A stretch of 64,000 bases of DNA from Luzula sylvatica (Eukaryota; Streptophyta; Magnoliopsida; Poales; Juncaceae). A model generated the notes under the pieces. It searched no databases. It was not told the DNA's origin and saw nothing but the letters and a program-made list of their open reading frames with translations. Position numbers and translations under genes: made by a program. Shown here piece after piece: positions 1-64,000 of the stretch; position 1 is the first letter of the stretch, and the number at the start of each line of letters is the position of its first letter. The stretch spans positions 28,064,914 to 28,128,913 of the forward strand of contig OX326958.1 in the NCBI GenBank assembly GCA_946800325.1, written 5' to 3'.

Positions 1-142
1 AAAAAAAAAAATCGAATATTTGTGAATCCATAAAATCCGGCCCCAAAAAACGAGTGGCAACACGCAATTATAAACGAATGATTCCTTTTCTGTCAGTAGT
101 TACCGGATTTTAGAATCCAGATGTCTTTTGTCTTTTAGCACC

Positions 143-316
143 GGATTTTAAAAATCGGTGGTTTTCATTAATTTTTTTGAACGACAGTTATTTCAAGGTG
201 AAACATAATTAACTCTAATTAAACCACCGCATTTTTAAAATCAGTTGTTTTCATTAATTTTTTGTAACGATAGTTATTTCAAGGTTAAACATAATTAACT
301 CAAATTAAACCGCCAA
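143..316. repeat. Two-copy tandem repeat, about 87 bp unit
   Basis: Two adjacent copies of an AT-rich unit that begins with an 'ATTTTAAAAATC'-like stretch and runs through TTTCATTAATTTTTT and CATAATTAACTC. A third partial start of the unit lies near 105. No coding potential is seen. It sits just beyond the place where the MAP65 gene decays, so it may mark the breakpoint that removed the gene's 3' half. Confidence 0.6.
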
Positions 317-542
317 ATTTTTTCGGATTTATCGCCCATACAGAAATGCTCCTATTATATGCACTAATACATATACGGCTCGACTTATACTAAACAAGTA
401 CCAGTACCACACATGCCCTCAATTAAAGGAAAAATACACCCTTTCAGTACCAGTACCGCTACTACTCTAGCTTCGCTTTTAGATGGAACGAGCCATAAAA
501 TTGAGATTAAATAAACAAATGGAGATTAAATAAACTTTGGAC

Positions 543-2332
543 CTCTTTAAGAGTTTGAAGCGATAGCAAGCCAGGCGAAACGATATCTTCTTCAAGAGAT
601 CCACGAATGCTCGCGACTCTTGCAAATTGATCCTTCTCTTTTGTTGATATTTCCATCAAACTCCACAACTTGAATAAGTCCTCCATTATTCCCCTCAACT
701 ACATGAAATAATTTGAAAAAGCCACTTACATATAAAATTATAAATGACAATTGAATATTTTGGTAGTTAGTTACCTTTTGGAGCCTGGTATGTTTCTCTT
801 GTCTCAAATTTTGAACTGATAAAGAGAGCCCATCTAGGGTTTTATCGCTTATGTCCATAAAATTTTCCAAATTTGATTCGCACAAACCAGAATGAACCGC
901 ACCTACTATTTTTGAAAATTCAAATCCAAGAACAGAACAGAGACGATGTATTTCGTGCACATATTGAAGAACTTTGTTAAGCCTCTCAGACTGGAATAAA
1001 ATAAGAACAAATAACCAGATAAAAAACAAAATATGAAAAATCACAGGGTGATTAAAGAAAAGGGACCGCGATTGACCTTTTCCTTTTCAAGGTAAGTTAA
1101 TTGAGCTTGATACTCCTCAAGCCTCGGCAATGACAAATCGTGATCGTCTTTTTTGAACTTCTCTAATTCATCATTTTGCTGATTCGTCCCAGATATTTCT
1201 GTAATTATTTTTTGAATGTGCGACTTTAACTCGATAAATTGCCTCAGTCTCTTGTCTTTGTTTATTCTAAGTTTCTCCAATTGAGGTTTTATATACGCAA
1301 TTTGGTCCCTCAATGAAAATAGGTTTTTTTCCAACTGCATCATAAATAGCGGATACAAATTGACAAACTAATTGAAGTGCACTCGAAACAAGTCAATGTT
1401 TTTGACAAAGATAATTCAAAACTAGGGCGAGAGAGAGAACCTTAACTGGTACACTGCATTCACCAAGACAGGTCATTAAGGTGGCTAGCTCCGCTTCACT
1501 GGCAGCGAGTGATTGGTGGAGATAAGTCCTCTCGTTAATGGATTTGTTCAGTTTCGTTCTATAGACTTTCATGCATTCCATTTTAAGCTCCATTAACATT
1601 CTGTCTTGATCTTCCTCTTTCTCTCCTATCTCTCTCCATGTTTGCTATAAATGTCAACACGAATACGATTAATCAGTAAAAATGTTCAAAAGCATGTAGA
1701 ATCTATAACAAATAAAGGGACACCGAATATTTATTAATATGTTTGTTAAATTATGTTCAATATCATATGAAGCATTATTTAGTTTATATTGATGTTTACT
1801 TTGAGTGCATTAGTGTATTAAATTTGGTTTCGAATTTTAATACTATGTCCGAGGCGTAATTCATTTGTATAAACTACAAAACTAATATCAGATACGCGTA
1901 CATAAAAAAGAATATCACATATACGATATATCCACAAGAACTAGGAAAATCATATACACATTAATTACAATTTAGTTAGTTAAAACAACTACTTGCATAT
2001 ACACATTAATTACAATTCCAGTTGACTAAGGAAGCAGAGTTATGCTTTTAAATATAAATATAATAATTGTATTCAAAATAAGTGATCTATATATACATAT
2101 ATAATATCAAACATATAAAATAAATGCACAAAAAAAAAAAAAGACTATGAGAGAACTTATTAATTTATTTTGAAGGAACAAAAAGTTCATTATTTGCTTT
2201 CATTTTCTTTAAATCAAACGAAAGAGTTTTAAATTTCGTGGAAAGCATAACATTTTAAAAGTAACTATTATAAAGAGAAAAAAAGAAAGAAACCTCAAGT
2301 TCTCTGATAAGAGCACCACAAGGAGCATCCAT
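543..2332 (-). CDS. MAP65/ASE1/PRC1-family microtubule-associated protein, 5' half (5 exons)
   Basis: MAP65 proteins form antiparallel dimers that cross-link microtubules in cortical arrays and the phragmoplast. Five phase-0 exons are seen on the minus strand: 2332-2294 (13 aa, ATG with an in-frame TAA just upstream), 1644-1441, 1334-1077, 990-775 and 698-543. All have AG acceptors and GT donors, giving 291 aa. Family landmarks appear in order: CGALIRELE, TWREIGEKEEDQDRM, a Leu/Glu coiled coil ending ELATLM, DLSLPRLEEYQAQL, RLNKVLQYVHEIHRLCSVLG, and FKLWSLM. Family members are usually about 550-600 aa, so the C-terminal microtubule-binding half is missing. Below 543 only a frameshifted scrap (about 505-475, encoding HLKAKLE) recalls the next exon, with no acceptor in front. 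The gene is therefore probably truncated or a pseudogene despite its clean first five exons. Confidence 0.82.
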
Positions 2333-2580
2333 TGATTCTTACACTTTTTTTTTGTTGCAAAGAAAAATAATGATAGAAGAAAAGAACGGAAGAAGAGGGA
2401 AGTTCTTTTCCTCACTTGTCTTTTATTGGCCCGAAGAAAATAGAATGAGAGAAGATGGAAATAAACCCAACAATGAAATAAGAAGATGGAAAGAAGGTCT
2501 ATAGACTTCCACAATTATTAAGGCCAAACCAAAGTAGAGGGGGCATTAATTATGGGCTTTCTAATATGAGAAAATATTTT

Positions 2581-3166
2581 GCACTCCGTTCTTAAGTTCT
2601 TAACGCACGTCAGATCGACACATATTTTTTACTTTCATATTTATATTATTTTTATACTATAAATAATAAATATAAATTTTGTTCTTATTAATATCTTTTT
2701 TAACGTGGATGAAGATCAGTGATATATTTTGTTCTTACTATTTTTTTTTTTGAGAAGAACCTAGAGCACGAATCGTGCTCCTTAGAGTTCTTTATTGAAT
2801 AAGAAGATAGTTTTTACATCAATTTACAACAAGAAAGCCTTATAAAACCTAACCTAGTTTCCAAAAATTAAATAAGTCTAATATTTCCTGAGACAGTAGG
2901 ATAGGTATTTTTGCTTTCTTTCTAAATATCCGGTTGTTCCTTTCTTTCCAAACAGACCATATTATTGCTGCCCAAGTTCGAAGTTCCGTGCTATCACCTT
3001 TAGGCTCTTTCCTTATTTTGTTCTTACTATTATTTATACATTTTGTAATATTTGTTGTAAAATAAAAATAAAAATATTAGTGTTTTTATTACGAGTCATT
3101 ATAAAAAAGTATAAATATGAAAGTGAAAGATATATGACGACCTGACGTGTGCTAAGAGCAGAGTGC
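2581..3166. mobile_element. MITE-like inverted-repeat element hosting a LINE
   Basis: The ends are inverted copies of each other: GCACTCCGTTCTTAAG on the left and, read on the other strand, GCACTCTGCTCTTAG on the right. Both are followed by a conserved CACGTCAG...TTTCATATTTATA stretch of about 60 bp. No coding capacity. No convincing target-site duplication was found, so the superfamily is not assigned. A LINE fragment sits in its middle. Confidence 0.6.
2743..3013 (-). mobile_element. 5'-truncated LINE (non-LTR retrotransposon) 3' end
   Basis: On the minus strand this encodes the C-terminal zinc-binding reverse-transcriptase tail typical of plant L1 elements (WAAIIWSVWKERNNRIF), followed by about 110 bp of 3' UTR and a poly-A run (poly-T at 2743-2751 on plus). 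It is flanked by an 18-bp direct repeat, TATTTTGTTCTTACTATT, at 2725-2742 and 3014-3031. That is the target-site duplication expected from target-primed reverse transcription. The insertion lies within an older inverted-repeat element. Confidence 0.85.
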
Positions 3167-3299
3167 GCACTAGCAACGCTTTTTTAATATCGCTCCTTTT
3201 TAGAGAGATGCTTGGATTGGGCGAACTGGTTCAAACTGAAGTAGTTAGAACATGGAGATCCTTGGCATTGGAAAGGAACAAAATCAAGGTTGTTTTATC

Positions 3300-4246
3300 T
3301 AAATATCAATGATTATGTGAATAGTGATACTTAGATATTATTTTTCGTTAAACGAATAATTATATAAATTCATCAGTAAATATCATATGAGGTATGTTGA
3401 ATAATGTGAATAATTAAGATATGATTTGCTTTTTCGTATTTTAAAGGGATATTTCTTAGAATCTCCTGATGAATTAATATTGAAGGAAATGTGTGACCAC
3501 GCTTAATAGAATTAACATGTGTTGTTACATATTCGATTTAATTCTTGAATGAGAAAGAGTTAATTTGATTTATAAATGATGAGAATTTTCCATGTCTTCG
3601 ATCAACATATATTAATAGAACAAAAGAATTGGTCACTTGTCTATTTGATAAATATGTTATGATCACGAATCGTGTATTTAATTTGTATAGTTATAATGCC
3701 TTGCTAGAGACCACTTATGATTTATATAGTTAAATGAAGATTTAATATGTTGTCAACATTCAACAAATCTATAGGATAGTACACAAAATTGTGTATTTGA
3801 TTGGACACAAAAATCACATGAATATTAAGAATTTTGAGCATGAGATGCTACATATTACACATTTTTAATCACAGACTTATTTATTTGGAGAAATGAAAGG
3901 TTGAGAGTATGTGATAAATATTAAGTAACTGCTTCAGATTTAAGGTTAATGCAATTAAACCAAACATCACATAATCTTTTCTTGAGAGAGAAAGAGATTG
4001 AGAGGCGATTTTCTCGAGGGAGGAAGATCAAGGATTAGCACCACAAGATCTTCTCAATCAATTAGGACAAGTCGCATGTGGATATCGATAGAATGTGTTG
4101 CCTCTTTGAAGCATCGCCCGACATGATCGTGTCGAAATCCCTTCACCAGATTAGCCAAATCCGTGATAAAATATTCGAAACTATTTCTTTGTGTTTAAAA
4201 AAGTTAAATATATCCATTTATTAGGGGTTGAGGTATGTTCCGCTGT
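3300..4246 (+). mobile_element. LTR-like sequence with decayed tRNA-Met primer site
   Basis: An AT-rich stretch ends in 'GTTCCGCTGTG' followed at about 4237-4247 by TGGTATAAGAG, one base from the initiator tRNA-Met primer-binding site TGGTATCAGAG. This is how copia LTRs often end. No coding region follows and no matching second LTR was seen, so the left boundary is only approximate. Confidence 0.4.
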
Positions 4247-4437
4247 GTGGTATAAGAGTATTACAAAACCTAACATTTAGCTCGTAAATTAATCATAATA
4301 TTAGTCTTATAATACTCTTAAATATCATATTACCTTTGTAAAACCCTAAAATATGATATTTACCCATATTACCATTACAACGCTACATTCTCTGAAAATC
4401 TGCATCATTATTAATAATCCTTATTAACAAATCTTGC

Positions 4438-4600
4438 TTAGGTCCGTTGCAAAAGACCTTAACGTCCGTTATAACATAACTGTCTCCGGAACTGAAATTT
4501 GCACAATCTTAATATGCACTTATCAATTCCGTTGAACGCGTACGTTCGTTTGCCCTTATATGTGCACTTTTACCGTTGATTTAAAACTATATTTCCTTCA
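4438..4600 (-). mobile_element. LTR fragment, family of the 14.6-kb and 45.6-kb LTRs
   Basis: On the minus strand it begins TGAAGGAAATATAG and contains ACGAACGTACGCGTTC and TTATAACGGACG. These match the first part of the LTRs at 14648-15652 and 44639-45600. The rest of the LTR is missing. Confidence 0.5.
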
Positions 4601-4849
4601 TTTAGATCTAAGTAGAAGTTTTCAAAAATTCATAACAAATTGAAAAATTCATAGATTTGAGTGATTTAAAAAGTATATTAAACTAGAGATCAAGATCTAT
4701 ACACTGACATCAAAAAACAGAAAGTTTTAGATCCAGAATCTACTCAAATCAAGCACACAAACAACCCTATTTTTTATCGTTTTTGATTTAGGAAAAATAA
4801 AAAAATTCGAAATTAATTCCACATAAATTCCGCAAATTATATTGATATA

Positions 4850-5420
4850 TCGAGAACAGAGGTACAAAACTAATTTAAAAATTCATCTAAAAACCTAATA
4901 GAATTACAAAAACCGAAAAGGAGAGGAAAGGTAGTCCAATAAGATATCTTGGCAAGATCCTTGAGCCTTGAAAGGAAGTGAGAGGAGAAGGAGAACAACA
5001 AAGTTTAGTTCCGGAGAGGGCAATGGAGGAGAGAGATTTCGGAATGGTTTCGAAAACCGAAAAAACTTCATTCTTCTTGGCGAAAATGGCTCGAGAGTCG
5101 AACAAGAAAAGCTAGAGAGCTTGAACTATGGAGGAGAAGAGGCCTAACACCTTACCTTCCCCAATAATAGAGTGGTTGACCAAGAGGAAAACAAAGTAAT
5201 CAAGTGGTCCAAGTGGTAATGAAAGCATGAGTATTGGATCTCTTATATAGGAGAGGGAAGTCATTTGAAGACAAAGTTCGAGTTGCAACTTGCATCATAG
5301 GGTAGAGAAAGTTGCAACGAATCCAATGGTCCAAACCTCATCAAAATCGATTAAAACATGAGGGAGAAAATCCCAAAATACCCTCCATATTCATCCCTAA
5401 CATATTCAAATAAATCTGTT
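4850..5420 (-). mobile_element. Possible LTR (Ty3/gypsy-like) with TATA box
   Basis: Read on the minus strand, a TATA-like CCTATATAAGAG (about 5253-5242) is followed by a pyrimidine-rich stretch with no sustained gene-like coding, resembling the U3-R-U5 layout of an LTR. A short open frame at 5105-4887 has no recognisable domain. There are no clear ends or target-site duplication. It could instead be an unrelated promoter region. Confidence 0.3.
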
Positions 5421-5599
5421 AAATTCAACCATTAAATAACGGAGCATTTCTTCATGTAACCCATTTTGGGATGAAAATTCGAAAAATAATCCCTTTTCAA
5501 AAATATTTCAGAAATGATCCATAACTGGTTTTTAAATCTCGGTGGCACTGGGTTTCAAAACCTCGGTTGGTTAATTGATTTGTCAGAAAAATCGGTTGA

Positions 5600-8113
5600 A
5601 TTTTAATTCAAAATATGATATATTTCTCCAGATTTTACCATACCATTCTTTATGTTCTACTTAATATATTTAAATAAAATGATAACTAGTACATGTTCGC
5701 TATTAACTTAATACATAATTAATATTTATTCGAATTCATAAATTTGAATAAATATTAATGAATATTTAATGATATGTTCTAATTATCGCGTTACTTAATG
5801 TAATAGTTCAATAATGGAGAAGTCGGTGGGTACATTTTGGAGGTGAGTAAAATTATATATATATATATATATATATTTCAACGCATGAACAGTGAATCTA
5901 ATATTGACCGATAATGTTTCATTATCCATGCTCCCACATAATATCCATTTGTAATCGCGTACATTTCGATTTTTTTAATTTCATATCCCCCAATGTATTT
6001 GGTGCAAAATTTAGTACAAATCCACGCTCCCTTGTTTTTTTCTTATGCAAGAACAGTACAAGTGGCCACAAAATGACGGACCAACTATCGTATCCGGAGA
6101 CAAACTAATTAGAAAAATGTTGCGGAAAAAACAAAACGTGAAAAAAGACAAACAAAAGACGTACGAGTGAAATAGACACATTTTCGAGTCAAACCTTAAC
6201 GAGCCAAAAATGTTGCGGACATTGTCGAAAACCGAGACATATTCAAATAAATTTTCCGTACAAACGACGTGATTAATGTTTTGTTATGATTAGTGTTTGT
6301 TTTGTTGTCATTGTTTGTGTTTAGTTTGTTGGTTTTTTTTGTTTTGTTATAGGTTAATTGTTGTATTTCATGCCATGTTCAAGTCGTTATGTATTAATAT
6401 CATGTTGAAATATTCTATATTATGTTCAAGTATAGTATCATGACTTATTATTATTTGTTGTGTTAAATCAAAATACAACTAAATTATCAAGATAAACTAA
6501 ATGGAACAATCAAAACACAACTAAATTATATCATGTCAGAAATTGCATGACATCTACCGTCGCGAAATCACAAGCGAAATCACAAGGTAACTAAACACTA
6601 AAGTGTCTTTTTATTTATTTTATTGTCACATAAATATTTGTCCCATCCTATTAATAACATAAATGGACCATTACTTTTCATGACTTTCACTTCAAATTAT
6701 GTACCACAAAGTCTTTTGAGTTTAACTGCACGAAGTCCCAGTATACAATTGGGCAGGAAATCCATAGACATGTACTATTCAAGTGAAATGAAAGAAAAAC
6801 AAATATTACAAATTAATAGTACTTCAATTTACTCCAAAACGAAACTTACCAAAAATTCCATTAAAATCAATTCATGTTTATGAAGAATATACCAACGTCA
6901 TGATGTATAATAGTGCGATAAGAATGGGTTGGAGTAGAAATTTTCAAACAAAAAAAATAGAAAAGTGAATAATGAAGAAAAAGAAACCTGGTTTATATGG
7001 ACTTTTTTTCGCCAGACCCTCTTCCGAATGAGAGTTTAATTTAAAAACCCTGTCACTTTCCAACGTCTGTCTGCTCAAAATTCAAAGAAGAAGACCAATA
7101 CCAGAAACTGGCATGACTGAGATCTGACGAAAGAGGGTAAATTCATAATTTGCAATCGATGACTTTGTCAGGCGACAATTAACCATCTCTTGACAGAAAA
7201 ATTTGATGTTCAAACACTTTCGCCAGCTTTTATGACGAAAGAATATTCACTTTCGCCAGATCACCTGATAAAAATTTTATTTTTGCAAATTGGACAAAAC
7301 TCTAATTCTTGTTACAAATTGGACTTTTCAGAAAACTACTCCTAAAAAAATTATCTTTTTTTTTCTGGATCAATTGATAACATCACAATGAAGTGTTCGG
7401 GTAAATAAGCAATCGTGTATTTGATCTATGCACGGACGTACCTATATAGATCTCCCTTATTAATTCGTCAAGTACGATTCTACTTTGGTCGTTATGCAAG
7501 ATGGAAGCAAATTTAGGGGCTTTCATCGCAAAGAGTTGCAGAAGTAGAGCTATCTAGGTATTTCTCTTTTTCCGAGAAAGAAAAATCTGACAAAAGCTGT
7601 TGTCCTTTCAAGGACTTTGAATTGAATTTGAAGTACAAGTACTTACTCTTCGATATTAAATATAAGAATCAGGTATAGAAGATCTTTTATTTAAGTTCTC
7701 GCGACAAGATTTTTATACGACTAAATGTAACAAATGGATTTGAATTTATGAAAATAAAGTTCTTATAGTTCTTTAAATTAAAGAACGAAAGAAGCATCCT
7801 ACGGTCCATGGCCAATAAAACATGAAAAATGTGTAAATCTAACCTTCCTTGTAACTATTTATTGGACAACTTCAAGATTTAACACTCAAAAGAACAAGAG
7901 CAGAATTTGAAAATTGACATGTTATATATTTATTATATAGTTAAAAGAAACCCAAATAACAAATGACAATGACAATGACATTTCAATTTGACACAATTAT
8001 CTTCTCACGTATTCAAATTATATTTTCCGGATAAATACATTTAAAAAATATATTTTAGTATTACACTTCAATTTCGACATTTCTAAGAAAATATGATTAT
8101 TAACTTTTTTTCA
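5600..8113. other. AT-rich intergenic DNA
   Basis: No gene or RNA is recognised. The stretch includes a short (AT)n run at 5855-5876. Short open frames (5914-6108, 6623-6883) have no recognisable domain or codon bias. Confidence 0.6.
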
Positions 8114-8121
8114 TGTGTCAG

Positions 8122-8700
8122 CAAGGTTACAAAAATCGCTGGACGCTAGTCGGGCGGACGGACACCGTCTAGCCTAGAGGGATTAACCGGAGATTAATCG
8201 GTTCTAGACGGATTTGTAATTTTACATAATTTTTGTCATATTTTTTAATTTCTATATATTTTAATTTGTACTACAAATTTTTATACTGAAAATAATGTAT
8301 ATTAATTTTATTTTAGACAACATCCAAACAAATCATAACATGAAATCTACAACATAACATTAACACAAATCCAAATAAACCACAAAATAAAGTTACTGAC
8401 ATATCCACACATTATAACTAGTATCATAATATTTTCCATCCTCCAAGAACGGGTTGTGGGCCTAAAAAAATGCACAAAGAAAAATAAACTAAACATTAAA
8501 AAAAAGTAGGTTGTAGGCCTAAAAAAATAGAAGTGAAAAAAAATATATAAATTTAAGTGGGCTGGGCCTAGACGGAATTATTCGGTATTTAGTCAGGATT
8601 AGGCGAAATTCGGACTAGACAGAAACTAATCGGGCAGACCTGAGCGTTTGGACAACGCCTAGCGCCTAGGCGGCCGCCTAGACTGATTTTTACAATCATG
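8122..8700. mobile_element. Non-autonomous hAT element with 8-bp TSD
   Basis: The ends are imperfect inverted repeats: CAAGGTTACAAAAATCG on the left and ...GATTTTTACAATCATG on the right. A perfect 8-bp duplication TGTGTCAG flanks them at 8114-8121 and 8701-8708. GC-rich 'CCTAGGCGG'-type subterminal repeats lie near both ends and no transposase frame is present. The element at 41059-41647 has closely related ends and a similar length. Confidence 0.85.
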
Positions 8701-8709
8701 TGTGTCAGG

Positions 8710-10526
8710 CATCACTTTTATTTCCTTTTCTGAAATTGTTGAATTTTTTTTTTCATTTGTTAGTTCTTAATTTCGGAGTTTTTTCTAGAAAAACTTGGAA
8801 ATTGATTATTTTACTTGGATATACTTCAATTTTATCAATTTTTAAAATAATACTATAGTTTGTAATTTTGCACGTGTTAAACTTCACCATTTGCTTTTGT
8901 GCGAAGTTTAAGAACAAAATGAAAATTTCGAATGTGTTAAGTTTTTAGTTACGTAATTTTTGAGAAAACATGAAAATTAAGTATTTTGTTCGTGTTAGAC
9001 TTCAATTTTGATAATTCTTAGAAAAATATTTTAATTCATTATTTTGCTTGTGTTAGATTTCAATTTTTGCATTTTAGCATTTTTTTTTTAAAAAATAGAA
9101 ATTGTTATTCTTCAATTACAGAGTTTTTTTTGAAAAATATGAAAATTGAGTTTTACTATTTGCTCGTTTAAACATCAATTTTGACTTTTCTATGAATTAT
9201 TTTCTTCAAGGTGTTAACTTCAATATTTGCAATTTTGTAAAATTTCTTGAAAAAAATAGAAGTTTGTAAGTGTTAGACTTCAATTTTGATATTCTTTTTT
9301 TTTGAAAAATATGATACTTGATTTTTGAAAGGCGTTACACTTCAATTTTTGCGTTTTGTCGAAGCTTTTGATTTTTTTTTTGCATGTGTTATTCTTCAAT
9401 TGCAGAGTTTTTTGAGATAAAAACATGCAAATGAAGTGTTTCACTCATTTAGGACAACCATTTTGATACTTTTTATAAATTTTTTTGAAGGGGTTAAGAC
9501 TTCACTTATTGCATTTTTGAGATTTTTTTCGAAAAAGTTGTAATTTGAATGTGTTAGTCTTCAATTACAAAGTTTTTTTTGACATAAACAAGAGAACTAA
9601 GTATTCTGCTCGTGTTAGTCTTCAATTACGACACTTTTAGGAAAATAAGATAATTGATTTTTGTGAAGGAGTTACACTCCACCTCTTGCATTTTTGCGAA
9701 CTTTTGAAATTTTTGTTGTTGTTGCTTGTGTTAGTCTTATTAATTACATAGTTTTATGAGAAAAACATGAAAACATGATCAAACTCTCAATTTTCATAAA
9801 AAAAATCCGTAATTGAAGACTAACACAAACTAATTTCTATTTTGTTTTTTCAAAAATACCACAAAAAACCAAAAAGTGAAGTCTAAAACATTAAAAAAAA
9901 ATTATCATATTTTTTCTGAAAAATTGCGAAATTGATGTATAAAACGAGCAAAATTACAAAAATTTCATGTTGCCCTAAAAAACTCCGTAATTGAAGGATA
10001 ATACAAGCTAACTTCTATTTTTTGAAATATTTCGGAAAAATCCGAAAACTGAAGTCTAACACCTACAAAAAAATTAATTATCCTATGTTTGTAAAAAATG
10101 CAAAAATAGATTTCTAAAACATGCAAAAAATACTCAATCTTTATGGTGTAAAAAATAATCCTTAATTGAAAACTAACACATGCAAATTTCTATTGTTTAA
10201 AAAAACTTGCAAAAATGCAAAAAAGTGAAGTCGAACAACAACTTCAAAAAATTATATTATCACATTTTTTCGACAAATTCCAAAAATGAATACCAGCAAA
10301 TACTCAATTTTCAGATTGTCCAAAAAAACTTCTCAACTGAAGACTAACAAAAGCAAATTTCTATTTTTTTTCAAAAATTCCGCGAAAGTGCAGATGTGAA
10401 GTCTAACCAAGTAATTAATTATCCTATTTTTCTAAAAATGCCAAACTAGTAATATAAAGCGAGCCAAATATTGAATTTGAATGTTTGCCTAAAATAACTC
10501 CGTAAATTAAGACTAACACATGCAAA
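8710..10526. repeat. Degenerate satellite array A with internal orientation switch
   Basis: The array is built of roughly 55-60-bp submonomers, each starting 'TTAGACTTCAATT...'. Three subtypes recur in order (TTCAATTACAGAGTTTTTT, TTCAATTTTGATA, TTCAATTTTTGCATTTT), giving a period near 170 bp. From 8.7 to about 9.77 kb the units read forward; from about 9.78 kb the same units read as reverse complement (GTAATTGAAGACTAACAC). The array resumes at 11697-11835 after a MULE-type insertion. No coding role is seen. Confidence 0.75.
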
Positions 10527-10535
10527 TTTTTATTT

Positions 10536-11687
10536 GGAGGAATTTCTTGTATGTCCCTCCAAAAACACAAAATATCATATTTGTCCTTACAAAATTGATA
10601 ATATCAAATTTAACCCTCTAAAACTTAATTTATATCAAATTAATACAAAACTAACAAATCTGTTAAACTTAACAGAAAATAATACAATTACTAATTTACC
10701 CTCTAAACCCAATAACTCCACAAACCCTAAACCCGATAACCCCATAAACCGATAAGCTCAAAATGGCTCTTCTTCTTCTTCTAACGATTGACCCCCTCTT
10801 CTATTACTCTTCTCCATGACAACTTATATCTCTGTTAGCTGGTGCTTCGAGTGTGCTATTAACAGAGGCATCTATCTATTTTAATTTGTGGTTGTTTGGA
10901 ACTCATAAGTTTCTGGTTATTCTTGTTTTTTTCCATGCTAATGTGTTGCCTTGTGCTATTTTTTGTTTGTATATCTTGGATGTTATGAAATTAAAAGAAC
11001 AAGAAGAGATGGGTGAATGGTTGTATTTCACGTATTTTCTGATTATAGAGTGTACTCTTTCAAGCTCGTCAATATGAGTTCAGCAATTGCCGAAGTGCAT
11101 CAAATTGTTCGAGAAATCCAATCCAATCATAATAGTTGTAACTAGCTGTAATTACTAAATCTAATGATGTGTTCAGATAATACAAGAGTTTAACATGAGA
11201 TCTAGCATCCTAATTTTGTTTACTCTTCTTCATCACTATTTCACCCATTTCACCCATTTTATTGTTATACAAAAAGAGAGAGTAGAAAAGGGGAAAGCAA
11301 AAACTGAGGAAGGGGAAAGCAAATCGGAAGAGGAGAAAGGCAAACAAACTAATCGATATTTTTTTACCTATTTGCTTGCCATTTCTCTTCGCGAGGATAA
11401 AGACGAGAAGAGCAGGACAAAGGGATAATTAAAGAATTGACAAGGAGGGCATTTTAGTCTATTTTATAACCATGTTCATTAACTTGAGTAAGATTTAATA
11501 ATTAAACTATCACTAAACAGAAAATAAACCGAAAAGTTAACATTTTGGCTAAATTTGATATTTTCAAGTTTTTCAGGGATAAATTTGAGTGTTTTTGTAT
11601 TTTGAGAGGATAAATTTGATAATTACATTTTTAGAGGGACATATTTGATATTTCTTGTTTTTGGAGGGACATACTAGAAATTACCCC
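10536..11687. mobile_element. MULE-type TIR element, 9-bp TSD, inserted in satellite A
   Basis: Both ends share an inverted repeat of about 70 bp around ATGTCCCTCCAAAAACA and ATATCATATTTGTCC. A 9-bp duplication TTTTTATTT flanks them (10527-10535, 11688-11696), the hallmark of Mutator-like elements. Removing the insert restores the satellite unit. The interior (10760-11400) holds short unassigned open frames and pyrimidine-rich sequence, possibly captured host DNA, but no transposase. Confidence 0.82.
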
Positions 11688-11696
11688 TTTTTATTT

Positions 11697-11835
11697 TGTT
11701 CTAAAATTTGTTAAAAATTGTAAAAAGTGAAATCTACTTAGAAAAAACTCAATTATCATACTTTTGAAAACATCTAAAATTCATGTAAAAAATGGGCAAA
11801 ATACTCAAATTTTATATATGCGACGATTTTGATTC
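11697..11835. repeat. Satellite A, continuation after MULE insertion
   Basis: Reverse-orientation satellite A units resume (AAATTGTAAAAAGTGAAATC and related) immediately after the MULE target-site duplication, then stop at the LTR-like sequence that follows. Confidence 0.6.
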
Positions 11836-12508
11836 GCATGCAAATACTGGGAGAATTACGAGGAAAACTCAAGTTCGTCAAAAAGAAAAAGAAAAAGAAA
11901 AGAAAAGAGAAATAAACCCGAATAATTGTAATAGAGAAGATAAGAGATGATACCGGATATGATAACGGAGTTTGAAGAAATGGTGCCTACATCTACGGGA
12001 AAAAGTCTCGCCGTCACGGAGAGCGTGACGAACTCTTATAATTCCTATTACAAAAAGAACTAACAAGGAGGTAGAGCCTTTGCACAACAAACTAGTTCCA
12101 CAAAACAACCGATATAACAACTATCCCAACAACCACGCGATCTCTCAAAGAACGCTTTGTAGAATAAGACTACTCTCACTGAAATATTGAAGTTATAGCC
12201 TAGCCTACCAATGAAGTTCTCAAACTATACTCATAACAATGGTGGCTAGGGTTTCTCTCAAGGATTTAGCAAAAAAAGTGTAAATTCTGAATGTCGGGTG
12301 CTCTCCTATTTATAGGGAGTTGGGGGAACATTGCATCCTCATATCAAGCATAAATTAAGGGACCAAGAAGGTAGCAGCCTCAGAAATTTTGAAATATAAA
12401 ACACCGAAAATCTGCCTGATATTGCGTCCCCAGGCAGCTGGGGGCGCTCCAGAATCTTCTGTGTGAGTTGGACTACGGACTGAGAAAATGAACTAGGCGT
12501 CCGGCAGT
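11836..12508 (-). mobile_element. LTR-like fragment with TATA box
   Basis: On the minus strand a CCCTATAAATAGGAG TATA region (about 12318-12304) is followed by a long leader-like stretch with AAACCCTAGCCACC and runs of T, a layout typical of LTR U3-R-U5. No internal region, primer site or TSD is present. The right edge passes directly into satellite B. Confidence 0.45.
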
Positions 12509-14647
12509 CTTGACAATCTATTGAGGCCTTGAGGAGTTCAAATAACGTGTTTTTGTGATTTTTTGGATCGATTCTTTTACTAAGTAACTATTCACCAAAT
12601 CGTACAAACACTAATAAAATTTTCTTTTCGATTCATAGCAATCTTTTTACGTTTTAAGGAGTTCAAATAACGAGTTTTTGAGATTGTTTGTATCGAATCT
12701 GTTACTACATAATTTTTCATAAAATTTTACAAACACTAAGAAAGTTTGTTTTTCGATTCATAGCAATCTTTTTATGCTTTGAGCAGTCCAAATAACATGT
12801 GTTTAAGATGGTTTGGATCGAATTTTTTAGTACGTAAGTTTTCACCAAATTTAAAAACACAAAGAAAGATTGTTTTTCGATTCATATCAGTATTTTTACG
12901 ATTTGAGGAGTCCAAATAACGTGTTTGTTAGATTGCTTGGATCGAATATTTTATGACGTAACTTTTCACCAAATTGTACAAACACTAAGAAAGTTTGTTT
13001 TTTGATTCATAGCAATCTTTTTACGCTTTGAGGAGTCCAAATAACGTGTTTTTTAGATTGTTTGGATCAAATCTTTTATGATGTAACTTTTCACCAAATT
13101 GTACAAACATTACCAAAGTTTGTTTTCGTCGTAGGCAGTCTTGACAATCTATTTATGCCTTGAGGAGTCCAAATAACGTGTTTTTGAGATCTTTTGGATT
13201 GAATCTTTTACTATGTCACTTTTCACTAAATTGTACAAATACTAAGAAAGTTTGCTTTTCGATTCATAACAATCTTTTTACGCTTTAAGGAGTTGAAGTA
13301 TCGAGTTTTTGAGATCGTTTGTATCAAATCTTTTACTACATAACTTTTCACCAAATTTTACAAACACTAACAAAATTTGTTTTTCGATTCATAGCAATCT
13401 TTTTATACTTTTAGGAGATCAAATAACGTGTTTTGAGATGGTTTGGATCGACTCTTTTATTACGTAAGTTTTCACCAAATTTTACAAACACTAAGAATTT
13501 TTTTTTTTCGATTCATGTCAATCTTTTTACACTTCTAGGAGTCCAAATAACGTGATTTTGAGATTGTTTGGATCGAATCTTTTATTACATAAGTTTTCAC
13601 CAAATTTAACAAACACTAAGGAAGTTTGTTTTTCGATTCATAGCAATCTTTTTACATTTTGAGGAGTCCAAATATCGTGTTTCTTTGATCGTTTACTTCG
13701 AAAGTGTACTATACAAGTTTTCACCAAATTGTACAAATATTACTAAAGTTTGCTTTCGCTGTAGACAGTCTTGACAATCTTAGGCATTGAGGAGTCTGAT
13801 TAACGTGTTTTTTAGATTTATTATGGATCGAATCTTTTATGACATAACTTTTCACCAAATTGTACAAACATTAAGAAAATTTATTTTTCGATTCATAGCA
13901 ATCTTTTTATGGTTTGAGGAGTCTAAATAACGTGTTTTTGAGATCGTTTGTATCGAATCGTTTACGACATAATTTTTCACCTTATTTTACAAAAAACTAC
14001 GAAAGTTTGTTTTTCTTTATTGCAGCCTAAGAAATCTATTTAGGCATTGGGGAGTCCATATGACATGTTTTGAGATCGTTTACATCGAAAGTTTTCCAAC
14101 ACAACTTTTCACCAAATTGTATAAACATTATGAAATTTTATTTTTTTCACCCTAGGGAGTCTTGGAAATCTGTTTAGGCATTGGGGAGTCCAAATAACGT
14201 GTTTTGAGATCGTTCACTTCGTAAGCTTACTATACAAGTTTTCACCAAATTGTACAAACATTACGGAAGTTTGTTTTCGATGTAGGTAGTCTTGACAATC
14301 TATTGAGGCTTTGAGGAGTTCAAATAACGTGTTTTTGTGATCTTTTGGATCGAATCATTTAGTAAGTAACTTTTCACCAAATTGTGCAAACACTAAGAAA
14401 GTTTTATGTTCGAATCATAGCAATCTTTTTACGCATTTATGACTTCAAATAACGAGTTTTTGAGATCGTATGTATCGAATCTTTTACTACATAACTTTTC
14501 ACCAAATTTTACAAACACTATGAAAGTTTATTTTGTCGATTCATACCAATATTTTTACGCTTTGAGGAGTCCAAATAACATGTTTTGAGATGGTTTGGAT
14601 CGAATATTTTATTACGTAAGTTTTCACCAAATTTTACAAACACTAAG
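12509..14647 (+). repeat. Satellite array B, forward segment 1 (~125-bp monomer)
   Basis: About 17 head-to-tail monomers of 124-125 bp. Landmarks in each: GAGGAGTCCAAATAACGTG, ATCGTTTGTATCGAATC, TTTTCACCAAATTTTACAAA, CACTAAGAAAGTTTGTTT and TCATAGCAATCTTTTTACGC. Neighbouring monomers differ in a regular way ('GTTTGTATCGAATC...CTACATAAC' against 'GTTTGGATCGAAT...TTACGTAAG'), and some carry a CGTAGGCAGTCTTGACAATC variant. No protein is encoded; apparent frames are by-products of repetition. Confidence 0.92.
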
Positions 14648-15652
14648 TGAAGGAAATACAGTTTCAGGATCAACCGTAAAAGTGTACACAAGGATAAACG
14701 AATGTAAGCGTACATTCGTGGTCATATCTTTCAGTAGGAAGATCCAATTTGAATGGTTCAAATTGGGTTAGATAGATAATAATATTATCTACAACCTTCA
14801 TATAGAAATATATTTCATATGAACGAAGTATTAGTGTCGTTTCTATAAAATACCGAAAGGGTGCAACAGTATGACATACAGTTAGTAAAACAGTCATAAC
14901 TTTTGCATACGAACTCCAATTGGGCCAAGGCAAATTGGGTTGTGTAGATAATAAGATTATCTACGAATTTCGTGTTGGTTGATTGTCTGTCAGAGAAATT
15001 TACCAATTTCGTATGGACAGAATACTGGACAGATTCATGCAACTTTCTGTGTGAAAGAGTGTATATTGGATATACATGTCTTTTGGCCAATCCTAATCCT
15101 ATATGATATAAATAGGATAATTCTCTCTCATCTCAGGTAGTTCATTCAGTCCAATTCATTTAGAATATTCCAGAAAATTGTGAGACAAATTTCTAGAGAG
15201 TGAAAGGGTGTAAAAGAGAGAAACCGTGAAAAGATGTTTTCCGGTATAGAGAATCAAACAATCGAGCAAGTTCGCCGGCGCATCGTCTAGGCAGTTGCAC
15301 CCGCGACCGACGTCTTACGAGTCAAGGTGGATACGTGTAGAGGAGCAACAATTGGGGCTCTTTCGGTTGTGATCGATTCGGACGAGTAATTTCAGTCGGA
15401 GACGAAATCGAGTGAACCGGCAACGAACGGTGAAAGACGCGTGGTGTGGGACGCGCGGATTGTCACCAACGTGACACGAAAAGAAGAATAGTAATCAACC
15501 CTTCGTGTGCAATCAATTTTGCACTGGTATGAATCTAATCTTCTTAATTGCATCGTACCCTTCGAAGTCATGGCGTGATCTCGGGAATCGGGGAACCGGA
15601 CCGGGCCTACATATCCGCTGCGCGGGCCCGGGGCCGGATAGAATCCCCACCA
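14648..15652 (+). mobile_element. LTR (1,005 bp) of a Ty1/copia-like element
   Basis: It starts TGAAGGAAATACAG and ends ...CCCCACCA, immediately before a tRNA-Met primer site. Near its 5' end is the palindrome-like ACGAATGTAAGCGTACATTCGT cluster. A TATA-like ATATAAATAGGATA lies near 15106-15119. It matches the solo LTR at 44639-45600 (opposite strand). The upstream edge abuts satellite B and no downstream partner LTR exists, so the element is truncated. Confidence 0.78.
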
Positions 15653-15653
15653 G

Positions 15654-15665
15654 TGGTATCAGAGC
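15654..15665 (+). other. Primer-binding site (tRNA-iMet)
   Basis: TGGTATCAGAGC follows the LTR's terminal CA by one base and is the canonical initiator tRNA-Met primer site of plant copia-type retrotransposons. Confidence 0.9.
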
Positions 15666-16326
15666 GATTGTCATGATTCGAGGGTCGAATCATAGTCGTA
15701 TATTCGATATACGCACGGGTTATCAAAGTTCGTACCCGTTTGCATGATGTTACATATAGAGAAAGTCAAATTCCGTTAAAATCACAAGTGGAATTCGCTA
15801 GAGATCTATCAAAAGTTGATTGAGAGTATCTAGGAATGATCGTTAAAAGGTTTCATGAATAATCGTTTTGGAAACGAGCGAAAACAGACGAAACAGCAGA
15901 AAAATCGCATAGTCCGTTACAACGGACTGGTTGATCCGTTGTAACGGACACTGTATAAGATACAAGAAATTGGGAATTTCTGTGAAAATCACATAGTCCA
16001 TTATAACGGACTTGGAGTTCCGTTGTAACGGACCCTGTATATGATACAAGGATGTGAGGAGGACTGTGAATAAACACATGTCCGTTGTAACGGACATGGG
16101 TTACGTTGTAACGGACCTTGTATGTGATACGAGGATGCGGGGATGCCTATGGTGTCTTTTGGAGTCCGTTGTAACGGAAGTTGTTCACGAGTTAGTCCGT
16201 TGTAACGGACCCTAGGTTGCGTTATAACGGACATGTTTCCGTCTATTTGGACAACAGTTTGCAGAAAATAGCGTTGTAACGGACCTAAGTTGCGTTATAA
16301 CGGACATGTTTCTGTCTATTTGGACA
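15666..16326 (+). mobile_element. Truncated retroelement leader with palindromic repeat cluster
   Basis: This is the internal 5' part of the element starting at 14648. It contains no gag or pol. From 15912 to 16305 it carries 11 copies of a 16-bp palindrome of consensus GTCCGTTRTAACGGAC, at 15912, 15934, 15996, 16018, 16080, 16101, 16164, 16195, 16217, 16269 and 16290. The half-site TAACGG is a MYB-type binding core. The element then breaks off into satellite B without a 3' LTR. Confidence 0.7.
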
Positions 16327-18140
16327 ACAGTTTTCACCAAATTGTACAAACATTATGGAAGTTAGTTTCGCTGTAGGCAGTCTTGACAATCTATTGAGGC
16401 TTTGAGGAGTTCAAATAACGTGTTTTTGTGATCGTTTGGATCGAATCTTTTACTAAGTAACTTTCACTATATTGTGCAAACACTAACAAAGCTTGTTTTT
16501 CGATTCCTAGCAATTTGTTTTATGCTTTATTGAATTCAAATAATGAATTTTTAAGATCGTTTGTATCGAATATTTTACTACATAACTTTTCACCAAATCA
16601 AACACTAGGAAAGTTTATTTTTCGATTCATAGCAATCTTTTTAATGCTTTGAGGAGTCCAAAAAACATGTTTTGAGATGGTTTGGATCGAATATTTTATT
16701 CCGTAAGTTTTCACCAAATTTTACAAATACCAGGAAGGTTTGTTTTTTCGATTCATATCAATCTTTTCACTCTTTCAGGAGTTCAAATAACGTGTTTTGA
16801 GATCGTCTGTATCGAATCTTTTACTGCATAACTTTTCACCAAATTTAACAAACACTAAGAAAGTCTGTTTTTCGATTCATAGCAATCTTTTTACGCTTTG
16901 AGGAGTCCAAATAACGTGATTTGCTATGGTTTGGATCGAATCTTTTATTACGTAAATTTTCACCAAATTTTACAAACACTAAGAAAATTTGTTTTTTCAA
17001 TTCATATCAATCTTTTTACAATTTCAGGAGTTCAAATAACGTGTTTTTTAGATCGTTTGTATCGAATCGTTTACTACATAAGTTTTCACCAAATTTTACA
17101 AACACTAAGGAAGTTTGTTTTTCGATTCATAGCAATCTTTTTATGCTTTGAGCAGTCCAAATAACGTGTTTTTTAGATTGTTTACTTCAAAAGTTTTACT
17201 ATACAAGTTTTCACCAAATTGTACAAACATTACTAGAGTTTGTTTTCGCCGTAGGCAGTCTTGACAGTCTATTTAGGCTTTGAGGAGTCCAAATAACGTG
17301 TTTTGTAGATTGTTTGGATCGAATATTTTATGACGTAACTTTTCACCATATTGTACAAACACTAAGAAAGTTTGTTTTCCGATTCATAGCAATATTTTTA
17401 TGCTTTGAGGAGTCAAATAACGTGTTATTGAGATCGTTTGTATCGAATATTTTACTACATAATTTTTCACCAAATTTTACAAACACTACGAATGTTTGTT
17501 TTTCTCTATTGCAGTCTAAGAAATCTATTTAGACATTGAGTAGTCCATATACATCCCTGGTCGGGTCAAATTTCCTTTCTTTTTCTCCGTCAAAGCTGCT
17601 TTCAATCCAGAGGAGGAATGCTCCAAAACAAAGAAGGGGACCGACTGGCGGAGTTCTGGCTGCTTCCTTTGCCTACTGTCGGAGATCATTTACATCGAAA
17701 GCTTTCCAAACACAACTCTTCACTAACTTGTACAAACATTACGAAGTTTAGTTTTTTCATCCTAGGCAGTCTTGGAAATCTGTTTAGGCGTTGGGGACTC
17801 CAAATAATGTGTTTTGAGATCTTTCACTTCGAAAGTTTACTATATATGTTTTCACCAAATTGTACAAACATTTCGAAAATTTGTTTTCGCTGTAGGCAGT
17901 CTTGACAATCAATTGAAGCTTTGAGGACTTCCAATAACGTGTTTTTGTGACTTTTTGGATCGAATCTTTGAATAAGTAACTTTTCACCAAATTGTGCAAA
18001 CACTAAGAAAGTTTGCTTTTCGATTCATTGCAATCTTTTTACGCGTTAATGAGTTCAAATAACTAGTTTTTGAGATCGTTTGTTTCGAATCTTTTACTAC
18101 ATCACTTTTCACCAAATTATACAAACACTAAGAAAGTGTC
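16327..18140 (+). repeat. Satellite array B, forward segment 2
   Basis: About 14 further forward monomers of the same ~125-bp unit, including the CGTAGGCAGTCTTGACAATC variant. The segment is interrupted at 17552-17681 by unrelated sequence. Orientation reverses at about 18141. Confidence 0.9.
17552..17681. other. Filler DNA inside satellite B
   Basis: About 130 bp of non-satellite, GC-richer sequence replaces about 11 bp of a monomer (compare the intact monomer at 14051-14100). There is no target-site duplication and no inverted ends, so it looks like filler at a repaired double-strand break rather than a transposon. Origin unknown. Confidence 0.6.
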
Positions 18141-18973
18141 TTTTTTGACTCCTCAGAGCGTTAAAATATTATTATGAATCGAAAAACAAGCTTTCTTGGT
18201 GTTTGTCAAATTTGGTGAAAATTTATGTAGTAAAAGATACAACACAAACGATCTAAAAACACATTATTTGAACTCCTCAAAGCGTAACAAGATTGCTTTG
18301 AATAAAAAAACAAGCTATCTTAGTGTTTGTACAATTTGGTGAAAATCTACATCATCAAAGGTTCGATTCAAACAATCTAAAAAACACGTTATTTGGTGTC
18401 CTCAAAACGTAAAAAGATAGCTATGAATCGAAAAACAAACTTTCTTAGTGGTTGTAAAATTGGGTGCAATGTTATGTAGCAAAATATACGATACGTATGA
18501 TCTAAAAACACATTATTTGAACTCCTCAAAGCATAAAAAGATTGATATGAATCGAAAAGAAAACTTTCTTAGGGTTTGTACAATTTGGTGAAAAGTTAGG
18601 TAGTAAAAGATTAGATCCAAACCATCTAAAAAACACGTTATTTGGACTCCTCAAACCGTTAAAAGATTGTTATGAATTGAAAAGAGAACTTTCTTAGTGT
18701 TTGTACAATTTGGTGAAAAATTACGCAGTAAAAGACTCAATCCAAACCATCTCAAAAGCACGTTATTTTGGTTCCTCGGAGCGTTAAAAGATAGTTATGA
18801 ATAGAAAAACAAACTTTCTTAATGTTTGTAAAATTTATGTAGTATAAGGTACGATACCAATGATCTAAAAACAAGTTATTTGACATACTCAAAGCGTAAA
18901 AATATTGCTATTAATCGAAAAGAAAACTTTTTTAGTGTTTGTAAAATTTGGTGAAAAATTGCATAGTAAAATA
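18141..18973 (-). repeat. Satellite array B, reversed segment 1
   Basis: The same monomer now reads as reverse complement: GACTCCTCAGAGCG, AAAACAAACTTTCTTAGTG, TTTGGTGAAAAGTTATGTAG, GATACAAATGATCT. The switch occurs within 'AAGAAAGTGTCTTTTTTGACTCC' near 18135-18155, with no spacer of other DNA. Confidence 0.9.
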
Positions 18974-19561
18974 TGAAATAAAATATGGCTTAAGAATTAA
19001 CTTGGAAGAATTTATATAAATAGGCAATTCTGCAGTCAGAATTAGGTTCGTTCGAACGAACTATATGAGTGCGTTCGAACGGACTTATTCGTGACAGTCG
19101 GATTTGGGTTAGTTCAAACGAACTACTTAATTCCTATATATATATATATATAGAATTCTGATTTCGTTTTAACCTAAGTTTTTTTTTAAAAAGAAAATTA
19201 GGGTTTTGAGCCGCAGTTTCTCTCTCTTCTTCCACAGAAATTCAGATCAGATCTGGAGAGATTGAGAGGGAGATTTGAGCGAAGAGCTTGAGAGATTTGA
19301 TCGTAACGTCGACTAGAACGACGTTGGCGATTCCGATCGGACGAAATCGAGGTGGACACGAGTAGAGGGATTGCACAAGCACTCCTTGGAGAAGGTTCAC
19401 GGATTTGGAGAAGAAATCGACACGTACTAACTTGTACGAGGTAATATTCTCCGCAACTCTTCCTTTTTGGATGGTTTTCGAGCGTGATCCCGGTAGAATT
19501 AGGTTACGCATGCGAAACTAATTCCGCTGCACACTTTGATAAATGTGTGCGTAACTCTACA
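18974..19561 (+). mobile_element. Solo LTR inserted in satellite B, TSD AAATA
   Basis: It begins TGAAATAAAATATGG and ends AACTCTACA, with a 5-bp duplication AAATA on both sides (18969-18973 and 19562-19566). It contains a TTTATATAAATAGGC promoter-like box near 19010-19024 and palindromes GTTCGTTCGAACGAAC, GCGTTCGAACGGAC and GTTCAAACGAAC. No coding sequence. It differs from the LTR family at 14.6 kb. Confidence 0.75.
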
Positions 19562-19811
19562 AAATATTCGATCCAAACCATCTAAAAAACACGTTATTTG
19601 GACTCCTGAGAGTGTTAAAAGAATGTTATGAATAAAAAAATAAACTTTCTTATTGTTTGTAAAATTTGGTGAAAAATAATGTTGTAAAAGATACGATACA
19701 AATGTTCTAAAAACACGTTATTTGAACTCCTCAAAGTGTAAAAAATTGCGTTGAATCGAAAAACAAACTTTCTTAGTGTTTGTAAAATTTGGTGAAAACT
19801 TACGTAATAAA
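19562..19811 (-). repeat. Satellite array B, reversed segment 2
   Basis: Two reversed monomers lie between the solo LTR and a truncated LTR. Confidence 0.88.
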
Positions 19812-20248
19812 CACCTTTTCAAACAGAAACTGCATACACCCTTTCAGTATTCTGTTGAAACGAAATTGTTAAATCGTTCCAACCGACTTTAAACCTTCAC
19901 TAAAGTTGTAGATAATCTTATTATCTTTCCATCCCAATTTGTCCCAGCCCAATTGGAGTTTGGATGCGAAAGTTATGACGGTTTTACTAAATGTATGTCA
20001 AACTGTCGCACCCTTTCGGTATTTCATTAAAACGACACTGATACTTCGCTCAAATGAAATATATTTCTTCATGAAAGTTCTAGATAATCTCATTATCTAT
20101 CTAGGCCAATTTGAACCATTCAAATTGGAGTCGTTATCTGAAAGTTATGGCAGTTTTACTAAACCTGTTTCTTATGCCCACGAACGCGTACGTTCGTTTG
20201 TCCTTCTACGTACCATTTTAGCGATGATCCAAAACTGTATTTCCTTCA
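19812..20248 (-). mobile_element. Truncated LTR of the 14.6-kb family
   Basis: On the minus strand it starts TGAAGGAAATACAG at 20248 and matches the first ~430 bp of the 1-kb LTR, including GAACGTACGCGTTCGTGG and two copies of AAACCGTCATAACTTT-like text. The 3' part is absent and satellite B flanks both sides. Confidence 0.65.
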
Positions 20249-21631
20249 AACGATACGATACAAATGATCTAAAAACACGTTATTTGAACTCCTCAAAACG
20301 TAAAAAGATTGCTATGAATGGAATAGAAAACTTTCTTAGTGTTTGTATAATTTGGTGAAAAGTTACGTAGTAATAGATTCGATCGAAACCATCTCAACAA
20401 CATTTTATTTGGACTCCTCGGAGCGTTAAAAGATTGTTATGAATCCAAAAACAAACTTTCTTAGTGTTTGTAAAATTTAGTGAAAAGTCATGTAGTAAAA
20501 GTTATGATACAAATGATCTAAAAACACGTTATTCAAACTCCTAAGAGCGTAAAAAGATTGATATGAATGGAAAATAAAAATTTCTTAGTGTTTGTACAAT
20601 TTGGTGAAAAGTTACGTATTAAGAGATTCGATCCAAACCATCTAAAAAATACGTTATTTGGACTCCACAAAGTATTAAAAGATTGTTATGAATCGAAAAA
20701 CACTTTCTTAGTGTGTGTAAAATTTGGACAAAATTTATGTAGTAAAAGATACAATACAATTGATCTAAAAACACGTTATTTGAACTCCTCAAAGCGTAAA
20801 AAGATTGCTATGAATCGAAAAGAAAACTTTCTTAGTGTTTGTACAATTTGGTCAAAAGTTACGTAGGGAAAGATTCGATCCAAATTATCTCAAAAACACG
20901 TTATTTGGACTCCACATAGCATTAACAGATTGTTATGAATCGTAAAACAAACTTTCTTAGTGTTTGTAAAATTTGGTGAAAAGTTATGTAGTAAAAGATA
21001 CGATACAAATGATTTAAAAACACGTTATTTGAACTCCTGAAAGCGTAAAAAGATTGCTATGAATGGAATAGAAAACTTTCTTAGGTTTTGTATAATTTAG
21101 TGAAAAGTTACGTAGTAAATGATTTGATCCAAACCATCTCAAAAACACGTCATTTGTCAGAGCGTTAAAAGATTGTTATGAATCGAAAAACAAACTTTCT
21201 TAGTGTTTGTAAAATTTGGTGAAAAGTTATGTAGTAAAGATACGATACAAATGATCTAAAAACACGTTATTTGAACTCCTCAATGCGTAAAAAGATTGAT
21301 ATGAATGGAAAAAAAACTTTCTTAATGTTTGTACAATTTGGTGAAAAGTTACGTAGTAAAAGTTTCGATCCAAACCATCTCAAAAACACGTTATTTGGAC
21401 TCCTCGGAGCTTTAAAAGTTTGTTATGAATCGAAAAACAAACTTTCTTATTGTAAAATTTGGTGAAAAGTTATGTAATAAAAGATACGATACAAATGATC
21501 TAAAAACACGTTATTTGAACTCCTCAAAGCGAAAATAGATTGATATGAATGGAAAAGAAAATTTTCTTAGTGTTTTTACAATTTGGTGAAAAGTTACGTA
21601 GTAATAGATTCGATCCAATCCATCTCAAAAT
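20249..21631 (-). repeat. Satellite array B, reversed segment 3 with dimeric period
   Basis: About 11 reversed monomers in which two subtypes strictly alternate. Subtype 1 has GATCCAAACCATCTCAAAA, TTTGGACTCCTCGGAGCG and GATTGTTATGAATCG. Subtype 2 has GATACAAATGATCTAAAAA, TTTGAACTCCTCAAAGCG and GATTGCTATGAATGG. The true repeating unit is therefore a dimer of about 250 bp. Monomers here are more uniform than at the array edges. Confidence 0.9.
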
Positions 21632-21903
21632 TTGTGTGTTATTATGTATAAATGAAACTTGATTAATACATATATAAAAAATGTTTTTGAAAGCATTTCT
21701 TTTTGCTATGTTTTAACTTCAATAACAGCATTCGAAACAAAATGCAGTTGAATAATGATGTTCCCAACACTTAACGCAAAATGCCGTCTTTTATAATGCA
21801 ACAGCAGGATTAATCATTTAATGCCGTCTTTTATACAAGTAATGACAGCATATAGACAAATGCCAGAAATCAAGTGTCACCGTATGCCAGTATTGTTGTA
21901 GTG
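21632..21903. mobile_element. CACTA (En/Spm) element end, truncated
   Basis: The right edge reads, on the minus strand, CACTACAACAATACTGGC: the CACTA terminus. It is followed by several short subterminal repeats (ATGCCGTCTTTTATA, ATGCCAGAAATC, GTATGCCAGT) characteristic of this superfamily. The left end is missing and joins satellite B directly. Confidence 0.7.
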
Positions 21904-22045
21904 TTATTTGGAGTACACAACCTTTGACCCAATCATTATCCTATTTAGTATAAATATGATGTTTCTCTCTCCTCCATTAAGCCATAATTCTAATTCAGTT
22001 TAAAAATTAGAGAGACTCTTATCAAGGAGTTGAAAGAGTGCGACT

Positions 22046-22087
<42 letters not shown>

Positions 22088-22570
22088 GAGGAGGACAAAA
22101 AGAGTTTTCTCCATTAGAGAATCGAATAATCAAATCAAGCAAGTTCGCCGGTGCATCGTCTAGGCAGGTGCATCCGTGACCGAGGTGCTACGACTCACGG
22201 TGGATACGGATAGAGGAGTTCGCACTTTGTGACTCTTCGTTTTGTGATCAAGCCGGAGAAGTAAAGGAGCAAAAGGATGTGGAAGCGTGTGGGCATAGGA
22301 CGCACGAAGACAACTGGAGACGTGTCAAGACGGTGGGTGACGTGTGGTATGGAACGCACGGAATAGTCACCAACGTGACAACGGAGAAGAGAAGGACGTG
22401 AGCGATCAACCCTTCATGTGTGATCAATTTCACACTGGTAATCGTCTATCCTTCTATGCATCGTACCCTTCATGTGTGATCAATTTCACACCGGTAGTCG
22501 AGGCGTGATCTCGGGTTTTGGGAACCGGACCGGATCTTCATATCCGTCGAGCAGGCCCGGGGTCGGATCG
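21904..22570 (+). mobile_element. 5'-truncated LTR of the 14.6-kb family
   Basis: It matches the 3' two thirds of the LTR at 14648-15652: TTCGCCGGTGCATCGTC, GGTGGATACGGATAGAGG, CCTTCATGTGTGATCAATTT (repeated once) and GGCCCGGGGTCGGAT. A (GA)n run with a G tract lies at 22053-22089. It joins a gag remnant of opposite orientation at about 22570, so this is a rearranged composite. Confidence 0.65.
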
Positions 22571-23300
22571 AGTCCCTTCACGACCACCAAATCGACCTCC
22601 TCGGACACGTCCTCTTCCTCGATTGTTCACAACGTACATCGCCTTGTCTTCATCTATGGTCGCCTTTACTTGCAGAGCGTTTTGGTGTGACTCAGTTTTC
22701 TGCTTTGTCTTTCGTTGCTCGTGTGCCTCGATTGAACCAACGAGTCCATCAACGGTCGTTTGATCTAAATTTTTCGACTCTTCAATAACGCACGCCACGT
22801 TTTCGAACTTCTCGATCAATGACAGCAGGATCTTCTCAACAACTCTTGCATCGGTTAGAGCTTCTTCGTTGCCCATTAACTGGTTTGTCACTGACTGTAC
22901 AAGCGAAATATAATCGGACGCTCCCTTTGATTCCTTCATTCTCATGGACTCCAATTCGCCTCGCAAGGTATGTAGCCTCACTTGCTTCACTCGGTCGGCA
23001 CCCTTGAACACTTTCTCAAAAGTGTCACATGTTTCCTTAGAAGTTTTCGCGTCGGCAATCTTCTGGAAACCCGACTCGTCTAAAGCTTGGTATAGCAGGT
23101 ACAAAGCTAGTTGTCTTGTTTTTTTACTCGTTTCTCTTTCAATGCTTTCAACTGGTTTATCGTATGATCCATTTCGGAAACGTGTTCCGTGTAGCCAGCT
23201 TCGACTATCTCCCAAACATCTTGCGCACCGAGTAATGCCCACATCTGGATACTTCATACTTCGTAATTTATCTTCGTCAATCGCGGTAGCGGTATATGGC
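22570..23300 (-). pseudogene. Ty1/copia gag remnant (UBN2-type)
   Basis: On the minus strand a gag polyprotein fragment is readable: VWEIVEAGYTE in one frame (about 23215-23180), then in another ALDESGFQKIADAKTSKE, LRGELESMRMKESK, VVEKILLSLIEKFENVACVI and DGLVGSIEAHEQRK. These are the usual landmarks of the copia gag domain that builds the virus-like particle. At least one frameshift separates the N-terminal part. A Gly/Arg-rich tail (RGRGRVRGGRFGG) follows, then the frame runs into LTR sequence with no protease or pol. Non-functional. Confidence 0.82.
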
Positions 23301-23311
23301 CAAAATCACTC

Positions 23312-23677
23312 TCATGCCAATTTTGTTGGTATTACGGGATTCAAATATGGATTCAAATAGAGATTTCTAATAATCAAAATTCTCTCTAATTCTAATAAGC
23401 TCTTACAAATCTTTTTGTATTTTCTTAATTGATATTTTGATATATTTTTTCAATGTGATTAATTGCTAAACATCTAAGACATATTTATAGACTCACGAAT
23501 CCTTGCATTACAAGACATTACAAAACTTGTCCAAAACTTATTTCCTAAATTACTTTCATTATAATAAAACTTGTTCTAAAATTATTTCTTCAATTACTTT
23601 CTTTAGAATAATTTTCCCTTAAACTTATTTGGACTAATTAAACTTGATTTATCATTTCGGTCTTGGGCTTATCAACA
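23312..23677 (-). mobile_element. LTR and primer site of the gag remnant
   Basis: On the minus strand, TGTTGATAAGCCC (from 23677) to ...TACCAACA (to 23324) has complementary TGTTG/CAACA ends. TTGGCATGAGAG follows at once, resembling the TTGGCATCAGAGCC primer site of the copia element at 36.7 kb. The gag remnant lies downstream on the same strand. The left boundary rests only on the terminal inverted repeat. Confidence 0.5.
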
Positions 23678-23699
23678 ATTTATTATTTAATTTATTCCA

Positions 23700-24660
23700 C
23701 TTATACAGCAAAGGAACTCAACTACATTACAATAGTTACTCTTCCATTGCCAGCTTCCAAGCTTTTTTTTTGGCTCAGAAAAGATTTTCTGCATGGACTT
23801 CATAGTTCCTACAGTACGTTTCTGTAAGGCTCGCCTTAATGTGAGAATAACCGATCTCGCGATCCGTAGTCTTGGGATGAGTTCCTGATCTGGATTTTCG
23901 ATTTTAATCTTGCATATTTATTTCTTATTATTATATTTTACTGTCGTATATTAAAATTGTTTTAATTTATTATCTCAGTAGAAATTGTACTATTTTTATC
24001 AATATAATCAGTGGCCACTCGCACGAAATGTCACAACTAACTCTCAAGTAAATCTCCCATTGCACATACTCGCAACATGTCCGCAACATAAATAACAAAG
24101 ATAAAATTCCGTTACCTTGACATGAAATAGCGGCGAATCATCTTCTTCACTCTCATGTTGTTGCGAGGTCACTTTCACCATCCATCAATCGAAGTGCATT
24201 TTTCAAGATCGCCTCGAATGTACCCGAAGCTAAAATTTGAAAAAATGAATTATTACTCTCATAATAAAAGCAAAAAATGGGTTTTAAAGTTCAAACATTT
24301 CCAAAAGAACGAATAGATAGAAAGGAAAAAATCTTGATGATGTATGAGTTGCACCTACCTACCACTGCATGACAGCTAGGTCGCCATCCTATTAACCCAA
24401 TTTCCACATGAGAACTTTTAAGGACATATCTTCATGATAAAAAAAAATTGAAAGTTTATCTCTTGAATCTAACATCAAAGCATATAGTTACTGTTACATT
24501 TATTTTTCTTTTCTCTTCAGAAATATATGAATATAATGAATAATAAATGAAAGGAAAATCGATTTTAGGTAACTAGATATCAACAAATATAATTAATTTT
24601 TGGCATGCTAGAGAAAATTAAGAAATTTAAAAGTATAGCATGTGCTTACATGTGCCTGTA
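23700..24660. other. Intergenic DNA, nothing recognised
   Basis: No coding, RNA or transposon signature was recognised on either strand. Confidence 0.5.
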
Positions 24661-24984
24661 AGTAATGAGTTTATGAGTTATGACCATATGATCTTGTGCT
24701 AAGAGAGTTGATCCTTTCCTCGCTAATTATTAATGAAGTCCTTTCATGAGAGAGAGAGAGAGTTGGGGGGAATGAAGCCTGGTCCGAGATCATCCATAGC
24801 CATAGGGTATGAGCTATTGAAGAGAGAAGACAGACAGACGGACCCTGCCCGTGGGATGGCCTCGAACCAAACAACATTCCCCTCAACTGTATTTTCTGAA
24901 TTTACTCGAAGAGAGAAAACGAACATGAGATCCTGGGGTGCTATAGAAAAATTAAAGAGAATGTGTGAGTGCGCGCGTCTACGG

Positions 24985-25106
<122 letters not shown>

Positions 25107-25477
25107 TCTGAAGCTTTTATACGTGTGTAAATTAAAGAGGAGCGTGCAACAAAGCTAAGTATACCTCCTAATAGATTCAACGTTGGATTTGACACGCAAA
25201 AAGACATTTCACGCTCCATATGTTATGACTTTGCAATTAATTTCACTGAAACATAAGACCATAAAGATAAAGCATTTGCAAGTATGAACGTAACAATGAA
25301 GAAATTAAGATGCATGTTGTTATGTTGCTATGGTATGGAATTAGAAACACACAATTTATGAAATTGATAAATGGAGGGGTAGATTATTTTTTTATATTCT
25401 TATTGTCGTGATTGATGAGTAATTATGATAATGATTATTTTCTAGTATTATTTTTTTTTTATTAGGTAGAATTTAGC

Positions 25478-25485
25478 TATAAATA
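25478..25485 (+). promoter_or_regulatory. Isolated TATA box, possible LTR promoter
   Basis: TATAAATA is followed 90 bp later by 'TTTGAGCGTCGGCGATCATG', a leader motif often seen in plant LTRs. No gene follows; the next open frame (25566-25820) has no recognised domain. Confidence 0.3.
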
Positions 25486-26524
25486 GAAGGATTAACTTAG
25501 AGTTTTATTCATTTCAACAAACACCAACAAATTGTATTTTTTTTTCTCCAGTACAGTAAAATAGTTTGAGCGTCGGCGATCATGATTTTTTTCCTTCGGA
25601 GTTTCCAATCCAACGTAATTTAAAGGGAGATACAGTGGATGTGACAGAGAAACGAGGAGTAAATGGCCTCGTAATTTATAAAATGTTATGTTTTTTTTTA
25701 AAGAAATCTAATTCACGAATCATGGATATATTTGATTTCATATTTTTTATTGATAATACCAACGAGACTCGAACTCATTACCTATGGTTTCTCATCTTTA
25801 ATCAATGGAACATTTCATAAGAAAGAAAGGAAAAAAAGTCGGGATTATAAAATATAGTTTAACATGAAATTAATAAAAAAAAAATACATATAGTTTAACA
25901 TGTCATGATTGCAATAATATTAATTTGAGTCATTGAGCTAATTAAATCAAGTCTCAGTTCACAAAGTGCTTGCTTCTAGATTCATTTTCAACTTTACCTA
26001 TAGCACGTTGTAGTAATAATTAAGATCCTGGCTTTTATAGATATATGATGGCGTTCTTAGTAATGATTTGGGAATTAACCAAAGTTATAAAACAAATTTA
26101 TTGGCATGAGCTTGGTCTGGTAATTAGGAATGCTCTTTTTTAATTAGTTTTAGATTTTTAGTACAATCATCTATCTTTTGTTCCCACTTGAGGCTTTGAT
26201 CAGATTGAAGACCATACGCCAAGTTTGGATTCTAATCTTCTGAGCCAAGCAAAACCAACATGACTCCTTTTTTTTTCTTCTTTGAAGAGGCGGTGAAAAA
26301 GATAGATTCTGAGAAGATGGAGATAGGGTGAAAAAGATAGCATAGGTTTTGTTTTATTATTAAGAAAATCTAGTCCCATGAATGGTGGTCAATTTCTTTT
26401 GTAGTGAAAAATATAAGATGGATTTTATTTTATTCTCTGAAGGGGCAGTAAAATCTTGTTTTTTGTAAAATGCCAGTTAACCCCATCTCTTTATTTTTTA
26501 TCCAGAACAATTTCTTTGTGTGTC

Positions 26525-26600
26525 GCATTATAATTAGGATAATTCAACTGTTTTTGCTGGTCCTGGTTGAGCCACGTCACCCTTGATTTTTTTATCGTTC
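26525..26600 (+). mobile_element. Helitron 5' end remnant
   Basis: ATAATTAGGATAATTC followed by CCTGGTTGAGCCACGTCACC matches the 5' end of the Helitron at 32272-32900. The rest of the element is not found; the following kilobase is AT-rich DNA without a recognised feature. Confidence 0.45.
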
Positions 26601-27653
26601 GATCAAGATCGAACGGTCACAATTTGAATGGACTCGACTCACATCGATCAATATAGACTAACATCACATGGACCATGTGAGCCGTGTCTATACACATTTT
26701 TCGCCATCTCATGATAGCTCAGTGCCTTTATCTCTCTGTTACTAGGCTCGAGACAACCCGGTGATGCATGTCCCCCTTAAAATCCTCTAGATTTATTGAT
26801 GTATGTTCTGTATATTAATGATAGTGGTAAACCATGATTATTTAATTTTTTTCATCCTATATTAAAAAAAGGTAAAAAAAATTCACCGTTTCATACATCA
26901 TTACTTTATTTAATATTTTTAACAACTTTGTTTACGACCATCTATAATTAATGAAATTTAAATCTATAAATTTGGAAAATAAGCTATTGGACTAAATTAA
27001 TATACCATTTAACATGTGTTAAACAGATACATGAATAAAATCATCGTAAAAAATAAACAAAAATATAATAATGAAAATGAAAATAATAATTTCGCAAAAA
27101 TTAGAAAATAAAAATGAATTTTTTTAAAAAAATATTGAAAATAAAATAATAAAAAATTGATCAAATAAATATAACTTATCATGTGTTAAATTAAATATAA
27201 TAAAATATTAAATAAAGCAAAAAAAAATTTAATAATTTGATTTACCACCTAATCAATGTAGTTTACCACCTAATAAATACAGTTTATCATCTAATTTAAA
27301 ATTTAATTCATTTATTATATATTGTCAACACATCAATAAATTGAGGGGATATTAGAGGGGACAATATAATTTTTCATATATATGTAGGCAAAAATTCATA
27401 AATCAACTCGTCGTTCAACTCCGGTATCTATATTGATGAGTAGAAGTTGTACTTTTCAAGGCTAATTAAATTTAGACCTTCCAAATGTAATTTATACTTA
27501 ACTTTCGAGTCCGTTTCAATTTTATTTTATTATAAACAGTTATAGATCTTTTCTGTATGATTCATTGTAAACATAGTTCTGATTCAATTTTGACTGAAAT
27601 AAATTTTGAAATAATTCAACATCTGTGCGCAAGGAATTTGCCAGTTAGGTTTG
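26601..27653. other. AT-rich intergenic DNA
   Basis: No recognised gene. Includes low-complexity A/T-rich sequence at 26850-27300. Confidence 0.55.
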
Positions 27654-27661
27654 ATAGCGGC

Positions 27662-28367
27662 TAGGGATGTCAATGGGCCGGGTAGAAACCCGAACCCGCG
27701 GGTACCCGACCCGAACGGGACGGGTAATATCCGAAAAAAATACCCGCGAGTCGGGTATTACCCGAAAAAAAATTACCCGGTCCGGGTTCGGGTCGGGTAC
27801 GGGCGGAGTACTACCCGCCCCGCGGATAACCCGAACCCGTACCCGAAAATCCACAGTACTAACCCGAACCCCAACCCAAATAAACTAAAACCCTAAATCC
27901 CGTCGTCGCTCTTCTTGTTCTCCCGTCGTCGCGTTGCTTCTTCCTCTTCCCTGCTCATGGCGACGATTTTGGCTGTGAACGGCGACGACTTCGGCTGCTC
28001 CTGGACGACGTGGACAACGCAGAGTAGCGTCGGTTTCGCTGCTCCTGGCGAACGGCGACGACTTCGGCTGGCGAACGGCGACGATTTTCGCCCGGAGACT
28101 TCGGCTGGCGAACGGCGACGATTTTCACTGCTCCGGGCGTTTTGCTGCTCCTGCGATTTCGCTGCTCTGGCAATTTCGGGTAACGGGCATACCCGCGGGT
28201 ATACCCGTTGCCCGCGGGTATACCCGTTGCCCGCTGGTTCGGGTTCGGGTATCATTTTGTACCCGCGGGTATTTTGGGTTCGGGTTCGGATAATACCCGA
28301 AAATTCGGGTTCGGGTATGTGGGAGGCTTACCCGAACCCGACCCGCCCCGCCCCGTTGACATCCCTG
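27662..28367. mobile_element. hAT-type element, TSD ATAGCGGC, GC-rich interior
   Basis: Inverted ends TAGGGATGTCAATGGG and, on the other strand, CAGGGATGTCAACGGG. A perfect 8-bp duplication ATAGCGGC flanks them (27654-27661 and 28368-28375). Subterminal regions are tandem CCCGAACCCG/GGGTTCGGG repeats. The core (about 27890-28180) is much GC-richer than the window and holds three direct copies of GGCGAACGGCGACGA. Frames across it are probably not a gene. The 55756-56598 element has the same kind of ends. Confidence 0.85.
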
Positions 28368-28649
28368 ATAGCGGCATGTTAAATATAGTTCTGATTCAAT
28401 TTTATTTTTTTTAGTATCTGGCCCATTATTTTACAAATTAAATGTGCCAAATCCAACAGAAAAATCTACCCATGGGCTGTTAAACAAAGCCCAGTGTACC
28501 CACTTCCATGTGCAGTACAATTTTGAAATAATTCAATTCTTTCTCTTGCTCTCCCTCTCAGAACAGATTCAAATTGAAAGGTAATGGTTACCATTTTTAA
28601 TCGATATGCCTTACAATTCTAATTCTCACTATCGATTTCTCAATTGCAG

Positions 28650-30622
28650 CTCTGAAGGTCATGACGGGGCCTCTCATCGGGCAAAAAGGACAACTTATAA
28701 GGAAATTATGCGAGGACTCCAAGTCTCGGGTTAAGATTCTAGAAGCTCCTCCTGGTTCTCCTGAAGGAGCTGTAAGTTTCAATCGATCAGTAAAAAATAT
28801 TGTTTTTATTTTTACAATTCATGTTAATAGATAAGAATGTACAATTTATACATCTTCCATGCAAATTATATTATTTTTTATGTGCATGGTGCATGCCCCA
28901 TCTTCCAATTTATACAATTTTCAGTGCAAATATACCGTTTTCGTTTTCGGTGTCAGATACGCTGATTCTGATATCAAAATACTATTTTCATCTTCAATAT
29001 ACTATTTTTCATGTTAATACATCATTTGGGGTGTGAATATACTGTTTCGATGTAAATATACCGATTTTAGTGTCAATACATCATTTTTAGAGCTAATATA
29101 TTTTTCCAGTGCAAAGTCAATATATCATGTTTTTCAATATATTGTTTCCAATTATATTATATCTTATATATAAATCAAACAAATTTTTTGCAATTCTAAA
29201 CATCCACGTCATCAAGGGCTTTTGTGTAAAAAAAATATTTTTTTAATTTTAATTTTGGTCTTTTTTATTTACATTTTGGTCCTTTTTAGTTTTAATTTAC
29301 ATTTTGGTCCTTTTTATTTACATTTTGGTCCTTTTTTACATTTTTAAATTTACATTTTGGTCCTTTTTGTTTTATTTTACATTTTGGTCCTTTTTATTTA
29401 TATTTTGGTCCTTTTTTATTTATATTTCGGTCCTTTTTTATATTTTGATTCTTTTTTCTTATTTTACATTTTGGTCCTTTTTTACATTTGGTCTTTTTTT
29501 CCTATTTTACATACATATTAAAATTTGCGAATATGTCATGATTATATTAATCGATTTTAGAAGCACCTGAACAAATGCTATTTATATAAATTATATTAGA
29601 AAATAATATCCGTGATAGACTAATTTCATGAACCTCATGTATCTATTGACATCATGATATTTCCAAATATATCATGATTAGATTAATTTAGTTCAAAGAC
29701 ATGCGCGTTAATTCGCACACGTGTTAATTCTATTTAAATAATTATATAAAAAACATCCCGCGCAATTGCGCGGGGATAAAGCTAGTACTTATATAAAATT
29801 TCTAGTATTAATGTATAATTCCTACTGCAAATATCGTATTTTCAATTTAAATATACCATTTTCATCGCCACTGTATTGTTTCAACACTAATACACTATTT
29901 TGGGTGTTAAATATACCATTTTTGTATTAATATATTGTTTTTTTCAAAGGTGGCAACGGAGAGACCGCAAATGGCAATATTTCCAGCCATGGGCGGGCTT
30001 GTCAGAGTACACAAAATAATATTCAACGAACAAAATTCCAAACCTTCAAATTACAATACAATTACAACACGATTACTCGTGCCCGCTACGCAATTCGTCT
30101 CCCTAATCGGCAAAAACAACTCCCCTGTCGCGTCCATTCAGGAAACTTCCGGAACTTCCATCCACATCCTCATTACGTTATTATCTACGCTCTTTGATTT
30201 AATCGAATTATGCATTGAAAACCTTGATTTTTTTTTTAAATAGGAGATTTTCCTCCAATTGCTTTGCCTGAAGATAGTATTATAGAAATACGGGGCCCAC
30301 CTTCAGGCGTACACCTGGCATTTCAACTCGTAGCCTCTCATCTCAGAAAATACGTTGTTAATCGAACCTTCGTTCCTCTTTTTTTTCATTAACGGTGAAC
30401 CCTTATATGGAGAACCAAAACACGTGGGCCCCGCGGTCTCCTTCCCAATCGCCAGCTCGGCAGGACCGGCTCAGCCTGGTTCCATGCAGAGAGATCACGT
30501 AAGTACCGCCAGCATATGCCGATATCCATCGGTCGAGTGGTGGGGTCCGTGATGTGATGGTTGTGGAGGTCTCCGGTACCGGCAGACAAAATCAAATTGC
30601 TCAGCAACTTATACAGGCATGA
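28650..30622 (+). pseudogene. KH-domain RNA-binding protein (HEN4/PEPPER-like), decayed
   Basis: Plant multi-KH proteins bind RNA and act in processing and flowering control. Exon 28650-28771 (AG acceptor, GTAAGT donor) encodes LIGQKGQLIRKLCEDSKSRV, the GxxG loop region of a KH domain, then KILEAPPGSPEGA. Exon from 29950: AMGGLVRVHKII, ITTRLLVPATQFVSLIGK, SIQETSGTSIHIL. Exon from 30244: LPPIALPEDSIIEIRG, LAFQLVASHLRKY, then a TAA at about 30390. A frame-shifted continuation and a last scrap at 30557-30622 (VVEVSGTGRQ, AQQLIQ) follow. The stop, frameshift, missing first exons and lost GT donor after exon 2 indicate a pseudogene. A Helitron lies in its first intron. The order of parts matches this family well. 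Confidence 0.75.
29162..29785 (+). mobile_element. Non-autonomous Helitron in KH-gene intron
   Basis: It starts A|TCTTATATATAAATC and ends with a perfect palindrome CCCGCGCAATTGCGCGGG (29757-29774), then GATAAAG and CTAG|T. This is the textbook Helitron 3' hairpin plus CTRR terminus without target-site duplication. CCACGTCATCAAGGGC near the 5' end and an array of TACATTTTGGTCCTTTTT repeats (29240-29500) are shared with the element at 32272-32900. Confidence 0.85.
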
Positions 30623-30649
30623 TAAACATAAATGTAGGGGCATTTGTGT

Positions 30650-32271
30650 AATTTTGATTAAATGCGGGGGCTTTTTTGTAATTTAGGCGTCCCGATCTCC
30701 TTCTCCTTGTGGAATCAATTATAATTAGGTTAATTCAAATCATTCACTTTGACAAATCTCTACTGAAGAAAAAAATGAAGTTGGGAGGAAAAAATAGAAA
30801 GGAAATTATGGGCACTTTGATTAAATTTAATTGAACTTAATTGTAGCTCTTGCAGTCAATACTAATAGTAGAATTTTGGCAATTCTTTTCATCGTGCTCT
30901 TTTAATTTTCAATGTATATTCGTTGAATTGAATTTTGAAAAATTCAATTTCAATTTTTAAGTGTTTACTTGAGCATTTGTTCTTTATTGGTTGGTAAGTG
31001 TTACCTTCTTTCTGTTTCCCACTTAGCATGCATAACTTTTAAAAGGTTTGATAATTTTATGATCCACATTTGAACGCATTATTAGCCTTTCTATGTGATG
31101 ACTTCATCACCATTGTCATGTTTAGTCAAGTCCAACTTCACGAGACAGTTTTTTTTAAGATAAATCAAACTATGTGATGACTTCATCACCATTGTCATGT
31201 TTTCTTGGGAATAATATTCGTCTTATGATGGGATTTTTGTTTGATCTGTAAATTAGATTTCTAACAATTTAAGTGTTATTATTGGATAGTTATAATTATG
31301 TACTGGTTTTTATATGTTAAATGTTAATTAAATAATGATTTTAATCATACTGTTGTAGATAAAAGAATATCAGATTGAAGTCCATATAAATAAAATTGGA
31401 AATAAATACTCACATGTTTTTGTATAAAAACATTGAAATCAAAAGTTATGTTTTCATTCATGGTCGGTGTATATGAACACGTATGTGTTATGGCAAAATG
31501 ATATATTGAAGATCAAAATAGTTTTAATTATAATATGTGAATATATTAATTGGAAGAATTCCACCCAATAAACATAGTTTGAAATCCCATGTCAACGGCT
31601 CATATCCCAGTTAATTAAATTGAAAACACAAAAATACATATATTGTGAAAAATTGTGAATTAAAGTCTTATGGACATTAATTGTTATATTTTTTATTAAC
31701 AAAATACCGTTGAACAAATAAATTATATACTTATTATTTGAGCTAAGTTATGACTATGTTGTGTGTTTTATGGACATTAATCGCTAGATCGGCGTCAATG
31801 GAAGAACTAGGGTTTGTTCTCGAACCAAATTGAGAAATCGCGATGATAGAGAAAGGATTGAAGAATTGTGGATTCAAGTCATATTGATATTAATGGATGG
31901 GACCACTAAGTTTTCTTCACTTTTTAGCGTTTTCCTACAATTATATGTTATTTCCATTAAAAGGAATTGGTAACTTATTACCGTTGGTACATTGTTAATT
32001 ACATAATTTACTTTCAATTAATTGGTAGATTCCATTTTTTTTAATTAACTTATTACCCTTTCTTTTTCAAATTCCCATGATAACCTTTTTTTCAAAAAAA
32101 ATATTTCCGAAAGAGCTTAGACCGGATTTAGTGTCCAGGACTCCAGGCCAAACCCAGGCTTTCAAAGTCCTTCCACAAAACCTTTAATGAAGGCTTTATT
32201 TAGTTTCCATGATTAATTTAGTATTGGGACTGATGAAAATCTTTGTTGTATGGTAATATTATAAATTATAA
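30650..32271. other. AT-rich intergenic DNA with a short duplication
   Basis: No gene is recognised. A 32-bp sequence (CTATGTGATGACTTCATCACC...) occurs twice, at about 31090 and 31169. Confidence 0.6.
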
Positions 32272-32900
32272 CTAGCTATAACCCCGCGCAATTGCGCGGG
32301 GCACGTTGATTTGTTTTTTTTTATGATTTGTGATTTTTCTGTATTTATTTTTCGGCAGCGTTGTATTGGCCAGTGATTCGATTTGTGTGGTGTTGTGGAA
32401 TTTTCAAACTGAGAAAGACTGAAATGTAATTTTTCAAACTGAAAAGGACCAAAATGTAAATTAAAAAGGACCAAAATGTGAATTAAAAAAAAATTTCGAA
32501 TTAAAATGTGTAAATAAAAGAGGATCAAGATGTAAATATGAAGTACCAAAATGTAATATTTTAAACTTGAAAGGACCAAAACAAAAATAAAAAGGACTAA
32601 AATATAGTTTTTTCAACTAAAAATGACCAAAATGTAATAAAAAAAGGACCAATATGTAAATTAAAAAATTTCTTACAAAGAGGCCCCTGGACCAAAATGT
32701 ATTTTTTTAAACTTGGAGGACCAAAATATAAATAAAAAAGAACCAAAGTGTAATTTTTCGAAATAAAAAAGATCAAAATGTAAATAAAAAAGGACCAAAA
32801 TGTAAATTTTTTTTTTTTTTTACAAAAAGGCCCCTGGTGACGTGGCTCAACCAGGAGCCAGGAAAAAGTATAGAATTATACTAATTATAATTTGAGTTGA
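32272..32900 (-). mobile_element. Non-autonomous Helitron, minus orientation
   Basis: On the minus strand the 3' end is CCCCGCGCAATTGCGCGGGG then TTATAG and CTAG|T (to 32272). The 5' part has GAGCCACGTCACCAGGGGCC and repeated TTTGGTCCTTTTT units as in the 29162 element. The exact 5' TC is uncertain (32874 or about 32900); the latter is chosen because the homology with 26525 extends that far. Confidence 0.78.
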
Positions 32901-33431
32901 CATATATCACCGAATGAAATTAGAAAGAGAATAAAACAACAAATATCAAATAATATACTTTCTTTCTTGTAAAATTAAGGAGGACATTAATGTAATAACA
33001 TATTCTCTTCATAAATGAGTTGTATGAGTTAATGAAAATATAACAAATTTTTTTTTTTTACTTTTAAAGCACCTAATAATATATATTATGATTACCAATT
33101 TGTGATAGAATCTTTACAAATTATTATGTGGAATCAACTTTCTTTATGTGGAATCAATCTTTATCTATTAAATAAATATTTGCTTGATTTGCGTAACTTT
33201 TGCCATACATAGAGAGGTAAAATTATTATGTCCACAAGAAAATCCGACCAAGCTTTTCCGGCCAAGACTTGTAGTGGAGCCGCAATACGACCGTTTCTCC
33301 TCGAATCCCAATGTTTGCAAGCCGCGTGGATATGTGTTTGTTAGATTTGCCCGAGTCAATGTCAATTGTCAAACCTAGGAAATTTTATAATACACTTTTC
33401 AACAGTGGAATTTGAAAATCCATGCAAACCC

Positions 33432-33439
33432 TATAAATA
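33432..33439 (+). promoter_or_regulatory. TATA box of the 33.6-kb peptide gene
   Basis: TATAAATA lies 182 bp before the ATG, followed by a CT-rich leader (CCCCCCTCTCTCTCTC) typical of plant Y-patch core promoters. Confidence 0.7.
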
Positions 33440-33620
33440 TTCACACCTCCCCCCTCTCTCTCTCATCTCATCACCAACCAAACAAAACATAAATTCAAAA
33501 CATCCAAACCTAAACTCACTCAAAAAGAAAAGCCAAAACAAACATAAATTCTCTTTCTCTCTAATTTACATTTTCTTCGAAAAAAGAGCTACAAATTTTC
33601 GTACGAACGTCTCGTTACAA

Positions 33621-33833
33621 ATGGCTCAGCTATCAGTTGTAGTTTTGTTTATGTTCTTGTTGGCGACTTCGTGTTCTCAGGAAGTGGTTGCGGCGAGACT
33701 TCTTAAAGGAGAGCAACAACACTGGCCGAAAGCTGGCAGTCTTCTATTGAGGGTCCTCGCGAAAGGAGGCCCTCCATCGGGGAGAAGTAATTGTGGTAAT
33801 GACCCTAACAACACGGGGGGGAATTGCAGATAG
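33621..33833 (+). CDS. Secreted signalling peptide precursor, CTNIP/SCREW-like
   Basis: 70 aa. Residues 1-25 form a hydrophobic signal peptide ending VVAA. A polar stretch with RLLKGE follows, then the conserved C-terminal block LLRVLAKGGPPSGRSNC with Cys58 and Cys69 separated by ten residues rich in Asn and Gly. Length, signal peptide and conserved Cys-bearing C-terminus fit small phytocytokine precursors secreted to the apoplast. The CTNIP/SCREW family, known ligands of the receptor kinase HSL3, is the best match I can propose; the PIP/PIPL family shares the SGPS-like core. The ATG at 33621 is chosen over an upstream in-frame start at 33366 because it opens directly on the signal peptide. 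Paralogs lie at 36223 and 50020. Confidence 0.78.
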   Translation: MAQLSVVVLFMFLLATSCSQEVVAARLLKGEQQHWPKAGSLLLRVLAKGGPPSGRSNCGNDPNNTGGNCR

Positions 33834-34690
33834 ATTATTGGAAATTGTACAAGAGTGAAATGAAAAAGGATCCTAGGGTTTAGATTTTATTTGTTTATTA
33901 TTCTTTATACATGATGAATTGTCCATGTATTGACTCAATTTAGTTGTTTTTTATGTGAATTGTGATTTATGAGGAGATTAAATTAAATTGATAAATTTGT
34001 TGACCTGTTTTTTTTTTCTTTTCTTGATGATCAAGAAACTTATCACGTTTCTTTGAGAGATGTTTTTTTTGTTGTATCTTTTTTTATATTTCTTCCAATT
34101 GTAATAAAACGGTTTATACTTTATTGCTTATTTCATTTTTTTATTGTCCTTATTTTATTTTATTTTATTGCTAAATATCAAATATTCTCTCAACCATTGA
34201 GAGTACATATCAGGTAACATCCGGATATAATTCAAAACAAAAAATAAGTACATAACAAATGGTAGATTACAAATATTAGAATTCAAATTTAAAAATTAAA
34301 ACACAGTATTTTTCAAAAAAATATTAAAACGCATATGTAATATGAATGCATATACATATTAAAACGCAGTTTTTAGAAGAAAATCTTATTATTCATTGGA
34401 AATATCTATGGTTAGATTTCATTTTTTATATGTTATATGAATGCATATAAATTTTGTACAACCATAAATTTCTAACGGGTGTGCGTTTCAAAGAATATTA
34501 AAGAGAGAATTTAACAGAATATAAACTGAAATAAAGAACTCCGCCATGTTCTGCGAGCTACGACTCACTTTCCCTCTAGCTTCCCCGGCTTGGAGTCGAC
34601 ACCCGCTATCGACCCTTCTCTTGCTCAACTCCTTAATTTCTTGATTTTTATCGGTTTGTATTATTAAGATATTATGTGTTGAATATTTTT
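33834..34690. other. 3' flank of peptide gene; no further gene
   Basis: AT-rich. A GC-richer island at about 34545-34645 reads HVLRATTHFPSSFPGLE in one frame but has no recognisable domain and no start; it may be a captured fragment. Confidence 0.4.
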
Positions 34691-34902
34691 GAGTGATTCT
34701 ATGGTAAGATCTTTTTTTATGGTAGATTCTTTTTAAAATGGAATTTTGGTATTTTGTCTATTTTATAGTAATATTTAAATATATTTTTATCAATTAATGT
34801 TAGACAAAATAGAAAAAAAATATCATACATACAAATAAAAATTATAATTAATTGAAAATACCAAAATTACTCTTTTAAAAAGATCCTATCATAGAAACAC
34901 CC
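34691..34902. mobile_element. MULE-type MITE, 9-bp TSD AATATTTTT
   Basis: Inverted ends GAGTGATTCTATGGTAAGATC-like (34691) and, on the other strand, GGGTGTTTCTATGATAGGATC-like. AATATTTTT is duplicated at 34682-34690 and 34903-34911. 212 bp, AT-rich, non-coding. Ends resemble those of the MITE at 49280-49540. Confidence 0.8.
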
Positions 34903-34911
34903 AATATTTTT

Positions 34912-36114
34912 GATGACGACGATATTGGAAGGACGGGAAAAACTACGTCCTTCCCAGAAAAACTGGTGATGCGAAAATTTATGATTTTTATTAAAACAAT
35001 CGTAGAACTAAACTAATAGTCTTATAATGCTAAATGTGTAATGCAGTCAGTACAAAATATATGTTGGTACTTGGTATTCTAATTACATATTATAAAAAAA
35101 AAAAAAAAAATCTTAACGTTGGGGGGACTTTATCATAGTTAATCAGAGTGAGTTGATGGATGGACTTTATCCTAGTTAGAGTTTAATTATACCTTATTTT
35201 TCTTGTGACGTGCATGACCATATAAGGTACTGATCATGTGGTGAAAATTTCTTAGGTCTAGTCTACTATGTAGAATACTCAACTGATTATTGATTACTAG
35301 TAAAATCATGTGCAGATTGCCACTTAATTAAGCCCGTTAAGAATCCTAATTAGGTCAATTGAATTAATAATTAATTGGTGCATATATGTAGGAGGCCGTA
35401 TATCATGCCCCTCAAATTCCCCCACAATTCCTCCACAATAGTAATTTATGATTAATTTAATAATTAGTGTTTTTGATTAACGATTAATTTATAATTATTT
35501 AGAATTAATCATCAATTGATATTGACCTTAATTACATATTAAAATTTTAATAATCATGAATTATTCGTTAATCCACCACACTAATTATGGAATTAATTAG
35601 TGTGGAAAAATCTCAGAGATGGGGAGGTAAAGTAAAATTTCGTATAGAGGTTATATATGGTGCCCCCAACCCTTGATGTATATCATGGATGCGTCAATCG
35701 AGGCTGATTGGATTGATTAAGCACTAAATTAATGCTTAGTTGGATTGATTCAATTAAAAAGATAATCAATCTAATAAAACATCCTCGATTGACACATCAA
35801 TGATGTTTTATTGAGTTTGGGCTACTTATATTTTCCCTTTCCGATACGTAGTAGTATGTACAACAGTACAAGCACTTTAATCCTAGTTACCTAGTGAAAT
35901 TTAATCGAACCATGACTATGACTGTACGTCCTAAAATTCAAATTCAAACCATAATAACGAACTGAAAACCAAAAATCAGCGACCATAGACCGGGTCCTTT
36001 CTTGCTTGTGCCCCAAAAGTAAAAATTTGATTAATCACACTGCTTACTTTTATCCCTTAGTTTAATGTCTTTCTAATTTATTTTTCAAAGTCCTTGCAAT
36101 TATTTATTTCTCAG
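34912..36114. other. AT-rich intergenic DNA upstream of second peptide gene
   Basis: No gene is recognised. At 35935-36000 it holds a sequence block (around GACCATAGACCGGGTCC) also found at 48241-48315; see findings. Confidence 0.5.
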
Positions 36115-36122
36115 TATAAATA
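36115..36122 (+). promoter_or_regulatory. TATA box of the 36.2-kb peptide gene
   Basis: TATAAATA lies 101 bp before the ATG, in the same form as at the 33.6-kb paralog. Confidence 0.7.
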
Positions 36123-36222
36123 CAACCCTTTACACTGTCTTTAAACAAAAACAAAAAATTACAGACTATCCATCTCCATTTGTTTAAGGTTCTAGATTGA
36201 GAACAGGTCGAAGACGTTATAT

Positions 36223-36447
36223 ATGGCTCGATTACCAGTCATTTTTCTGGTATTATGGTTATTAACAATTTCATGCTCTCAGGTCGTGATTGCAACGAGA
36301 GGTCTGAAAGGAGAGAAATGGCGAGAAACTCGAAGCCTTTTGTTAGTGGTTTTGTCGAAAGGAGGTCCGAAGCCCGGAAAAAGCAATTGTACTCACGACC
36401 GCAATCATACTGGGGGCCACTGTGAAGAACCATTAACAAAGAAATAA
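36223..36447 (+). CDS. Secreted signalling peptide precursor, CTNIP/SCREW-like
   Basis: 74 aa. Signal peptide residues 1-25 (MARLPVIFLVLWLLTISCSQ), closely similar to the 33.6-kb gene, then TRGLKGEKW aligning with ARLLKGEQQ. The C-terminal block LLLVVLSKGGPKPGKSNC has Cys56 and Cys67, again ten residues apart, enclosing Asn/His/Gly-rich sequence. It carries seven more residues (EEPLTKK) after the second Cys, where the paralog has one. It appears intact and single-exon, and arose by tandem duplication with the 33.6-kb gene (2.4 kb apart, same strand). Predicted to be an apoplastic peptide hormone; CTNIP/SCREW is favoured over PIPL because of the Cys pair. Confidence 0.78.
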   Translation: MARLPVIFLVLWLLTISCSQVVIATRGLKGEKWRETRSLLLVVLSKGGPKPGKSNCTHDRNHTGGHCEEPLTKK

Positions 36448-36691
36448 GGAAATTTGCGAAACCACGTTTAAATATGGAATTTGTGTGCTAATATTATTCT
36501 GTTTTATTTTGATATATGGATCTAATAAAATAGTGTGTTTTCTCATAGTTTTTGTTTTTTTTTTGTGATGAAATTTTCTTGTCATACAAATAGATATAAA
36601 AGAGTGATATCTAAATTTTTTGTCAATGAATAAGAGCAAAAAAAATTGGTAGTGAATAAGAGCAATATGACAATTTTGTATATGTTATTAT

Positions 36692-37071
36692 TATTAAAAT
36701 TAATGCTTTTAATATTTTATATAATAATATTATTAATATTTTGGGCATGATATTATAATTAATTATGTGTGAAAATGTGGGAGATGTATCTGAAATTAGA
36801 AATGTATCTTGAATAAATAGATGTATATTGAAGATAAATAAGTGTCTATTAGTTAGAAAAGAAGTATCTAGAATAGTTGGGTGTGTTTATGGAGGATGAA
36901 TAAGATTGTTATATAAAGCAACTTTGTACTGTATGATTTTTAACAGAGAGTTACAATAAAAAAAAAAAGAACGAATGTCTCTCTCTCTCCAGCGTGATAT
37001 ATCTTTGTTTCCATTGATTTGATACCCTCCATGATTGTTCCCACTTAATAAAATAAGCCATATTTTCAACA
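36692..37071 (+). repeat. Copia 5' LTR (380 bp)
   Basis: It runs from TATTAAAATTAATG to ...TTTTCAACA and matches the 3' LTR across its length. It holds TTATATAAAGCAAC (a likely TATA region near 36910) and a poly-A-like AATAAAA. The first dinucleotide is TA rather than TG. Confidence 0.88.
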
Positions 37072-37074
37072 AAT

Positions 37075-37088
37075 TGGCATCAGAGCCA
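37075..37088 (+). other. Copia primer-binding site
   Basis: TGGCATCAGAGCCA lies three bases after the LTR and is one mismatch from the tRNA-Met site TGGTATCAGAGC. Confidence 0.85.
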
Positions 37089-37147
37089 CGGTTGTTTGCG
37101 AGTGTTTGCGAGAGCGAGTTTGGAGAAATTTGGAGAATGAGAAAACC

Positions 37148-40100
37148 ATGACAGTCCAAGGCAGCGTTTTCGGGCTCCCACATGTTTCGCAACTTATTTT
37201 CGATGCCGAAAATTACGATTATTGGATTATTAAAATGAAGACTCTTTTGATCGCGCAAGATCTATGAGAAATAGTAGAAGAGGGAGTGACTACGACAAAA
37301 GAAGCCGAAACTACTGAAGCGGGGAAACAAAATAAGAAGAAAGATGCAAAAGTCCTATACTTGATACAACAAGTAATTTCGGATAAATTATTCCCGAGAA
37401 TAATTGGCGCTAAAACTTCGAAGGAGGCGTAGGAGATTTTGCAACGACAATTTCAAGGAAACGAAAAAGTGAGAACGGATAAACTCTTTACGCTTAAGAG
37501 AGAATTTCAAAACATGAAGATGAAGGAGAACGATACCCTCAAAGATTTTTTTCTCCAATATTTTAGAAGTGATAAACCAAATAAAAGGTTTTGGCGAAGA
37601 AATGACCGATAAATCGCTTTGCGAGAAAATACTTATTAGCATTTCTTCAAAATACATCAACATGGCTTCTATTATCGAAGAAATCAAAGATCTATCGACT
37701 CTTAGTGTGCATGACTTGATGGGTTTTTTAGAGAGGCACGAACAATGATTAAATCGAGGCACCGAGCAATCTTCAGAGAGTGTGTTCCAATCAAAAGCTG
37801 CCGTAACCGAATCATCAAACCAAAATACTGTTAAGGGAAAATCATTTCGTGGGGGTCGAAACGGTAGAGGTCGAGGTCAGGGAAGATTTGGAAGATTAGG
37901 AGGTAGAAGAAATTACCAAAATAATCAAGATCAATGGTGTGGTGTGTGCAAAAGTTCGACTCGTGCCGAGAAAGATTGTTGGAACAAAGGAAAGACTCAA
38001 TGCTACAATTGCAATAAGTTCGGCCATATTAAAAATGATTGCCGAGTTAAAACAATTGAACAATCCAATTATACCGAAGAGAAAATCGACAATGAAAATA
38101 TTTTCTACACGTGTCAAGCGGCCTTTGAGAAGAAGAATGATGTGTGGTACGTCGATAGCGGGCGTAGCAACCATGTGACCTGAATCGAATCGGTCTTTAG
38201 TGAAATCGACAAGACGACCACTACTCAAAATACCATGGAAAATGATGCGGTTGTTCGATCTAAAGGAAAAGGAACGATTGCAATTGAGTCGAAGAAATGT
38301 CGAATGTTCATTCGAGATGTGTCGTTTGTCCCGGAGTTGGCGCAAAATTTGTTGAGTGTTGGACAATTGGTTGAGAATGGACACACGGTCCATTTCGAAG
38401 GCGATTGTTGCAAAAAATTTGAAAAGGCGAAAAACGGAGGTCAAGTAATAGCGAATATTAAAATGAAAAAAAATCGAAATTTTCCTCTCACTCTTGAAAC
38501 ATCGAAACTTGTCGCTTTGGCAGCCGGTGTGGAAGATGTATCATGGTTGTGGCACAGAAGGCTCGGCCATGTGAATTTTGGGAGTTTGAAGTTCTTGAGT
38601 AAAAAAAATACATCGAGAATCATTTCCGAAAGAAAATGCATCGAGAAAAATCTACGGTTTACCGAATATTGAAGAGAATGATGATGTGTGTGAGGCGTGT
38701 GCTCTTGGTAAAATACATCGAGAATCATTTCCGAAAGAAAATATATGGAGAGCGACAAAATCATTGGAGCTATTGCATACCGATGTTTGTGGTCCAATGA
38801 AGACACCTTCACAAGGCGGTAACCGATATTTCATTATCTTCATAGACGATTACTCGAGGATGTGTTGGATTTATTTCATTAAACAAAAATTCGATGCATT
38901 TTCTATCTTCAAGAAGTTTCAAATGATGGTTGAGAGGCAAAGTGGATGCTTCATCAAGAAGTTACGAAGTGATCGAGACGGCGAATACAATTCTAAAGAG
39001 TTCGACAAATTTTGTGAAGATGTCGGATTAGAGAGGCAATTGACGGTTGGATATACACCCGAACAAAATGGTGTTGCCGAAATGAAGAATCGGACAATCG
39101 TTGAAATGTCACGAGCAATGTTGAATGAGAAGGGTCTTCCGACTATTTTTTGGGCTGAGGCAGCGAGTACCTCGGTTTATTTGTTAAATCGATGTCCGAC
39201 AAAAGCGGTGAAAGATAAAACGCCGTTTGAAGTGTGGTCCGGTAATAGAAAATCATCGGTCAATCGCTTGCGAATTTTCGGATCTATTTGCTACACGCAT
39301 GTTCCGAAAAAGATGAGACACAAGCTTAAAGAAAGAGGAGAAAAGTGTGTCTTTGTGGGTTCTAGCTCACAATCAAAGGGTTGTAGACTCTTTAGTTTGA
39401 AAAGAAATAAATTAATAACGAGCCGCGATGTGATTTTTAATGAAAAAGCCAAGTGGGATTGGAAAGGAAAAGGAGTTGATGATGACTCCGTTGTAGTAGA
39501 AGAAAAACAACCCGACCCGCGAGTTGAGAAAAATAATGATGAAGATGAAAGTGAAGAAGAAGAAAAAATACCGCGATCTCCTCCGACAAATATCGCATCA
39601 AGTTCCTCAACACGAAAACCAACACCGATAAAAATGAGAAGATTAAGTGATATTTATATGAATTGCAATTTTTGTGTCGTAGAACCGACATGTTTTGAGC
39701 AAACGATTCAAGAGGAGGTTTGGAGAAAAGCGAGGGAAGAAGAAATAAAAATGATCGAGAAAAATAAAACGTGGGAGTTAGTCGAGAAATTGAACGAGAA
39801 AGGTGTAATCGGGTTAAAGTGGATTTATAAGACGAAAATAAATCCGGATGAATCGGTTCAAAAATACAAGGCGAGACTAGTTGCGAAAGGATACACTCAA
39901 CAACCCGGTACCGACTATCAAGAGACGTTCACGCCGGTGGCAAGACACGAGACGATTAGATTGTTGATTGCATTGGCCGCACATAAAGGTCGGAAATTAT
40001 ACCAACTTGTTGTGAAATCTGCTTTCTAAATGGTGTGTTGAAAGAGGAGGTCTACGTGGAGCAACCGCAAGGATTTGTGGTTGACGAAGACGATAACAAG

Positions 40101-41801
40101 GTCTACAAATTGTAGAAGGCTTTGTATGGGCTGAAACAAGCACCCCGTGCATGGTATAACAATATTGATGCGTACTTCACCGAAAAATGGTTTAAAAGGA
40201 GTCCGAGTGAACCAACCCTTTACATCAAGCAAGGCAAAACCGGTATGATTGTCGTTTCTCTTTATGTCGATGATTTCATTGTTACCGGTAGTGATGAAAA
40301 GATGGTGCGAGAATTCAAAGAGGATATGATGAAGAAATATGAGATGAATGATTTGGGATTACTTCATTATTTTTTGGGTATCGAGATTAATCAAAGCGAA
40401 GATGGAGTTTTTATTTCGCAAATGAAGTATGCCCAAAATATTCTCACTAAATTTAAATGGAGAATTGTAATCCGGTGACGATACCGATTTTGGTGAATGA
40501 AAAGATGATGAAAGAAGATGGTAGTGGTGATGCCGACGAATCAGTCTATAGAAGCATAATAGGTAGTTTATTATACCTTGTCGTTACAAGACCCGACATT
40601 ATGTATGGAGCGGGTTTGTTATCTCGGTTCATGAATAAGCCGAACAAATTACATTTTGGAGTAGCGAAGAGATTATTGCGATACATACAAGGTACCAAAG
40701 ATTTCGGACTTATGTATGAGAAGAATGAGAAAGCGAAAATAGAATTGGTTGGATTTTGTGATAGCGATTGGGCCGGTAGTGTGGATGACATGAGAAACAC
40801 ATCCGGTTACGCATTTACCCTCGGATCGGCTATATTTTCATGGGCCTCGAAGAAGCAAGAACGAGTCGCGATTTCAACGATGGAGGCGGAATACGTGTCG
40901 GCAAATGAAGCCGCGAGACAAGTTGAATGTTGAGAAAGGTGTTAGAAGACATGGGGGAGAAACAAGAAACAGCAACGGTTCTCTTTTGCGATAAAATCCG
41001 TGATAGACATGGGGGGAATACGTCTTCCATAGTCGAACCAAGCATATCAAGCTACGACCAAGGTTGTTAAAATCGGGATTCTACCTTGAATCGATCGGGG
41101 GTAGAATCGAATCGGATCGTAAAATCGTATGTAGAATCGTAAGATTCTATGGAAAATAGAAAAATAAAATAAAATAATATATTGTCAACACATTTTATAA
41201 TCGAGACATATCAAAGCATGCATTAACCATACTCACCCAAAATATATAATATAAACTTCTAATTTGCAAATTTGAAAATTTGGGCGAAATTAAGATAGCT
41301 TCTCTTCTTCTCCTTCTTGAATTGGGAAATGGTATCAAATGAGAATATAAAGTGACACGGTGGGGAATGTGAAGAGACACAATTATATTGGAAAATAATT
41401 GTTAGTTTTGGCACATAAGTGTATTGGGCTATTAATTTTTTTATGTTTGGCATTCAAATATTTGTAACATTAATATAATCGTAGAATCTTAAATTACACT
41501 TGATTCTACACGATTCTACGATTTAACTCCCGATTCAACCTCGATTGTACTAAATTACGATTTTACGCACGACTTGACTCGTTTTCTTCTCTCAGAATCG
41601 TAGAATCGTGCGATTTTACGAGTTGAATCGCGATTTTGACAACTATGGCTACGACATCACTTTATTCGAGAAGTGGTTGGAGATGACGAACTCATTGTCA
41701 AGCATGTCAAATCCGAAGATCAATTGGAGGATATTTTCACTAAGGCGCTTCCAAACGAGAATTTTGTTCGCTTTCGAAAAATTATGGGAAATGACGAATA
41801 A
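37148..41801 (+). pseudogene. Copia gag-pol polyprotein, decayed
   Basis: From an ATG at 37148, gag shows NYDYWIIKMKTLL, then TGA at 37265 where Trp is expected, and a further stop at EA*EILQ. The nucleocapsid region has two zinc knuckles: CGVCKSSTRAEKDC (38-kb region, His replaced by Arg) and CYNCNKFGHIKNDC (intact). The protease motif is DSGRSNH (usual Cys replaced by Arg), followed by a stop. The pre-integrase WLWHRRLGHVNF, integrase Asp-Asp-Glu signature (DVCGPM, RSDRDGEY, NGVAEMKNR), RT (LYVDDFIV at about 40260; KARLVAKGYTQ upstream) and RNase H (CDSDWAG, TMEAEY) follow. A frameshift lies near 40020, a TAG at about 40113, and a hAT insertion splits the C-terminus, which ends EDQLEDIFTKALPNENF before TAA at 41799. 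Confidence 0.93.
41059..41647. mobile_element. hAT element inside copia pol, TSD GCTACGAC
   Basis: Ends CAAGGTTGTTAAAATCG and ...CGATTTTGACAACTATG. GCTACGAC is duplicated at 41051-41058 and 41648-41655. Removing it and one copy of the duplication rejoins the copia reading frame end. Interior is AT-rich with repeated AGAATCGTAGAATCG motifs and no transposase. Same end type as the 8122-8700 element. Confidence 0.9.
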
Positions 41802-41808
41802 AAGCATT

Positions 41809-41817
41809 AAGGAGGAG
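41809..41817 (+). other. Copia polypurine tract
   Basis: AAGGAGGAG lies directly before the 3' LTR and would prime plus-strand synthesis. Confidence 0.8.
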
Positions 41818-42287
41818 TATTAAATTAATGTTTTTAATATTTTATATAATAATATTATTAATATTTTGGGCAGGATATTATAATTAATTATGTGTGAAAA
41901 TGTTGGAGATGTATCTGAAATTAAGAAATATATCTTGAATAAATAGATGTCTATTGGAGATAAATAGGTGTCTATTAGTTAGAAAAGATGTATCTAGAAT
42001 AGTTTGGTGTGTTTATGGGGGATGAATAAGATTCTTATATAAAACAACTTTGTACCACTGTTTTAAAAACCGTACCGGACCGGACCGGCCGGTTTGTCCA
42101 AAAAAATCGGACCCGGTTGAAAAAACGGTCCGGAATCATCAAAGGATCGGATTTGCATCTGACCCGACCAAACCAGCTTGAACCGGACGGTTTTGACAAT
42201 AAAACCGGACCGGACCGGACTAGTAAAACTGGACGGTTTGTTTCCTCCTTATTCTTCGTGATTTTTCCCAATTTTTCCCCTTTTCGT

Positions 42288-42354
<67 letters not shown>

Positions 42355-43613
42355 TTCTGCCTGTAAGATGGTGCTAGAAGCAAAGAATGAAGAGGGAACT
42401 TGATCTCTGCAGATTGAAATGGGCTTCTTTTCCTGAGCGTGAGAAAGAGGGATTTTGATCCGTGAGAAACATTTGTTCTTGTTCTTAATTAGTTCAGTGG
42501 CATCTAGTTTCATCTACGAGGTGCTTGTTTTGCTTTATTAATCAATATTTTTGCCTAATATGTTTCGAAATAAATGATTTTTGCTTGATCTGTGATAATT
42601 CATTTAGTTCTTTTAATCAGATGAAGTGTTCCGTTGAGGGTAATGACGGATTTAGCTAATTAATATTCAAGAGGGAAATGCTTCTGGAAGAAGCTTACTT
42701 CAAGCAAAAAAGAGAATATTGTTTCTCCCATTTAATTTCTGAATTTCTTACTTAATTCTTTTGCATCGAGTAAAAGAATAGTTCAATTGGATCTAAAATT
42801 TGAGAATTTCGAATCCACCAATCAATATAGTTAAGCTTATAAATCTGAGAACAATTTGATTTCAGATTGTGGCGGAGCAGCTCGAGGCGTTGGCAGAAGG
42901 AGAAATGAACGTGACGAGACTGAACATGTGCCACGGCACGCATTAGCCACACCGCAGCGTGATTCGTCGAGGAAGTTAAACGAGGAGAAGGGTTTTGCCA
43001 TGACTGTCATGATGGGATTAGAGTTGGGACTAACGATGAAACTGACACTTAGTTGGTACACTAGAGGAACAAACAAATTGAATCAAAATTATTCAGATTT
43101 TGAGGAGCAACTGTATCACTGGAAGGGATTCAAGTTTGGACGATTGGTGAAATACTCGCAATGATTGTACTGCAGAAACTGGTATATCAAGTCCATCGCT
43201 ACTGGCCAAAGAACTCTGGACTCTGTCGATTCTGACTAGCTCGTAGTTGATGTGTTAATGTTTTGAAGTTTGTTTTGTTACTCTTGAAGACTAAACATAA
43301 AAAATTGCATGCTCGAATGTGGCGTGCAAAAGAAAATTGCATGACCGAATCTTCCTAAATCTTAAGGGTTTACGAGTCTTGAATATTTGGATCGAAACAT
43401 CTAAAGTCTTTGTGTGTGATATTAGATATCGTAATGTTATTTACAACTTACGAACCAGTAATTGAACCGATGACCCGCCGGTCCGACCAGTAAACCGATG
43501 ATCCGAGACTCGGCCGGGTCGTCGTCCGGTCCGATTTTTAAAACATTGCTTTGTACTGTACGATTTTCAACAGAGGGTTATAATAAAAAATAAAAAAAGA
43601 AGAGGAAGCCAAT

Positions 43614-43681
<68 letters not shown>

Positions 43682-43776
43682 GCGTGATATATCTTTGTTT
43701 CCATTAATTTGATACCCTCCATGATATTAAACTCCCAGATTGTTCTCACTTAATAAAATAAGCCATATTTCCAACA
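41818..43776 (+). repeat. Copia 3' LTR, split by a hAT element
   Basis: It starts TATTAAATTAATG and ends TTTCCAACA. It is interrupted at 42056-43548 by another transposon. It also carries a long (CT)n expansion at about 43616-43679, where the 5' LTR has only a few CT units. Confidence 0.88.
42056..43548. mobile_element. hAT element in copia 3' LTR, TSD CTTTGTAC
   Basis: Inverted ends CACTGTTTTAAAAACCG and, on the other strand, CAATGTTTTAAAAATCGG. The 8-bp CTTTGTAC is repeated at 42048-42055 and 43549-43556. Subterminal tracts are rich in ACCGGACCGG. It contains a (CT)n microsatellite at 42290-42351 and an open frame 42856-43164 with no recognised domain. 1.49 kb, no transposase. Confidence 0.88.
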
Positions 43777-43899
43777 ATTATGACCGCAAAAAAATTGGGT
43801 CTTTCTCGGATTCAATTTTTTTGTTTTTAAATGTTATTTTTGTATGTAAAACAATTTGTTTCTAGCATAAACAAAGTTATATATCAAAGAAGAGAAAAT

Positions 43900-45830
43900 T
43901 TACAGCTCAATCCTCCATATTTTAAAAATTGGAGTGAGTCGTTGACGGTTCTTTCGAGGTCTGGTCTTTGATCGAGCATTTCGAAGTCAGATCCGACATG
44001 GTGAGTGTATAGATTCGTCCAAAATCGTTCTCCAACCCCGCAAACTCCGTTTCACTAATCGGGACACGGCTCGAAGCTCTCAAATCTTGATCTACCTCAT
44101 TTCGACGAATATGAGATAAACAATATTTGTAATGTAAAAATAAATCAAACAAAAAAATACTTCTATCAAGATGCATCTAGGGCCTTTCATTAAGACGTCC
44201 TTCACTTATTTGAGCTATTTATTTTTAAGAACAACTTGTTCTTCAAATACGCCGAAGCCCGATGCTGCTTAGATTCGTACATCAGCTTCAACCAATCATT
44301 GTCTCCTATAGAGTATCACTACTACCGACGTAATTATCCCACCCATTTTTAAAATATTTTGGATCACAACTACTCTACAATATACTTAAAAGCTTTCAAA
44401 ATCATAGCGGCGAAGATGACGCGTCATACTTTCTTCAATATGTCATGCACATATACGATGAGGTGCTTGTGGTAGTACGTTCCGAATTGCTTCAGCCATG
44501 GAAGAACATCCACCGGTTATCCAAAATTTAGGACGATTATGGTACATTGTGGTTATGAAGGTAGACAAATCTATTTCACATCCAAAAAGTGTAGTCGAGC
44601 GGTGGTGATTAACCCCCACAAATGAATAAACGGCATATTGTTGGGAAATATCCTCGACCCCGGGCCCGCGCAGCGGATATGTAGGCCCGGTTCGATTCCC
44701 CGATTCCCGAGATCACGCCACGACTTCGAGGGTACGATGCAAATAGAAGGTTAGATCCATACCAGTTCCAAATTGATGGAACACGAAGGGTTGATCGCTG
44801 CCTCCTATTCCTCCGGTCACGTTGGTGACTTTACGCGCGTCCCACACCGTGCGTCCTTCACCGTTCGTTCCCGTTCTTCGATCACAACGGAGAGCCCCAA
44901 GTGTTGCTCCTCCACACGTATCCACCTTGAGTCGGAAGACGCCGGACACGGATACACCTGCCTAGACGATGTATCGGTGCACTTGCTTGATCTCAATCGA
45001 TTCTCTATTAATCTCTCTTCGTGCCTTTTCACTCACAAAAGATCAAATCTGAATTTGCTCTTTTCTTGTGTCTTGGGCAGAATATTGCTTTGAATTACTT
45101 CTGAATTCCTTAGTGAAAATGAGAGAGAAAATCCTATTTATACCTAATAGGATAAGGATTAGCCAAAAGGCATGTGTATCCAATATACACCCTTTCACAC
45201 AGAAAACTGTATGAACCTGTTCAGTATTCTGTCCAGACGAAATTGATAAATTTCTCTGACAGAAAATCAACCAACACGAAAGTTGTAGATAATCTTATTA
45301 TCTACACAACCCAATTTGGCCCAGCCCAATTGGAGTTCGTATGCAAAAGTTATGACTGTTTTACTAACTGTATGTCATACTGTTGCACCCTTTCGGTATT
45401 TCACAGAAACGACATTTATACTTCGTTCATATGAAATATATTTCTATATGAAGGTTGTAGATAATCTCATTATCTATCTAACTCAATTTGAACCATTCTA
45501 ATTGGATTTTCCCACTGAAAGTTATGGCCACGAATGTACGACTACATTCGTTTATCCTTGTGTACACTTTTACGGTTGATCCGAAACTGTATTTCTTTCA
45601 CATATTATATCGATTTACGCGGTATGTACTCTTGAAAGTGATGACATTGCCGAAACACATATAATCATTTCTAGACGGATAATCATACAACATTAGAGAA
45701 ATAATCCGAAACGCTTATGCCTCCTCTAACAACATAAACGTCATTTCCGCATCGGCATCATTCTCCATGAATAAAGTTGCGTCGCACTCGTCTTGATATG
45801 CCTAAACAAATTAGAGACACACAATTAGAT
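43900..45830 (-). pseudogene. FAR1/FRS-type MULE transposase remnant, split by a solo LTR
   Basis: On the minus strand, from about 45790: MENDADAEMTF, then TYRVNRYNMPF up to the LTR insertion at 45600. It resumes at 44638 with FVGVNHHRSTTLFGCEI, then SMAEAIRNVLPQAPHRIC, HIEESMTRHL, DWLKLMYESKQH, AYLKNKLF and LRASSRVP. These are the ordered landmarks of the MULE transposase core shared by FAR1/FHY3 proteins (NHH...LFGC; AMxxAIxxVFP..HRxCxWH; WLxxMYExR). A TAA near 45700, a TGA in place of the Trp before HI, and frameshifts show it is dead. It could derive from a transposon or a domesticated FRS gene. Confidence 0.8.
44639..45600 (-). mobile_element. Solo LTR (962 bp), TSD CATAT
   Basis: On the minus strand it begins TGAAAGAAATACAG at 45600 and ends TTTCCCAACA at 44639, with CATAT repeated on both sides (44634-44638, 45601-45605). 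Its body matches the LTR at 14648-15652. It contains the ACGAATGTAGTCGTACATTCG palindrome-like cluster. Formed by recombination between two LTRs; it interrupts a transposase pseudogene. Confidence 0.9.
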
Positions 45831-46576
45831 TATAAAGCAAATAATAATTTTTAGCTCTACAAAATTATTCGGCATAAAAATCGAAAAATCAGAAATTAAA
45901 CAGAATTTGAAGACAAAAGATTGTGCTAAAAATATTAAAATCAAAATCTGTATTTTTTTAAATCAAAATTAAAATCTATGATTTTTTTTGATAAAAAATC
46001 AGCAAACTCTAAAATCTGTAAAATTTGAATTTGTAAAAACTAAAAGAACTTCATTTTATTAAAAATCAAGTAAGATTGATCGAATTAGAAATTGGTAAAT
46101 GTACTATTTGATTATTTTCCAATTAATGATGAAACGAGCATGGAGAAAGAGGTGGCGGATGTTCTTAATCTGTCCAATCAGAAAAGCGCTAGTGGAGATA
46201 TTTTCTCTATTACCTGAAAACAAATGTGTTTTTGATAGATAATTCGGAGGTGGCGAATGTTCTTAATCGTGTCCAGTCAGAAAATGAATTATTGCTTTGA
46301 TCGTGGTTAGCTATACAAGATGCTCGAAAATGTTTGATGCGGAAGAAAAAAGTTAGGTTTGGTAGAACTCTAAATATGCAAGCGGGTTATTTGAGAAATT
46401 TTGTGAGAATCCCTAACATTGGTTATTTCGTTTTAGTGATGCCATATTTCGAATAATTACTACGGAAACTATAAGTCTCGGAAGGGTGTTAAAAGTTTTT
46501 TTAGAAATATTTCTCTAGTCTTTTTTTTCATTCCTTTGGTAGCTTAAAATATTTCTCTTTTTTTTCATTCCTTTAG
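45831..46576. other. AT-rich intergenic DNA
   Basis: No gene recognised. A phrase around GGTGGCGGATGTTCTTAATC occurs twice (46152, 46250), and a TTTTTTTTCATTCCTTT phrase twice (46522, 46561). Confidence 0.5.
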
Positions 46577-46577
46577 G

Positions 46578-47715
46578 GCCTGTTTGGAGAGGTGGAATTT
46601 GGGGTGGAATTACATTTTGAGATCCGGCAAAGTATAGATTATCTGTTTGGTTAACATTTGGAACTAGAATTTATGAATGCGGGTATTTCTCCCCCCTTCT
46701 ATTTACCCGCAAACTGGGACTCTTCAAAAAGTTGGAATGTCAAATTGCTGGCAAATTATCAACGCCCAAATACCCATTCCTTCTCTCTCTTCTATTTCGC
46801 CAACTCCTCTTTCTCTCTTTGCTCAGCTCTTCTCGTGTGATACTATTTAGTTTGCTCACTAATTTTCTGAATCTCTCTCATTTTGCTGGCTCTCACGCTG
46901 GCTCTCTCTCATTTGCAAAATCTCTGTCTCACACACACTCTCTATCTAGTCATATTTGTCTCTTTCTGAGACATGCAAATAATTGGGGACTATTAATGTT
47001 CGGTTAATTTTTGTATCTCTCATTTGCTAAATCTTTGTCTCGGTTAATCTTTGTATTTTTGGGTTATTTCTTGGTTGATTGAAGATTTGAAGTTATTTGT
47101 TACAATTTTCTGGTTCAGTTCAATTGATGTATATTTGGGAACTAACTGATCTTTAATTGATTATATTTGACGTTTACTTGATGACTATTACTGCAAGATG
47201 GATTTATTGGATATAATTAAGGACTATTAATACAAAGTGAGGTGTAATTGAGGGGGTGTATTTAGGGGGATTAATAGTTTTAATTGAAAGATTTCACAAA
47301 GTTCAAGAGATATGTTTTATATGTTTTAGGGGGTGTATTTGACAGCCTTTCATTGTTTTGACTCTGATTATGTTTAGTATGCATTCAAGAGATATGGTTA
47401 AATGTTTCATAATGACAATACATGCAGTGATTAAGATAAACACAATATGATTACTGTTTTTTTAGTCTCTGTACATTGTGTATCCATTGAATTCGGTCGG
47501 TGGTAAACAAAAAAGTTTCAAAATGTCTTAAACAAAGTTTGTAGATTAAGATAATAGTCATTTTAATCAAAAAATGAACATAATTATTATTTTCATTATC
47601 TATACTTTTTGTTTCATCAAAAAATGAACACAATAACAAAATTCCAGAATTTTTTCAAACAACCAAACAATGAATTATACTTTCCAGCATCTTATAATTT
47701 GTACATCCAAACAAA
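46578..47715. mobile_element. Candidate PIF/Harbinger-like non-autonomous element
   Basis: The left end TTA|GGGCCTGTTTGGAGAGG is typical of this superfamily. The right end, read on the other strand, gives GTTTGTTTGGATG and then GCTGGAAAGTATAATTCATTGTTTGG-like text, paralleling GGCAAAGTATAGATTATCTGTTTGG on the left. The terminal bases on the right are decayed and no TTA copy is certain. Interior includes pyrimidine-rich leader-like sequence. Confidence 0.4.
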
Positions 47716-49070
47716 CTATGGAATTACTAGTGTTTTTGTTTGAAGTTTTGAACTTTGTACTATGTTATTTTATTTTCAACACACAAAGCCTACGTACGGA
47801 TTTCAACAAAAAATATATAAATAAAATAAAATAGTGCATGCCTTTATTTTACAAATTCTGCATAATGTAGGGTCTTAAGCAAAAAAAAAATATATTAAAA
47901 AATACAACTTTTATCCTGGATGACTAAAATATAAGAAATTGGAAAATAAAATTTACTCGACATTCTAATATTCCTCAAATATTTAATAAAAAAAAATCAA
48001 ATCGACTCAAAGATATATAAATTATTGCAAAAATACTCCTTTTAAAAATAAGTTTCTGTCATGAAAATATAAACTGATTTGAAATCAGGATGGTATAATT
48101 TGGATCAAAGTAAACTTGAGTAGCAGATGCAGCACGCACAGGGAAAAGATAAAACTTGTAAAAATTCAAATTCAAATAAACATGAAGGTGAAGTCTTGTT
48201 GTTATGACTTGTATTAGTTATGAACTAAACTTCAAAATCAAAATTCAAATCATAAAAAAAAAATGAGAAGTAAACATTAGAACCGCGTAGTGACTATGGA
48301 CCGAGTCTTTTATTGCCAAATAAACATAATCAATAGCCATAAAATTCGATGAGAAAGTAAAATGAAACCGTTTAATTTGAACTTTTGACAATTCAACTCT
48401 CAAACTTGCACCCATTTTGTGCAACACTTGCAAAATATTTTATCTGTTTCGCTCGTGGTGTGACTGTTTGTGTAGCTTATGCATTTAATTATCTGCACCA
48501 AGATTCAAAAATGAATTCTTATGTCAAACTATTGAAAGATAGTTTCAAATATTTTTTGTTTCGTGCTAAAAATGTTATGATGGTGATTTTATATAATGTA
48601 TTTGATAAATATGTTTTCGTGTCATAATTTTCTATTTGATTTATATTAAAATTTGTGTTTGATCATCAGTATTATACAATAATAGAAAGAACATATTTTT
48701 TTACAAAATTAAAGAAATCATTAGTATATAGCATTCTCTTCATATTTTATGCAATTCCACTCAATAAAAAACATATATAAATAAAAATAAATATGATATA
48801 CTTGGAAAATAATATGATAGTCGTCATTTTTTCATTATCTTTATTTGTCTTGCTTAGACAATTTTCACGACATTTTCTAATACATCAACTTTGTACATTC
48901 TAAGTGAATGTGGGCTAATTATAAATAAGAACACATATAAAAGTATATTGTACAAAAAAAATTTGACAATAAAATCAAACCTATCTAATTTCCAAATTTA
49001 ATTATCACCCACACTTATTACTTTCTAATTAAATGGATATTGAAATGTTGATATTTTTTACAAGATGTGT
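47716..49070. other. AT-rich intergenic DNA
   Basis: No gene recognised; the open frame at 48385-48627 has no domain. 48241-48315 resembles the upstream region of the 36.2-kb peptide gene. Confidence 0.5.
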
Positions 49071-49640
49071 AGATTTATTGCAATAAATCATATAAATATT
49101 AATTCAAGATGACTTTGCAATATAAAAATTAATTTTAACAGGTTTCAAACTCATGAGATTTTCACTTTTAAAATATTTAATGATCAACATGAATTTTAAT
49201 ACATATTTAATGACATAAATATAATAACATCAATTCCTCCTTGTATAAATTTATTGCAATAAAATCATATAAATATTAAGGGGGCTTCTATCATACATTC
49301 ATTTCCTTATCATACACCCATTTTCAAGGGTATTTGGAGTAATTATCCATTTATGATTATTTAAAGTAAGACATCAAATATATTTATCAATTAATGTTTA
49401 ACTAAATTAGAATTTTTTGTTGTTCATTTAAACAAAAATCTCTATAAAAGATACATTTTATGATACACCCTTTTACAAATATAATTAATTGCTAAAATAC
49501 CCAAAATACCCTTGTAAAAGAGTGTATGATAGAACTCCCCAAATATTAAATCAAGATGACTTTGCAATATAAAAAATTAATTTTAACAAGTTTCGAACTC
49601 ACGAAACTTTCACTTTTAAAATATTTAATGATCAACATGA
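49071..49640. repeat. Direct duplication of about 170 bp, second copy holding a MITE
   Basis: Copy 1 (about 49071-49240) and copy 2 (about 49250-49279 plus 49541-49660) share ATTGCAATAAATCATATAAA, TCAAGATGACTTTGCAATAT and ATTTAATGATCAACATGAA. The second copy contains the MITE at 49280-49540; the first is the uninterrupted version. Confidence 0.8.
49280..49540. mobile_element. MULE-type MITE, 9-bp TSD AAATATTAA
   Basis: Ends GGGGGCTTCTATCATACA and, on the other strand, GGGGAGTTCTATCATACAC. AAATATTAA is repeated at 49271-49279 and 49541-49549. 261 bp, no coding. The empty site is preserved in the neighbouring duplicate. A relic of the same end occurs at about 56391-56410. Confidence 0.88.
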
Positions 49641-49899
49641 ATCTTAATAATGTAAATACTCTTTTCTTATTAATATAGACCGAATACCAATTTGGTATTC
49701 TTTTCAAAAAACATGAATCTTATTACATATTTATTATTTAATTATATAAATATAATAACATCAAATACTCCTTGTATATAACAAATGCAAGCCAAAAAAT
49801 TGCAACAACCCTTTACATGAATTGCTACATTGTGAAGGACACAAATTAAGTACCTAGTCAATTCTAGTGCTCTTACCTGTTCAACCCACACCATTTCTC

Positions 49900-49907
49900 T
49901 ATAAAAA
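49900..49907 (+). promoter_or_regulatory. TATA box of the 50.0-kb peptide gene
   Basis: TATAAAAA lies about 113 bp before the ATG, preceded by CCATTTCTC. Confidence 0.65.
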
Positions 49908-50019
49908 CCATTTTCACGTTGTCTCGACACACAACATATACCAAACATTATTCTTACCTTAAATTCCACCTTCAAAAACTATCATCTTAATTCGATCCCT
50001 TGAGATATCTACATAAAAA

Positions 50020-50229
50020 ATGATATCTACGAATACAAAAGCAATAATAATTCTCGGTCTAATGATCTTTTGCATGAACTTTCTCATGATGGAAGCCGCG
50101 AGACCGATAGAAGGAGATAGTTGGGCTCGATCCGTCAATCAGCTCTTACAGTGTTTGTCGAAAAACGGTCCTCATTCAGGACCATCTCATTGCACTCACA
50201 ACCCGAATAATCATGGAGATCCTTGTTAG
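50020..50229 (+). CDS. Secreted signalling peptide precursor, CTNIP/SCREW-like (third copy)
   Basis: 69 aa. Signal peptide residues 1-27 (hydrophobic IIILGLMIFCMNFLMM) ending MEAA, then RPIEGDSW and the C-terminal block LLQCLSKNGPHSGPSHC with Cys58 and Cys69 ten residues apart. The protein ends at the second Cys. It has the strict SGPS core shared with PIP/PIPL peptides and the THNPNN stretch between the cysteines parallels DPNN and HDRNH in the two other copies. An extra Cys at 45 is unique. It diverges from the 33.6/36.2-kb pair in the signal peptide, so it is an older duplicate. Intact and single-exon. Confidence 0.78.
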   Translation: MISTNTKAIIILGLMIFCMNFLMMEAARPIEGDSWARSVNQLLQCLSKNGPHSGPSHCTHNPNNHGDPC

Positions 50230-51291
50230 CAGTATCCAGCAGCGCACGTTTAATTTATTCGATATCATTACATTTCAGCAAATAATAGATTTTAGAAAAA
50301 TGAGAGAAATGTCAAATATGTACAAAATTTACTTGCTTCATGCAGAATGTTAGGAGGATTTCGCTCCAGTTTTGTATGTTTTAAGAATTAATTGTAGTTG
50401 TAAATTTGTAATTATTATTCTCATTTTATTTTTGAGAAAATTGTGATTTTTCTTTCACTAATACATCTTTCAACGTTAACTAATTAAATAACTGGAGGTC
50501 AAAAAGTATTCATAAATAATAATTAATTGTCGTCCACTATATATTTACAAGTCAAACTAGTAGCTGGCATAATCTTTGATTTCATATGTGCACTTTTTGC
50601 CAACATAAAACCTGTATATAAACCGTGAAAAAGATTGTCCCAAAAAAGTTATTTAAACACGGTTTTGCTCATGTGATAAGAAAGTCGTGTCAAAGAACGT
50701 TTTTTTGCTGTAATGGATAGATTGTAAACATTATTTTTGTAATTAAAAATTAGATCTTGTTTTCAAGGATGAAATGATAAGCTTCTACACTCTATTTCCA
50801 TAGTAAAATAAGTTTCACATTACATGGTCAAATTTATTGTAGAAATTTTAATCACGACTATAAAAAATGAGACAAATTAATTTGATAATTGAGACAAACA
50901 TTAGACAGTTCATTATGTTATTATACAAACATACATTCTAAAGAAATAATTTATTTTTTCATGCAGTAAGGTATTCTCAATTAATATTTCTCTATATTCA
51001 TGGGCCATATCGACGTGATATATTAATCGTAAATATCGAAACGGGCAGTACAGCGTAAAAGTTCGCATGAGGCTAAACATTAGGTGATCGTATCGTACAT
51101 ATTGCCAAATAATTAATTAAATTCTGAGCAGGCAATATCATTTAATCATATTAAATGAATTTTAAGTTACAAAAGAATATTGTTTTGACTTTTAAAAAAT
51201 GCATTTATCTTCACCTTCATTTGCAAATTTGAATGAGAGTTATATTTATTTCCAAGTAGCCAAAAGAAGGTGAGGAGAAATACAAATATTC
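50230..51291. other. Intergenic DNA between peptide genes
   Basis: AT-rich, no gene recognised. A TATATTTA box at 51241-51248 is the nearest core-promoter candidate for the next gene but lies only 44 bp before its ATG. Confidence 0.5.
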
Positions 51292-51558
51292 ATGGCTTTT
51301 CATCACAAGCATGTAGTCAACACTTTTGTGTTTTTTGGTTTCATGCTCATGATCTTGAGCTCTTTGCTAGCAACACTCGGAGCAGCACGCTACGTCGTCA
51401 GTTGTAACCCGGCCAGTGAGCTTGCACCGCGTCTCAGTGGAGATTCCGTTCAGAAGAAACTGATACCGCCTTCAGGGCCGAGTCGCGGTAGAAACGATAT
51501 CGACTTCAAATTCCCTAATCGTGGAGGCTATTTTAGAGCTGGTGACAATACTCCGTAA
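51292..51558 (+). CDS. Secreted IDA-like (IDL) peptide precursor
   Basis: 88 aa. A strongly hydrophobic segment (residues 10-32) acts as signal peptide, ending GAARY. The variable middle (residues 34-55) has a single Cys38. Near the C-terminus KKLIPPSGPSRGRND (55-69) resembles the IDA/IDL core PIPPSxPSxRHN, whose mature hydroxyproline peptide binds HAESA-type receptor kinases in abscission and immunity. Differences are Leu for the first Pro and Gly-Arg-Asn in place of Arg-His-Asn. Unlike IDA, 19 residues follow the core (DFKFPNRGGYFRAGDNTP), so further processing would be needed. A PIP-like peptide is the alternative, since both families share PSGPS. Confidence 0.68.
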   Translation: MAFHHKHVVNTFVFFGFMLMILSSLLATLGAARYVVSCNPASELAPRLSGDSVQKKLIPPSGPSRGRNDIDFKFPNRGGYFRAGDNTP

Positions 51559-52322
51559 TTGCATTTCCTTTTTTGTTTTGTTTTTTTGATTGTGCAAGTG
51601 AAGGTTCTGTGTTATGTTATGCAGCTATTTGAATTTTGAACAAATAAGAACGGTATTAATTTGAGGAAATTCGTATCTTTTCTCAAATAATGGTAACAAA
51701 TTATTGCTCCAAATTTTTAATACATAAAGAGAAATCCTGCAGTATATATATTATATATTGCTTTGTTTTTGTTTTTTTTTACTGTTTCTAAGGTTTGAAC
51801 ATAATCAATACACATATTTGTTTAATATAATCAGACCTTATTTTGTTGGGCCTGGAACGGCCCATATACACGTTTTACTCTATGGGCTACCAATTAGAAT
51901 GGATTAAATTTATTGGAACGGGAAGAATTGCAATGAAGAGAGAAAAGCTTAAATAAATGGAAAAAAAATAATATTACAAGCTATCAAGATTGCAATGCAA
52001 CTAAGAAAACTATCAAAATTGTAATGAATGCGAAAGGTTACAAAAGATTTTGATTTACATAAATGTTGGAAACTATAATAAATTTTTGCATAACAATATA
52101 GCATTCAAAAGATACCGGATGTAGTAATAAAACAAATCATAGTTGGTGTTATTTTATTTTTTTTATCAAAATATTTTTTTATTAACATATGTAGTAATTA
52201 AAAAATTTGTTACTGTTACTAATTTTAAAATAGGCCTAAAAAATTATTAGCATATAGTAATTAAATTGTTCTTATTATATATTATATGTTATATAATTTT
52301 AATATTTCATACATTATATATA
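51559..52322. other. AT-rich intergenic DNA with half of a duplicated block
   Basis: No gene. 52137-52310 is the first copy of a block repeated at 52645-52805. Confidence 0.5.
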
Positions 52323-52599
52323 TCTTATATATAAAGTTAAGAAAATTGTTCATATGAGAATGAGCCACATAGGCTAAAATTAATTGAATTCATTAGATAT
52401 TAATTAAGTAATTATTATTTGATTAAGTAGTCATTAATTGATCCAATAATTATAATTTGACCCAAAAATTATTAATTGAATTGTCACTATTTGATTAAAA
52501 AAATACATCAATAGTTATTAAAATGTACCACTGTTATAAATTGTGATATAGCGGTCAGTTGCACTCGGACTGTAATTTACATACTATCACCGATATTAC

Positions 52600-52804
52600 G
52601 CGAACTTTTATTTTCAAATACCTCATATAGGGATTAAAACTAATCATAGCTGGTGTTATTTTTTTTATCAAATTTTTTTTTTATTAACATATGTAGTAAT
52701 TAAAAAAATTGTTACTGTTACTAATTTTTAAATACGCCTAAAGAATTATTAGCATATAGTAATTAAATTGTTCTTATTATATATTATATGTTATATAATT
52801 TTAA

Positions 52805-52878
<74 letters not shown>

Positions 52879-53307
52879 AACTGACATAAATTAATGATAA
52901 GATGAACAACATTGTTAAAAGAACACCTTGCAAATATTTAAGAAATAAAATATCATTAAACTATTAAAAAAATACATAAAGGTTAATAAAATAAAAAAAC
53001 TAGATGTTTAAAGGGATATTTTTCTATCAATATATTTTCAAGGTGTTTATTTCATTATTATTTGATGTTGTTTTTTAATGAATAATAAATAAAATTTTAA
53101 AATTATATAAACACAACATGCAATATTTTTTTTTTAAATCACTACACGTTAAAAAATGTATATGAATTTTCTTAAAATTAATAAAAATAACAAGAATATT
53201 TTTTTAATTACTACATAAATAAAAAAGTATTTTGGCCAAAAAATTTAATATCATCCATGGTTAGTTTTAACCCTCATAGGAGGTATTTGAAAATAAAAGT
53301 TTGGTAG
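52600..53307. repeat. Inverted repeat nested in the Helitron
   Basis: ACTTTTATTTTCAAATACC (from about 52605) followed by AACTAATCATAG-type sequence is mirrored at 53245-53307 (GGTATTTGAAAATAAAAGT). The arms of about 50 bp suggest a decayed TIR element. Interior is AT-rich and non-coding. Confidence 0.6.
52806..52875. repeat. (AT)n microsatellite
   Basis: About 34 uninterrupted AT units within the Helitron. Confidence 0.97.
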
Positions 53308-53835
53308 ACTGGTGTTTTTTGGAATTTTCAAAAAGATGAGGATTTTTTACGATGTCAAAAAAGTTATGGTTTTTTTTTTTGAAAATTTCCCATACCCAAA
53401 TATATTTCTCTCTCTTCGTTATTTTCGGCGACTAAACCTAATGAGACAAATAAGACCGATGGTGGAGGCAATTTCAAAGTGGAGTGAATGGCAGGAGAGG
53501 TCGATATGAACGAAGAAGGAGAGTGATATTATGGATGAAGGAGAGTGATGGAGACGGCGAGAACGAGTTATTATGATTGTTTCGATTTTTGTTTAATACA
53601 TGACTTTTCATAATAACATCAGCAATATCGCGAATAAATAAATTTAAACAAACTACAAAAAAAAAACATGATGACAACACGAAAAATTATACTCAATCAC
53701 AATAACTATATATAAAAAATAAATACTTCAGAAATAAAACAAAAAAATAAAAATTAAGATAAAAAATGACATGCACAAAAATTACATCACAATAAACTAA
53801 AAAACTCCCGCGCAATTGCGCGGGAAAAAAGCTAG

Positions 53836-54500
53836 TTAAACATAAAAAGAAAACAAATTAGAAGGACAATGAATAAAATGTTTGAATCCAAGTGTTCCTA
53901 TAATATCCAAAAATGCGAGTTATGCGATTTATTTCAAAATTTATGTTTTGCTCTTAGTTTTTCAAGACATGCTTACGAATGAAAATTTCCCTAAATCTAT
54001 TTTGAAAAGAAAAATAATAATAATATATGCCAATGTGTCAATCAATAAAAATTGCAATAAAGGAGATATATAAATAGCACATTTAAATAATTATATATAA
54101 ACAAATTATAAAAATTGCAAATGCACTTCACATTATAAAAAGATGTAATATGTGAAAGGGTTACAAATATATTTTGATTTACACAGTGTTTGGAAATTTT
54201 TAATAAAATTTAATATTTAATATAAGATTTAAAAGATTCAAAATTTATTGTTTTAGGTTCTTACAAGAATGTCCTCGTTATTAATCGGTCCATTTTTCAT
54301 TAAGACAAATTCAACAAATCTAACCTACCTTCAACTAGTCCATGTTTTACAGCATATTAATCGAGATAATTCATATCATAAAATCTCATGCAAATCATTT
54401 GAATTAATTACCTAAACCACATACAATTTATCATATCATAAAATTTCATGCAAATCATTTGAATTAATTACCTGAACCACATACAATTTATCTGTGTTAC
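53836..54500. other. Upstream region of the multi-peptide precursor
   Basis: AT-rich. A ~65-bp unit (TCATATCATAAAATCTCATG...ACCACATACAATTTATC) is tandemly duplicated at about 54371-54491, just before the TATA box. Confidence 0.6.
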
Positions 54501-54508
54501 TATATAAA
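54501..54508 (+). promoter_or_regulatory. TATA box of the multi-peptide precursor
   Basis: TATATAAA lies 50 bp upstream of the ATG, implying a very short leader. Confidence 0.65.
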
Positions 54509-54558
54509 CGTCATGAATTTGGGCATATAGTATCCCACATCATACAAAATAACAAAAA

Positions 54559-55365
54559 ATGGCTTTTCCACATACGTTATTTGTGTTTTCATGTTTTGTT
54601 TTATTAATCTTTAGTTTCGAATTAGCTATATCGGTCGCAAGACCAATTCACGAAAATAACGGTCGTAGTATTCCGGCAAATCTTCCAAAACGTCCTTCAT
54701 CATCTCTTGGTAAAGGAGGACATAGTATTTCGACAAATCCATCAAAATTTTCTCTGTCATCTTTTGATAAAGGAGGACACAATATTTCGGCCAATCCACC
54801 AAAAAATCCCCCATCATCGCCCAATAAAGATGGACATAATATTCCGGCAAATCCGCCAATAAATCCTCCATCATCTCCCGGCAAAAGGGGACACATTATA
54901 CCGGCAAATCCACCAAAAATTCCTCCATCATCACTGGGTAAAGAAGGACATAGTATTGGGACAAATCTAAACAAAGTATCATCAAGAGATTCAGTCCTCT
55001 CATCATCTCCTGGTGGTGGTGGACATAGCAATCTGCTAAGTCTAGAGAAATATTTGTATCAAAACAAACTCCTTTCAAGAGGTTCAGTCCCTCCATCATC
55101 TCCTGGTGGTGATGGGCATGAAAATATACCGTCAAGTGTAGAGAAATGTTCAGGTCAAAATGATGTCCTATCAAGAGGTTCAGTCCTTCCATCATCTCCT
55201 GATGGTGGTGGACATGACAATATGCCGTCAATTGTAGAGAAACAGTTTAATCGATTGGAGAATGTATCTTGTTTGGACATTTTTAAAAAGGGCCCATCTC
55301 CCGGTGGTGGTGGGCATGGTGACACTAACTCTTATAAAAAAATCCAAATTCTCCCCTCCCATTAA
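54559..55365 (+). CDS. Multi-copy PIP/CEP-like secreted peptide precursor (nine cores)
   Basis: 268 aa. Signal peptide residues 1-27 (LFVFSCFVLLIFSFELAISVA) then RPIHENNGR. Nine copies of a core ending in Gly-His follow, with the His at residues 55, 74, 93, 112, 131, 156, 187, 219 and 253. The first five are spaced by exactly 19 residues (57-bp tandem repeat, e.g. IPANPPINPPSSPGKRGH). The last four sit in longer units of 25-34 residues containing LSRGSV and VEK. The ninth, KGPSPGGGGH, matches the PIP consensus SGPSPxGxGH in all but the first Ser; others resemble the SPGxGH end of CEP peptides. Both families are hydroxyproline peptide hormones cut from secreted precursors and read by LRR receptor kinases. 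PIP precursors usually carry one or two cores, so nine is exceptional. The last 11 residues and stop appear to derive from a Helitron. No paralog in the window. Confidence 0.82.
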   Translation: MAFPHTLFVFSCFVLLIFSFELAISVARPIHENNGRSIPANLPKRPSSSLGKGGHSISTNPSKFSLSSFDKGGHNISANPPKNPPSSPNKDGHNIPANPPINPPSSPGKRGHIIPANPPKIPPSSLGKEGHSIGTNLNKVSSRDSVLSSSPGGGGHSNLLSLEKYLYQNKLLSRGSVPPSSPGGDGHENIPSSVEKCSGQNDVLSRGSVLPSSPDGGGHDNMPSIVEKQFNRLENVSCLDIFKKGPSPGGGGHGDTNSYKKIQILPSH

Positions 55366-56753
55366 TTTTTGAATACTAGAGATATGGTGAGGCCACGTCA
55401 CCCTGGTACTGTTCATCGATAATGTTCACCGGTACTGTTCATTCCGTTACTGTTCAATAAGTTACTGTTCATCTCGGTACTATTCTTTTTTTTTTTTTTT
55501 GGAATTTTATTTTATTTGACATATGTCTTGTGTTCTAAATAAAATATTTGAATTTTTCATCGTATTAATAAATATAATTGACATATGTCTTGTGTTCTAA
55601 ATAAAATATTTGAATTTTTCATCGTATTAATAAAAATAATTTGTATACTATAATTTTACTGTTAACAAAATACTATTCACACAAATACTTTTTGTTAGCC
55701 TGAGCTGGTATTATTATTTTTTTTGGCTTATTATAACAGTTTTGATTGGTACCAATAGGGGTGTAAACGGTTCGGATCCGGTTCGGGTAGTGGTCATACC
55801 AGATCCGGATCCGTATTTTTTGTCGGATCCGGATCCGGATAGTGTCGGATCCGGATACGGTTCGGATATTAAACGGATACGGATACGGTTCGGATATCGT
55901 CGGATACGGGTACGGATCCGGATAATATTCTGATAGTTCAGACATATATTGTATATGTAATTAATTATTTTTTTCTAACCAAAATATTTATGATACAATT
56001 ATGATAATACTTAAGTAATAAATAATATAATTATACTTTACTAAATTCAAATATTTGTCGAATATAATAGAGTAATTTGGTCGAAATGATGAAAACGTGA
56101 GTTTGACTAATAATTTATGTCGCGCGAATACGGATACTAATAATTTATAATGTATACAATATTATATTTTTATTAATCAATTCAAAATATATTTCTTAAA
56201 TTTTAATTTAATTCTTATATTAAAGGAAATTATTATATGATATTTTACAAATAACAATAGGTCGTGGCTTAAATTCTTTATTTTGACAAGACCATGGCTT
56301 GCATAGACCATGTTATATTTGTAATTAACAATATGTTAATTATTGATAGGTAATTAAATACATTACTTATATTTCAAGTTTTATATGTAGGGGCTTCTAT
56401 CATACACATTTTGGAAAAACGGGTACCCGTTTTGCATTGCTATTCGGATCCGGGTAATTATCCGGATCCGACCGTATTTTTTGTTCCGGATCCGAAAAAA
56501 CGGATCCGGGTAGTATCCGGATCCGCTCGGATCCGGATAATTTTATTCGGATCCGGTTCGGGTCGGGTCGGGCATTACCCGCACCATTTACATCCCTAGG
56601 TACCAAGCTGCGTTTTTTTTTGCTTATTATAATATTTTTGATTTGTACCAATTCTAAATATATCAAATAATATATAAAATTATTACTTTTGCTTATTATA
56701 TTATTTCTTATCAAATAATATACCCCGCAGCGAAGCGCGGGATATTGTCCTAG
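55330..56753 (+). mobile_element. Non-autonomous Helitron overlapping the peptide gene's end
   Basis: The 3' end is clear: CCCCGCAGCGAAGCGCGGG (56723-56741), then ATATTGTC and CTAG|T (to 56753). The proposed 5' end is TCTTATAAAAAAATCC at 55330, matching TCTTATATATAAATC of the 29.2-kb and 52.3-kb elements. A GAGGCCACGTCACC motif follows about 60 bp in, as in the sisters. Inside are five TTACTGTTCA-like repeats (55409-55484), a 63-bp tandem duplication (55518-55643) and a hAT element. The base before the 5' TC is C instead of the usual A. Confidence 0.65.
55756..56598. mobile_element. hAT-type element nested in the Helitron, TSD GGTACCAA
   Basis: Inverted ends TAGGGGTGTAAACGG and, on the other strand, TAGGGATGTAAATGG. 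A perfect GGTACCAA duplication lies at 55748-55755 and 56599-56606. Subterminal blocks are dense in GGATCCGG/CGGATACGG repeats. Interior is AT-rich; near 56391 lies a relic of a MULE-MITE end (GGGGCTTCTATCATACAC). No transposase. Confidence 0.87.
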
Positions 56754-56759
56754 TCTAAT

Positions 56760-58510
56760 ATAATCTTGCGGTGAATGATGCAATGTTCCGAGTTCACAAT
56801 TACTGATTTTCTTCCATCATTTATTTTAAATATTTGAAGAAAATAATGAACAATTTTGATATATGCATCTTGTATTCTCAAATTTATTCCCAAAATAGAA
56901 AATAATCATTTTTCTCATAAATACCAGATTATTATTCTTTCTTTTAATTTCTGAATTTTGAATATGTTTGTGCTTACTCGTTGTTATCTTTTTTTTTTAT
57001 TAATTTTGATCCTTAATTTTGTGCTGACATGGCAAAATTTCCTTCACGCAACACAAATGAATTACCTCCCACCACGCTGGCTCTTTTGTCTTTTCCAAAA
57101 TACCGGTCATGTAATGTAACTAATAACTATAGATAATGAAATGACCTAAGAGGACCTATAAAAATACTCATAATTAATGATTCCTTAATTACAATTATAC
57201 TAGGCAAAAGCAGTATTAAATACAAGTCTAGCAGGTCACCTGGTTTGTTATTTTTTTTCTCTAATTTTCCGAGCACTATTTTTCTTGTTTCTTTTTTATA
57301 TTAGTTTCTCCTTTTGTGAACTGTGGAGATACGAAACACGAAGAAATTTTTGTCTGTTTTAATGATACCAAGGAGGGTGAAGATTGTGGTGAAACCGGGC
57401 GGCTCGGTACATTTTGAGGCTCTTGGCGGGTAGAACATGGATTTCACGTACTCAATATATCGTTTTGCTCTTTTTCGAAGTTAGTAGATATTATGAATTA
57501 ATCGAGATAAATGGAGTCTTTAATTTTTTTGACATATTCAATGCAGTTAACAAATAAAAATGAATATAACTAGAAATACAAATTTACATATTTTATCTAA
57601 ATTAAAGAAAAAGAAACACCTAATACATTTATGAATTTTAACAAGAAAAATTAAATTGGTGTTTATGTCATCATAAAAAGTAAGAAAAACTTTTAGGAAG
57701 TGAAATGAGAAGAAAATTTGAAAAATAATTTATAACGCTAATAATAAAAAAGTGTGCGAATAAAATATTTTCCAACAACGGATAATTTTATTAAGATTTA
57801 AAAATATGATCGTATTTGATGATAGTATAAAAGACTTTAATATCCAAGAATAAGACTAGGTCTTAAGCTTTTGTTTTTATTATACGGAGAGAAAGTAAGT
57901 TATGAAATATAAGTCACTTTTATTTCTTTTCAATAAACATGAAATTGTCCCACAATTTATGATTATTTTCTAAGAAAAAGCTTTTGTATTTAATTGGTCT
58001 CAGACCACTGCCTAGATGGCTTATCCATCTAGGCCGGCCTTGTGAAAAGGACTAGACATGTTTGGATTATTATGTTGTAAAACGTTTTAGAAAAGAAAAA
58101 GAAAAAATTCTTCCTTCCTTTTTACTATTTTTTTTATGTGTTCGGTTTCTTTTTGTGATTGGCAACAAGATATTTGGTAAAGAATTGGATTATAAACTTT
58201 CACTCAATCTAATTTTTTGTTTGACAATGAAAATATAATAAAATTATATTTTTCTTGAATTTTCTATTTTACAAAGATTCTATAAAATTTCATAAATTTG
58301 GAGAGTGTCAAGGTGAAGGAAAACCAAAAGAGAGAATTGATAATGAAAAATTAACTTTAACATTTTTTATTATATGATAATTATTAAATTCATATAATTA
58401 AATACCATTATATTTGTTATTGTAATAATATATAATAATTATATAATAATCAAAATAATTATATTACAATCAAAATTAATTATATTATAATTATTATATC
58501 CATAAAATTA
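56760..58510. other. AT-rich intergenic DNA
   Basis: No gene, RNA or transposon end was recognised. Confidence 0.5.
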
Positions 58511-58518
58511 ATATATAT

Positions 58519-58890
58519 GACGAGTGTTGTAAAGGGAGGAGGCGAGTGGGAGAGACGGAAGATAAACTTCTGTCTATTAAGAACACCGTTTGGTCTAAGC
58601 ACGGATCTTAAAACAGATCTGATGGTAGAAAAATCACAAGTAGAGAGGATTCAATACTTGTACAAGTATTTTAATTGCACTCATATATATACGCAACTAA
58701 AATGCTTGTACAAGTATTGGACTCTATCTACTTGTGATATTTCTACCATAGGATCTGCTCTAAGATCCGTGCAGTGTTTGGATGCAAACGGTGCCGTTAA
58801 CAGACAAAACTTTTATCTTCCGTCTCTCCCACTACTCGCCTCCTCTTTTCTACACTACTCGCCTCCTCCCTTTTACGGTACTCGCCACCT
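58519..58890. repeat. Long fold-back hairpin element, copy 1
   Basis: Two arms of about 150-170 bp are inverted complements (GAGGAGGCGAGT, GGGAGAGACGGAAGATAAA, ACACCGTTTG, CACGGATCTTA, ATCACAAGTAGA, ATACTTGTACAAG on the left; their complements on the right). The loop is only about 30 bp around 58690. A transcript would form a long double-stranded stem. The open frame across it (58517-58930) is a by-product. No TSD identified. Confidence 0.82.
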
Positions 58891-60960
58891 GGTTCTCTCA
58901 GTGCTGTCTCGACTAGGGTTTAGGGTTTAGGAGAAGAAAGGCATCTTGCATTTTGACCCTTTATTTCTTTCTATTTCTTTCTCACTGACGCTGGTTATAC
59001 CATCTCTATCTTTGCTGTATTCGGGTAATTAAATTTTCTGTAACTTTTGTGATTTTTATTTTTAATTTGAAAAGGATATCGGGTGGTTTCACAAATTCTC
59101 TTGAATTTCAATGATACCCTTCCAGAATTTCAATGATACCCTTCTCTCGAATTTGCAAAATTGTTACTTCTGGTGGATCCAATCTCGAGATTCACCAGCT
59201 CCCCTCAGCTGCAAAAGGGAGAACTATATTAATTTGGTTTTTGGTATATTGATATCACAAACAAAATTAACCCCCAATTTTTTTTTGCAAAAAACAGAAT
59301 ACTGTGCTTATTTTGAAATGAGAAGCACTGCTCACATGGATGCTGAGAGAATTGTGATCGTGAGACCAAATAATATTGCATTTGTCTTGCATTTTCGAAG
59401 GATATACAATTATACAAAATAAATGAGTACCATCTCGAGTCAAAAGAGTCGATGGAAGCTAAATCGGAGAAGTTGAATTAATTATCAGAAGATGATGTTG
59501 TGGCAGCACCATTTGGAGTAATCGGCGTTACCGACTCAAACCAGTTCCGGTTCCCAGTACCGGTACTACCCACTTGACTAAGATTCCAAGCCAGTTATTA
59601 TGTCATTTAGAGCAGTGTATTTGTCCAGTCCCGCATCCAGTCTTTTGCTCGCATCCACATCCTAAAATATACCGTTTTATTTATCAATATACCATTTGAA
59701 ATCTAAAATGAACAATTAAGTCTCAATTCAATTAATTTCAAATATTAAATTACAATACTATTGCAATAATCAATGAGTCCCAGAGTATATGGTTGCTAAT
59801 ATGGACTAGTATATACCAGTCGGTGATTTTAATATGGACTAGTATATAGTAGTGTTTTCTTATTATTTTATTTTCTCATGGAATATATCAGTATTATACT
59901 TATGTCATTGATTTGGTCTATATGTACAGTTGGAAGGTGGTCTTGTCTCATACGGCAAATAGATATTCCAGGATGAAAAGACGAAGATATCAAAATTGTA
60001 TAAATTGAGATTTGTATTTGATATTGTATTTGAATATAGCGTTTTGTTAGGTTCTCTATTTGAAAATGTGTTGTATTTGGATTTCGAGTTACGATTGTGA
60101 TTATGATTTTTATGGAGTGGGCATGTAATATGTATTATGATACAATTCATCAAAATTCTTTGTTTCATTAAATAATTCAAAGTCATTTTGGTTGGTTTAT
60201 GATGTCGTAAGAATGATTAAAGTTCTATTTAATTTACGAGTCGATACTTTTCATCTCAAGTTCCATTCCACGCATCCATTTCAATTACACTACATTGACT
60301 TTATTTTCAAATTTCAGTATATCGTTTCATTTCAATTTCATTTTTCAATACATATCCAATACACATTCAATACTAACATCACAGTTTATGCAACACATTA
60401 AATACATAATTATCATAATCCTAATCTTATACATCCGAGAGTGCCTTAAATAAATATGAAGATAAAATGTCACAATTTATGAAGCACAAAAATTTAAGAC
60501 AAAATAAAAAAAATAATTAAATAAAAATAATTAATTACACCTAAGAGGAGCGGAAGTAGTTCCAGATCCGGTGCCCGAAATTGCAGTCGAGGATAAAATT
60601 GTGATCGAGTATTCTAGTGCCAATTGGAAGACATGTTTTCATTTGACGCTCAAATTTGTGCCCATTTCATACCCAGTTTCGGTGAATTGTACCCATTTGA
60701 TATCCAATTTCGACACAACTCCATGCCCAATTCCTGACTGGTCATAAATCAGTTATTATGAACCACAATATACCCTAATTAGGTGGATGACGACATCTGA
60801 TATTTGAGTTTCTGGAAAAGTATGGCTGAAATTCGGAACAGTATGGCTAACATTTGAGTTTGTGATCCCAAACAAATTCATTCTCAAATTAAAAATCAAA
60901 ATCACAAAGTTGTATTAAAAAATTAATTACTCGTGGGAATACAGCAAACAAGAAAGGATG
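58891..60960. other. Intergenic DNA, nothing firm
   Basis: A short GC-richer patch at 59440-59590 is near-coding in composition but shows no recognised domain. The remainder is AT-rich. Confidence 0.4.
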
Positions 60961-61039
60961 GGTACAACCAGAGAGAGAGAGAGAGAGAGAGAGAGGCCAA
61001 ACGGCAAGGAGCCTCTCTGCCGCCTCGAGACATGATGAG

Positions 61040-61264
61040 AGAAGAGAGGGGGAGGCGAGTGCTGTAGAAGGGAGGAGAGTGGCGAGTGTTGTAAAGGGAG
61101 GAGGCGAGTGGGAGAGACGGAAGATAAACTTCTGTCTATTAAGAACACCGTTTGGTCTAAGCACGGATCTTAAAACAGATCTGAGATCTGAGGGTAGAAA
61201 AATCACGAGTAGAGAGGATTCAATGCTTGTACAAGTATTTTAGTTGCACTCTTTTTATATATAT

Positions 61265-61296
<32 letters not shown>

Positions 61297-61450
61297 GAGA
61301 TAGAGAGAGAGAGCAGAGCACCTATATAACTTGTACAATGTACAAGCAAACCTCAGTTTTTGCTGGTAAGTTTTACACCCTCAGATGCGCTTTCAGATCC
61401 GTGCAAAATTTTAAAACACAAGCTAATGTTAATAGCTCCGTTTCCGTCTG
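61040..61450. repeat. Fold-back element, copy 2 (right arm decayed)
   Basis: The left arm from about 61075 is nearly identical to copy 1 for over 170 bp (GTTGTAAAGGGAGGAGGCG, AAGCACGGATCTTAAAAC, ATGCTTGTACAAGTATTTTAG). The right half shows only scattered matches (AGATCCGTGCA at 61395, GTTAATAGCTCCGTTTCCGTC). A (TA)n tract of about 45 bp expands the loop at 61255-61297. A 28-bp unit around GGCGAGTGTTGTAAAGGGAG is tandemly repeated at its left edge. Confidence 0.7.
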
Positions 61451-61711
61451 TTAGTTCATTCTTCACTCACGTTGCTTCCCATGTTTGTAAAAAATAGGCA
61501 ATCTTATTCTCGCTCCCATGGCAAAGAGCTTCATCTTCTTCTTCTTCTTCTTGCCTGCAAAGGGGCTTCATTTTGGGGATTCATTTTTCTTCTTGCTCCG
61601 TGGCAAAAGGGTTTCGTCTTCCTCTTGCCCCCATAGACCGCCATGGACGTGCTTCATCATCTTCTTGCTCCCATGGTGTTCTTCTTCTCTCGTTTTTCTT
61701 CTTGCTTCATA

Positions 61712-61712
<1 letters not shown>

Positions 61713-61799
<87 letters not shown>
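61713..61799. repeat. (CT)n microsatellite
   Basis: About 43 CT units downstream of a pyrimidine-rich stretch (TTCTTCTTCTTCTTGC). Serine/leucine or Arg-Glu frames across it are artefacts. Confidence 0.96.
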
Positions 61800-61800
<1 letters not shown>

Positions 61801-62288
61801 GTGGATCGATCAATGTGTTGGTTAGGGTTTCTGAATTGTTTTTACTTTTGCTGGATTGGGTCAATTCAAGTCTGAAAATTATTAATTTTAGATGATTAAG
61901 GTGTATTGGAGTTTAATTAGGATGTATTAGAGTCGGTATCGTGCTGATTTTTGCCCAGTAGCATTAATTAAAGTGTATTATATTCTAATTAGGATCTAGT
62001 TTTAGTCTAATTAATAGAATACCATCTCTTTCTTTTGGGTCTGTTCATACATGTTATACTTAGATTGAAAAAACAGGTTATAATTAATCAATTGACTCTT
62101 ATTTAACTCGATTCCATCTATTTTTACGTGTCTTTTTATCATTATCCTTTGTTTGATTAGTTTTTCCCCTTCTTTAATTTTTCAGATCTTTGGTCCTGAA
62201 TTTTCATTTTTTTACGTTTTACTCCCTGTAAAACTGTATAACTAACAAAATACCTTAATTTTAAGTTTTAACAGATTTTTTCAATTCA

Positions 62289-62658
62289 ATGTTTTCCTGG
62301 ATAAATAATCGCGTAAGAAGGCTCGCTAAGAATAGCATTTGGGATGTAAGTATTCATTCATTCACTTTAACTATTTTTCATATAACACCCTCTATTTCTT
62401 ACTATTTGCAAATATCGTGCCATGAGACCTCAAATGCTCAATTCTAGCACACCTGGTACATACCAATTTGAAATTAACACTAGTAAAATTTGAAATATTA
62501 TTATTCTATATAAAAAAAATTCAATATTCTTTTATTTTTCTCTTTTGAATTCTTCAAACATAGGTTTATCCATCATGGGTAAGAAGTTATGCGTTGTTTC
62601 TAGAAGAAAACTCGAATGCTTTAGAATCATTAGATATGACATTGAGACTGATCGCTTG
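62289..62658 (+). pseudogene. ANTH-domain clathrin assembly protein (AP180-like), two exons, frameshifted
   Basis: AP180/CALM-type ANTH proteins bind phosphoinositides and clathrin at endocytic sites. Exon 62289-62345 encodes INNRVRRLAKNSIWD, with a GTAAGT donor; exon 62564-62658 (TAG acceptor, GTAAGT donor) encodes VYPSWVRSYALFLEE, then, one base out of frame, KLECFRIIRYDIETDRL. This matches the ANTH segment with [24 protein letters not shown]-like order. A single missing A at about 62608 breaks the frame. No other exons of the domain could be found nearby, so it is a fragment. Intact splice sites suggest genomic duplication, not a processed copy. Confidence 0.7.
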
Positions 62659-64000
62659 GTAAGTCTTTTCTTTCCTTAATTTTCAGGACTTTTTTGTAAT
62701 TTCGAAAAGTAGAGTGTTTAAATGAAAAAAATCATCTTATTGTAGAGAACCACGGAGCAGGAAACATGTACATTGCTGTAGAAAAAATCATCTTATTGTG
62801 CAAGGAGAAGTTGGTGATCATGGCTGTAATTATCTAGGATTGTTGGGTTAAGGACATGGTTATGATGCCGTTCGAACGATTTAGAAGTATGTAATTGTTC
62901 AAAGGAGTATGTTGTATAAATAAATGTTATGATGACTGTACCAGTACTACTATATTATAGGTGCAAGTTGTGAACATAATATAAATATCAAAAGAATGTT
63001 TCGGAGCGACTTGTTTGTTTTGTATTATTTAGAATTTAGAAGTATTATATTGTTTTCAAGAGGTGTGTGTGTTTTGTAAATGCAATCACAATATGTACCA
63101 ATTCGTATTATTAATACTTTAAAAATACTCGTACCAAGAAAATTTTGAAATCACGACATTTAATATTTCGAAGCAATGTACCAATTATATAGTTACCAAT
63201 ACATATTTACACATTCGAATACAATCTCGCATTTCAGTACACAATAACATTCGACACATATTTACATCTCAATACACATTCAATACACATATTTACATAT
63301 GTACACGTACACATCTCAATACACATATTTACATTCAATACATATCTCAAAATATTATATTAACCTTAAACTATGCCTCACTTCTTGCTCACTTCAAATA
63401 AATCATTTATTTGCATTATGCCTCTTAAAACTATAATACAAGGTGTTGTCTGCTAATTCAAAAAACAAAAACGATGTAGATATAAAAAAGAAAATTTGCA
63501 TGTGTGTTCGTGCCCGAAACCCTAGTAAAACAGATAAATAAACTCCATAAATGTAAATGTTATTTGTATTTTTTCAAGATTGACATGGTACCAGTGCTCG
63601 GTTGGTGCCGGTTAAAAATGGGTAACAATACAATATCGGCAAATTGTGATTGCATCCATCCCGAGTAAATCAATTTCTTAATCTGAAAACTGGTTGAAAA
63701 TATAAAATTGGATTCAATATATTAAATAGCAGTAAGAAATTTCTAAATTTAGGTAAAATATTAGATGAAATACTTTAATTAGTTCCCAATTAATCACAAT
63801 TTCAGAAGGACCAAATTTGTAAATTTAAGAAAATACAAAATACCACGTTGAAGCCTAATTCCGGAATTTGACAAAATAGAAGGCTAATTAGGGGTAATTG
63901 AGGACTTTTCCTATAAGTTTGAATGATACAATGGAAGAAACAAATGAGATCATATTCCAGAAAAAGGGGTAACTGCATAGATGTCCTAAAAGTATGAATT
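62659..64000. other. AT-rich intergenic DNA
   Basis: No gene was recognised. A CA/AT-rich stretch with repeated CAATACACAT and CATATTTACA phrases lies at 63190-63350. Confidence 0.5.

Follow-up and report, generated by a model that had tools for sequence, protein, structure and literature searches.

We propose that an open reading frame of Luzula sylvatica encodes a modular secreted polyprotein of the PIP/IDA group, a pre-pro-protein precursor that would be cut into several short ligands, and we consider this reading probable. The sequence analysed (hereafter the window) is a 64,000-nt stretch of plant DNA with 32.5% GC, placed at C3:28064914-28128913 of the 445-Mb genome (37 contigs). One open frame with an ATG start, at window positions 54559..55365 (forward strand, as are all features of this gene given below), specifies a protein of 268 aa. 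Its N-terminus is hydrophobic and it contains nine GH dipeptides, whose His residues are at positions 55, 74, 93, 112, 131, 156, 187, 219 and 253; the description in the earlier note of nine Gly-His cores behind one signal peptide is therefore correct. ATG ORFs in 30 order-1 Markov windows reached at most 166 aa, as compared to 268 aa, and GH dipeptides in 5000 shuffled sequences averaged 1.42 and never exceeded 6, as compared to 9. Since Markov windows and shuffles stay well below the observed values, we conclude that the ORF and its nine GH dipeptides are not due to chance.

Hydropathy and sequence place the signal peptide at residues 1–27 (54559..54639), with a mean hydropathy of 2.19 for residues 6–21, a value that reflects hydropathy only. 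Cleavage is likely to occur before Arg28-Pro29. The sequence around this site is SVA-RP, and the Arg is also found in seven paralogues and in two proteins described below, P0002 and P0003. Upstream of the ORF, a TATA box, TATATAAA (54501..54508), is located 50 bp before the ATG. This element is present in 9/9 open family members, and is replaced by TACATAGA in a decayed sister copy at C2:50507374. A 60-bp tandem duplication in the promoter (54371..54492) is single copy in the same sister. Downstream, AATAAA at 55538..55543 is a possible poly(A) signal, followed by three more, the last of which ends at 55634. The 3′ flank also includes a 62-bp tandem duplication (55516-55641; 98% match) with AATAAA in each copy.

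The first five GH ends follow an exact 19-residue period, as the earlier note had observed, whereas later spacings are 25, 31, 32 and 34 residues. At the DNA level, the ORF contains a 57-bp tandem repeat of 5.1 copies and then a 96-bp repeat of 2.8 copies. Aligned on GH, the last eight residues are SSLGKGGH, SSFDKGGH, SSPNKDGH, SSPGKRGH and SSLGKEGH for cores 1–5, and SSPGGGGH, SSPGGDGH, SSPDGGGH and PSPGGGGH for cores 6–9. We sorted the cores into three blocks: block I has Lys three residues before His, block II has an LSRG context, and block III is defined by FKKGPSPGGGGH. By this rule, the nine-core gene has a block I/II/III composition of 5/3/1, corresponding to Lys-type, LSRG-SVPPSSPGGGGH-type and PIP-type units. 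Block I spans 54667..54951 and consists of five 19-residue units ending in SSSLGKGGH, LSSFDKGGH, PSSPNKDGH, PSSPGKRGH and PSSLGKEGH; regular expressions counted four of these units, and the fifth, TNPSKFSLSSFDKGGH, was assigned by unit alignment. Block II comprises core 6 (SSRDSVLSSSPGGGGH; 54979..55026), core 7 (LSRGSVPPSSPGGDGH; 55072..55119) and core 8 (LSRGSVLPSSPDGGGH; 55168..55215). Block III is the PIP-type core 9 (DIFKKGPSPGGGGH; 55276..55317). Within block I, pN/pS was 0.43 in the last ten codons (core) versus 0.92 in the first nine (spacer), these values being sums over related pairs with no probability attached. The nine GH codon pairs differ from one another only synonymously.

PIP/PIPL precursors, represented in Arabidopsis by PIP1–3 and PIPL1–8, give rise to PAMP-induced secreted peptides; PAMP induction and action through RLK7 are traits of this group. 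The nine-core protein shares with them an N-terminal signal peptide (as judged by hydropathy only), a conserved Arg directly after it, and GH ends. Core 9 (KGPSPGGGGH, as compared to SGPSPRGRGH in AtPIP1) matches SGPSxxGxGH at 6/7 fixed positions, so the claim that the last core fits the PIP consensus holds for these positions, but not for SGPS, which is absent from the entire protein; GPS occurs once, within core 9. Cores 1–8 match at only 3 or 4 of the 7 positions. The GxGH end is present in 4/9 cores, whereas the other five have Lys at the first Gly position. Moreover, PIP/PIPL precursors carry one or two cores at the extreme C-terminus, whereas here nine cores are spread along the chain and 15 residues follow the last. 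A membership in the CEP family was considered and rejected: SPGxGH has 0 matches, and each core agrees at 2-3 of 5 positions. The earlier note had read the cores as SPGxGH with one variable residue; this is not the case, since two residues separate PG from GH (e.g. SPGKRGH, SPGGGGH). Likewise, the IDA/IDL motif S[GAV]PS is absent from the protein, and all nine cores end in GH, without (R/K)(R/K)HN. The repeats of extensin/PRP cell-wall proteins are absent too, with 0 occurrences of both SP3-5 and PPx[YK].

We compared the cores to five references, including AtPIP1 (RLASGPSPRGRGH) and AtPIP2 (VKHSGPSPSGPGH) as given in the available part of PMC10704477, IDA (FGYLPKGVPIPPSAPSKRHN), which is cut at Lys|Gly according to the available text of PMC5972575, and the common CEP domain from the accessible portion of PMC4197245. 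Composition shuffles served as the control (45 tests; all p values are uncorrected). The score of core 9 was reached by 0/1000 shuffles each for AtPIP1 and AtPIP2, and that of core 4 against IDA by 0/1000 shuffles. Cores 3 and 7 scored against IDA with p 0.013 and 0.014, and cores 6 and 8 against PIPs with p 0.017-0.033, while cores 1, 2 and 5 did not score above shuffles against any of the five references (best p 0.128). Relatives in this comparison were L003, L005, P0002, P0003 and P0004 only; among these, the block III cores of P0002, FEVFK[RM]G[ED]SPRGAGH, against AtPIP1, and LSRGPVPPSAPSGGGH of L005 against IDA were each matched by 0/1000 shuffles. Given that the protein lacks SGPS, HN ends and SPGxGH, the gene is by strict rules neither a PIP nor an IDA gene. 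Judged by sequence, the chain is a mixture of IDA-like and PIP-like units that fits neither family strictly. Hence, of the PIP/CEP-like character assigned to the cores by the earlier note, the PIP part applies to core 9, whereas there is no CEP match and the other eight cores are of other types, some of them nearer to IDA. Similarly, an expanded secreted polyprotein is still the best-supported reading, but its cores are not of one PIP/CEP kind.

Precursors with many cores are already known from the CLE and CEP families. In Arabidopsis, 3/11 PIP/PIPL members have two motifs and AtCEP9 has five, according to the accessible part of PMC4526919, and a survey of 128 PIP precursors from 23 species describes, in the text available, members with one or two SGP (PMC10704477). 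Rice CLE75 contains six CLE motifs in 250 aa (PMC2254619), and Oelkers et al. proposed for CLE that several peptides are released; wheat has two genes with seven and eight CLE-like domains, and no wheat PIP or CEP with several domains is described in the accessible text of the same paper (PMC9532867). The nine-core protein resembles multi-domain CLE precursors, as far as these are described in the parts available, in having a regular core array with similar spacing (32-36 residues in CLE75, 19-34 here), but those cores are CLE cores and a rice precursor is built of very similar units, whereas the family described here combines three unit classes whose numbers vary among paralogues. The resemblance to CEP consists of the GH end and the existence of multi-core members such as AtCEP9 (five motifs in the available part of PMC4526919); unlike CEP precursors, the protein has neither SPGxGH nor a FRPTxPG stretch. 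With respect to IDA/IDL, the block II pattern LSRG-x-V-PPSxP resembles LPKG-VPI-PPSAPS of IDA, and core 3 of L005 is PVPPSAPSGGGH; the nine-core protein differs in ending in GH rather than (R/K)(R/K)HN, in having many copies, and in having further cores behind. In the titles and abstract starts of the matches listed for literature on multi-core PIP and Moraceae/mulberry peptides, a set that subscription papers mostly fall outside, the family is undescribed. What looks new is the presence of nine cores in a precursor of the PIP/IDA group, of three classes of unit within a single chain and of copy numbers that vary independently.

A six-frame search of the genome with the nine-core protein listed 32 matches, several of them to one locus. 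Nine loci among these matches have open precursors: the nine-core gene, P0002 (C1:22844587; 220 aa), and seven copies of 129–130 aa with three cores each. Their block I/II/III compositions are 5/3/1 for the nine-core gene, 2/2/3 for P0002 and 1/2/0 for the seven three-core copies; block numbers vary independently among family members. The P0002 count includes a first block I unit that ends in RHH rather than GH and leaves out three short SPPGGH ends (residues 107, 137 and 167); likewise, the counts do not include the GH that precedes the first unit in P0001 and P0002, at residue 36. By sequence, cores 1 and 6 of the nine-core protein each resemble one side of core 1 in the three-core proteins, as would be expected from unequal exchange between units. 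The remaining matches are decayed pieces or, at E > 0.2, mostly chance-like. Pieces of the family form three clusters, at C3:28.12-28.14, C2:50.507-50.520 and C3:40.170-40.188 Mb, with blocks that are mostly 85–98% alike; the gene in the window is the sole open copy among the members of these clusters that we looked at. The best match in a genome search with P0004 had an E value of 6.65, and no single-core PIP gene was located by this search. The IDA peptide matched C2:60637517 (E 0.014), which may be an IDA gene.

Outside the genome, the 268-aa protein had no match among Pfam and PDB sequences, and 0/2163 candidates from 5.8 billion proteins reached E≤10. A seven-sequence profile had a sole, weak match, P0003, a Ficus carica protein with three cores (E 0.22), among the 7999 scored candidates listed. 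When P0003 was searched back against the genome, 4/4 matches were in the nine-core family (E 3e-4, 0.006, 0.04 and 0.51). Among 14 candidates, a protein search with P0003 gave P0003 itself together with P0006 (Ficus carica, partial), P0004 and P0005. Proteins P0003–P0006 have two or three cores each, and two of the three cores of P0004, SGPSASGPGH and SGPSPGGGGH, match the PIP consensus at 7/7 positions. Pairwise matches are weak (E 4e-4 for P0003 and the nine-core protein; E 0.023 for P0004 and P0002). Aligning the nine-core family to the P0003 group with hhalign gave a probability of 92.8 and a score of 43.6, whereas none of 100 column shuffles scored above 17.1. Shuffling the core columns alone gave a mean of 22.9 and a maximum of 37.9, whereas shuffling the spacers alone gave a mean of 30.9 and a maximum of 47.5, above the real score. 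Given that spacer shuffles reach the real score, we conclude that the link between the family and the Ficus proteins is carried only by the signal peptide and the cores in order.

The seven three-core copies differ by about 6%. Their flanks (2094 columns) contain 52 gap events whose length is not a multiple of 3, whereas the CDS (393 columns) has 0 frameshifting indels and one 3-bp event. From the flanks, 9.8 frameshifting indels would be expected in the CDS (Poisson P 5.8e-5, a rough value, since gap events are not fully independent and AT-rich non-coding flanks are prone to slippage). Among at least 67 substitutions there is no nonsense change, as compared to about 2.7 expected. However, pN/pS pooled over the 21 pairs is 0.92, which indicates no strong purifying selection on the residues of the seven copies; by part, pN/pS is 0.94 for cores, 0.71 for spacers plus tail, and 2.16 for the signal peptide, where there are few synonymous changes. 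A frame that is retained while its residues change almost freely is consistent with a recent burst followed by relaxed or diversifying evolution. For the nine-core gene, flanks compared to the sister have diverged by 3.3% with 5.2 frameshifting gaps per kb, both branches taken together, so that only about 2 frameshifts are expected on its own branch, and its open frame is consequently weak evidence of selection. The first 55 codons differ from those of the sister at 15 sites, of which 4 changes fall on the nine-core branch (3 nonsynonymous), 9 on that of the sister and 2 on neither, as judged with 6/8 of the available outgroup sequences. The earlier note had set neutral repeat decay against its own reading. 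We do not favour decay for the family, given that frames are kept in seven paralogues, although for the nine-core copy the evidence is weak.

A unit of about 3.2 kb is common to the seven three-core copies. It has one sharp end, 1.58–1.69 kb past the stop codon, which is also where a high-copy repeat ends (2783 first-look candidates, of which 40 were scored). The unit end is at L037:3245-3900 with matching ends in L031–L036, and DNA beyond it is mostly unrelated between loci. An inverted pair of about 50–110 bp is found near the 3′ end in 7/7 three-core regions; no inverted repeat joining both ends of the unit was found. The promoter block of the unit had only 23 scored candidates and 38 matching pieces, the majority of which fall on or next to loci already assigned to the family; at C3:55.163-55.178 Mb there are promoter-block matches only. 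Transposon-mediated spread of the three-core peptide gene is possible. The nine-core gene is located within DNA shared with C2:50.5 Mb at 90–95% (94% over 1977 bp, plus further pieces). A high-copy repeat that starts with TAGGGGTGTAAACGG 391 bp past its stop codon extends from window position 55756 to beyond 56400. It had 2773 first-look candidates, and 40 scored copies on contigs C1–C6 are 96–99% identical; this repeat may be hAT-like.

These observations bear on three rival explanations. The family may be functional while the nine-core copy, as a duplicate that is young, relaxed or dying, gained its repeats by unequal crossing-over and has no function. We regard this as somewhat unlikely. 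The sister is decayed, with four of its five indels in the aligned coding part being frameshifting, no C-terminal half within the stretch aligned, and a changed TATA box; further decayed pieces lie nearby at C3:28130761 and C3:28141064; cores 1 and 2 have drifted; and three of the four early changes on the nine-core branch are nonsynonymous. However, the reading frame runs open through all nine cores, the 57-bp repeat has an exact period, the TATA box is intact, and all nine GH pairs have been kept with synonymous change only. That the ORF is instead a passenger, multiplied by a mobile unit and with no role of its own, is suggested by the shared unit and its sharp repeat-associated end, but seems very unlikely to us: the promoter block has a low copy number (C3:55.16-55.18 Mb and C4:15293773 fall outside the loci examined), the pieces listed at the nine-core locus lack the outer end of the unit, this locus lying in DNA shared with C2:50.5 Mb, and reading frames are kept while flanks gain indels. 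A structural Pro/Ser/Gly-rich cell-wall or arabinogalactan-type protein, the other alternative named in the earlier note, would be consistent with the composition of the mature part (13% Pro, 17% Ser, 13% Gly) and its nine AP/PA/SP/TP dipeptides. This identity is not favoured and we judge it to be highly improbable, since SP3-5 and PPx[YK] are missing, YxY occurs once and Pfam gives no match; moreover, block I cores are more constrained than their own spacers, and the remote relative P0004 has exact SGPSxxGxGH cores.

If the polyprotein reading is correct, the nine-core chain would be secreted, block II would be cleaved before the Gly of L-S-R|G, by analogy with the Lys|Gly cut of IDA, and each core would be trimmed after GH. 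Hydroxylation of Pro would then yield GH-ended products such as GSVPPSSPGGDGH, GPSPGGGGH and NPPSSPGKRGH. These could be perceived by LRR receptor kinases of the HAE/HSL2-RLK7-CEPR group, receptors that are grouped together in the accessible part of PMC4526919, with core 9 being the best candidate for RLK7; amplification of blocks would set the dose and mix of ligands. We infer every step past synthesis of the chain, by analogy with known precursors. In a more specific version, IDA-like peptides from blocks I and II and PIP-like peptides from block III would be released together, with unequal crossing-over setting the number of blocks; we consider this version unlikely. If it were true, the HAE/HSL2 branch and the RLK7 branch of one receptor group could both be addressed by one transcript, in a ligand ratio set by block copy number (5/3/1, 2/2/3 or 1/2/0). 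Alternatively, off-consensus cores might occupy a receptor without activating it, such that the precursor acts as a decoy or antagonist. This is scarcely probable, although 8/9 cores agree with the PIP consensus at only 3–4 of 7 positions, since good scores against AtPIP1 were obtained for core 9 as well as for all three block III cores of P0002, and nothing here supports antagonism.

Returning to the polyprotein precursor, release of the cores would mean that repeat expansion in this family rapidly alters how many ligands a precursor holds and of which kinds, and that IDA-like and PIP-like classes, which are treated as separate families, share one chain. This would bear on the kinship of IDA, PIP and PIPL, and would provide natural dose and mixture variants for tests of receptor specificity. 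Our data also suggest that precursors of this type can escape searches aimed at a single core at the C-terminus.

Elsewhere in the window, an ORF at 33615-33833 (+) resembles a small secreted peptide of 72 aa, MAQLSVVVLFMFLLATSCSQEVVAARLL...LAKGGPPSGRSNCGNDPNNTGGNCR; it has PPSG and two Cys near the C-terminus, and no Pfam match. A MIR166 precursor is located at 24762-24887 (−; 82 bits). A 125/249-bp unit forms tandem arrays, some in each orientation, within 9.1 kb, at 12514-14647, 16387-17504, 18144-18971 and 20248-21630. Copia-type pieces in several frames extend over 37749-40933 (+), and the part that was scanned, 38599-40026, contains integrase and reverse transcriptase domains.
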